DNA from: Clostridiales bacterium
GTDB taxonomy: Bacteria > Bacillota > Clostridia > Christensenellales > Borkfalkiaceae
Direction: 5' to 3'
DNA: 45,945 bases
NCBI GenBank assembly: GCA_015069505.1
Contig: SVIL01000003.1
Location: forward strand, 1 to 45,945
Shown: piece by piece, positions 1 through 45,945 of the stretch
How the letters are laid out: the number at the start of each line of letters is the position of its first letter
Position numbering within the stretch: the first letter of the stretch is position 1
Position numbers and translations under genes: made by a program
The notes under the pieces: model-generated
What the model saw: the letters and a program-made list of their open reading frames with translations, nothing else
Database searches by the model: none
What the model was told of the DNA's origin: nothing

Positions 1-10
1 AAATAGGATT

Positions 11-337
11 ATGTCCTTCATCTCTGAGTGGGGAAAGGAAAAACCCTCGCTACTCATAAACCCCACCGATTTTATAAACCAACTTGGGTTTAAGGGTATG
101 ACTTCCGCCCAACTTGAATTGAGTCTTGAAGCGTTGTCGTCAGACGGGTACTTTGACTTAGTGTATTCCGACCGTCACGGCGAAAGGGTTTACTGCATAT
201 CCGTCACGAACAAGGGCAAACTGTTTAAGCGAAACGGTCAAAAAATAAAACGAAACCTTATTTATAAACTTATCGTAACCGTTGGGTTTGCAATTTTAAG
301 TTTTATTATAGGGCTAATATTAAAGGCGATTTTTTAA
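11..337 (+). CDS. Small hypothetical protein, possible winged-helix-like N-terminus plus one C-terminal transmembrane helix (frame is open to the window edge, so the true start may lie upstream)
   Basis: 108-aa ORF; hydrophobic C-terminus [26 protein letters not shown]; ends 5 nt before uvrB. Confidence 0.55.
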
Positions 338-342
338 CGAGT

Positions 343-2304
343 ATGGAAAAGAGAAATTTTGTTCTGAAATCTAAATATCAACCGACGGGCGATCAACCCA
401 AAGCCATTGCGAGTTTGACCGAAGGAATCCGTGACGGACTTAGAACGCAAGTGTTGCTTGGCGTTACCGGTTCGGGCAAAACTTTTACTATGGCTAACGT
501 CATTGCAAACCTTAATCGCCCCGCACTCGTCATAGCACATAACAAGACCCTCGCCGCCCAACTTTGCAATGAGTTTAGGGAATTTTTCCCTGAGAACAGG
601 GTGGAATTTTTCGTTTCGTATTACGACTATTATCAACCCGAAGCGTATATTCCGAGTACGGATACTTACATAGAAAAAGATTTGTCTATAAACGACGAAA
701 TCGATAAACTACGCCACTCGGCGACTTGTTCACTTTCCGAGCGGTCGGATACTATCGTGGTTGCGTCCGTATCTTGTATTTACGGGCTTGGTGCACCCGA
801 AGAATATTATAGGCTTGCACTATCCATTAGACCTGACGATAATATGTCCCGAGATGAACTTATGCGTAGGCTTGTGGCTATTCAGTACACAAGGCGTGAC
901 GTGGACTTTTCACGTTCGTCGTTTAGGGTGCGTGGGGATACGGTGGATATATTCCCTTCGTCTAATACTGAAATTATTATTAGGGTGGAATTTTTTGGCG
1001 ATACCGTGGATAGGGTGTGTGAAGCGGAATTCGTTTCGGGTAGGGTTATATCCGAACTTAAACACGCCGTAATTTTCCCCGCAAGCCACTACGCCGTGGC
1101 GGAAGATAAGTTGAAATACGCAACGGCACTTATAGAGCGAGATAAGGAAGAAGAAGTTAGGTACTTTTCAGAGAGCGGAAAACTTATAGAGGCACAAAGG
1201 CTTAATCAACGCACCGACTACGACTTAGAGATGATAAAAGAGATAGGGTTTTGCCGTGGGATAGAGAATTACAGTAGGTACTTTGACGGGCGTGAAATCG
1301 GCGAACCGCCTTTTACTTTGCTCGACTACTTTCCAAAAGACTTTATCGTCTTTATCGACGAGTCGCATATGACCATACCCCAAATAGGTGCTATGTATAA
1401 CGGGGATAGGTCGAGAAAGACTAATCTTGTAAACTACGGGTTTAGGCTTAAATCGGCGTTTGATAACAGACCGCTAACCTTTGACGAGTTTGACCAAAGG
1501 GTGGGGCAAATGATTTGCGTTTCCGCAACCCCCGCCGAGTACGAACTCGGACAAGCGGGGCAAGTTGTTGAACAACTTATTCGCCCGACCGGACTTATCG
1601 ACCCTGAAATATCCGTTCGCCCGACTAAAAACCAAATCGACGACCTTTTGATAGAGATAAATAAGACGGTTGCGGACGGCGGTAGGGTACTTATAACCAC
1701 GCTTACCAAAAAGATGGCGGAAAGTTTAACCGAATACCTTAAAGAGAACGGCGTTAAAGTTAGATATATGCACAGCGATATAGACACTATGGAACGCATA
1801 GAAATCGTTTCCGCACTTCGCAACGGCGAGTTTGACGTGCTTTGCGGTATTAACCTTTTAAGGGAAGGCTTAGACCTACCCGAAGTAAAACTTGTGGCTA
1901 TACTCGATGCGGATAAGGAAGGGTTTTTGAGAAGTGAAACGTCGCTTATCCAAACTATAGGTAGGGCGGCACGAAACGCTGAGGGCAAGGTTATTATGTA
2001 CGCGGACGTTATGACGGGCAGTATGAAGCGTGCGATTGACGAGACCGAGCGTAGAAGAAAAATTCAGTCCGAGTATAATAAGAAGCACGGCATAGTGCCA
2101 AAGACTATCGTTAAAGAAGTGGTTAATTCGTTAGAGATAACCAAAAAAGCGGATAGAACCAAGGATATTAAAAAGCAAGATATCCCCGAGGAAATTGAAA
2201 AGTTAAAGGCACTTATGAAGATTGCGTCGAGTAACTTAGACTTTGAAAAGTGTATTGAAATCCGTGACACTATCGCAAAACTAAAACTTAAAATGAGAAA
2301 GTAA
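343..2304 (+). CDS. uvrB: Excinuclease ABC subunit B
   Basis: [68 protein letters not shown]-terminal UVR motif. Confidence 0.98.
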
Positions 2305-2378
2305 AATAAATCCCCCGTGTTATTTTGATTTTTTTGTAAAAATGGTGTATCATTTTATATAACGGAGAAAATTCTTGT

Positions 2379-5195
2379 ATGAAAGATTATTTAGTTATTA
2401 AAGGGGCGAGAGAAAACAACCTTAAAAATATCGACGTTAGTATTCCGAGGGATAAACTTGTAGTGCTTACGGGGTTATCGGGTAGCGGTAAATCCACGCT
2501 TGCGTTTGAGACTATATACGCCGAAGGGCAACGCAGGTACGTGGAAAGCCTTTCAAGTTACGCTCGTATGTTCTTAGGGCAAATGGAAAAGCCGGACGTG
2601 GATTCGATAGAGGGGTTGTCACCCGCAATTTCTATCGACCAAAAGACCACCTCGCATAACCCTCGCTCGACGGTGGGGACGGTTACCGAGATTTACGATT
2701 ATTTTAGGTTGCTTTTTGCAAGGGTGGGTAAGCCACATTGTCCTATGTGCGGAAAGCCCATTGAAAGACAGACCATAGACCAGATTACCGACAAGGTTAT
2801 GTCCCTTGACGAGGGCAGTAAGATTTTAATCAACGCACCCGTCGTGCGTGGCAAAAAGGGTGAGTATTCCAAAAACTTTGAAGCGTATCGCAAGAGCGGG
2901 TACGTTAGGGTAGAAGTTGACGGGATAGTTTACGACCTTGCCGAAGAAATTAAACTTGACAAAAATATTAAGCATAACATAAGCGTAGTCATAGATAGGC
3001 TTGTGGTTAAAGATGGGATTGAAAAACGGCTTTCTGATAGCATAGAGTCCGCATTAAAACTCGCAGACGGGCTTGTAGTGGTGCAAGTGGTTGGGGGTGA
3101 GTCCATACTCTTTTCCACCAAGTATTCGTGTCCTGATTGTGGGATTAGCATTGAAGAGATAGAACCGAGGCTATTTTCGTTTAACAACCCGTTCGGGGCG
3201 TGTCCTGAGTGCCACGGGCTTGGGTTTAGGAACGAGATTGACCCCGAACTTATCGTAAAGGATAAAAACAAGTCCTTGCGACAAGGTGCAATGACGGTTT
3301 CGGGTTGGAATTTAGATAGCGGCAAGATGACCGAAATGTACTTTAACTCACTTGCAAGGCATTACGGGTTTAGCCTTGATGTCCCCGTCAAAGACCTTCC
3401 GCAAGATATTTACGATATGCTTCTTTACGGGAACGGTGGGGAAAAGATTAAGATGGACTACGCCACGAGGACTTTTAGCGGTAGTTACGAATCGGCGTGG
3501 GAAGGCATTGTGCCAAACTTAGAGCGTAGGTATAGAGAGACTTCAAGCGATTACACGAAGAGTGAAATAGAAAGGTATATGACGGTCAAGCCGTGTAATA
3601 CCTGTCACGGCAAAAGGCTTAAAAAGGAAGCGTTGGCGGTTACGGTCGGGGGTAAAAATATATCAGACCTTACCGATATGTCCATCGTTGACCTTTACGA
3701 TTTTATAGAGGCGTTAGCCCTTACCGATACCGAAACTTTGATAGCAAAGCCTATCGTTAAAGAGATTAAGGCAAGGCTAACCTTTTTGAAGGACGTGGGG
3801 CTATCTTATCTAAACCTTTCAAGGACGGCTAACACCTTGTCGGGCGGCGAGGCACAGAGGATAAGGCTTGCCACACAGATAGGTAGCGGGCTTACGGGCG
3901 TATTATACATCCTTGACGAGCCGAGTATAGGGCTTCATCAACGGGATAATGAAAAGTTGCTTGCAACCCTTAAAAAGTTAAGGGATTTAGGCAACACGCT
4001 TATAGTGGTTGAGCACGACGAGGACACTATGCGGTCGGCGGATTATATCGTGGATATAGGTCCTAAGGCGGGTGTTCACGGTGGCGAAGTGGTTGCCTGC
4101 GGTAGCGTTCAGGACGTTATTAACGAGCCACGCTCAATAACCGGTGATTACCTGTCGGGTAGGCGTAAAATTGAAGTTCCGTCCGCAAGAAAACAGCCTG
4201 ACGGCAGATATTTAAGTGTTATAGGTGCAAGCCAAAATAACCTTAAAGAAATCGACGTAAACTTCCCTGTCGGTCTAATAACTGCGGTTACGGGCGTATC
4301 GGGTAGCGGTAAAAGTTCACTCGTTAACGAGGTCTTGTATCCTACGCTTGCTAATAGGTTAAACAAGGCAAAAGTGCGTGAGGGCAAGTTTAAAGAAATA
4401 CGTGGCTTAGAACATTTTGATAAGGTCATCGCAATAGACCAGTCCCCGATAGGCAGAACGCCGAGAAGTAACCCCGCAACTTATACGGGTGTGTTTTCGC
4501 ATATAAGAGATTTATTCGCATCTACCCCCGATGCAAAAGAGCGTGGGTATAAATCGGGTAGGTTTTCGTTTAACGTTTCGGGCGGTCGGTGTGAAAATTG
4601 CGAGGGTGACGGCATAATTAAGATTGAAATGCACTTCTTGCCCGATATATTCGTCCCGTGTGAAGTTTGTAAGGGTAAACGCTATAATAGGGAAACTTTG
4701 CAAGTCAAGTACAAGGGCAAAAGTATAAGCGACGTGCTTGAAATGACTGTTGACGAAGCGTGCGAATTCTTTAAGCCGATAAACGTAATTTACAATAAGA
4801 TAAAGACTTTGCAAGAAGTAGGGCTTGGGTATATCAAACTTGGGCAGAGTTCCACCACTTTATCGGGCGGCGAAGCACAAAGGGTTAAACTTGCAACCGA
4901 ACTCTCAAAGCGGGCTACGGGTAGGACAATGTATATCCTTGACGAGCCTACGACGGGGCTTCACAGTTACGACGTGGAAAAACTTTGCGGTGTGCTTAAA
5001 CGCTTGCAAGAGTCGGGCAATACCATCGTCGTAATAGAACACAACCTTGACGTAATAAAACTTGCCGACTATATCGTGGACTTAGGTCCCGAGGGCGGAA
5101 ATGCAGGTGGCACGGTGGTTGCGTGCGGTACGCCCGAAGAAGTCGCTAAGGTCAGCGAAAGCCATACCGGACGGTTTTTGAAAAAAATTTTGTAA
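2379..5195 (+). CDS. uvrA: Excinuclease ABC subunit A
   Basis: [26 protein letters not shown], zinc-finger CPDC/CPEC, two ABC signature/Walker modules ([24 protein letters not shown]). Confidence 0.98.
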
Positions 5196-5201
5196 AAATT
5201 G

Positions 5202-5235
5202 AAAAATCCTCAACGAGTGTTGAGGATTTTTGACT
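5202..5235 (+). terminator. Rho-independent terminator after uvrA
   Basis: AAAAATCCTCAAC-GAGT-GTTGAGGATTTTT, perfect 13-bp stem ending in a T-rich tract. Confidence 0.85.
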
Positions 5236-5307
5236 TTTATATATTAATATATAAAAAATTTTTCTAAAAAAAAGGGTTTGACGAATTTTTAGAGTATATT
5301 ATAGCGG

Positions 5308-6315
5308 ATGGTGGAAAAGATGATTGATAAAACTTATGAGATTGAGGAAAAGTTTTTATCTAAGTTTGCGGTGAAATCGAGTGAAACCGTGGGTAGGCTT
5401 CGTAAAGAAGAACCTTGCCCTATGCGTACCCCTTTTCAACGGGATAGGGATAGGATTATTCACTGCAAGGCTTTCCGTAGGCTTAAAAACAAGACTCAGG
5501 TATTCTTTTCGCCAGAGGGCGATCACTTCCGCACACGCCTTACGCACACCCTTAACGTTTCGCAAGTGGCAAGGGGGATAGCAAGGGCGTTGTCGCTTAA
5601 CGAGGATTTGACCGAGGCGATTGCATTAGGTCACGATTTGGGGCATACCCCGTTCGGGCATTCGGGCGAGCGGATACTTAACGACCTTAACCCCAAAGGC
5701 TTTTCGCATAACGTTCAGTCGGGTAGGGTGGTTGACTTTTTGGAATCTGACGGCAAGGGACTTAACCTTACTAGAGAGGTTGTTGACGGGATTGTAAACC
5801 ACAAGTCGGACACCGTTGCAAAGACCTTAGAAGGTAGGGCGGTGAGCCTTGCGGATAGAATTGCGTATATTAACCACGATATTGACGACGCTATTGATAG
5901 TGGGTTTATTACGCAGGCGGACTTGCCAAAAGATTGCGTTGAGGTTTTAGGCGAAACTTCAAGCAAGCGTATAAATAAAATGATTTACTCAATATTCCTT
6001 GAATCGGACGGCAAAAACCAAGTCAAAATGCAAGACGAGGTTTTTGAAGCGACGATGAACCTTAGAGCGTTTTTGTTTGAAAGGGTTTATCGCACCAAAC
6101 CGTTTTTGGACGAGGAAGAACGTGCGGGGCGGATGATTTCGGTACTGTACGAGTATTATAAAAAGAACTTAAATTTTCTGCCCGCATTTTATCGTAGCGT
6201 GGCGGATACTGACGGCGTTGACACGGCTGTCAGCGATTACATATCAAGTATGTCGGACGGGTTCGTGGTAAAAATCTTTACCGAACTTTTCGTGCCGAAG
6301 AACTGGAAATTATAA
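5308..6315 (+). CDS. dgt: dGTP triphosphohydrolase-like HD-domain protein
   Basis: RTPFQRDRDRIIHCKAFRRLKNKTQVF, FRTRLTHTLNVSQVARGIARAL, LGHDLGHTPFGHSGE. Confidence 0.9.
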   Translation: MVEKMIDKTYEIEEKFLSKFAVKSSETVGRLRKEEPCPMRTPFQRDRDRIIHCKAFRRLKNKTQVFFSPEGDHFRTRLTHTLNVSQVARGIARALSLNEDLTEAIALGHDLGHTPFGHSGERILNDLNPKGFSHNVQSGRVVDFLESDGKGLNLTREVVDGIVNHKSDTVAKTLEGRAVSLADRIAYINHDIDDAIDSGFITQADLPKDCVEVLGETSSKRINKMIYSIFLESDGKNQVKMQDEVFEATMNLRAFLFERVYRTKPFLDEEERAGRMISVLYEYYKKNLNFLPAFYRSVADTDGVDTAVSDYISSMSDGFVVKIFTELFVPKNWKL

Positions 6316-6316
6316 G

Positions 6317-8095
6317 ATGAAAGGGTTTGACGCAAAATTTATTGAAGAACTGAAAAATAAAAACGATATCGTCGATACGGTCGGAAGATACGTGCATTTA
6401 GAACAGCGTGGCGGGAACTTTTGGGGGCGTTGCCCTTTCCATCACGAGAAAACTGCGTCTTTTTCAGTAAACTCTACCGACCAGTTTTACTATTGTTTCG
6501 GTTGTCATAAGAGTGGGGACGTTATAAGTTTTATTATGGAAATCGAATCCCTTGACTTTAACGACGCGGTTAGGTACCTTGCGGAAAAGGCAAACGTGCC
6601 GCTACCCGAAATAAAGTATGACGACGAAAAGGTTAAAGAACAGAAAGAAAAACGGCAAAGGCTTATAAGTTGTATGCGTGAGACGGCGTTGTTTTACGTT
6701 AAAACTTTGCGTAGCGGTAGCGGGGCAAAACATTTGGAATACGCACTTGGTAGAAAACTTACGCCCGATACTATCTTGAAATTCGGTATGGGTGCTTCGC
6801 CCGATTTTAATTCTTTACCTGCTCATTTAAAATCAAAGGGCTATACTAACGAAGAAATCGTTTCAAGCGGTGCTTGTGGCGAAAAGGACGGTAGGTGTTT
6901 TGACTGGATGGGTAAACGCTTGGTTATTCCGTTAGTTGACCAGTTTGGGAACGTAATATCTTTTGCGGGTAGGCGTATAGACGGGATTAAAGAGCAAAAG
7001 TACATAAACACAAAAGAGTCCTCGATATTTTCAAAAGGTAAAACCTTCTTTAATATCAACAACCTAAAAAAACTTAAAAACGAAAAGGGACTTGATTCGG
7101 TCATTATCGTTGAAGGGCATTTGGACGTGGTTTCGCTCGTGCAAGCGGGGATTGAAAACGTAGTCGCAAGTATGGGTACGGCACTTACCAAAGACCAAGC
7201 GAGAATACTCAAACGATACACGGACAAGGTGTTTATCAGTTACGACGGCGATGCTTCAGGACAAAAGGCGACAATTCGTGGTTTAGAAATTTTGAGCGAA
7301 GAAGGTATTGAAGTCAAAGTCGTTTCTATGCCAGAAGGGCTTGACCCCGACGACGTTATAAAGACGCACGGCGTAGAGGGATACAAACTTTTATTGTCAG
7401 AGGCAAAACTGCTTATAGACTTTAAGATAGAAGTGTTAAAGAGATCGTTAGATCTTAAAACGGTTGACGGCAAAAGGAAGTTCGTTTCTGGGGCTGTAAA
7501 GATTATCAAGGAAAGCCCCTCGCCCGCAGAACAAGAGGACCTGTTAAAGACGGTGCGTAATCTTACTGGTGTAACGCTTGAAGCCTTAAAGCGTGAACTA
7601 TACGCTTCGCCCGAAAGTCAGCAAGTAGAGGCTAAAACCGAAACGCCTATGTTTACGGATAATACCGGAGATAGAAGCACGCTTGCTTCAAGATTCGTTT
7701 TGTCGGCGTATTTGTTTGGTAAACCGTACGCTATGGAAACGGATATTAACGGGATAGAGTTTGGTTTGCCCGTGCATAAAGAAATAAAAGATTATATTTT
7801 GCAAAAAATAAAATTAGGCGAGAAGCCAAGGTTTAGCGACCTTTACGAACTCGTTTCAGACGAAGACAAGGACGAACTCTCTCGAATTGCGGGTATGGAA
7901 GCGGAAGAAAATAAAAAGGTTGACCAAACGACTTATTTTTCCGATTGTGTTAGGACAATAAAACTTGATAAGATTAATAGTGAAATCGAAAAACTTAACG
8001 GGCTTTTTAAATCTGAAACGGACACCGAGAAGCGTAGAGAGATAGCAAAAGAACTATCGCAAAAATTAGCACAAAAGAATAAATTAACCAAATAG
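6317..8095 (+). CDS. dnaG: DNA primase
   Basis: CHC2 zinc finger CPFHHEKTASFSV...YYCFGCHKSGD; TOPRIM VEGHLDVVSLVQAG; upstream of rpoD. Confidence 0.96.
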   Translation: MKGFDAKFIEELKNKNDIVDTVGRYVHLEQRGGNFWGRCPFHHEKTASFSVNSTDQFYYCFGCHKSGDVISFIMEIESLDFNDAVRYLAEKANVPLPEIKYDDEKVKEQKEKRQRLISCMRETALFYVKTLRSGSGAKHLEYALGRKLTPDTILKFGMGASPDFNSLPAHLKSKGYTNEEIVSSGACGEKDGRCFDWMGKRLVIPLVDQFGNVISFAGRRIDGIKEQKYINTKESSIFSKGKTFFNINNLKKLKNEKGLDSVIIVEGHLDVVSLVQAGIENVVASMGTALTKDQARILKRYTDKVFISYDGDASGQKATIRGLEILSEEGIEVKVVSMPEGLDPDDVIKTHGVEGYKLLLSEAKLLIDFKIEVLKRSLDLKTVDGKRKFVSGAVKIIKESPSPAEQEDLLKTVRNLTGVTLEALKRELYASPESQQVEAKTETPMFTDNTGDRSTLASRFVLSAYLFGKPYAMETDINGIEFGLPVHKEIKDYILQKIKLGEKPRFSDLYELVSDEDKDELSRIAGMEAEENKKVDQTTYFSDCVRTIKLDKINSEIEKLNGLFKSETDTEKRREIAKELSQKLAQKNKLTK

Positions 8096-8124
8096 AGTTT
8101 TGAGAAACGAAAGGAGAAGAATAT

Positions 8125-9252
8125 ATGCAAGAAAAAGTTAAAAATGATGAAATGATGAGCGTTACTTCAGCACCTATGGTGGGTGCGGAAATTAGTGACG
8201 AAGCCCACGCTAATCTATTGAACGACGTTATCGTTGACGTTATTTTAGAGTTCAAGAAAAGCGGAAGCATATCCACCGACGTTCTTTTTGATAAACTTGA
8301 AAAGGTGCAAGCAACCCCAAGTGAACTTGAAAATATCTACAAGACCATTGAGGATGCGGGCATTCAAATTATAAACGAATATGAAAGGGACAAGAATCTT
8401 TACGACGAAATCTTAAAAGAAGTCAGTATGGACGACCCCGTAAAGATGTACCTTAAAGATATAGGTAAATACCCGCTTTTGCAACCTGATGAGGAAACTG
8501 AACTTGCCAAGAAGATGATGGACGGCGACGAACTTGCTAAAAGGGCGTTGTCAGAAGCAAATCTAAGGCTTGTTGTTTCTATTGCAAAAAGGTATATGGG
8601 TAGGGGTATGCAATTCCTTGACCTTATTCAAGAGGGTAACTTAGGGCTTATGAAAGCGGTTGAAAAATTCGACTATCAAAAGGGCTTTAAGTTTTCAACC
8701 TATGCGACGTGGTGGATAAGACAAGCGATAACCCGTGCTATCGCAGACCAAGCAAGGACTATTCGTATCCCCGTGCATATGGTCGAAACCATCAATAAGT
8801 TAATCCGTATATCGAGAAGGCTTTTGCAAGAATTAGGGCGTGAACCCACACCCGAAGAAATTGCAAAGGAAATGGATATTACCGAGGAAAGGGTAAGGGA
8901 AATTCAAAAGATTGCCCAAGACCCCGTTTCTTTGGAAACGCCTATCGGTGAAGAAGAAGACAGTCACCTTGCGGACTTTATTGAGGACGAGGATAGCACT
9001 AAGCCTACAGATGCCGTTTCGTTTACTATGCTTAAAGAACAACTTATCGGCGTTTTGGATACGCTTACCCCTCGAGAGGAAAAGGTTTTGAGGTTGCGTT
9101 ACGGTCTTGACGACGGCAGGCCGAGGACTTTAGAAGAAGTTGGTAAAGAGTTTAACGTTACTCGTGAACGTATTCGTCAAATCGAAGCCAAGGCGTTGAG
9201 AAAACTTCGTCACCCAAGCCGCTCTAAAAGGCTTAAAGACTTTTTGGACTAA
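8125..9252 (+). CDS. rpoD: RNA polymerase primary sigma factor
   Basis: [90 protein letters not shown]. Confidence 0.98.
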
Positions 9253-9893
9253 TGACTACTCGTCTTGAAGAAATTTTTTCCGTTTTGCCTACTTGCGGTG
9301 CGTTTGCGGACGTTGGTTGCGACCACGGTTATATCGCAAAGGCTATGCTTGATAGGGGCAAATGTGAGTTCGCGGTTATATCGGACATAAGCAAAAAATG
9401 TTTGGAAAAAGCGGAAAATCTTTTGAGTGATTATATCCGTCAAGGCAAAGCCCTAAGCGTTGTTTCGGACGGGCTTAAAGGGGTTAGAGAGGTTGACTTA
9501 TGCCTTATCGCCGGTATGGGCGGTGAGGAAATCGTCTCAATTATAAACTCTGCACCTTTCTTGCCCAAAAGGTTGGTTTTGCAACCGATGAAAAACTGTG
9601 ATAAGGTTAGGGTATGCGTTGTTAAAGCGGGGTATAAAGTCGTAAAGGACTACTGTTTTACGGACGGCAAAAAGTACTACGACCTTATGGTTTTGGAAAG
9701 GGGTAAAGACTCTCTTACAGAAGAAGAAATTGAGTTTGGGCGGACGAACTTGCTTTTGCGACCCGATGCTTTTTTAATGCGGAACAGAGAGGTCGTTAGG
9801 CGTTACGATAGCCTTGCCAACGACGAAAAATTAAGCCTAAACGATAGACAGGCTTTTTTAGAAAAGGCGGAGAAGTTGAAAAATTATGTTTAG
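9252..9893 (+). CDS. trmK: tRNA (adenine(22)-N(1))-methyltransferase TrmK-like
   Basis: CGAFADVGCDHGYIAKAML SAM-binding motif; LIAGMGGEEIV; conserved position after rpoD. Confidence 0.88.
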   Translation: MTTRLEEIFSVLPTCGAFADVGCDHGYIAKAMLDRGKCEFAVISDISKKCLEKAENLLSDYIRQGKALSVVSDGLKGVREVDLCLIAGMGGEEIVSIINSAPFLPKRLVLQPMKNCDKVRVCVVKAGYKVVKDYCFTDGKKYYDLMVLERGKDSLTEEEIEFGRTNLLLRPDAFLMRNREVVRRYDSLANDEKLSLNDRQAFLEKAEKLKNYV

Positions 9894-10677
9894 TTTAGAT
9901 AAATTTTTTGAAGTGCTTGACCGTTTGGCACCCTTGTCGCTGAGTAAACGTATGATTGAACTTGGCAACTACGATAATAGCGGAATACTTATAAAGACGC
10001 ATAGTGAGTGCAAGGGCGTTTTGTTTGCGTTGGACTTATCCAAAGAGGTCGTTGACAGGGCGGTTAGGCTTAAATGCGACACAGTGGTAACCCACCACCC
10101 CGCAATATATAACCCCTTGTCAAGTCTTTCGGTAGAAGACGCGTCTTCAAGGACGGTTACGTACGCGGTCAAGAAGAATTTGAACGTTATAAGTATGCAC
10201 TTAAACCTTGACGTTGCGGACGGTGGAATTGACGACTGTTTAAGGGTGGGGCTTGGCGGAAACAAGTATAAAATTTTAGAGTACGTCACCGAACTTAACG
10301 GGTACGGACGGCTTTTCGATATTACGCCCTTAAAACTTTGCGAATTTAAAAGTAAAATACAAGACCGCTTTAACACCAAAAAGGTCGTATGCTACGGCGG
10401 TCGCAACAGGGTTATAAAAAAGGTGGCAAGTTTTTGTGGTGGCGGATCTTCCCATGCGGATAGTGCCGTTAGAGGGGGTATAGACGCGGACGTTGTCGTT
10501 ACATCGGACGTGCCACATCACGTAATTAAAAACGTTATTGATAGCGGAAAGTGTTTGGTTATACTTCCGCACTACGCCTCGGAAGAATACGGATTTAAGA
10601 AGTATTTTGAGAGAGTGAAAGAAGGGGTTTTGGGGGCTGTCCCGACCCATTATTATGACGATAAAAGATTCAGATAA
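9886..10677 (+). CDS. Nif3-like dinuclear metal centre family protein
   Basis: VVTHHPAIYNPLSSL, HLNLDVADGGIDDCL, GGGSSHADSAVRGGIDADVVVTSDVPHH; position after trmK. Confidence 0.88.
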   Translation: MFSLDKFFEVLDRLAPLSLSKRMIELGNYDNSGILIKTHSECKGVLFALDLSKEVVDRAVRLKCDTVVTHHPAIYNPLSSLSVEDASSRTVTYAVKKNLNVISMHLNLDVADGGIDDCLRVGLGGNKYKILEYVTELNGYGRLFDITPLKLCEFKSKIQDRFNTKKVVCYGGRNRVIKKVASFCGGGSSHADSAVRGGIDADVVVTSDVPHHVIKNVIDSGKCLVILPHYASEEYGFKKYFERVKEGVLGAVPTHYYDDKRFR

Positions 10678-10688
10678 GGAGAATTTTT

Positions 10689-11387
10689 ATGGATAAAAAG
10701 ATTTTAAAATACCAAGAAGTTGATAGCAGGCTTAAAAAGATTGAAAACGAACTTGCAGGTAGTGAGGAAAAGAAAAAGGCGGTCGTTGCAAAAAGATTTT
10801 TGGATACCAACGTAGAAACGGTCAACAAACTTGACGCTCGTGCGGCTGAACTTAATATGGCTTTTGAAAACGCTATCGCTTCTCAAAAAAGGCTTAAAGA
10901 ACAAGAGGACGATTTTGCACAGGCACTTCAAACTGCGTCCGATGAAAACGAAATTAATTATCTTATCAAAAAGATCGACGAACTTCTCGTAAAAATTAAG
11001 GCGGTAGAGTCGGAATTAAATAAAATTTCGAACGAAATGCAAAATATCATTAAAGAGTATTCAAACAACCGTGCCACCGAAAAAAATGCGGTTGCTCAGT
11101 ACGATAAGTACGGCAAATTGTATAAAGAATTAAAGGCTTCTAAGGCGGATGAGATTAAAGAGATTGAAGCGGAACTCGCCGTTCTTAAAAAGGATATTGA
11201 CCCGGTGGTTATGGAAAAATATTTGCAAAAGCGTGCTGATAAAAAGATTTTTCCGATATTTTACGAAGTTAACGGGGATACCTGTGGTTTTTGTAATATG
11301 GGTCAATCGCTATCCGCACTTTCTAAGCTTAAAAACGGTGAGATTATCGAGTGCGAACAGTGTAGAAGGCTTTTGTATAAATCTTAA
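10689..11387 (+). CDS. C4-type zinc-ribbon coiled-coil protein
   Basis: Long coiled coil followed by CGFCNMGQS...IIECEQCRRLLY zinc ribbon. Confidence 0.8.
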   Translation: MDKKILKYQEVDSRLKKIENELAGSEEKKKAVVAKRFLDTNVETVNKLDARAAELNMAFENAIASQKRLKEQEDDFAQALQTASDENEINYLIKKIDELLVKIKAVESELNKISNEMQNIIKEYSNNRATEKNAVAQYDKYGKLYKELKASKADEIKEIEAELAVLKKDIDPVVMEKYLQKRADKKIFPIFYEVNGDTCGFCNMGQSLSALSKLKNGEIIECEQCRRLLYKS

Positions 11388-11399
11388 AATTAATCGGTT

Positions 11400-11427
11400 A
11401 AAGGGCTTGTCGAAAAGCCCTTTAATT
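11400..11427 (+). terminator. Rho-independent terminator
   Basis: AAAGGGCTT-loop-AAGCCCTTT followed by T-rich sequence. Confidence 0.7.
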
Positions 11428-11544
11428 ATTTTAAATTAATTTAAAATAAATTGCAAAATCGTATTGTAAAAATGCGTATAATATGGTATAATTTTTTCGT
11501 ACGGCAAAAGCCGATTGACTTAAACGAATTTTTGGGGTGTTATT

Positions 11545-14500
11545 TTGAATAGTTACAGACAAAACGATAACGGAAAAGAAAAATCTCAGTCCGTATTTAC
11601 TAAGGAAACTTTGGGGGTAGTCTTAATTTTATTTGCTACCCTTTTAATGGTTTGCCTAATTACAAGGGAAAGTATTTTTTCATTGCCCGGTCAGTATATA
11701 AACGCATTTTTGATCGGCTGTTTTGGGTATTTTTCTTTCGTGTTAACTGCTTTCGTTGCCTTTATGGGTATTTTACTTGTTGCCGAAAAGAAGACGGGAC
11801 TATCCTTAAAGCGTAAATTTTATATCGTTGCATTTTTCGTATTGTGTGCGGTTTTAATCCACGCTATAACTACGTCGGGTGTTGAAGCCTCATTCGGGGA
11901 CTATCTTGCACTTTCCTACACTATGGGTGAGGGCGGTATTGCAACTTGCTCGGGCGGTGGCTTTTTTACCGCACTTTTGGTCTATCCGCTTCTCTCTATT
12001 TTAAGCGAAATCGGGTTGTACGTGGTAGTTAGTATTCTTATCGTCCTTTGCGGTTACGGGCTAATACACGATATCGTTAACAACAAGGGCATCAAACACG
12101 CTAAGCCCGCTGCAGAAAAGTTTAGAAGTTCCTTCGTTGCAGAGGACCCGAATTTACCCGCAGTAGAGGGACTTGAAGTCAAAGAATACCCCGTTTCGGG
12201 CGTAGATTTTTCGGACGGCGACGCTAAGCCCAAACAAAAATTGTTTATAAACAACGCACAGTCTTTTGAGTTTAAGACTAAGCGTGAACTTAAAAATCCA
12301 CAGGCAAACCAGTCGGTAACGCTGCTTAATAGCGGAAGCGGTATAAACGTGGCAGGGTCTAAAACCTATTCGGAAACCTACAAAAACGATATGAAGGAAA
12401 GGCTTGACTATATCAAGACCCCTGCAAAAATAGACGTGGATAAAATCGTTAAAAACACTTCGCAATCAAGTTACGGTTATACGAACACTAACTATACTTC
12501 CACCACTATATCCAATCCGATTCCGAGTAGGCCCGTGCAGTCCGTTTCGGAGCCTTCGGTTAAACCCGAAAGCAATGTAGAAGAACCGCCCGTGGTAATT
12601 CCGTTGTTTGAACACGACGATTCAAATAAGGAATCCGACACCGCCGTCTCACGTGCAAGACGATTTAGCGAAAATTATATCGAACTTCCTGACGTTGAAC
12701 CTACGCAAACGACTAACGCCAAGGTGGAAAGCGAAACTGAAAGGTTTATTCCGCTTAGGGACGAGGTTATGCCAACACGCACAGAACCACCCGTGTCAAC
12801 GCCCGTTGAAATGGACGTTCCGTTCGTTGACGAGAGCGAGGATGACACCGCTATTGAGGTTATGGATGAAGCCGTTATAGAGGACGTTGCAGAAGAGGTT
12901 GAACCGCCCGTATCAAGGCTTAATAACGAACGCACGAGGGGAATACTTTTCTCTAACGACGATAAAGACGAAGATGAGACCGTGGGCTATACGAGTAGGG
13001 TTGAAGCGGATAAGAATACTAGAAGGCTTGGCTTGTTTGGTGGACAGACTGAAAAAGAAGAGCCTGTTAAAGAGGAACCCGTTAAGGAAAGAGAACCCGT
13101 TCCGATTAACCGTATGTATATTCGCCCACCATTTAACCTTTTAGAACAGCGTACCGCCACGGTAGATCAAAATTCTGAAAACCATCAAGAAAGGATGGAA
13201 ATAATAAAGCAAACGCTTGAGGACTTTCATATATCGGCAATGCCACAAAGTTACGTTCAAGGTCCGTCCTTTACCAGGTACGAGGTTATGATGCCCGCAG
13301 GCGTATCCGTCAAGAAGGTTTTGGGGTACGACGACGACCTTAAAATGAGACTCTCGGCAAAGTCGGGGATAAGAATTGAAGCACCTATACCCGGAAAGAA
13401 TTTAGTGGGTATAGAAGTCGCAAATAACGTTAAAACTATGGTCGGTTTTAGAAGCGTTATGGAAGGACTTGCCGAACAAGAGAGCAAGAAAGGGGCACTT
13501 ATATTTGCGATAGGTAAAGACATTGTTGGGCGGTGCATAAGTTACGACTTGGCAAAAGGTCCGCACTACCTTATCGCCGGTGCAACGGGCTCGGGTAAGA
13601 GCGTGTGCTTGCACGTTATGATAGTTAGCCTTTTGATGAGATATAGTCCCGAAGAACTTCAAATTGTGCTTATCGACCCAAAGAGCGTAGAATTTTGCAG
13701 ATACGAACATATCCCGCACCTTTTGGTGGATGAAATTATTACGGACAGTAAGCGTGCTATAACCCTTTTGCAATGGGCGTACGACGAAACTAACCGCCGT
13801 AACGAGATGTTTAGGAATTACGAGGCTGTTTCAAATATTGACGATTACAACTCTACCGTTGCGTCCGATACAGTGCCTAAACTGCCAAGGATAGTTTTCT
13901 TTATAGACGAACTTGCAGACCTTATGGAAAGTTGCAAGAAGGACTTGGAAGAAAAAATCCGTAAAATCGCCGCAAAATCCCGTTCGGCGGGCATACACTT
14001 AGTACTTGCTACGCAACGTCCGTCAGTTGACGTCGTTACGGGTACTATTAAAGCAAACTTGCCGTCGAGAATTGCACTTAGGGTTATGAATTTTGCCGAT
14101 TCTCAAACCATACTTAGCGGTGGCGGTGCGGAAAAACTTTTGGGTAACGGGGATATGCTTTATAAAGACTCTACTATGGGCGATTACGAGCGTTATCAAG
14201 GTGCGTATATCAGCAACAGAGAGATCGCGAACGTAGTCAACTTTATTAAGGAAAACAACAAAGCGTACTTTAACGAGGACGTTAAAGAGTACCTAGACAA
14301 AGAGAGCAACCCACGTTCAGAAGAATCCGCCGTTAGTTATAGCGGTGGCGTTGGTGAAACGGGTGACGCTTTTGAGTCGAACGACCTACTCGTTAAGGCA
14401 CTTGCACTTGCGGTTTGCACGGGGTCTATCTCTATATCGCAGTTGCAACGCCGTTTCCAAATAGGTTACGCAAAGGCGGGTGGACTGGTTGATAAGATGG

Positions 14501-14607
14501 AAAGAAACGGTTACGTTTCTGCAAACGAAGGTGCTAAGGCAAGACGTGTGCTTATGACGAGAGAGGAATTTGAACAAAAATACGGCACGGCACCCGAAAA
14601 CTTTTAA
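11545..14607 (+). CDS. ftsK: DNA translocase FtsK/SpoIIIE
   Basis: Four N-terminal TM segments, acidic linker, GATGSGKSVCLHVMIVSLLMRYSPEELQIVLIDPKSVEF, C-terminal winged-helix gamma domain (ISISQLQRRFQIGYAKAGGLVDKMERNGYVS). Confidence 0.96.
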   Translation: MNSYRQNDNGKEKSQSVFTKETLGVVLILFATLLMVCLITRESIFSLPGQYINAFLIGCFGYFSFVLTAFVAFMGILLVAEKKTGLSLKRKFYIVAFFVLCAVLIHAITTSGVEASFGDYLALSYTMGEGGIATCSGGGFFTALLVYPLLSILSEIGLYVVVSILIVLCGYGLIHDIVNNKGIKHAKPAAEKFRSSFVAEDPNLPAVEGLEVKEYPVSGVDFSDGDAKPKQKLFINNAQSFEFKTKRELKNPQANQSVTLLNSGSGINVAGSKTYSETYKNDMKERLDYIKTPAKIDVDKIVKNTSQSSYGYTNTNYTSTTISNPIPSRPVQSVSEPSVKPESNVEEPPVVIPLFEHDDSNKESDTAVSRARRFSENYIELPDVEPTQTTNAKVESETERFIPLRDEVMPTRTEPPVSTPVEMDVPFVDESEDDTAIEVMDEAVIEDVAEEVEPPVSRLNNERTRGILFSNDDKDEDETVGYTSRVEADKNTRRLGLFGGQTEKEEPVKEEPVKEREPVPINRMYIRPPFNLLEQRTATVDQNSENHQERMEIIKQTLEDFHISAMPQSYVQGPSFTRYEVMMPAGVSVKKVLGYDDDLKMRLSAKSGIRIEAPIPGKNLVGIEVANNVKTMVGFRSVMEGLAEQESKKGALIFAIGKDIVGRCISYDLAKGPHYLIAGATGSGKSVCLHVMIVSLLMRYSPEELQIVLIDPKSVEFCRYEHIPHLLVDEIITDSKRAITLLQWAYDETNRRNEMFRNYEAVSNIDDYNSTVASDTVPKLPRIVFFIDELADLMESCKKDLEEKIRKIAAKSRSAGIHLVLATQRPSVDVVTGTIKANLPSRIALRVMNFADSQTILSGGGAEKLLGNGDMLYKDSTMGDYERYQGAYISNREIANVVNFIKENNKAYFNEDVKEYLDKESNPRSEESAVSYSGGVGETGDAFESNDLLVKALALAVCTGSISISQLQRRFQIGYAKAGGLVDKMERNGYVSANEGAKARRVLMTREEFEQKYGTAPENF

Positions 14608-14620
14608 TGAGTGAGCATAT

Positions 14621-15937
14621 ATGACTAAAGATAAACTTGTAGGCGTAATCTCGCTCGGTTGTGATAAAAACCGAACGGATACCGAAAAAATGCTTGCGAT
14701 TTTAAGTGAGCGACATACCGTAACGGACGACGTAGAGAAGGCACAAATTATAATTGTGAACACTTGTGCATTTTTGAAGAGTAGCCGAAAAGAAGCCGTT
14801 TCAGAAATACTTTGGGCGGCGGAACTTAAAAAATACGGCGTGCTTGAAAAACTTATCGTTACGGGCTGTCTTCCACAAAAATTCGTGGACGAAATTTTCG
14901 GCGAATTAGTTGAAGTCGATGCGTTTTTGGGCGTTTCGGATTATTTGGATATATTGTCGGTCATAGACCGCGTTTATTTGGGTGAGCGTGTAAACGCCGT
15001 CGGGCTTCCACGGTCTTGGCAATGCCCCGCCCGAATTAAAACTACACCCTTTTACGCATATCTTAAAATAGCCGACGGTTGTTCTAATTTTTGTACCTAC
15101 TGTCTTATCCCTAAAATTCGTGGCAAGTATAGGTCGGTGCCGTCTGAAAAGTTGATTGAAGAAGCAAAGGGGCTTGGTCAAGTTAACGAACTTATCTTGG
15201 TTGCACAAGACTTAACACGCTACGGTGAGGACCTTGACGAAGACGTAAATTTAACTAAATTAATTAAAAAACTTTCCAAACTTGACAATATATGTCACAT
15301 TAGGCTGTTATATTGTTATCCAGAAGGCGTTACTGATGAACTTATAGAAGAGATAAGGCATAACGATAAAGTCTTAAAATATATCGACATCCCCTTTCAA
15401 CACGCCGATGACCGTGTGCTTAAACGGATGAATAGAAAGGGAAGCTGTAAGGGGTATATTGAACTTGTAAACAAACTCAAAGCAAAGATTCCTGCGGTTG
15501 CTATTCGTTCTACTTTTATAACGGGTTTTCCGGGGGAAAGCGAAGAAGCGTTTGAAAACTTGTGTGGATTTTTGCAAGAGGCAAAACTTTTTAACGCGGG
15601 ATTTTTTAAGTATAGCCGTGAAGAAGATACGCCTGCGTATAAACTTGACGGACAACTTCTTGAATCGGTCAAAAATAAACGGCTTAAAAAGTTGTATTCG
15701 GTACAGAAAGGTGTGGTAAAGGCTAACCTAAAAGAGTTAGTGGGAAAGACCATAACCGTTTTAGCCGAAGGGTTTGACCAAAACGAACTTATTTACTACG
15801 GCAGAGCGTACTTTAACGCACCCGATATTGACGGAAAGGTGTTCTTTTTTTCAAGGGACGAGGTTGAGTACGGAAAGGAAGTTACGGTAACCGTTAAACG
15901 CGTTTGCGGTTACGATTTATATGGAGAAAGACAATGA
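14621..15937 (+). CDS. rimO: Ribosomal protein uS12 methylthiotransferase
   Basis: ISLGCDKNRTDTEKML, radical-SAM CSNFCTYCLIPKIRGKYRS, IRSTFITGFPGE, TRAM-like C-terminus. Confidence 0.94.
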   Translation: MTKDKLVGVISLGCDKNRTDTEKMLAILSERHTVTDDVEKAQIIIVNTCAFLKSSRKEAVSEILWAAELKKYGVLEKLIVTGCLPQKFVDEIFGELVEVDAFLGVSDYLDILSVIDRVYLGERVNAVGLPRSWQCPARIKTTPFYAYLKIADGCSNFCTYCLIPKIRGKYRSVPSEKLIEEAKGLGQVNELILVAQDLTRYGEDLDEDVNLTKLIKKLSKLDNICHIRLLYCYPEGVTDELIEEIRHNDKVLKYIDIPFQHADDRVLKRMNRKGSCKGYIELVNKLKAKIPAVAIRSTFITGFPGESEEAFENLCGFLQEAKLFNAGFFKYSREEDTPAYKLDGQLLESVKNKRLKKLYSVQKGVVKANLKELVGKTITVLAEGFDQNELIYYGRAYFNAPDIDGKVFFFSRDEVEYGKEVTVTVKRVCGYDLYGERQ

Positions 15938-16500
15938 ATTTACCAAACAAACTTACACTTATAAGGATAGCGTTAATCCCAGTTTTCGTTGCGTTTTTTT
16001 ACTTGACGATGATACCTTATAACTATGTTATATCCGCAGGGGTTTTTGCACTTGCGGCGTTTACGGATTTTCTTGACGGGTACATTGCAAGAAAGTACAA
16101 TTTGGTGACTAACTTGGGTAAGTTTTTAGACCCGATTGCGGATAAAGTCCTCGTTTCAACGGCACTTATAATAATGCTTTTACCGTTTAGCGGTGCAATA
16201 TTGCCGTGGTACTGCGGGATAGGTGTAGCGATAATTTTGGCAAGGGAACTCGTAGTAAGCGGTTTTCGTATGGTTGCGGCTTCAAAAGGGTTAGTGCTTG
16301 CTGCTGAAAAATCAGGGAAAATTAAAACCACCGTTCAAGACTTGGCGATACTCGTTTTGCTCGTTGGGGCATCCGTTATGCCCGGGCTTTACACGATATT
16401 TAACATCGTGGGGTTGGTAGCGTTTGGGTTAGCGGTAATACTTACGATATATTCGGGGTTAGAGTGTATTTTGAAAAATAAAGAGGTATTGAAGGGCTAA
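15934..16500 (+). CDS. pgsA: CDP-diacylglycerol--glycerol-3-phosphate 3-phosphatidyltransferase
   Basis: CDP-alcohol phosphotransferase motif DFLDGYIARKYNLVTNLGKFLDPIADK; start taken at MNLPNKLTLIRI (ATGA overlap with rimO) rather than the longer ORF at 15904. Confidence 0.95.
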   Translation: MNLPNKLTLIRIALIPVFVAFFYLTMIPYNYVISAGVFALAAFTDFLDGYIARKYNLVTNLGKFLDPIADKVLVSTALIIMLLPFSGAILPWYCGIGVAIILARELVVSGFRMVAASKGLVLAAEKSGKIKTTVQDLAILVLLVGASVMPGLYTIFNIVGLVAFGLAVILTIYSGLECILKNKEVLKG

Positions 16501-16504
16501 ATTA

Positions 16505-17713
16505 ATGAAAACCGTACTTATGCTTTTTAAGTCGGCAATGGAAAAGTTTGACGCCGACTACCTAAAAACGGTTACGGATATGATATCGGACGGTGGCGTT
16601 GCGGTTGACGTTTTGGACTGTTTGAAAACGGACGACGAGGTTTCGTTTAAGCACCGTGTTCAAGAGTACAAGGACACGGCGGATAACCTTATCGTGCTGT
16701 GCCCGTACGAGATTATGTTCGACTATAAAGAAGTAATCGCCGCCCTTTCGGATACGACCGTTCTTGAAAACGAGAACGCAAAAAAAATTCTTGATAAAAA
16801 TAAAGAGGCTTCGGGTAATTCCTTCCCCGACGAATACGCATTTTTACCGTTAGAGTCCACGCTTATCCCCAACCATTTGGGTGGGATGCAAGGCTTTATG
16901 ATGGAAGAAAACGAGTTTTCGTTAGTGGTATTGCCCGCAAATTTGCAAGAGTTAAAGCCTATGTGTACGGAATTCGTTATTCCGTATTTTATGAAAAAGT
17001 ACGGCGAGCAGTTTTATACGCTTACCTTAAAATATTTTGGGAACACGGCTACGCTTGACGACGTTTTGGAAAAGGCAAAATCGGATAGTGGGGATACGCT
17101 TACGTACGAATACACCACCAAGAACGGTGATACGCTTATTAAGTTAAGATTTCCTGCCGATACGGATAGGGCGATTAGCGGTAGTGCCGTGCGTGAAATC
17201 GTTTCCGTACTTAAAGAAGATATTTACGCAGAGTTTGATACGAGTTTGTCTGAAAGGTTGTTCGATCTACTTAGGCTAAAGAACAAGAAACTTGCCGTGG
17301 CGGAATCGTTCACGGGGGGCGGAATCGTGTCGGCGATGATTAAAAATTCGGGCGTTTCGGCTTATCTTGACGAGGGGCTTGTGACTTACAGTAACAAGAG
17401 CAAGGTTGAAAGGCTAAACGTAAAGACGGAAGACCTTAAAAAGTTTGGGGCGGTATCTTCAACCGTGGCTTACCAAATGGCGTTAGGGCTTTTGCTTCAC
17501 GGCGAAGCGGATATTGCCATCGCTACTACGGGGATTGCGGGCCCTAAGAGCGACGATACCTTAAAGCCCGTGGGGCTTGGGTATATTGCCGTAGGTATGA
17601 GGGACGGCATACACGTCTATAAATACAATTTTAATGGCGATAGAGAGGAAATAACCCAGACGGCGGTCAATACCGCTTTGCATCTGGCCATAAAAAAATT
17701 AAAAAATATATAA
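16505..17713 (+). CDS. cinA: CinA family protein with divergent N-terminal domain and canonical C-terminal nicotinamide-nucleotide amidase-like domain
   Basis: C-terminal KKLAVAESFTGGGIVSAMIKNSGVSAYLDEGLVTYSNKSK, ATTGIAGPKSDDTLKPVGLGYIAV; position between pgsA and recA. Confidence 0.88.
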   Translation: MKTVLMLFKSAMEKFDADYLKTVTDMISDGGVAVDVLDCLKTDDEVSFKHRVQEYKDTADNLIVLCPYEIMFDYKEVIAALSDTTVLENENAKKILDKNKEASGNSFPDEYAFLPLESTLIPNHLGGMQGFMMEENEFSLVVLPANLQELKPMCTEFVIPYFMKKYGEQFYTLTLKYFGNTATLDDVLEKAKSDSGDTLTYEYTTKNGDTLIKLRFPADTDRAISGSAVREIVSVLKEDIYAEFDTSLSERLFDLLRLKNKKLAVAESFTGGGIVSAMIKNSGVSAYLDEGLVTYSNKSKVERLNVKTEDLKKFGAVSSTVAYQMALGLLLHGEADIAIATTGIAGPKSDDTLKPVGLGYIAVGMRDGIHVYKYNFNGDREEITQTAVNTALHLAIKKLKNI

Positions 17714-17728
17714 AAGGAAATTACAAAG

Positions 17729-18733
17729 ATGGATGAAAACAAGATAAAAGCATTAGACGGAATGTTAGCACAAATTGAAAAGCAGTACGGCAAAGGCTCT
17801 ATTATGAGGCTTGGACAAGACGCAGGCGACGGCTCTATTGAAGTGTTGCCTACGGGGTGCTTGGCACTTGACCTTGCGGTTGGCGTAGGCGGTCTTCCTC
17901 GCGGAAGGATAATCGAAATTTACGGGCCTGAATCTTCGGGTAAGACCACAGTTGCTTTGCACGTTATTGCGGAAACGCAAAAGGCAGGGGGTATCGCTGC
18001 GTTTATCGATGCGGAACACGCCCTTGACCCCGTTTACGCAAAGGCACTTGGTGTTAACCTTGACGAACTTTACGTTTCACAACCCGACTGTGGTGAACAA
18101 GCACTTGACATCACCGCATCGCTAGTAAACAGTAAAGCCATAGACCTTATCGTAGTGGATTCTGTTGCGGCACTTACGCCGAGAGCGGAAATTGAAGGGG
18201 ATATGGGCGATTCACACGTAGGGCTTCAAGCAAGGCTTATGAGTCAGGCGTTAAGAAAACTTACGGCTATCACTAACAAGAGCAAGACTTGTATTATATT
18301 TATCAACCAACTTCGTGAAAAGGTGGGCGTAATGTTCGGCAACCCAGAAGTTACTGCGGGTGGTAAAGCACTTAAATTCTACGCATCCGTGCGTATAGAC
18401 GTTAGAAAATCCGACGCACTTAAAGACGGTGGCGAAACGTACGGCAACCGCACTAAGGCAAAGATTGTAAAGAACAAGGTCGCTCCGCCCTTTAAGGTTG
18501 CGGAATTTGATATAGTTTACGGCAAGGGTATATCAAACGAAAGTTGTTTGGTAGAACTTGGCGTTGCGTACGACCTTTTGCAAAAGAGCGGTGCGTGGTT
18601 CTCGTATAACGGCGAAAAGATTGCTCAGGGAAGGGATAAAGCGGTGGATTATTTGGTTAAAAATCCTGAGATTGCCGCTGAACTTAAAGAACGCATCATA
18701 GAAGCACATAAATTAGCGGGGAAGAAAGACTAA
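17729..18733 (+). CDS. recA: Recombinase A
   Basis: [68 protein letters not shown]. Confidence 0.99.
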
Positions 18734-18738
18734 AAGTA

Positions 18739-18767
18739 TTGACTTTTACTTGAAAATATTGTAAAAT
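18739..18767 (+). promoter_or_regulatory. Predicted sigma-A promoter for rny
   Basis: TTGACT-17 nt-TAAAAT in the recA-rny intergenic region. Confidence 0.75.
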
Positions 18768-18835
18768 TAAATAAGGAAACGAATACCTTATTTTGTAAGG
18801 ATAGTTTTGAATAAATAACAGGAGGGCATACTAAA

Positions 18836-20437
18836 ATGCAAAACTTTAATTACAGCTCTCTGTTCTTAGCTAGCGACGCTTTGCTCGTTGGTATAATCGT
18901 CGGATTAGTAGCACTTGTTTTGGGTGTTGTCGGCGGTTGGGTTATTAAAACGTTATCTTTTAATAAAAAACAAGGCGACATAAAAGCCGTTACCGAAAAA
19001 ATGCTTGAAGACGCAAGGTTAGAGAGCAAAACTATTAAAAAGGAAGCGATTTTAGAAGCAAAAGAACAGGAACACAAGCTTCGTAGCGATTTTGAAAGAG
19101 AATCGAGAGAAAAACGCCAAGAACTTCAAAGGTTAGAAAACAGACTTAACCAAAAAGAAGAATCTTTGGAAAAGAAGGAAGAAAACCTTTCAAAGCGTAA
19201 CGAAGAAACTACAAGACAACAAAACACACTTAAAAACAAGGAAGCCGAACTTGACAAAAAACTTGCGGATATCTCAGACCAACACAACAAGATGATTGAG
19301 GAATTTGAGAAGATTTCGCAAATGAGCAAGGAAGAAGCCAAACAACAACTTATCGCATCTATCACGGACGAAGCAAAACGCGACGCTGCGGGGATGGTTA
19401 AGAATATTGAGGCTGAGGCTAAGGAACAAGGCGAAAGAAAGGCTAAGGAAATTGTTAGTCTTGCTATTCAAAAATGTAGTGCTGAACAAGCGTCCGAAAT
19501 TACCGTGTCCGTCGTACCGTTGCCAAACGACGATATGAAGGCAAGGATTATAGGGCGTGAGGGTAGGAACATTAGGACGTTGGAAAACGCAACGGGTATT
19601 GAACTTATAATCGACGATACGCCTGAAGTCGTTATCGTTTCAGGGTTTGACCCCGTTAGAAGAGAAACGGCAAGGATAGCCTTAGAAAAGTTAATTCAAG
19701 ACGGTAGGATACACCCTGCAAGGATTGAAGAAACGGTTGAAAAGGTTAAGAAGGAACTTGACGCTCAGATTAAAGAGGCGGGTGAAGCCGCTATGTTTGA
19801 GTGTGGAATATTCGGGTTGCACCCCGAAATCGTCAAAACTCTCGGAAGACTTAAATTCCGTACGAGTTACGGTCAAAACGTATTGAAACACTCTTTGGAA
19901 GTCGCACACCTTGCGGGTGTTATGGCTAACGAGTTGGGTGTGGACGTAGCACTTGCAAAACGTGCAGGGCTTTTACACGACTTAGGTAAAGCGGTTGACT
20001 TTGAGATTGAGGGAACGCATATGCAGATAGGTGGTGACCTTGCTAAGAAGTATAGGGAAAACCACAACGTAGTAAACGCAATCCTCGCCCACCACGGCGA
20101 CGTAGAACCAAAGACTATCGAAGCAGTTTTAGTTCAAGCGGCTGATGCAATATCGGGTGCAAGACCAGGTGCAAGAAGGGAAACTACGACTAACTATATT
20201 AAGAGGCTACAAAAACTTGAAGAGATTTCAAGTAGCTTTAAGGGTGTTGAGAAGTGTTACGCTATCCAAGCGGGTAGAGAAGTTCGCGTTATGGTTAAAC
20301 CCGAACAAATCAACGACGCTGAAACGTTGTTCTTAGCAAAAGACATCGCTAAGAAGATTGAACAAGAAATGGAATATCCAGGACAAATCAAGGTAAACGT
20401 TATCAGAGAGTGGCGTGCAACTGAATACGCAAAATAA
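18836..20437 (+). CDS. rny: Ribonuclease Y
   Basis: N-terminal TM, long coiled coil, KH domain [29 protein letters not shown] domain [11 protein letters not shown]. Confidence 0.98.
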
Positions 20438-20451
20438 TAAATATCGTAAAC

Positions 20452-20484
20452 AAACCGCCGTGGCTAAATACTACGGCGGTTTTA
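20452..20484 (+). terminator. Terminator after rny
   Basis: AAACCGCCGT...ACGGCGGTTTTAT hairpin. Confidence 0.75.
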
Positions 20485-20504
20485 TCGTATAAAAAAGTTA
20501 TTAA

Positions 20505-20531
20505 AAATCCGCTTGTACTGCAAGCGGATTT
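20505..20531 (-). terminator. Terminator-like hairpin between convergent rny and guaA
   Basis: AAATCCGCTTG-TACTG-CAAGCGGATTT perfect stem, 10 nt beyond the guaA stop. Confidence 0.7.
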
Positions 20532-20541
20532 ACATTTAATT

Positions 20542-21519
20542 TTATTCCCACTCAATAGTGCCTATGGGCTTAGGTGTAAGGTCTAAAAGCACTCTGTTTA
20601 TACCATCGACTTCGTGAGTGATGCGGTCGGTTATACGGTGTAATAGCGAGTAAGGAATTTCCTCGATAGTTGCGGTCATTGCGTCAACGGTGTTTACCGC
20701 ACGGATGATAGCCGGCCAGCCTTCGTATCTCTTTCCGTCTTTAACGCCAACACTCTTCATATCGGGTACGGCGATAAAGTATTGCCAAACCTTTCCTGCA
20801 AGTCCGTTTTTATCAAATTCTTCACGAAGGATTGCGTCCGCTTCACGAAGGGCGTGTAATCTATCACGGGTGATAGCCCCTAAACATCTTACCCCAAGAC
20901 CGGGGCCGGGGAAGGGTTGACGATCAACCATACCTGCGGGTAGCCCTAAACGTTTGCCAACGACACGGACTTCGTCCTTATATAAAAGGCGGATAGGTTC
21001 AACTAACTCAAATTGCATGTCTTCGGGAAGCCCGCCAACGTTGTGGTGTGCTTTAACGCCGTCACTTTCGATGATGTCGGGGTATATCGTGCCTTGTGCT
21101 AAGAAGGATATGCCTTTAAGTTTTGATGCTTCTTCATCAAAGACCTTTATAAACTCACCGCCGATAATCTTTCTTTTGGTTTCGGGTGCGGAAACGCCTT
21201 TCAAAAGGTCTAAAAAGCGGTCGGTTGCGTCAACGTAAATAAGGTTTGCGTCGAGTTCTTTACCAAAGACTTCAATAACTTGTTCGCTTTCGCCCTTTCT
21301 CATAAGCCCGTGGTTTACGTGCACGCAAACGAGTTGTTTGCCGATAGCCTTTATTAAAAGTGCGGCAACTACTGATGAGTCAACCCCGCCAGACAAAGCC
21401 AAAAGCACTTTTTTGTCGCCAACTTGGGCTCTTACTTCGGCAACTTGTTCGTCGATAAACTTATCGGCAAGTTCTGCCGTGGTTATACGTTTCATATCCG
21501 ATGGACGTGTATTAAGCAT
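20542..21519 (-). CDS. guaA: GMP synthase, ATP-pyrophosphatase plus dimerization domain only (no N-terminal glutamine amidotransferase domain)
   Basis: VLLALSGGVDSSVVAALL, FLAQGTIYPDIIES, HHNVGGLPEDM, PFPGPGLGVRCLG, C-terminal TIEWE; only 325 aa. Confidence 0.94.
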   Translation of the reverse strand: MLNTRPSDMKRITTAELADKFIDEQVAEVRAQVGDKKVLLALSGGVDSSVVAALLIKAIGKQLVCVHVNHGLMRKGESEQVIEVFGKELDANLIYVDATDRFLDLLKGVSAPETKRKIIGGEFIKVFDEEASKLKGISFLAQGTIYPDIIESDGVKAHHNVGGLPEDMQFELVEPIRLLYKDEVRVVGKRLGLPAGMVDRQPFPGPGLGVRCLGAITRDRLHALREADAILREEFDKNGLAGKVWQYFIAVPDMKSVGVKDGKRYEGWPAIIRAVNTVDAMTATIEEIPYSLLHRITDRITHEVDGINRVLLDLTPKPIGTIEWE

Positions 21520-21559
21520 AAGAAATTCTCCTTATAAAAATTCATAACTATTATTATTT

Positions 21560-21588
21560 ATTATAAAATTTTAGTAAAACAATGTCAA
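21560..21588 (-). promoter_or_regulatory. Predicted sigma-A promoter for guaA
   Basis: Minus strand TTGACA (21588-21583)-17 nt-TATAAT (21565-21560). Confidence 0.85.
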
Positions 21589-21590
21589 GG

Positions 21591-21610
21591 GGCTAAAAGG
21601 GGTTTTAGCC
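21591..21610. repeat. Perfect inverted repeat GGCTAAAA-GGGG-TTTTAGCC between the divergent guaA and glnN promoters
   Basis: 8-bp perfect arms, lies 2 bp upstream of the guaA -35. Confidence 0.8.
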
Positions 21611-21690
21611 TAAAAATTATTTATAAAAGGTATAAATTTAGTTAAACTTAAAAATAGGGCGTAAAATCGCTTATTATGAAAATCAAATAA

Positions 21691-21719
21691 TTGACAATCG
21701 TATATTTATTTGATAAAAT
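21691..21719 (+). promoter_or_regulatory. Predicted sigma-A promoter for glnN
   Basis: TTGACA-17 nt-TAAAAT. Confidence 0.8.
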
Positions 21720-21759
21720 TCATTTTAATAAACTAACCGCCAAAAAGGAAGGAGATTTT

Positions 21760-23862
21760 ATGGCAGATTCAACTATTACCGAAATATTCGGTTCAATGGT
21801 GTTTAACGATAAGGTTATGAAGGACCGTTTGCCCGCAAACGCATACGAGGCAGTTCGCCGTGCGATAGACGACGGCACCCCCCTTGACGCAAGTTACGCA
21901 AAATGCGTGGCTACCGCGATGAAGGACTGGGCTATTGAAAAGGGTGCGACCCATTTTACGCACTGGTTCCAACCTATGACGGGCATAACCGCAGAAAAGC
22001 ACGATAGTTTTTTAGAGCCTTTTGGAAAGGGTGAAGTCATCTTAAAATTCTCTGAAAAATCTTTGGTCAAGGGCGAGTCTGACGCATCAAGTTTTCCGAG
22101 TGGTGGGCTTCGTGCGACATTTGAAGCCCGTGGTTATACCGCGTGGGACCCGACTTCGTACGCCTTTGTTAAGGACGGAAGCCTTTATATCCCTACGGCG
22201 TTTTGTTCGTACGGCGGTGAAGCACTTGATAAGAAAACCCCCTTGCTTCGCTCAATGGAAGCGTTTAACAAGCAAGCACTTAGGATACTTAAACTCTTCG
22301 GTAAGGATAACGTCAAGAGGGTTACGCCTACCGTCGGTGCAGAGCAAGAGTATTTTTTGATAGATAAAAGCGTTTACGAAAAACGCCTTGACTTAGTGCA
22401 TTGCGGCAGAACGCTGTTCGGGGCAAGACCGTCTAAGGGTCAAGAACTTGAAGACCACTACTATGGTGCTATAAAATCAAGGGTTTCTGCGTATATGAAG
22501 GAACTTGACACCGAACTTTGGAAGCTTGGCGTTTACGCTAAAACCAAACATAACGAGGTTGCACCCGGTCAGCACGAACTTGCACCCGTTTATACTTCTA
22601 CGAATACTTCGTCCGACCAAAACCAACTTACGATGGAACTTATGAAGAGTGTGGCAAACAAGCACGGGCTTGTATGCTTGCTTCACGAAAAGCCGTTTGA
22701 GTCGGTTAGCGGTAGCGGTAAGCATAATAACTGGTCTATATCGACAGACCTTGGCGAAAACCTTTTGGAACCGGGCGACACGCCACAGGACAACGCACAG
22801 TTTTTATTGTTCTTGACCGCCGTTATAAAGGCTGTTGACGAATACCAAGACCTTTTAAGGATATCGGTCGCAGGGGCAGGCAACGACCACCGTTTGGGTG
22901 CGTCCGAAGCACCGCCCGCAATAATTTCAATATACCTTGGCGACGAACTTGACGGAATACTTTCCGCAATAGAAAAGGGAGATAAGTACTCTGCAAAAGC
23001 AAAAAGTTTGCTAAAAATCGGCGTATCGGTATTGCCGAATATCCCCAAGGATTCAACGGATAGGAACAGGACTTCGCCGTTTGCGTTTACGGGGAATAAG
23101 TTTGAGTTCAGAATGGTTGGGTCCTCCCAAAACATCGCTTGCCCGAACTTTATTATAAATACCATCGTTGCCGAGGAACTTTCGCAGTTTGCCGACGTTT
23201 TGGAAAACGCAAAGGACTTTAACCAAACGCTTAATAATTTGATTAGGGATACTATTATAAAACATAAACGCATCGTGTTTAGCGGAAACAACTATTCTGA
23301 GGAATGGGAAGCCGAGGCTAAGAGAAGGGGACTATTGAACCTAAAATCTACGGTGGACGCACTTCCGCATTTCGGGGATGAAAAGAACGTTAAGGTCTTT
23401 GAAAAACACAAGGTTTTATCCGCAAACGAGATTAAATCCCGTACGGAAATTTTGTTGGAAAATTACTCTAACATAATACACATTGAAGCGTTGACTTCAA
23501 TAGATATGGCAAGGAAGGAAATAGCCCCGTCTATTATCGCTTACGAGTCCTTCTTGTTAAACGAGTTGAACGCAAAAAAACAGTTAGGGCTTAATCTTTC
23601 TAATAAGTTGGAGGAAAAACTCGTTATCCGCCTTGCTAACCTTAGTGAACAGTTTGACGAGTTGTTAGAGAAACTTGTTAAAGATACCGAGGTTACGTCT
23701 TACGGTGCGGATAGTTTGGAAAAGGCTAAGTATTGCAGGAACGTTTTGCTTAAAGATATGGAAAACCTAAGGCACGTTGCGGACGAAACCGAACTTATTA
23801 TCGGTAAAAGTTTTTTACCCTACCCTTCTTACGAAGATATTTTGTATAGCGTTAAGTACTGA
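21760..23862 (+). CDS. glnN: Glutamine synthetase type III
   Basis: FGSMVFNDKVMKDRLP, THFTHWFQPMTGITAEKHDSF, FPSGGLRATFEARGYTAWDPTS, GAEQEYFLID, KHNEVAPGQHELAP; start at MADSTITE behind AAGGAAGGAG. Confidence 0.97.
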   Translation: MADSTITEIFGSMVFNDKVMKDRLPANAYEAVRRAIDDGTPLDASYAKCVATAMKDWAIEKGATHFTHWFQPMTGITAEKHDSFLEPFGKGEVILKFSEKSLVKGESDASSFPSGGLRATFEARGYTAWDPTSYAFVKDGSLYIPTAFCSYGGEALDKKTPLLRSMEAFNKQALRILKLFGKDNVKRVTPTVGAEQEYFLIDKSVYEKRLDLVHCGRTLFGARPSKGQELEDHYYGAIKSRVSAYMKELDTELWKLGVYAKTKHNEVAPGQHELAPVYTSTNTSSDQNQLTMELMKSVANKHGLVCLLHEKPFESVSGSGKHNNWSISTDLGENLLEPGDTPQDNAQFLLFLTAVIKAVDEYQDLLRISVAGAGNDHRLGASEAPPAIISIYLGDELDGILSAIEKGDKYSAKAKSLLKIGVSVLPNIPKDSTDRNRTSPFAFTGNKFEFRMVGSSQNIACPNFIINTIVAEELSQFADVLENAKDFNQTLNNLIRDTIIKHKRIVFSGNNYSEEWEAEAKRRGLLNLKSTVDALPHFGDEKNVKVFEKHKVLSANEIKSRTEILLENYSNIIHIEALTSIDMARKEIAPSIIAYESFLLNELNAKKQLGLNLSNKLEEKLVIRLANLSEQFDELLEKLVKDTEVTSYGADSLEKAKYCRNVLLKDMENLRHVADETELIIGKSFLPYPSYEDILYSVKY

Positions 23863-24656
23863 TGAAAATAGGCATATCTACGTCGTCCTTGTTCGGAAGA
23901 TATCCGACCGAAGACGCTTTGGCATTTTTGAATAGAAACAACGTTCAAACCGTGGAAGTTTTTTTAGAGAGTTTTTCCGAATATAACAAAGAGTTCGGAA
24001 AACTTTTGAGCGGAATAAAAGGGGATACGGACGTACACTCTTTGCACGTCTTAACCACCCAGTACGAACCGCAACTTTATAGCGTGAACGAACGGGCAAA
24101 GGTGGATTCGTTTAAGATTTTGGAAATGGCTATGCAGGCGGGTAAGGAGATAGGTGCAAAGTACTATACCTTTCACGGCGTTGCAAGGATAAAACGCACC
24201 CCGCTTGTAATAGACTTTGATAGAGTGGCTAAAATTACGCAAGATATAATCGAGGTCTTGAAAAAGTATTCCATAACCCTTGCATATGAAAACGTACACT
24301 GGTCGTATTACAACTATATAGGTTTTTTTAACGAACTGAGAAAGCGTACGGTAGGGCTTAAAGGTACGCTTGATATCAAACAGGCACGGCAGAGCGATAT
24401 CCACTATAAACACTTTATCGACGAGATGGGTAAAGATATCGTAACCGTTCACTTGTCTGACGTTGACGAAAATGGCAAGATGTGTTTGCCGGGTAAGGGT
24501 GTAACCGATTTTTACGACTTGTTTTCAAGGCTAAGCGACGTTGGGTTTGACGGTGCGTTTTTGATTGAAGCGTATAAAAGCGATTTTGAGAAGGAATCCG
24601 AACTATTTGAGTCGGTGGAATTTTTGAAAGAGGTCGCTTGTAAAACATTTAAATAG
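23862..24656 (+). CDS. Sugar phosphate isomerase/epimerase (AP endonuclease family 2 TIM barrel)
   Basis: MKIGISTSSLFGRYPTEDALAFLNRNNVQTVEVFLES, YENVHWSYY, LKGTLDIKQARQS, TVHLSDVDENGKMCLPGKG. Confidence 0.82.
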   Translation: MKIGISTSSLFGRYPTEDALAFLNRNNVQTVEVFLESFSEYNKEFGKLLSGIKGDTDVHSLHVLTTQYEPQLYSVNERAKVDSFKILEMAMQAGKEIGAKYYTFHGVARIKRTPLVIDFDRVAKITQDIIEVLKKYSITLAYENVHWSYYNYIGFFNELRKRTVGLKGTLDIKQARQSDIHYKHFIDEMGKDIVTVHLSDVDENGKMCLPGKGVTDFYDLFSRLSDVGFDGAFLIEAYKSDFEKESELFESVEFLKEVACKTFK

Positions 24657-24665
24657 AATAGACGT

Positions 24666-24703
24666 AAAAAAACGTTCTTCATTTTTTTGAAGAACGTTTT
24701 TTT
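24666..24703. terminator. Bidirectional terminator between convergent isomerase gene and spoVG
   Basis: AAAAAAACGTTCTTC-loop-GAAGAACGTTTTTTT. Confidence 0.88.
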
Positions 24704-24787
24704 ATTGCCATAATTACGGTTTTTTGCACAAAGAAAAACATACGTACGCTTTTGGTACGATTAAAATTGAGTTATGCCCGTTAAAAA

Positions 24788-25060
24788 TTAGTCTTGAGGT
24801 TTTGCTTTTTCTTCTTCAAACGCATCAAGAATTGCTTTGATGATGCATTCTCTCATTTCCGTTTTGATGGGGTGGGCGATGTCTTTATATTCGCCATCGT
24901 TGGTCTTTCTGCTTGGCATAGCAATAAAGTACCCTTCGTTACCTTCGATGACCTTAATGTCGTGAACGACAAAGCAATCGTCAAAAGTGATCGATGCCAC
25001 CGCTTTAAGTTTGCTATCGTCTTTTTTAACGATGCGAACTCTTACGTCTGAGATTTTCAT
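24788..25060 (-). CDS. spoVG: SpoVG family regulator
   Basis: [52 protein letters not shown]. Confidence 0.97.
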
Positions 25061-25092
25061 TTTTCTTACCTTCCTTAACAGATATTACACTT

Positions 25093-25121
25093 ATTTTAAC
25101 ACAGTTTTTTAACGTTTTCAA
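25093..25121 (-). promoter_or_regulatory. Predicted promoter for spoVG
   Basis: Minus strand TTGAAA-17 nt-TAAAAT. Confidence 0.65.
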
Positions 25122-25193
25122 TAGGTTTTTAAAAATAATTCACTATTTTTTGCAAAAAGTAGCCTTTTTTTTGTACTTTCATATACTAATAGT

Positions 25194-26525
25194 ATGGATT
25201 TTTTTAACGCATACGTAAATTTTCATTTTATAGGAATAGGGGGTGTGTCGATGTCGGCACTCGCAAAGTATCTCGTGTCACTCGGTAAGGTGGTCAGCGG
25301 TAGCGATAAAACCCCCTCTGATAGAACTCGTGAACTTGAACGGCTTGGCGTTAAAGTTCACTATAAACACGCCCCGCAAACTATAAAGCCAGATTGTGTG
25401 GTAGTCTATACTTCGGCGATTGCTGACGACAACCCCGAACTTTTAAGGGCGAAAAGTTTAAACGTAAAAATCTTAAAGCGAAGCGAACTTTTGGGGCTTA
25501 TAATAAAGCGGTTTAATATGGCGGTTGGGGTTTCGGGAAGTCACGGAAAGACCACCACGACGGCTATGATTTCGGATATCCTTTTAATGGGTGGGCTTGA
25601 CCCGACCGTGTTCGTGGGTGGGGACTGCAAAGGCTACGATAATTTTAGGCTTGGCGATACGGAGTTTTGCGTGTTTGAAGCGTGCGAGTATAAACGCAAC
25701 TTTTTAGACCTTAAACCACGCTTTGCGGTAGTTACTAACGTGGATTTTGACCACGTAGAAAGTTATAAGAGCGTGGATGCACAGATAGACGCCTTTCAAA
25801 AGTTTATAGACGGTACCACTTGCTTTATATGTGCAGACGATACTTTTTCAAAAAGGTTGCACTCTGTAACCTGTGTTTCTTTCGGCATAAAAAACACCGC
25901 CAACTTTATGGCGAAAAACCTTGTGAATAATAGTTTGGGGTATTCGTTTAGCGTTTATAGGCAGGGGGTAAGGCTTGGGCGTATAAACTTAAAGGTTAAA
26001 GGGCTATATAACGTATATAACGCCTTGTCTGCCATTGCCTTTGCCGATACCGTGAATTTGCCGTTTAAGGTTATTAAGCAAGCACTTGAAGGCTTTACGG
26101 GTGTAAAACGTAGGGGCGAGATGATAGGTAGGATTAACGGGGTAAAGGCGTACGGGGATTACGCACACCACCCCACCGAAATATTAAACGCAATAAAATG
26201 TTTTGATAAAAACGCTTTGGTGGTCTTTCAACCGCATACCTATTCGCGGACTAAATATCTTTTGCAAGACTTTGTAAACGTTCTTAAACCGCTACCTAAA
26301 CTGATAATCTATAAGACCTACCCCGCCCGTGAAAGTTTTGACGGGGAGGGTTCGGCGAAAAGACTATGCAAAGAAGTGCAAAATGCGGGCGTGGGCATAT
26401 GTTTATATGCACATACGAAAACGGCTTTGCGTAGGCTTATAAAAAAGCAGATAAGCGGTTGCGATTCGGTGGTTTTTATCGGTGCGGGGGATATTTACGA
26501 CCTGGCAAAAACCTTTCTTGACTAA
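25194..26525 (+). CDS. murC: UDP-N-acetylmuramate--L-alanine ligase
   Basis: FHFIGIGGVSMSALAKYLVSLGKVVSGSD, GVSGSHGKTTTTAMI, YGDYAHHPTEI, FQPHTYSRTK. Confidence 0.96.
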   Translation: MDFFNAYVNFHFIGIGGVSMSALAKYLVSLGKVVSGSDKTPSDRTRELERLGVKVHYKHAPQTIKPDCVVVYTSAIADDNPELLRAKSLNVKILKRSELLGLIIKRFNMAVGVSGSHGKTTTTAMISDILLMGGLDPTVFVGGDCKGYDNFRLGDTEFCVFEACEYKRNFLDLKPRFAVVTNVDFDHVESYKSVDAQIDAFQKFIDGTTCFICADDTFSKRLHSVTCVSFGIKNTANFMAKNLVNNSLGYSFSVYRQGVRLGRINLKVKGLYNVYNALSAIAFADTVNLPFKVIKQALEGFTGVKRRGEMIGRINGVKAYGDYAHHPTEILNAIKCFDKNALVVFQPHTYSRTKYLLQDFVNVLKPLPKLIIYKTYPARESFDGEGSAKRLCKEVQNAGVGICLYAHTKTALRRLIKKQISGCDSVVFIGAGDIYDLAKTFLD

Positions 26526-26560
26526 AATTTTAATAAAAAAGTTTAAAGCCCCAAAAATGC

Positions 26561-26589
26561 TTGCCAAAAAAGTATAAATCGTGTAAAAT
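26561..26589 (+). promoter_or_regulatory. Predicted promoter for ldh
   Basis: TTGCCA-17 nt-TAAAAT. Confidence 0.65.
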
Positions 26590-26628
26590 TAGATATGTAA
26601 TTTATAATAGGAGAATATTTGGCAAAAA

Positions 26629-27591
26629 ATGGAAAGCAAAAAGAGAAAGATTGCCGTTCTTGGAACGGGTAACGTAGGTGCAACTATCGCATACGCACTC
26701 ACTTTACAAGGCGTATGTTCTGAAATCGTTTTAGTTGATATCAATAAAGAAAAGGCAGAAGGCGAAGCCCTTGACCTTTCGCAATGTGCCGCAAGCACCC
26801 CTTCTGTAAAGGTTTGGAGCGGTGAATATGAAGACGTTGCAGGTTCAGACATCGTCGTCGTTACTTTCGGTGTTGGCAGAAAGCCCGGTCAATCAAGGCT
26901 TGATCTTGCCGCAATTAACGTAGGCATCTTAAAGAGCGTTATAGGTAACGTTGCAAAAATCGCACCTAACGCTATATATATCGTCGTATCTAACCCCGTT
27001 GACGTATTGACGTACGTTACGATGATGGATACGGGTCTTTCAAAAAATCAAGTTATCGGAACGGGTACGCTTCTTGACAGTAACAGGCTTGCACAAGCCG
27101 TTGCATCTTATTGCAAGGTTGACACTAAGAACGTTAACGCATACGTTTTCGGTGAACACGGCGACGCTTGTATGGCACCTTGGAGTTTGTGTACCGTATG
27201 CGGTATGCCTATCAGAGAGTACTGCACCAAGATTATGGGCGTAAGCAAAGACCAACTTGAAACTGAACTTGAAAACATCTATACGGGTATGGTTGCCGCA
27301 GGTTCTAAGGTTATCAAAGCAAAGGGTGCAACTTTCTATGCAATCGCTGCTTCGACCGTACAACTTATCAAAGCGATTTTGTCCGATACCGAAACCATTT
27401 TACCGCTTGCAACTTATCTTGATGGTGAATACGGTGCTAAAAATCTTTGCACGGGCGTTTTGTGTAAGGTTGGCGGAAACGGGTTTAAGGAAATTATCAA
27501 CGTTCCGTTGCCCGAAGACGAAATGAAGCTTTTCTCTGAAAAACTCGCTTCGCTTGACAACACCTTCAACGCTTTGGGCGTAAGAAAGTAA
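26629..27591 (+). CDS. ldh: L-lactate dehydrogenase
   Basis: KIAVLGTGNVGATIAYALTLQG, SNPVDVLTYV, GTGTLLDSNRL, VFGEHGDACMAPWS. Confidence 0.93.
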   Translation: MESKKRKIAVLGTGNVGATIAYALTLQGVCSEIVLVDINKEKAEGEALDLSQCAASTPSVKVWSGEYEDVAGSDIVVVTFGVGRKPGQSRLDLAAINVGILKSVIGNVAKIAPNAIYIVVSNPVDVLTYVTMMDTGLSKNQVIGTGTLLDSNRLAQAVASYCKVDTKNVNAYVFGEHGDACMAPWSLCTVCGMPIREYCTKIMGVSKDQLETELENIYTGMVAAGSKVIKAKGATFYAIAASTVQLIKAILSDTETILPLATYLDGEYGAKNLCTGVLCKVGGNGFKEIINVPLPEDEMKLFSEKLASLDNTFNALGVRK

Positions 27592-27608
27592 CAATATAAT
27601 TTTTTCTT

Positions 27609-27720
27609 GTAAAAGGGAGTAGTTTGGGAAAGGTTACGCCTTTCCTATGCAATATCGTCAGTACGGGTTTTCCCCGGTATTGCAGAATTATCAAAAGATG
27701 ATTTTAACAAGACTTTTACC
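27609..27720 (+). ncRNA. yybP-ykoY family (Mn2+-sensing) riboswitch aptamer
   Basis: AAAAGGGAGTAG box; P2 GGAAAGG/CCTTTCC; P3 GCAATATCG/CGGTATTGC with conserved TCGTCA and CCGG; P4 AATTATC/GATGATT; conserved AACAAGAC; P1 GTAAAAG/CTTTTAC. Confidence 0.93.
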
Positions 27721-27748
27721 GTTTGGCGGTAGGGGTCTTGTTTTTTTT
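27707..27748 (+). terminator. Riboswitch expression-platform terminator
   Basis: ACAAGACTTTTACCG-TTTG-GCGGTAGGGGTCTTGT then T8; its 5' arm overlaps the 3' strand of P1, so the two are mutually exclusive. Confidence 0.92.
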
Positions 27749-27759
27749 AGGAGAGAAAA

Positions 27760-29100
27760 ATGAAAATTTTCGTGCTTTGTATGTTCATATTAACATACGT
27801 GCTTATAATAGCGTTCACAAGCAAGAAGGCACTTATCACGGGTATAATCGCTTTGGTTTTAAGCGTTGCCTGTTTGATTAGTAAAGACCTATCTTTTGCG
27901 GGGCTATTTTCATCAATTAAGTACGACGTACTGCTTATGCTACTTGGCATAATGATAACCGTCGGGCTTTTTACCGAATCGGGTATGCCTAATATGCTTG
28001 CCGAAAAAATGGTCGGGAAGATTCACAACTCTCTATTTGCGTTAGTGCTACTATCCTTAGTAAGCGGTATCGTATCCGCGTTCGTGGATAACGTTGCGAC
28101 CGTGCTTATGCTTGCCCCGATAGGACTTGCTGTTGCAAAAAAAATAGACGTTTCGCCCATTCCCGTAATAATCTCTATCGCCGTGTCAAGTAACCTTCAA
28201 GGTGCTGCGACGTTAGTGGGGGATACCACGTCCATTATGCTTGCGGATGCCCTCGGTATGTCTTTTTTCGACTTCTTTTTCTGGAACGGAAAATTCTCAA
28301 TTTTTTGGGCGGTCGAACTCGGTATGGTGGCAACTATCCCCATCTTGATTTTTATATTCAGAAAAAACAATAAAAAACTGCTTTACGTCCCTGAAAAGAT
28401 TGAGGTTAAGAGCGTAGTGCCTACTGTTTTATTGCTACTAAACCTAATATGTCTTGCATTGACTTCGCTTTTGCCAAAGGGTATTGAAATCCCTGCAATA
28501 GACTTGGTTACGGGTGCTAATACGACTATCAATATCACCAACGGCGTAATTTGTATGTCGTTTGGAATAATCGGGCTTATACACTTTGCGATTAAAAACA
28601 AGGGGCAGAAGGGACAAGTTGCTAAAACCGTTAAGTCTGCGGTGGACTATCAAACTATTTTATTCTTGCTATTCTTATTCGTAATTATAGCGTGCGTTAC
28701 GTCGGTAGGGATAATCAGTGATATAGGTAACTTCTTTAAGAATATAGGAAGTTCAAACGTATTCTTACTATATACCTTAATAGTTTTCGTTTCGGTTATT
28801 CTTTCGGCGTTTATAGACAATATCCCGTACGTTGCAACTATGTTACCCGTAATTGCGGCGGTAACCGCATCGCCCGAAATGGCGTCTTACGCACCAGTAC
28901 TCTGCTTTGGGCTATTGATAGGTGCTACGCTTGGAGGGAACTTAACCCCCTTTGGTGCGTCGGCAAACGTGGTTGGGATAGGTATTTTAGAGAAGGAAGG
29001 CTACAAGGCGAAAATGTCAGACTTTTTCAAGATAGGTATTCCGTTTACGTTGGTTGCGGTATTAAGCGGATATCTTTATTGTTGGTTTGTTTGGGCATAA
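27760..29100 (+). CDS. ArsB/NhaD (ion transporter superfamily) membrane transporter
   Basis: 446 aa polytopic; repeated motifs SAFVDNVATVLMLAPIGLAVA and SAFIDNIPYVATMLPVIAAV; GATLGGNLTPFGASANVVGIGI. Confidence 0.88.
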   Translation: MKIFVLCMFILTYVLIIAFTSKKALITGIIALVLSVACLISKDLSFAGLFSSIKYDVLLMLLGIMITVGLFTESGMPNMLAEKMVGKIHNSLFALVLLSLVSGIVSAFVDNVATVLMLAPIGLAVAKKIDVSPIPVIISIAVSSNLQGAATLVGDTTSIMLADALGMSFFDFFFWNGKFSIFWAVELGMVATIPILIFIFRKNNKKLLYVPEKIEVKSVVPTVLLLLNLICLALTSLLPKGIEIPAIDLVTGANTTINITNGVICMSFGIIGLIHFAIKNKGQKGQVAKTVKSAVDYQTILFLLFLFVIIACVTSVGIISDIGNFFKNIGSSNVFLLYTLIVFVSVILSAFIDNIPYVATMLPVIAAVTASPEMASYAPVLCFGLLIGATLGGNLTPFGASANVVGIGILEKEGYKAKMSDFFKIGIPFTLVAVLSGYLYCWFVWA

Positions 29101-29121
29101 AAATTAAAAATGCTAAAAATA

Positions 29122-29158
29122 AAAAGCCGATAAACTGTTCAGTTTATCGGCTTTTGTT
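29122..29158 (+). terminator. Terminator between convergent transporter gene and sepF
   Basis: AAAAGCCGATAAACT-GTTC-AGTTTATCGGCTTTT, perfect 15-bp stem, usable on both strands. Confidence 0.88.
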
Positions 29159-29179
29159 ATACCTAAATTTTAGGGTGTT

Positions 29180-29509
29180 TTACTTATTGAGTTCAACACC
29201 GCTTGGTGAGAACATAAAGATATTTTTTTGCATTTCGTAAACGCCACCGTCAAGTGCGTAAATAGCACCAGAAAGCATGTCAAGAACACGGATAGCCGTA
29301 TCCGTTTTAAGTTCGGTAAGATGCACAACTGCATTTTTACCCTTTTTGATTGCGTCAATAATCACAGCCACGTCCTCGTAACTTGTCGGTGCGAATACGG
29401 CAACGGGGGACGAAAACCCTTCCTTGTCGTTGTTTAACGCCGTGTTAACGCTAAGTTTTGAATCTGTCTTTACTCTCGGTTCTCTACCGAATAAATCAAA
29501 AACACCCAT
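29180..29509 (-). CDS. sepF: Cell division protein SepF
   Basis: YEDVAVIIDAIKKGKNAVVHLTELKTDTAIRVLDMLSGAIYALDGGVYEMQKNIFMFSPSGVEL. Confidence 0.93.
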   Translation of the reverse strand: MGVFDLFGREPRVKTDSKLSVNTALNNDKEGFSSPVAVFAPTSYEDVAVIIDAIKKGKNAVVHLTELKTDTAIRVLDMLSGAIYALDGGVYEMQKNIFMFSPSGVELNK

Positions 29510-30187
29510 TTAAATTTTCTCCTCGTAGTTTCTTTTCCCAAAGATAACGCTTCCAAGCCTTATCATATTGCTTCCGTTTTGTACTGCTATTTTATAATCG
29601 GCACTCATACCCATTGATAAATACTCAAAATCAAACCCGTCCGACTTTAATTCATCGTATAGTGACCGCATTTTTTTGCATAGGCTAACGAGTAACGCTT
29701 GGTCTTCAACGTGGGGTAACATAGCCATTAGCCCTTTAAGTTTGACGTTTGGCAGTTTCGACAACTCTTTTGCCATTTCAACGGCGTTGTCTGGGTTAAA
29801 ACCGCTTTTGGAAAGTTCACCGCCGATATTGACTTCCATAAGTATATCTTGCGTAACCTTTTTCTTTACGCACTCGTCGGATATTGCTTGTCCAAGATGG
29901 ATACTATCCACCGATTGTATAAGGTCAACCTTTCCGACTAAGTACTTTACCTTGTTGGTTTGAAGATGCCCTATAAAATGCCATCTTGCAGAGTTATCAA
30001 TAAACCCATACTTTTGCCTAAACTCTTGCACTTTGTTTTCGGCAACCACTTTAAGTCCGCACCTAATCGCTTCGTTTATATCTTCCACGGGCATAGTCTT
30101 GCTCGCCCCAACGATAGTTACGGGTTCGCCTAAGTTATTGCCACCTTCAAGGCTTTTTATAATAGATAAAAGTGAATCCTTTAACAT
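29510..30187 (-). CDS. YggS family pyridoxal phosphate-binding protein
   Basis: VTIVGASKTMPVEDINEAIRCGLKVVAENKVQEFRQKY, WHFIGHLQTNKVKYLV, LSMGMSADYKIAVQNGSNMIRLGSVIFGKR. Confidence 0.94.
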   Translation of the reverse strand: MLKDSLLSIIKSLEGGNNLGEPVTIVGASKTMPVEDINEAIRCGLKVVAENKVQEFRQKYGFIDNSARWHFIGHLQTNKVKYLVGKVDLIQSVDSIHLGQAISDECVKKKVTQDILMEVNIGGELSKSGFNPDNAVEMAKELSKLPNVKLKGLMAMLPHVEDQALLVSLCKKMRSLYDELKSDGFDFEYLSMGMSADYKIAVQNGSNMIRLGSVIFGKRNYEEKI

Positions 30188-30188
30188 T

Positions 30189-30944
30189 TTATTTTTCTGA
30201 AACCAAGTCTTGCATATTGAAAATGCCACTTTTTTTGGTCGCTATATATTTAGCAGCCTTAACCGCCCCAACCGCAAACACGCTTCTGTCAAACGCTTGG
30301 TGGGATAGGGTTACTGTTTCGTTAAGCCCGGCGAACAATACGTCGTGGTCGCCTACGATATTGCCACCCCTTACTGCGTGGATACCAACTTCGGTTTTAG
30401 TGCGTTTACCTACTTTGCCTTCACGCCCGTAAACGTAATTGACTTCGGGTAATTCTTCTTTAACCGCATCGGCAAGCATAAGTGCCGTACCGCTTGGGGA
30501 ATCCACTTTTTGGTTGTGGTGCTTTTCAATGATTTCTATATCAAACCCGTCAAGGCTTTTGACCGCTTTTTTAACTAAATCAATAAGTACGTTTACACCG
30601 AGTGACATGTTTGCCGAACGGAAAATAGCGATAGAGTTTGATGCGTCTTTAATCTTGGCAAGGTCACTATCATCGTACCCCGTAGTGCATAGTACCAAGG
30701 GGATAGAGGTCTTTAACGCATATTCTAAAATAGAGTCGAGACAAACGGGTGAAGAAAAGTCGATTATAACGTCAACCTTTTCGGTAACGCCCGTAAACCC
30801 GTCGTAGATAGGGAAGTTGGGGTTAGATAAATCGGAAACCTTATCCACACCGCAAACGGCTTTAACGCCGTCGTCGGTTGTCGCAGCCTCAAAAACCTTA
30901 CGACCCATCCTTCCAAGTGCTCCGTGAATTAAAACGTTAGTCAT
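30189..30944 (-). CDS. dapB: 4-hydroxy-tetrahydrodipicolinate reductase
   Basis: VLIHGALGRMGRKV, DFSSP, IEIIEKHHNQKVDSPSGTAL, GREGKVGKRTKTEVGIHAVRGGNIVGDHDV; start at MTNVLIHG. Confidence 0.97.
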   Translation of the reverse strand: MTNVLIHGALGRMGRKVFEAATTDDGVKAVCGVDKVSDLSNPNFPIYDGFTGVTEKVDVIIDFSSPVCLDSILEYALKTSIPLVLCTTGYDDSDLAKIKDASNSIAIFRSANMSLGVNVLIDLVKKAVKSLDGFDIEIIEKHHNQKVDSPSGTALMLADAVKEELPEVNYVYGREGKVGKRTKTEVGIHAVRGGNIVGDHDVLFAGLNETVTLSHQAFDRSVFAVGAVKAAKYIATKKSGIFNMQDLVSEK

Positions 30945-30951
30945 AAGCCCC

Positions 30952-31845
30952 TTACTCCTTAACGTTAAGCCCAAAATCTTTAAGGACCTTAATCATAGCG
31001 ATGGTGTGTTCTTCTTCAAGTTCGGTGAGTGGTGCTCTAACGATTCCGCTACCAAGACCGATGAGTTCCGCTGCCTTTTTAACGGGGATAGGGTTGACTT
31101 CGGTAAACATAGAGTCGATTAAAGGCAACAACCTTTCTTGTAAAGCGGTGGCTTCACTGTTTTTGCCTGCAAAATAGAGTTTTGCAACGTCGCCAACCTC
31201 TTTCGGTGCGATGTTTGACGCAACCGAGATAAGCCCCAAAGAACCTATTGAAAGCATAGCGAGGTTTAAGTTGTCGTCACCTGAGTATAGTGCGGTCTTG
31301 CCACGGATAAGCCTTGCGGTTTCACAAATTTGTTCCATATTACCGCAAGCCTCTTTAATACCGCCTATGTTTTTATGTTCGGCGATTTCTGCCATAGTCC
31401 TTGGCAAAATATTTACACCCGTTCTTGCAGGTACGTTATAGCATAAAACGGGGATATCAACGTTGTCGCAAATATCGTTATAGTACTTTACAAGCCCTTT
31501 TTGCGTGCATTTATTGTAATAGGGGGTAACCACCAAAAGACCGTCCGCACCGATTTTCTGTGCGAGTTGGCTCTTTTCGATTGCCTTTTTGGTGCAGTTG
31601 CTACCCGACCCTAAAATAAACTTAACCCTACCTGCGATTTTATCGTAAGAGAATTTTGCAACTTGTTCATACTCAAAGTCGTTTATAGTCGGGGCTTCAC
31701 CCGTAGTGCCTAAAATACAAAGTGCGTCAATGCCGTTTTGGATTTGGAATTCAATTTGTCTGCCCAAAGCGTCAAAGTCAATGCCGTAAGGTGTGAAAGG
31801 GGTTATAGCCGCCGTACACGTGCCCTTAAAAATAGTCTTGTTCAT
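30952..31845 (-). CDS. dapA: 4-hydroxy-tetrahydrodipicolinate synthase
   Basis: GTCTAAITPFTPYGIDFDALGRQIEFQIQNGIDALCILGTTGEAPT, VVTPYYNKCTQKGLVKYYNDI, YNVPARTGVNI, GIKEACGN. Confidence 0.97.
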   Translation of the reverse strand: MNKTIFKGTCTAAITPFTPYGIDFDALGRQIEFQIQNGIDALCILGTTGEAPTINDFEYEQVAKFSYDKIAGRVKFILGSGSNCTKKAIEKSQLAQKIGADGLLVVTPYYNKCTQKGLVKYYNDICDNVDIPVLCYNVPARTGVNILPRTMAEIAEHKNIGGIKEACGNMEQICETARLIRGKTALYSGDDNLNLAMLSIGSLGLISVASNIAPKEVGDVAKLYFAGKNSEATALQERLLPLIDSMFTEVNPIPVKKAAELIGLGSGIVRAPLTELEEEHTIAMIKVLKDFGLNVKE

Positions 31846-31864
31846 AAAAAACTTCCTTTAATGA

Positions 31865-32881
31865 TTAGTTTAATTGATCTTTTACTGCACCGAGAGCGAT
31901 AGCCCTTTCAGCAATTTGAACTGCGTTGGTCGCAGCACCCTTTCTAATGTTGTCAGCAACAACCCAAAGGTTAATGCCGCTTTCAACCGTATCGTCAAGT
32001 CTAACTCTGCCAACGAAAACTTCGTTCTTGTTTTCAGCGGTTAACGCCATAGGATAAACGTTGTTTGCAACGTCGTCTTGTAATACAACGCCTTCTGCGT
32101 TTGCTAAAACCTTCTTAACTTCGTCAAGAGTGCAAGGCTTGTTAAATTCAATATTAACCGATTCGCTGTGACCGTAGTAAACAGGTACTCTAACGCAAGT
32201 TGCGGTAACTTTAATGTTTTGATCGCCCAAGATTTTTTTGGTTTCAAAAATCATCTTGTCTTCTTCTTTGGTGTAACCGTTATCTAAAAATACGTCAATG
32301 TGAGGGATGCAGTTGCCAAAGATGGGGTAAGGGAACTTTTTGGGTGCTTCGCCATTGATGCCGTTTTTAAGGTCGTCAAAGCCCTTTACACCTGCCCCTG
32401 AAACGGCTTGGTAGGTTGAGTAAACCACTCTCTTAATGCCAAAAGCTTCGTGAAGGGGTTTAAGCATAACCACTGCTTGTATAGTAGAACAGTTGGGGTT
32501 AGCAATAATATTCTTATGCCAAAGGATATCGTTTGCGTTACATTCCGGAACTACTAGCGGAACTTCGGGGTCACGCCTCCAAGCGTTTGAGTTGTCTATA
32601 ACGAGAGCACCGTGCTTTGCGAATACGGGTGCAAACTGTTTGCTTATGTCCCCGCCTGCAGAGAAAAGTGCGATATCTATTTTATGGGATTTAACGTTTT
32701 CTTCGTTAAGTTCTATAACCGTATGGGGTTTGCCCATAAAGTCAATAACTTTGCCTGCGGACTTTGCCGAAGCAAACAAATAATAATTTTCAACCGGTAA
32801 ATTTCTTTCGGTCAAAACTTCCAAAAATTTTCTGCCAACCATACCGGTTGCACCGACTACTGCTACGTTGTACTTTTTCAT
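31865..32881 (-). CDS. asd: Aspartate-semialdehyde dehydrogenase
   Basis: YNVAVVGATGMVGRKFLEVL, NPNCSTIQAVVMLKPLHEAFGIKRVVYSTYQAVSGAG, CVRVPVYYGHSESVNIE. Confidence 0.97.
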   Translation of the reverse strand: MKKYNVAVVGATGMVGRKFLEVLTERNLPVENYYLFASAKSAGKVIDFMGKPHTVIELNEENVKSHKIDIALFSAGGDISKQFAPVFAKHGALVIDNSNAWRRDPEVPLVVPECNANDILWHKNIIANPNCSTIQAVVMLKPLHEAFGIKRVVYSTYQAVSGAGVKGFDDLKNGINGEAPKKFPYPIFGNCIPHIDVFLDNGYTKEEDKMIFETKKILGDQNIKVTATCVRVPVYYGHSESVNIEFNKPCTLDEVKKVLANAEGVVLQDDVANNVYPMALTAENKNEVFVGRVRLDDTVESGINLWVVADNIRKGAATNAVQIAERAIALGAVKDQLN

Positions 32882-33091
32882 AAAGTTACTGCCATCTCCT
32901 AAATAAATATAATATTATATTTTATAATATATCAAAGTAATTCTAAAAAGTAAAGTTTTTTTTCGTCAAAGACCGATTTTTATTTGTAAAATATTTAAAT
33001 TTAGTGTATTATATAGAGTGTATTAGAGTATGGGGTAATCTCGGCAAAAATTATCGCCGTGTATTACGTTTAAGATTTTAGAGGTATTTAA

Positions 33092-34357
33092 ATGGCAGCA
33101 AAGAAAAAGGGCGGATTAATCAACAGGCTTATAATGGGGTCTGAAAAGTCGGAAGGCTATGCAAGGGCATCGCTTCCGTCAAACCGTTGGGAACTTTTTT
33201 TCGACATTTTTAAGGGTAGGTTTTGGAAACTTGTTATAGTCAACCTTTTAACCCTAATATTTTTTATTCCGTTAATCGTGCTTATCTTTTTTAGGTACGT
33301 GGCGTTACTTAACTACGGCATAATGGCACCCTTCTCGCAAGGGTTTGGAGTGGGCTATCAAGGTGTGTCGTCGTTAGTCGGCTTTAACGAAAGCATCGTG
33401 CTTAACGTAAATATGATGATGTACTTATTTTTGCCTATCGCGGTTATGATTGCGATGGTGGGCGTAAGTGGCGGTGCGTACGTTATTAGGAATATGGTTT
33501 GGACGGAAGGTATTTTCGTTTCAAACGATTTTTGGCGTGGTATTAAGCAAAATATAGGGCAACTGCTTTTGGCGGGGCTTGTGTATTCGATAATCTTTTA
33601 TATCGTAAACATTTCAATCGGTATGGTGGACCAAGTGCTTGCCGTCGGCGGTGGTATAGGTTGGCTTTTGACCTTGTCCAAAGTCCTATCCATAATATTG
33701 CTCGTGTTTATAAGCATGATGTTTATGCATATGGTAACTATGTCGGTAACGTACAAATTGACCTTTTGGCAGTTAATAAAAAATGCGTTTATGTTTACCC
33801 TTGGACTATTGCCGCAAAATATATTCTTTTTGGCGGTAGGTTTAGTGCCGTTTATTCTAATGCTTTTCGGTGGGTTCTTTTTCACCATCGGTATAATACT
33901 TGCGTTGCTGTTCGGTATCAGTTACTTCTTGCTCGTGTGGACGGATTTCTGTCAATGGGCTTACGATAAGTTTATCAACGACAGAGTGCCGGGTGCACAA
34001 AAGAATAGGGGTATTTATGAAAAGGTTAAGGAAAGCGATTCGGGTGCTCTTAAACAATACAGAGAGCAACTTGCTATGTCTGCAAGGTCTTCACTCAATT
34101 CACGCCCGATTAAGCCGATAACCGACGACGAACTTACTATTGCGGAACTTCCTACGTCCTTTAACCGTGACGATATTAAGAGGCTTAACGAATCTAAGAA
34201 AGTCATTTACGAAGATCACGAAAGGTATATTGAAGAACATAAGAACGACCCTGAATTCCAGCGTTCCGAAGAAGAAATTCAAATGGAAAAGGATCAGGAA
34301 GAAAGGGAAAAGAGAATTGAAAAGGCTAAGAAGGAACTTAGCAAACGTAAAAAATAA
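33092..34357 (+). CDS. Polytopic membrane protein with a long charged cytoplasmic-type tail (possibly DUF624/YesL-like N-terminal region)
   Basis: Several hydrophobic segments, then about 120 aa Lys/Glu-rich tail. Confidence 0.6.
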   Translation: MAAKKKGGLINRLIMGSEKSEGYARASLPSNRWELFFDIFKGRFWKLVIVNLLTLIFFIPLIVLIFFRYVALLNYGIMAPFSQGFGVGYQGVSSLVGFNESIVLNVNMMMYLFLPIAVMIAMVGVSGGAYVIRNMVWTEGIFVSNDFWRGIKQNIGQLLLAGLVYSIIFYIVNISIGMVDQVLAVGGGIGWLLTLSKVLSIILLVFISMMFMHMVTMSVTYKLTFWQLIKNAFMFTLGLLPQNIFFLAVGLVPFILMLFGGFFFTIGIILALLFGISYFLLVWTDFCQWAYDKFINDRVPGAQKNRGIYEKVKESDSGALKQYREQLAMSARSSLNSRPIKPITDDELTIAELPTSFNRDDIKRLNESKKVIYEDHERYIEEHKNDPEFQRSEEEIQMEKDQEEREKRIEKAKKELSKRKK

Positions 34358-34393
34358 AGATTGCTCGTGTGAAAAATTAAAGACGTCAGGGTT

Positions 34394-34410
34394 AACGCCG
34401 TGGCGTTTTT
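34394..34410 (+). terminator. Weak terminator-like hairpin
   Basis: AACGC-CGTG-GCGTT followed by TTTT. Confidence 0.4.
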
Positions 34411-34431
34411 TAGCGAAATAGGAGAAGTTTT

Positions 34432-35721
34432 ATGGAGATTGAACTGGTTGATTTTTTATGCCAACTTGCAATAATTTTGTTTTCAACCAAAATGCTTGGG
34501 ATTTTTATGCGAAAGTTAGGGCTTCCGCAAGTCTTGGGTTTTATCGTTGCCGGAATTTTAATAGGCACGTCTATTTGGGGTTTGTTCTTTGATATCGGCA
34601 GCAACTGGATTTTCCCGATAACCGAAAACGTTTACCTTAAAGCGTTTGCCGAAGTCGGCGTAATATTCGTAATGTTTACCGCAGGACTTGAAACGAATCT
34701 TGAAGATATAAAAAATACGGGCAAAGTTTCCTTTTTGATAGCACTTATGGGCGTGGTTATTCCGCTTGGTGCAGGGTTTTTGTTGGCGTGGTTGTTCTTG
34801 CCGAATGAAAGCGTTTATACATGGCTTTTCGTGGGCGTTATAATGACGGCAACCAGCGTAGGTATTACGGTAGAAGTGCTTCGTGAGATGGGCAAACTTC
34901 AAACTAAGGTCGGCACGGTTATCGTATCGTCCGCCATTATCGACGACGTTTTGGGCGTAATAGTTTTGGCGATAGCGTTATCTCTGTCTGGTGGAAACGC
35001 CGTTACAAGCCCCGTGCTTTCACTCATAAACCCGAACGGCAACGCAATTATAACGGTGCTTTGGATTTTTGCCTTTTTCGTGTTTGCGGTGGGCGTTGGT
35101 ATTCCACTCGCAAAACTGTTTAAGTATATCGAGAAAAAGACACCGCATACCAGAAGAATTCCTATTTTGTCAATCTCAATGTGTTTGGCGTACGCTTTCG
35201 TTGCGGAAAAGGTATTTGGCGTTGCGGATATTACGGGTGCTTACATAGCGGGTATAATACTTTCAACTAACCACGCATCCGCACAATACGTGGATAGAAA
35301 GGTTACCATAAACTCTTATACGATATTTGCACCTATCTTTTTTGCGTGCATAGGCATAAAGATAAGTTTTGCAAGTTTTACGCTCGACGTGCTGTGGTTT
35401 GCACTCGCTTTCGTTGCGGTCGCTATACTCACAAAGATTATAGGTTGCGGTGGTATGGCTAAAATTTGCAAATTCAACTTTAAGGACAGTTTACGAATAG
35501 GTATAGGCATGATAACCCGTGGTGAGGTTGCCTTAATCGTTATGGAAAAGGGGATTACGGGCGGACTTCTAGACCCCAAATACCGTGCAATCGTCGTACT
35601 GCTTGTTTTGGTAAGTTCGCTTATCGCACCGATAATACTTAAAATGCTTTATAAAAACGATAAAGAGTCTTTGCCGTTAGAGGGCAGTTTAGAGGAGAAA
35701 AAACTTGAACAAACTACTTAA
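34432..35721 (+). CDS. Cation:proton antiporter (CPA2 family)
   Basis: LGLPQVLGFIVAGILIG, MFTAGLETNLEDIKNTG, SSAIIDDVLGVIVLAIALSL, GMITRGEVALIVMEKGI. Confidence 0.9.
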   Translation: MEIELVDFLCQLAIILFSTKMLGIFMRKLGLPQVLGFIVAGILIGTSIWGLFFDIGSNWIFPITENVYLKAFAEVGVIFVMFTAGLETNLEDIKNTGKVSFLIALMGVVIPLGAGFLLAWLFLPNESVYTWLFVGVIMTATSVGITVEVLREMGKLQTKVGTVIVSSAIIDDVLGVIVLAIALSLSGGNAVTSPVLSLINPNGNAIITVLWIFAFFVFAVGVGIPLAKLFKYIEKKTPHTRRIPILSISMCLAYAFVAEKVFGVADITGAYIAGIILSTNHASAQYVDRKVTINSYTIFAPIFFACIGIKISFASFTLDVLWFALAFVAVAILTKIIGCGGMAKICKFNFKDSLRIGIGMITRGEVALIVMEKGITGGLLDPKYRAIVVLLVLVSSLIAPIILKMLYKNDKESLPLEGSLEEKKLEQTT

Positions 35722-36559
35722 AGCAATGATATTTGACAATCAACTAACCTTGTCCGTTTTGGAAACTACGGATATGGTGAACGATGCTATAAAAATCCAT
35801 AAACTTTCGCCACTTACGGCGGCGGCACTCGGCAGAACGCTTACGGTGTGCACGTTTATGTCCTCAAACCTTAAAAATCAAAAGGATAAACTTTCGGTTA
35901 CCGTTGCGGGGGACGGTGTTGGCGGAAAGATAACCGTTTGCGGAAACGGGGATCTTAATATGCGTGGGTATATAGATAACCCCCAAGCCGATTTACCGCT
36001 TAGGGCGGACGGGAAGTTGGACGTAGGCGGTTGCGTGGGTAGAAACGGTAGGATAACCGTTACCAAAAGTATGGGACTTAAAGACCCGTATTCGGGCAGT
36101 GCAAAACTCGTTACGGGTGAAATCGCTGAGGACTTTACCTCTTACTACGCACTTAGCGAACAACAACCCACCGCTATTGCATTAGGGGTTAAAATAGGAA
36201 AGGACTTGTCTTGCGTGGGGGCAGGCGGTGTTATTATCCAAGCCCTACCGTTTGCGAGTGAAGAAGCACTTATCAAAGCCGAAGAGATTATGGGTGGGCT
36301 TAAAAATATATCTACGCTTATTGAAAACGGCGGTGCGGAAGGCGTACTAAAAGGAATTTTTGGGGATATTGAATACCAAACCTATTATCCCGAATACAAG
36401 TGTCTTTGCAGTAGAGAGTATATTGAGAGCGTGTTGATATCGCTTGGCAAAGAAGAAGTTGACGATATTATTAAAGAAGAAGGGGCAGTTAAGGTTGGGT
36501 GCCAGTTTTGTAATAAGGAGTACGTTTTTTACAAGGAAGATACGGACAAACTTTTTTAG
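35705..36559 (+). CDS. hslO: Redox-regulated chaperone Hsp33
   Basis: TVAGDGVGGKITVCGNGDLNMRGYIDNPQ, C-terminal zinc site CLC...CQFC; TTG start overlapping the antiporter gene by 17 nt. Confidence 0.95.
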   Translation: MNKLLKAMIFDNQLTLSVLETTDMVNDAIKIHKLSPLTAAALGRTLTVCTFMSSNLKNQKDKLSVTVAGDGVGGKITVCGNGDLNMRGYIDNPQADLPLRADGKLDVGGCVGRNGRITVTKSMGLKDPYSGSAKLVTGEIAEDFTSYYALSEQQPTAIALGVKIGKDLSCVGAGGVIIQALPFASEEALIKAEEIMGGLKNISTLIENGGAEGVLKGIFGDIEYQTYYPEYKCLCSREYIESVLISLGKEEVDDIIKEEGAVKVGCQFCNKEYVFYKEDTDKLF

Positions 36560-36562
36560 GGT

Positions 36563-38257
36563 ATGGAAGATAAGGTAATAAGTTTTGACAACAGCCTCGC
36601 TCGGATTAAGAAATTAGGTACAAGCCGTGCGGAAAACGGCGATTATATAGGTGGGCTTGGGTTTTTTTATCAAGCACTACAAGGCGAACTTACTAACGAC
36701 GAAGTTTTGTCGTTATATATGGATATTGCCGATTGTTACGCCGATATGGAACTTTACGAACTTTCAAACAAGTTTTGGTTTGCCTATCTTGATAAAGCCC
36801 CAAAAGACAAGATGACGCTTGCGTACGAAGAACTTGGGATAAACTTTTTTTATATGAACAACCTGTGGATGTCGGGGTACTATTTTCATAAAAAGTTTAC
36901 CGAGGACGGGTTTATTTCGCCCGAAGGGTTAGATCAGGATATAGTTGACTTTTTTTCAAACGAATTAGACAAGAGAGATGAATATAGGATAGTTTATCCG
37001 TTTGAACACGCCGATTACAAAAAGGAATTGACCGAGGCGAAGCGTGCCATAGCGGCGTCCGACTTTACTACTGCGGAACTGTATTTGAAAAAGATTCCAC
37101 CTTTAAGCCCGCAAGGGAAGGAAGCGTTAAGCGAACTTTCTATGCTTAACTTTATCAAAGGGGATTCAGACCTTGCAATAGAGTATTGCCGTAAAAATAT
37201 TGAAGAGAACGGTGAAAGCCTTACGACGTATTGTAACTTATCTAGTATATATCATTACAAGAAAGACCGGGATAAAAGTGCGTACTATTTTGAAAAGGCG
37301 ATGGAATACCCCATTGACGATATCACCGACGTTTATAAGATTGCAACTTGTGCCTTAGAACAAGGTAAGCATCTTTACGCAATGCCGTATTTAGAAAGGA
37401 TTTTAAGCGAAAGACCATACGACTATAACATCAGTTATCTTTACGGCTTGGCACTTATAAATTGCGGTGCGATGGAAAAGGCTATTACGCAACTTTCCAA
37501 AACTCTTTCAATGAACCCAGACGACGGCGTAGTGAAGTATTATATAGCCCTTGCAAGACGGCTTGAACGTGAAGGGGATAGGGAAAATATCTTGCCCTTA
37601 AAGTATATTGCGGACGTTCCTGAAAAGGAAGCGGCAAGGCGAAAACAACTTATATGCAGTATAGCCGCTATGACGGTAATAAAAATAAACCAAGCGATAA
37701 AGAAAAAAGAGATTATGGAAACCCTTTTATGGGGGATACGTTGCGGGGACGAAGCCATTGCTAAGGCAAGTATAGTGGCGTTGGCAAGTTCGACTGTGAA
37801 ATATGCGGAAAAGACACTTTGCGAACTCTTAATCGATAACGATTTACCTCTCTTTATAAAAGAGATGATACTTTATTGCCTTGTCGTTTCGGGGTGCAAA
37901 AGAAACCTTTCGCTGGTCAAGGTCAACTGCTTTATGAAGGCAAAACCCAGAAAACTTAGGTTTGAAAGTTCTGCAACCGACCAAATATTTTTTATATCGT
38001 ACGCCTTTTGTTTTAGCCGTTTGGCGTTTACCAGCGTGAGCAATTTGGACAAGGTCGCCTTTGCTATCGAAAGCGTATATAAAAAGTTAAAAGACATCGA
38101 CCTATCTTTCGTGAAAAAAGAGGACCTTGCCGCCTTAGTCGCTTATAGGGCGGGGTATAAAGAATTTAAAAAGAAAGAGTCGGTGGTTAAACTTTTTAGT
38201 GCGGACGAAAAGGTGTTTGATAGACTTGTTAGGATTATGGAGGGTAAATATGATTAA
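36563..38257 (+). CDS. TPR-repeat protein of unknown function with helical-repeat C-terminal half
   Basis: Repeated TPR-like units (ESLTTYCNLSSIYHYKKDRDKSAYYFEKAMEYP; YNISYLYGLALINCGAMEKAITQLSKTLSMNPDDGVVKYYIALARRL). Confidence 0.75.
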   Translation: MEDKVISFDNSLARIKKLGTSRAENGDYIGGLGFFYQALQGELTNDEVLSLYMDIADCYADMELYELSNKFWFAYLDKAPKDKMTLAYEELGINFFYMNNLWMSGYYFHKKFTEDGFISPEGLDQDIVDFFSNELDKRDEYRIVYPFEHADYKKELTEAKRAIAASDFTTAELYLKKIPPLSPQGKEALSELSMLNFIKGDSDLAIEYCRKNIEENGESLTTYCNLSSIYHYKKDRDKSAYYFEKAMEYPIDDITDVYKIATCALEQGKHLYAMPYLERILSERPYDYNISYLYGLALINCGAMEKAITQLSKTLSMNPDDGVVKYYIALARRLEREGDRENILPLKYIADVPEKEAARRKQLICSIAAMTVIKINQAIKKKEIMETLLWGIRCGDEAIAKASIVALASSTVKYAEKTLCELLIDNDLPLFIKEMILYCLVVSGCKRNLSLVKVNCFMKAKPRKLRFESSATDQIFFISYAFCFSRLAFTSVSNLDKVAFAIESVYKKLKDIDLSFVKKEDLAALVAYRAGYKEFKKKESVVKLFSADEKVFDRLVRIMEGKYD

Positions 38258-39077
38258 GATTGTGGATATTGACAAGTTGTTTTCCGATTATATTTCAGAC
38301 TACGTTTATTCATCGGTAGGTAAGGTTAAGCCTGAGGATATTGAGAATATGATGCCCGTTTTATACGAAAAGTTTGGCAAGACCGCCTTAAAAGAACTTG
38401 ACGGGTGTTCGCCCGAAGAATACTATAAAAAGTACTCGGCAAAAGAGTTGGTTGCGTGTTTAAAGACTCATATTGAAAAGGGTGTTGACGTTTCCGATTT
38501 TCTTTGCGAAGCCTTATCCGATGCTCGTGACGGGGCAACCGAACTTTATAACGAATTATCCGTAGCCGAAAACGAAGAATTTATAATGTACGCCCTAAAT
38601 ATGTTAGCCGAAACGGATATGACGAAGTTTTGCAAGGGCATACTTAAATTTATCGAGTGGGATTACGGCGAGGGGGTAAAGGAACTTGCCACCGAGATTT
38701 TGTACCCGTACGCAAACGTAGTTAAGGACGATATGGTCGCAAGGTATAGCGAAAGTTCAAAGGAAGTCAAAGCACTTTTTACCGAGGTTTTATCGCACGC
38801 CGATAAGGACGACAAGGTGTTTGATATACTTATTGAACAGTTCGTTCTGCACCCTGACGAAATTCCGCTTTACGCAGGGTATTTGGGCAAGTTTGGGGAC
38901 GAACGTGCATTGCCTTTTTTGATGACGGCGATAGAGAGCGATAAGATTAACTATCACGATTTTGAGGAATTGCGTTTTGCGATAGAGTGCCTTGGCGGAA
39001 CGTACGACAAGGAAAGGGATTTTTCAAAAGACAAAGCGTACAAAAAAATTATAAGTTCAAAAGAAAATATTCAGTAA
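38250..39077 (+). CDS. Helical-repeat (HEAT-like) protein of unknown function
   Basis: Overlaps TPR gene stop by 8 nt; start at MIKIVDIDKL; C-terminal GKFGDERALPFLMTAIESDKINYHDFEELRFAIECLGG resembles a HEAT unit. Confidence 0.65.
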   Translation: MIKIVDIDKLFSDYISDYVYSSVGKVKPEDIENMMPVLYEKFGKTALKELDGCSPEEYYKKYSAKELVACLKTHIEKGVDVSDFLCEALSDARDGATELYNELSVAENEEFIMYALNMLAETDMTKFCKGILKFIEWDYGEGVKELATEILYPYANVVKDDMVARYSESSKEVKALFTEVLSHADKDDKVFDILIEQFVLHPDEIPLYAGYLGKFGDERALPFLMTAIESDKINYHDFEELRFAIECLGGTYDKERDFSKDKAYKKIISSKENIQ

Positions 39078-39110
39078 TTAAATAACCGCATCCACAGTAT
39101 AAATGTAAGT

Positions 39111-40199
39111 ATGAGAAAACTTATGGATAACTTGGGTGCGGTTTTTGTTTGTGTTGGAAGTGTGGTTGGTGCAGGGTTTATATCGGGCAGAGAACTTCTT
39201 AGCTTTTTTGGGCAGAAGGGGTACTTGTTACCCCTTTTTTTAAGTTTTTTGTGCTTTGCGTTTTTTTGTTTGGTGATAGGCTTTATAGGACGAGCGGAAA
39301 AAGATTTTTCAAGCCTTACAAGAAGGGTTTTTCACGGTAAAGATTTTACAAAGTGGCTGGTATATATATCTTCAATTTTATCTATATCCGTAATGCTTTG
39401 CGTTATAGACGACTTGACCTTAATTATTAACCCCACGAATTTACCCCTTTATTCAATCGCAATATTTTTAGTGGTGATACTTTTATCTACGCACGGGAAC
39501 GGGGTGGCGAAGATTATAAATCTCATATTACTTCCGATGATAATTGCGTTTACATGTTACGTTTCTTTTACCCAAGCCATCCCCATAATAGACCTAACGC
39601 TTAGTTTTAAGCCCAAAAGGATTATAACCGCACTTTTATATTCGTGTATGAACGTGTTTATAAATTTGCCGTGCATATCTGACGTATTGCGTGGCAAAAA
39701 CAAAAAAAGTTTGGTCTTTATAGCGGTAACGACTTCAATTATTTTAGGGCTATTTAGTTTGCTTATCCTATCCGTTTTAAGTGGGCATAATCATGGTTTG
39801 GAAAGTTCGCCCTCACCCTTTTTAACAGCGGTTAAAACGGGCGGATTTTTATTTAACGGCGTTTGCCTTTTGGGGGTGATAACCTCTTTGATAACAGCGG
39901 TTTACCCATTGCTAAAAGAGTTAAAGGGAAGCAAGAATAAATATATTACGCCTATGGTTTTAGGCGGGTGTTTCGTACTGTCAAGGCTTGGGGTAAAGGT
40001 GGTGATAGATTTTTTATATCCGCTTATAGGTGGGCTTGGGTTGGTTTTTATGATTAGATGTTTAATTCATCTTAAAAATAATAGGTATAAAAAATTTAAG
40101 TTTGCCGAAAATGAGAGTACGACTATTAAGATGGAGGGGAAATATGGGAAAGAGAAAGAAAAAGAACAAAGTGGTGCATTTGACCGACGAACAGTATAA
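39111..40199 (+). CDS. YkvI-like polytopic membrane protein
   Basis: NLGAVFVCVGSVVGAGFISGRELLSFFGQKG; about 10 hydrophobic segments. Confidence 0.7.
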   Translation: MRKLMDNLGAVFVCVGSVVGAGFISGRELLSFFGQKGYLLPLFLSFLCFAFFCLVIGFIGRAEKDFSSLTRRVFHGKDFTKWLVYISSILSISVMLCVIDDLTLIINPTNLPLYSIAIFLVVILLSTHGNGVAKIINLILLPMIIAFTCYVSFTQAIPIIDLTLSFKPKRIITALLYSCMNVFINLPCISDVLRGKNKKSLVFIAVTTSIILGLFSLLILSVLSGHNHGLESSPSPFLTAVKTGGFLFNGVCLLGVITSLITAVYPLLKELKGSKNKYITPMVLGGCFVLSRLGVKVVIDFLYPLIGGLGLVFMIRCLIHLKNNRYKKFKFAENESTTIKMEGKYGKEKEKEQSGAFDRRTV

Positions 40200-40266
40200 C
40201 GATTACGTAATGTCCTTAAAAGAGGAAAGACCGCCTAAACTTATCAGGGATATTTTTGAAGATTAG
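40144..40266 (+). CDS. Unannotated 40-aa basic/acidic small protein
   Basis: MGKRKKKNKVVHLTDEQYNDYVMSLKEERPPKLIRDIFED; strong Shine-Dalgarno GGAGGGG 5-6 nt before ATG; overlaps the 3' end of the ykvI-like gene in another frame; below the size cut-off of the supplied ORF track. Confidence 0.7.
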   Translation: MGKRKKKNKVVHLTDEQYNDYVMSLKEERPPKLIRDIFED

Positions 40267-40377
40267 GCTAAAAAAACCTTATTCTACGCTATGGCTCTCA
40301 AATTTTTTAATAAAAGGGTTGTAAATTTTTTATAAAAATTGTATAATAAACAAAAACTTTTTTAAGGGGGGATAGGT

Positions 40378-41511
40378 ATGATAAGCGTCGTTGAAGTCGT
40401 TACTGCACGCCAAAAAAAGGCGTTTGTTAACTATCCCTTAAAGTTGTATAAAGGGTGTAAGTATTACGTCCCTACGATTATTCAAGAAGCAAAAGGCTTA
40501 TTCGACGAGAGAAAAAATCCGCTTATAAAGGACGGGGTTTTTAAGGCTTTCTTGTGCTATAATGACGGCGTTTTGGTGGGTAGAATCGCGGGGTTTGTAA
40601 ACCAAAAATACAATCAAAAAACCGATAAAAAGTATATTAGGTTTTCTTACCTTGATTGCATCGATGACGTTGAAGTTTTCAAAACCCTCTTAGATGCTGT
40701 TGAGGCTTTTGGCAGAGAACTTAAAATGGATATTATACACGGGCCTTGGGGTTTTAACGATACGGACAGAGAGGGAGTGATGACCTTTGGGTTTGATAAG
40801 CGAAGCACTTATGCAACCAACTATAATTACCCCTATTACGAGAGCAATATAGTTAAGTTAGGGTATAGTGAAGAATCCGTTTGGTGCGAAAAGGAGTTTG
40901 AGATACCAAGCAGAGTCCCTGAAAAAATTACAAAACTATCGGGGCTATTAAAAAAGAAGTACCGTTTAAAGGATATGGCAGAGAGTATGAGCGTTCGTGA
41001 GATTGCCCAAAAGTACGGCGATGGATTTTTTGAAACGCTTAATTATGCGTACGGTAACCTTGACGGGTGCGTGCCGATAGAGGGACAGGACAGAAAGAAT
41101 TTGCTTGACGGTTTTATCAGCCTTGTAAATAAAAGATATTTGAGTTTTTTAGTGGATGAAGAGGGCGAAGTCGCTTCTTTTGGAATAGTGTTGCCGTCTA
41201 TTGCCGACGCTATGATAAAGCATAAGGGCAGACTTTTTCCGTTTGGGTTTGTATCCGTGTTAAAAGCAAAAAAACACCCCTCAGAACTTGAAATGGCGTT
41301 GGTGGGCGTTTCAAAACGTTATAAAAATTCGGGCGTGCACGCAATAATGATTGAAAGGATATTATCTAATATGATATCTGACGGAGTAAAAAAGATTGAA
41401 TCTAACCCGATGCTTGAAAATAACCACGCAATTTTACATACTTGGAAGATTGCAAACAGTAAAATAATTAAGAAAAGAAAGACCTATAAAAAAGAAATTA
41501 TCAAAAATTAG
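40378..41511 (+). CDS. GNAT-like acyltransferase family protein of unknown substrate
   Basis: AFLCYNDGVLVGRIAGFVNQKYN, HGPWGFNDTDREGVMTFGFD, VSKRYKNSGVHAIMIERIL, ESNPMLENNHAI; AAGGGGGG ribosome-binding site. Confidence 0.65.
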   Translation: MISVVEVVTARQKKAFVNYPLKLYKGCKYYVPTIIQEAKGLFDERKNPLIKDGVFKAFLCYNDGVLVGRIAGFVNQKYNQKTDKKYIRFSYLDCIDDVEVFKTLLDAVEAFGRELKMDIIHGPWGFNDTDREGVMTFGFDKRSTYATNYNYPYYESNIVKLGYSEESVWCEKEFEIPSRVPEKITKLSGLLKKKYRLKDMAESMSVREIAQKYGDGFFETLNYAYGNLDGCVPIEGQDRKNLLDGFISLVNKRYLSFLVDEEGEVASFGIVLPSIADAMIKHKGRLFPFGFVSVLKAKKHPSELEMALVGVSKRYKNSGVHAIMIERILSNMISDGVKKIESNPMLENNHAILHTWKIANSKIIKKRKTYKKEIIKN

Positions 41512-41540
41512 GTTTATAAAAATATCAAAAAGTCAAAATT

Positions 41541-41571
41541 AAACGTATAACCAAAAGTTATACGTTTTTTG
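41541..41571 (+). terminator. Terminator after GNAT-like gene
   Basis: AAACGTATAAC-CAAAA-GTTATACGTTTTTT. Confidence 0.88.
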
Positions 41572-41610
41572 TTTGCCAAAATTTTTTTTCAAAAAACTTG
41601 CAAAAAACTC

Positions 41611-41638
41611 TTGACAAACGGTTTTTGCTGATTATAAT
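41611..41638 (+). promoter_or_regulatory. Sigma-A promoter for hsp20
   Basis: TTGACA-16 nt-TATAAT. Confidence 0.88.
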
Positions 41639-41643
41639 TAAAA

Positions 41644-41670
41644 TTAGCAGTCGGGCATAGAGAGTGCTAA
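41644..41670 (+). promoter_or_regulatory. CIRCE element (HrcA operator)
   Basis: TTAGCAGTC-N9-GAGTGCTAA versus consensus TTAGCACTC-N9-GAGTGCTAA: one mismatch, exact spacing, over the expected transcription start. Confidence 0.92.
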
Positions 41671-41734
41671 CACTCTAAATCAAAGATTGCTAAAATAGGT
41701 TAAAAAATTTTTTAGTTAAAGGAGGGTATATATT

Positions 41735-42154
41735 ATGAAAAACTTTTTAACGAGAAGGAACGACCAAGACTTTATATCGTCGTTTTTTGATACGGCGATA
41801 GACGATTTTTTTCAACCCACTTTATTTAGCGGTGTAAAAAGTTGTATGAGAACGGACGTAAAGAGTGACGATAAAGGCACGTCTTTAAACATTGAAATCC
41901 CAGGCTATGAAAAAAATGATATTAGCGTAGAGTTTGAAAAGGGATATCTTACCGTATCCGCAACGAGAAAGGATAGCGAGGCGGATAACGGCTTCGTTAA
42001 ACGTGAGAGAAGTTTGAGTTGTAAGAGAAGTTATTACGTTGGCGAGGACGTTGATGAAAGTGGCATAAAGGCTAAATACGAAAACGGCGTACTTAACCTA
42101 TCGTTGCCAAGGACTGAAAAGGTAAACCTTAAATCACGCATACAGATTGATTAA
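41735..42154 (+). CDS. Hsp20/alpha-crystallin family small heat shock protein
   Basis: LNIEIPGYEKNDISVEFEKGYLTVSATRK, YENGVLNLSLPR; AAAGGAGGG ribosome-binding site. Confidence 0.96.
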   Translation: MKNFLTRRNDQDFISSFFDTAIDDFFQPTLFSGVKSCMRTDVKSDDKGTSLNIEIPGYEKNDISVEFEKGYLTVSATRKDSEADNGFVKRERSLSCKRSYYVGEDVDESGIKAKYENGVLNLSLPRTEKVNLKSRIQID

Positions 42155-42170
42155 AAAAGTTTTAGGCTTT

Positions 42171-42193
42171 CCGCCCCTTTCAGGGGCGGTTTT
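42171..42193 (+). terminator. Terminator after hsp20
   Basis: CCGCCCC-TTTCA-GGGGCGG-TTTT. Confidence 0.88.
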
Positions 42194-42208
42194 GCTTTAA
42201 GAAAATAA

Positions 42209-42238
42209 TTGACAAAACGAATAAAAGTAGTATATAAT
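42209..42238 (+). promoter_or_regulatory. Predicted sigma-A promoter for htpG
   Basis: TTGACA-18 nt-TATAAT. Confidence 0.8.
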
Positions 42239-42244
42239 ATCGGA

Positions 42245-42412
42245 AGTTGGGCATTTGCTTGCAAGGACGCACAACTGATGTTTTTTCAAACGAGAAGTGC
42301 AAAAACGGTTAGTTTTTGCAGTAAAACGTAAGTTTTACAAATACACGAGCATAGCGAAGTGGATTTACTTCTTTTAGTTTATATTATAGTTAAATACATA
42401 TGGAGACGAAAA
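42245..42412 (+). promoter_or_regulatory. Long structured 5' leader of htpG (unclassified)
   Basis: About 168 nt between predicted +1 and ATG, with short-loop hairpins at 42299-42319, 42321-42338 and 42356-42371 and a possible closing stem 42245-42249/42272-42276. Confidence 0.5.
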
Positions 42413-44287
42413 ATGAAACAATTTAAGACCGAATCAAAAAGAATTTTAGATTTGATGATAAATTCAATCTATACCAACAAAGAGATTTTTCTTCGTGAAC
42501 TTATTTCTAACGCAAGCGACGCTATCGATAAGTTAAAGTTTATCTCGCTTACCGACGATAAGGTTATATCCGATTTTTCAATCAATATATCCGTCGATAA
42601 AGACGCTCGCACCCTAACCGTAGAGGACGACGGTATAGGCATGACCGAAAAGGACTTGGAAAAGAACTTAGGCACTATTGCCGAGTCTGGCACTCTTGCA
42701 TTTAAAAAGGAAAACGAGGGCAAGACGGACAGCGAACTTATAGGACAGTTTGGCGTAGGTTTTTATTCTGCGTTTATGGTTGCCGATAAAATCCAAGTCT
42801 TTACCAAGGCTTACGGCTCGGAAACGGGGTACAAATGGGAAAGTGAAGGCGTTTCGGGTTACGATATAGTAGAATACGCAAAAGAGGGCGTAGGCACAAA
42901 GATAGTGCTTTATTTAAAGCCCGACACCGACGATGAAAAGTACTCGGAATTTTTAGAAGAATATAAGATATCTTCGCTTGTAAAACAGTATTCCGATTAC
43001 ATACGTTACCCGATAAAGATGATGACCACGCACACCGTAAAAAAGGAAGGCACCCCTGATGATAAGCCCGAATACGAACAGGTACAAGAACTTACCACCC
43101 TTAACGGTATGGTACCGCTTTGGAAAAAGCCTAAGTCTGAAGTCAACAAGGAAGCCCTTGACGAATTTTATAAGAGTGAATTCCACGACTATCTTGCACC
43201 TATAAAGGGCGTTTACGCAAAGATAGAGGGGGCAATTACTTACGACACGCTTTTATATATTCCGTCCAAAGCACCGTTCGATTACTATTCAAAAGATTAT
43301 AAAAAGGGTCTTAAACTCTACTCTAACGGTGTTATGATTATGGATAAATGCGAAGAACTTATTCCCGATTATTTTGGGTTTATCCGTGGTGTCGTCGATT
43401 CAAGCGATTTAAATCTCAATATTTCCAGAGAGATTTTGCAACAGGATAGACAGGTTAAAGCCATTGCGAATAGTTTGGAAAAGAAGATTTCGTCAGAACT
43501 TAAAAAGATGCTCGAAAACGAACGCGAAGCATACGAAAATATGTTCAAAGAATTTGGGCTTTCAATCAAGTTTGGGGTATATGCCGGCTTTGGTTACAAT
43601 AAAGATAAACTAAAAGACTTCTTGATGTTCTATTCGTCCAAGAAGGAAAAGTTAGTGACTCTTTCGGAATACGTTAAAGAAATGGCACCGGGGCAAGACA
43701 AAATTTATTATGCGTGTGGTGAAAGTTACGAAAAAATCGCAAGGCTTCCACAGATTGAAAAGGCAAAGGATAAGGGGTACGAAATCCTTTACTTTAAAGA
43801 CGGCGTTGACGAGTTCGTTGCTAAAATCTTGAACGATTACGATGGCAAAAAGTTTGCGTCCGTTACCGAGGCGGACTTTTCCGCTTCGGACGATAGCGAA
43901 AAGGCTAAACTTGACCAAAAGAGTACTGAGTTTAAGGGTGTATTAGACTTTATAAAAGAAAGTCTTGGCGATAAAGTTAAAGAAGTTAAACTTTCATTAA
44001 ACCTCAAATCTCATCCCGTATGCTTGTCTTCAGGCGGGGAAATCTCTATCGAAATGGAAAAAACCCTAAACGCTATGCCAAACTCTGATAAAAAAGTTAA
44101 GGCTGACAAGGTGTTGGAAATCAACGCTGAACACAAGGTTTACGAAAAATTGAAGGGTCTGTTTGATACAGATAAAGAACTGCTTAAAAAGTATGCGGTA
44201 GTGCTTTATTCTCAGGCAAGGCTACTCTCAGGGCTTGACGTTGATGACGTTTTCGATTTTGTGAACGCAATTACTGAAATTATGTAA
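42413..44287 (+). CDS. htpG: Molecular chaperone HtpG (Hsp90)
   Basis: FLRELISNASDAIDKLKF, VEDDGIGMTEKDLEKNLGTIAESGT, LIGQFGVGFYSAFMVADKI, GVVDSSDLNLNISREILQQ; start at MKQFKTESKRILDLM rather than the GTG extension at 42359. Confidence 0.97.
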   Translation: MKQFKTESKRILDLMINSIYTNKEIFLRELISNASDAIDKLKFISLTDDKVISDFSINISVDKDARTLTVEDDGIGMTEKDLEKNLGTIAESGTLAFKKENEGKTDSELIGQFGVGFYSAFMVADKIQVFTKAYGSETGYKWESEGVSGYDIVEYAKEGVGTKIVLYLKPDTDDEKYSEFLEEYKISSLVKQYSDYIRYPIKMMTTHTVKKEGTPDDKPEYEQVQELTTLNGMVPLWKKPKSEVNKEALDEFYKSEFHDYLAPIKGVYAKIEGAITYDTLLYIPSKAPFDYYSKDYKKGLKLYSNGVMIMDKCEELIPDYFGFIRGVVDSSDLNLNISREILQQDRQVKAIANSLEKKISSELKKMLENEREAYENMFKEFGLSIKFGVYAGFGYNKDKLKDFLMFYSSKKEKLVTLSEYVKEMAPGQDKIYYACGESYEKIARLPQIEKAKDKGYEILYFKDGVDEFVAKILNDYDGKKFASVTEADFSASDDSEKAKLDQKSTEFKGVLDFIKESLGDKVKEVKLSLNLKSHPVCLSSGGEISIEMEKTLNAMPNSDKKVKADKVLEINAEHKVYEKLKGLFDTDKELLKKYAVVLYSQARLLSGLDVDDVFDFVNAITEIM

Positions 44288-44357
44288 TTTCAAGATAATT
44301 TTAAGTCTTTTGCTGTAAAATAATAGAAGAAGAAATTTAAAAAAGGAGATGACCGCT

Positions 44358-45945
44358 ATGTTAGGGTTAGGAATAATATTTTCTATATTGTGCGTCGTGC
44401 TTGTAATAGCGGTCGTAAGATACGCTATGGTTTTAGAAAAGAAAGCCAAAGACGAAATGGTAACACCATCGCCTGTGTATGTGGGTAACGGTGGGGCATC
44501 GTTAGTCCTAAAAGATATCGTAAAGGTTTACGGTGAAGGGGATACTGCCGTTCACGCACTAAAAGGTGTAAGCATTAATTTTAGACGCAGTGAATTCGTT
44601 TCTATTTTGGGTCAGTCGGGTTGCGGAAAGACCACGCTGTTAAACATTATCGGCGGACTTGACCGTTATACACAAGGCGACCTAGTTATAAACGGGGTAT
44701 CCACCAAGGAATACTGCGATAGGGACTGGGATACGTATAGAAATCACTCTATCGGGTTCGTGTTCCAGTCGTATAATCTTATTCCGCACCAAACGGTGTT
44801 AGAAAACGTTGAGATTGCACTTGCTATCTCTGGCGTTTCCAAAAAAGAACGTAGAAAGCGTGCGATAGACGTGCTATGCAAGGTGGGGCTAAAAGACCAA
44901 CTACGCAAAAAGCCGAGCGAGATGAGTGGCGGTCAAATGCAACGTGTTGCTATCGCTCGTGCTTTGGTTAATAACCCCGATATCGTCCTCGCCGACGAGC
45001 CTACGGGTGCGTTAGATACTGAAACGAGTATTCAAATTATGGAAATTTTGAAAGAGGTTTCCAAAGATAGACTAGTTATAATGGTAACGCATAACCCCGA
45101 ACTTGCCAAGACCTATTCGTCAAGGATTATCAATATGCTTGACGGGAAGATAATGGGGGATAGCAATCCTTTCGAGGGCGAAAAAACTGCGGTTATAGTA
45201 AAGACCAAAAAGGAAAGGGCGAAAGAGAAAAAGCCCACGATGTCCTTTTTTACGGCGTTCAAACTCTCGCTTAAAAATCTATTCACAAAAAAGGGAAGAA
45301 CGGCACTCACTTCGTTTGCGGGCAGTATAGGAATTATAGGTATAGCCTTAATCTTAGCCGTTTCGCAAGGTACAACGGGGTACATAAACCACGTTCAAGA
45401 AACCACCCTTTCTGCCTATCCGTTAACGTTAGAAGAAAAAACCATCGACTTAACGTCCTTGATGAGTAGTTTTATGAATATGGGTGGAAGTTCGGTTGAA
45501 CACGAACTTGACGCAATTTATAAAGAGAGTATTATCGACGACTTAGTAAACGCATTGTCCGACACCGAAAAGAACGAGAACGACTTAAAGTCCTTTAAGA
45601 GTTATTTAGAAAGGCAACTTGAAGACGAAAATTCTGAACTCAGCAAGGCGGTTGCGGGCGTTCAGTACGGCTACGACTTAGAACTTACCGTCTATACTGA
45701 AAACATCGACGGAAAAATAGTCAAGTCGGATACGGGCGAACTTATGACCAAAATGATAGCCGACTATATGTTGGAAATTTCCACGGGTGGCGGTTCTACT
45801 TCGACCGAAAGTTCGGAAGGTAGCGGACTTGGTTCGTCAATGGCTTCGATGATGAAAGTGGATATGTGGCAAGAACTTCTTCCCGCAACGGACGGCGGTC
45901 ATATAAATAAGATGATTAAAGACCAGTACGACGTTATCTACGGCG
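44358..45945 (+). CDS. ABC transporter, fused ATP-binding protein and permease (truncated by window end)
   Basis: N-terminal TM MLGLGIIFSILCVVLVIAVVRYAMVL; Walker A GQSGCGKTTLLN; signature MSGGQMQRVAIARAL; Walker B DIVLADEPTGALD; then FFTAFKLSLKNLFTKKGRTALTSFAGSIGIIGIALILAVSQG permease segment; open to the edge. Confidence 0.88.
   Translation, partial: MLGLGIIFSILCVVLVIAVVRYAMVLEKKAKDEMVTPSPVYVGNGGASLVLKDIVKVYGEGDTAVHALKGVSINFRRSEFVSILGQSGCGKTTLLNIIGGLDRYTQGDLVINGVSTKEYCDRDWDTYRNHSIGFVFQSYNLIPHQTVLENVEIALAISGVSKKERRKRAIDVLCKVGLKDQLRKKPSEMSGGQMQRVAIARALVNNPDIVLADEPTGALDTETSIQIMEILKEVSKDRLVIMVTHNPELAKTYSSRIINMLDGKIMGDSNPFEGEKTAVIVKTKKERAKEKKPTMSFFTAFKLSLKNLFTKKGRTALTSFAGSIGIIGIALILAVSQGTTGYINHVQETTLSAYPLTLEEKTIDLTSLMSSFMNMGGSSVEHELDAIYKESIIDDLVNALSDTEKNENDLKSFKSYLERQLEDENSELSKAVAGVQYGYDLELTVYTENIDGKIVKSDTGELMTKMIADYMLEISTGGGSTSTESSEGSGLGSSMASMMKVDMWQELLPATDGGHINKMIKDQYDVIYG

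Follow-up and report, generated by a model that had tools for sequence, protein, structure and literature searches.

A gene for a candidate Mn2+ exporter stands behind a new member of the yybP-ykoY class of Mn2+ riboswitches in the window, by which we mean the whole 45,945-nucleotide stretch of Clostridiales DNA analyzed here (contig SVIL01000003.1). The region from 27607 to 27748 very likely exerts transcriptional ON control over this gene. Our computations establish the class of the RNA, two mutually exclusive helices within the leader, a link between the RNA and the gene that recurs in relatives, the fold of the encoded transporter, and a pocket that is altered from that of its closest structural match. 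The best reading of the transporter clade is that it probably moves Mn2+, or a divalent metal close to Mn2+, out of the cell.

The leader fills the gap between the stop codon of an L-lactate dehydrogenase (L-LDH) gene (27591) and the start codon of the transporter gene, and the hallmark yybP-ykoY elements that the original prediction had read from the letters were each recovered in place (Table 1). Folded by itself, the aptamer adopts a four-way junction with P1–P4 as its minimum-energy structure, and the folding energy of the leader lies 7.5 s.d. below that of shuffled sequences. At the TATAAT hexamer between the L-LDH stop codon and the aptamer, a sigma-70 scan scored no promoter and found no good −35 box. 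The wider locus (25194–32881) runs murC–L-LDH–riboswitch–transporter and continues with sepF–yggS–dapB–dapA–asd on the opposite strand, and this local order from murC to asd appears partly conserved in the genus.

Table 1. Features of the riboswitch leader, the transporter gene and the adjoining intergenic hairpin (window coordinates).
Feature	Position	Strand	Basis or remark
Perfect −10 hexamer TATAAT	27595-27600	+	sequence; 6 nt 5′ of the aptamer, past the L-LDH stop
yybP-ykoY (Mn2+) riboswitch aptamer, four-way junction	27607-27721	+	covariance model R1
P1 (switch helix) 5′ strand GTAAAAG	27609-27615	+	fold; covariation over 26 leaders
P1 3′ strand CTTTTAC, partner of 27609-27615	27713-27719	+	fold; covariation over 26 leaders
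L1 metal-site loop GGGAGTAG	27615-27622	+	sequence
P2 hairpin	27627-27645	+	fold
P3 with L3 loop (CGTCA 27656-27660, CCGG 27674-27677)	27648-27684	+	sequence
P4 hairpin	about 27685-27704	+	fold
AACAAGAC element	27706-27713	+	sequence
Intrinsic terminator hairpin, 17 pairs	27706-27742	+	terminator scan; 5′ arm includes P1 3′ strand 27713-27719
T8 tract of the terminator	27741-27748	+	sequence
Ribosome-binding site AGGAGAG (AGGAGAGA just before ATG)	27749-27755	+	sequence
Candidate Mn2+ exporter, ArsB/CitMHS-fold transporter, 446 aa	27760-29100	+	Pfam, fold match, riboswitch in homologues
Hairpin with T-rich flank, between the transporter gene and converging sepF	29122-29155	.	terminator scan; scored as − strand terminator

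The identity of the RNA at 27607–27721 as a yybP-ykoY riboswitch is certain for practical purposes. We searched with a covariance model, R1, that originates from pattern matches of the class, with 17 other Clostridia RNAs aligned and the window's own RNA and its genus excluded. R1 scored the aptamer at 55.2 bits (E 1.5e-14, + strand), with no second match in the window or elsewhere in its genome, and a composite sequence pattern gave one match in the 1.33 Mb genome and 0 in a reversed control. The E. coli mntP and alx leaders are experimentally validated Mn2+ riboswitches; when R1 was run on 32 kb of E. coli, which belongs to another phylum, it returned mntP (23.8 bits) and alx (19.7 bits) with no other match, and the class named in the original prediction therefore holds.

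The metal site of the aptamer is complete. The GGGGAGUAG-type loop expected beside P1 is present as AAAGGGAGTAG at 27612–27622, A27660 is the counterpart of the adenosine that acts as Mn2+ discriminator in L. lactis (A41) and X. oryzae (A48) (PMC6754395), and all other metal-site nucleotides are there. We infer that Mn2+ is the ligand. The RNA could instead be a variant of the yybP-ykoY architecture for another divalent metal (such as Ca2+, Fe2+ or Cd2+), which the transporter would then export; variants that may sense other metals are suspected (PMC7266159), and among the genes behind the RNA in the taxonomic order are those of CaCA exchangers and P-type ATPases, which could transport Ca2+. 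We consider this unlikely, since the GGGAGTA of L1, the CGTCA of L3 and with it the discriminator A are invariant across the 26 aligned leaders, as in the solved Mn2+ aptamers (PMC6754395), and MntP is among the targets of the RNA in that order.

The original prediction had proposed Rfam model RF00080 as a check and had named a non-significant score as grounds for refutation. By this test the RNA formally falls below threshold: RF00080 gave no match over the whole window and, with lax filters on 181 bases, reached 20.1 bits (E 5e-4) against a gathering score of 45, which is a detection cut-off and no biological feature. The same model leaves the validated E. coli mntP leader below threshold (41.6 bits), misses alx, and misses clear Clostridia leaders of MntP and P-type ATPase genes. 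The low score is therefore a matter of model sensitivity, and RF00080 was dropped as the sole test. Many Clostridia RNAs of this very widespread class go undetected by RF00080 (Rfam 15), so the regulon is under-counted. The sub-threshold score is also what would favor a chance likeness, or a dead relic leader that leaves the gene free of metal control; such an account is scarcely credible, and the chance explanation is refuted by the E value of 1.5e-14 with an independent model, by covariation in both alternative helices, and by retention of the RNA in each of the three genomes examined from the genus. Two other Rfam models matched at the site below threshold and were rejected, PyrR as a chance match to the terminator and SSRC10 (RF02617) as no rival, given that it also matches Clostridia MntP leaders. 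Since those leaders match it, SSRC10 (Streptococcus sRNA 10) itself appears to belong to the yybP-ykoY class as a streptococcal representative.

The switch resides in a single strand, 27713–27719, which P1 and the terminator share and which makes the two helices mutually exclusive. This is the expression platform that had been described, in which P1 (GTAAAAG/CTTTTAC) competes with a terminator followed by T8, with the terminator scan giving 17 pairs. Both helices covary across 26 leaders of the transporter family: P1 and the junction pairs are 91.5% paired, and 9 of the 10 pairs have changed on both sides; for the terminator the figures are 93% and 7 of 11. Slid versions of these pairings are only 34–54% paired, and 0 shuffles reach the observed number of paired cells or the covariation score for either helix.

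By folding energy the terminator state lies at −54.9 kcal/mol and the P1 state at −39.2 kcal/mol, and the terminator hairpin taken alone is at −21.9 kcal/mol. Since the terminator state is lower by 15.7 kcal/mol, the gene is predicted to be off by default, and to be expressed only if the aptamer is stabilized before the terminator has been transcribed. Without Mn2+, the terminator (27706–27742) would capture the 3′ strand of P1 and transcription would end at T8; with Mn2+, L1 would dock onto L3 and P1 would be held, so that no terminator would form and the transporter gene would be transcribed. In L. lactis, experiments established that Mn2+ stabilizes P1.1 and blocks the terminator (PMC11087558; PMC6754395). 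The shared strand, the covariation of both helices and this precedent agree with the ON-switch logic first proposed, which is presumably the direction of switching in vivo.

The pairing of this RNA with this transporter is not confined to the window. A scan with the covariance model covered the 80 homologues closest to the transporter among GTDB genomes. In 29 of them, among which are the cultured Butyrivibrio sp. AE3009 and WCD3002, the RNA (E from 1.7e-6 down to 3e-16) lies on the same strand and ends 34–108 nt upstream of the gene; because the 80 loci were picked by similarity to a riboswitch-bearing query, this fraction is not a family-wide rate. Directly upstream of the other 51 the RNA is absent, and among the 81 proteins no residue was found that tells homologues with the riboswitch from those lacking it. 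Outside the window's genus the gene neighborhoods are otherwise unrelated, and a conserved operon was for that reason dropped as the cause of the link. On the protein tree, presence of the RNA changes at least 15 times by parsimony and at least 9 times on starred (well-supported) branches, which implies repeated gain or loss of the RNA. The survey that the original prediction had suggested, of whether the RNA recurrently precedes this transporter clade, thus answers yes, independently of neighborhood and at positions scattered over the tree.

Within the order, strong matches to the RNA (35.9–59.1 bits) lie upstream of the gene at 5 of the 30 best-matching homologue loci; these come from the three genomes examined in the genus and from two in other families. 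With ~100 RNAs in 297 genomes, we estimate that chance adjacency would account for ~0.01 cases. A sixth match, at L053 in genome G360 (2836–2928, − strand), is weak at 21.5 bits; here the leader that precedes a homologue from another family of the order resembles the riboswitch but has diverged or decayed. A strict sequence pattern under-counts the RNA in homologues relative to the covariance model. The pairing is seen in dozens of gut and rumen bacteria, a recurrence that suggests an unrecognized family of Mn2+ exporters.

The yybP-ykoY riboswitch is known to control MntP, P-type ATPases and the CaCA protein YrbG. Across the order, R1 matched 92 of 297 genomes, and the 90 downstream regions (one locus appears twice) hold P-type cation ATPases (24), CaCA exchangers (21), OAD_beta (19) and MntP (7), with Na/Pi transporters in 4 genomes and SPFH proteins in 4. 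The OAD_beta genes (Na+-translocating decarboxylase beta subunit) stand alone under the RNA in 19 genomes (L077, L078, L081, L114, L116 and others); their product is not an obvious Mn2+ exporter, and the annotation may be wrong, or the genes may represent a second new target. The RNA precedes Na/Pi-cotransporter/PhoU-domain proteins at L091 (G422), L171, L174, L084, L090 and L096, and SPFH/Band_7 membrane proteins at L098, L101, L106 and L108. At L171 and L174, two homologue loci that come on top of the 29 described above, the Na/Pi transporter gene behind the RNA ends within 20 nt of the ArsB-like gene, forming an operon, and the order at L174 is RNA–Na/Pi transporter–ArsB-like gene–RNA–P-type ATPase.

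A CaCA exchanger is under the riboswitch in the sister genus. Three genomes from the window's own genus yielded no CaCA gene; between these two genera, one switch governs a different pump. The window's genome also encodes a P-type ATPase and an MntP homologue without a riboswitch, and given the latter, the idea that the organism depends on our transporter alone for Mn2+ export was dropped.

The transporter has the CitMHS/ArsB fold and fits no named subfamily. It passes the Pfam model CitMHS (PF03600; E 2e-48, 165.7 bits against a gathering score of 31.9) and fails the NCBIfam models for ArsB (55–60 bits against cut-offs of 415–760) and NhaD (24 against 80) as well as the DASS/SLC13 model (53.9 against 198.6). 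The best match to its predicted structure (mean pLDDT 84.7) is ArsB of L. ferriphilum (PDB 10tp; TM 0.78–0.81). As modeled, the protein is an elevator-type member of the ion transporter superfamily, nearest ArsB in fold, and the gene assignment of the original prediction, an ArsB/NhaD-superfamily transporter, is upheld.

To compare the pockets, residues were mapped by profile alignment together with the published description of L. ferriphilum ArsB, an arsenite/H+ antiporter with an As(OH)3 site at Asn111/Asn337 and a H+-coupling Asp148 (PMC13381914). At 18% identity, the two As(OH)3-contacting residues are kept as N111 and N354 and the H+-coupling residue as D155, whereas ArsB Asp112, Ser380, Lys374 and Asp370 are replaced by V112, A400, N394 and T390, changes shared by all 81 homologues. 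Of the As(OH)3 site (Asn111, Asn337, Ser380, Asp112), only the Asn pair is therefore retained. In addition, D110 and D353, which sit at ArsB A110 and N336 beside the two ligand Asn, are invariant along with D155 in 81 of 81 homologues and are absent from ArsB. The two extra acids at the ligand site would suit a divalent cation more than an anion or a neutral metalloid. It is very improbable that the protein is a true ArsB arsenite exporter with a Mn2+ riboswitch in front of it by coincidence: ArsB is the best structural match and the residues equivalent to N111 and N337 are kept, but the ArsB cut-offs are far off (55–57 against 415–457 bits), the metalloid-site Ser380 and Asp112 are Ala and Val, and no ars gene occurs among the window neighbors examined.

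A different possibility is that the transporter is induced by Mn2+ yet moves Na+, H+, carboxylate or phosphate, in a role secondary to Mn2+ stress such as pH or charge balance. Pfam does assign the protein to CitMHS, the RNA controls OAD_beta and Na/Pi transporters in the order, a Na/Pi transporter shares an operon with two homologues, and in E. coli the alx riboswitch is linked to alkaline pH in addition to Mn2+ (PMC9603457). We nevertheless judge this improbable, as the DASS SNT motif is replaced by DNV or DNI with acidic residues, which are ill-suited to a polyanion, and the single-gene link recurs alone in 29 loci. Since OAD_beta and Na/Pi transporters are not known Mn2+ exporters, the presence of the RNA does not necessarily indicate direct efflux of Mn2+, and with 51 of 80 homologues lacking the RNA and no residue setting them apart, the substrate may be broader or different.

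Mn2+ export would still be the most economical reading of the transporter, although the RNA may be tuned to another divalent metal. On this reading the ion carried by the protein at 27760–29100 would be Mn2+, or a close divalent metal, expelled perhaps by H+ antiport. In our literature search we found no paper linking the yybP-ykoY riboswitch to ArsB, SLC13 or CitMHS proteins; the two founding 2015 papers lie outside its scope and may hold gene lists. As far as the searchable literature goes, beyond those two papers, we propose Mn2+ export as a new function for the transporter.

More broadly, we lean towards the view that a clade of ArsB/CitMHS-fold transporters with a three-Asp pocket, widespread in gut and rumen Clostridia, is an unrecognized Mn2+ exporter family that has repeatedly come under yybP-ykoY control or escaped from it. 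The main Mn2+ efflux systems named in a 2026 paper are of four types (CDF, MntP, UPF0016 and P-type ATPase), with TerC emerging (PMC13274385). If our proposal is true, the ArsB-fold clade would be another type, and a substrate could be given to the at least 595 relatives found by pattern matching, whose nearest annotated families are citrate, arsenite and dicarboxylate transporters. The structural work on ArsB, which deals with a neutral metalloid, would also be extended to a divalent cation through a few pocket changes.

Several known systems bear comparison with this one. With the DASS/SLC13 transporter VcINDY the protein shares the inverted-repeat ion transporter fold (TM about 0.65), but in place of the SNT substrate/Na+ motif it has DNV at 110–112, with D110 at the Ser position. 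MamN, a magnetosome ArsB/NhaD-like transporter, is the best NCBIfam match (E 2e-24), yet the score is 86 bits against a cut-off of 500, and the neighboring genes examined are housekeeping genes, none of them a magnetosome gene. E. coli YbiR belongs to the same Pfam family (CitMHS), with 21% identity over 122 aa, and R1 found no riboswitch at ybiR. In E. coli K-12, ybiR (L231:2184–3766) overlaps the Mn regulator gene mntR by 4 nt, which is a second, independent hint that the superfamily touches Mn homeostasis, though distant and only a lead. The known Mn2+ exporters (MntP, UPF0016/MneA, TerC/Alx, CDF and P-type ATPases) fall by Pfam into other families than the transporter, and several of them are under the same riboswitch class. 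On the RNA side the comparison is with L. lactis yoaB, a transcriptional ON Mn2+ riboswitch: the window RNA differs from that type in being too distant to pass the RF00080 threshold, and in serving a transporter family absent from the Mn2+ efflux types in the papers found, but it has in common with yoaB the L1 and L3 loops, the discriminator A, the four-way junction and the sharing of a strand between P1 and the terminator.
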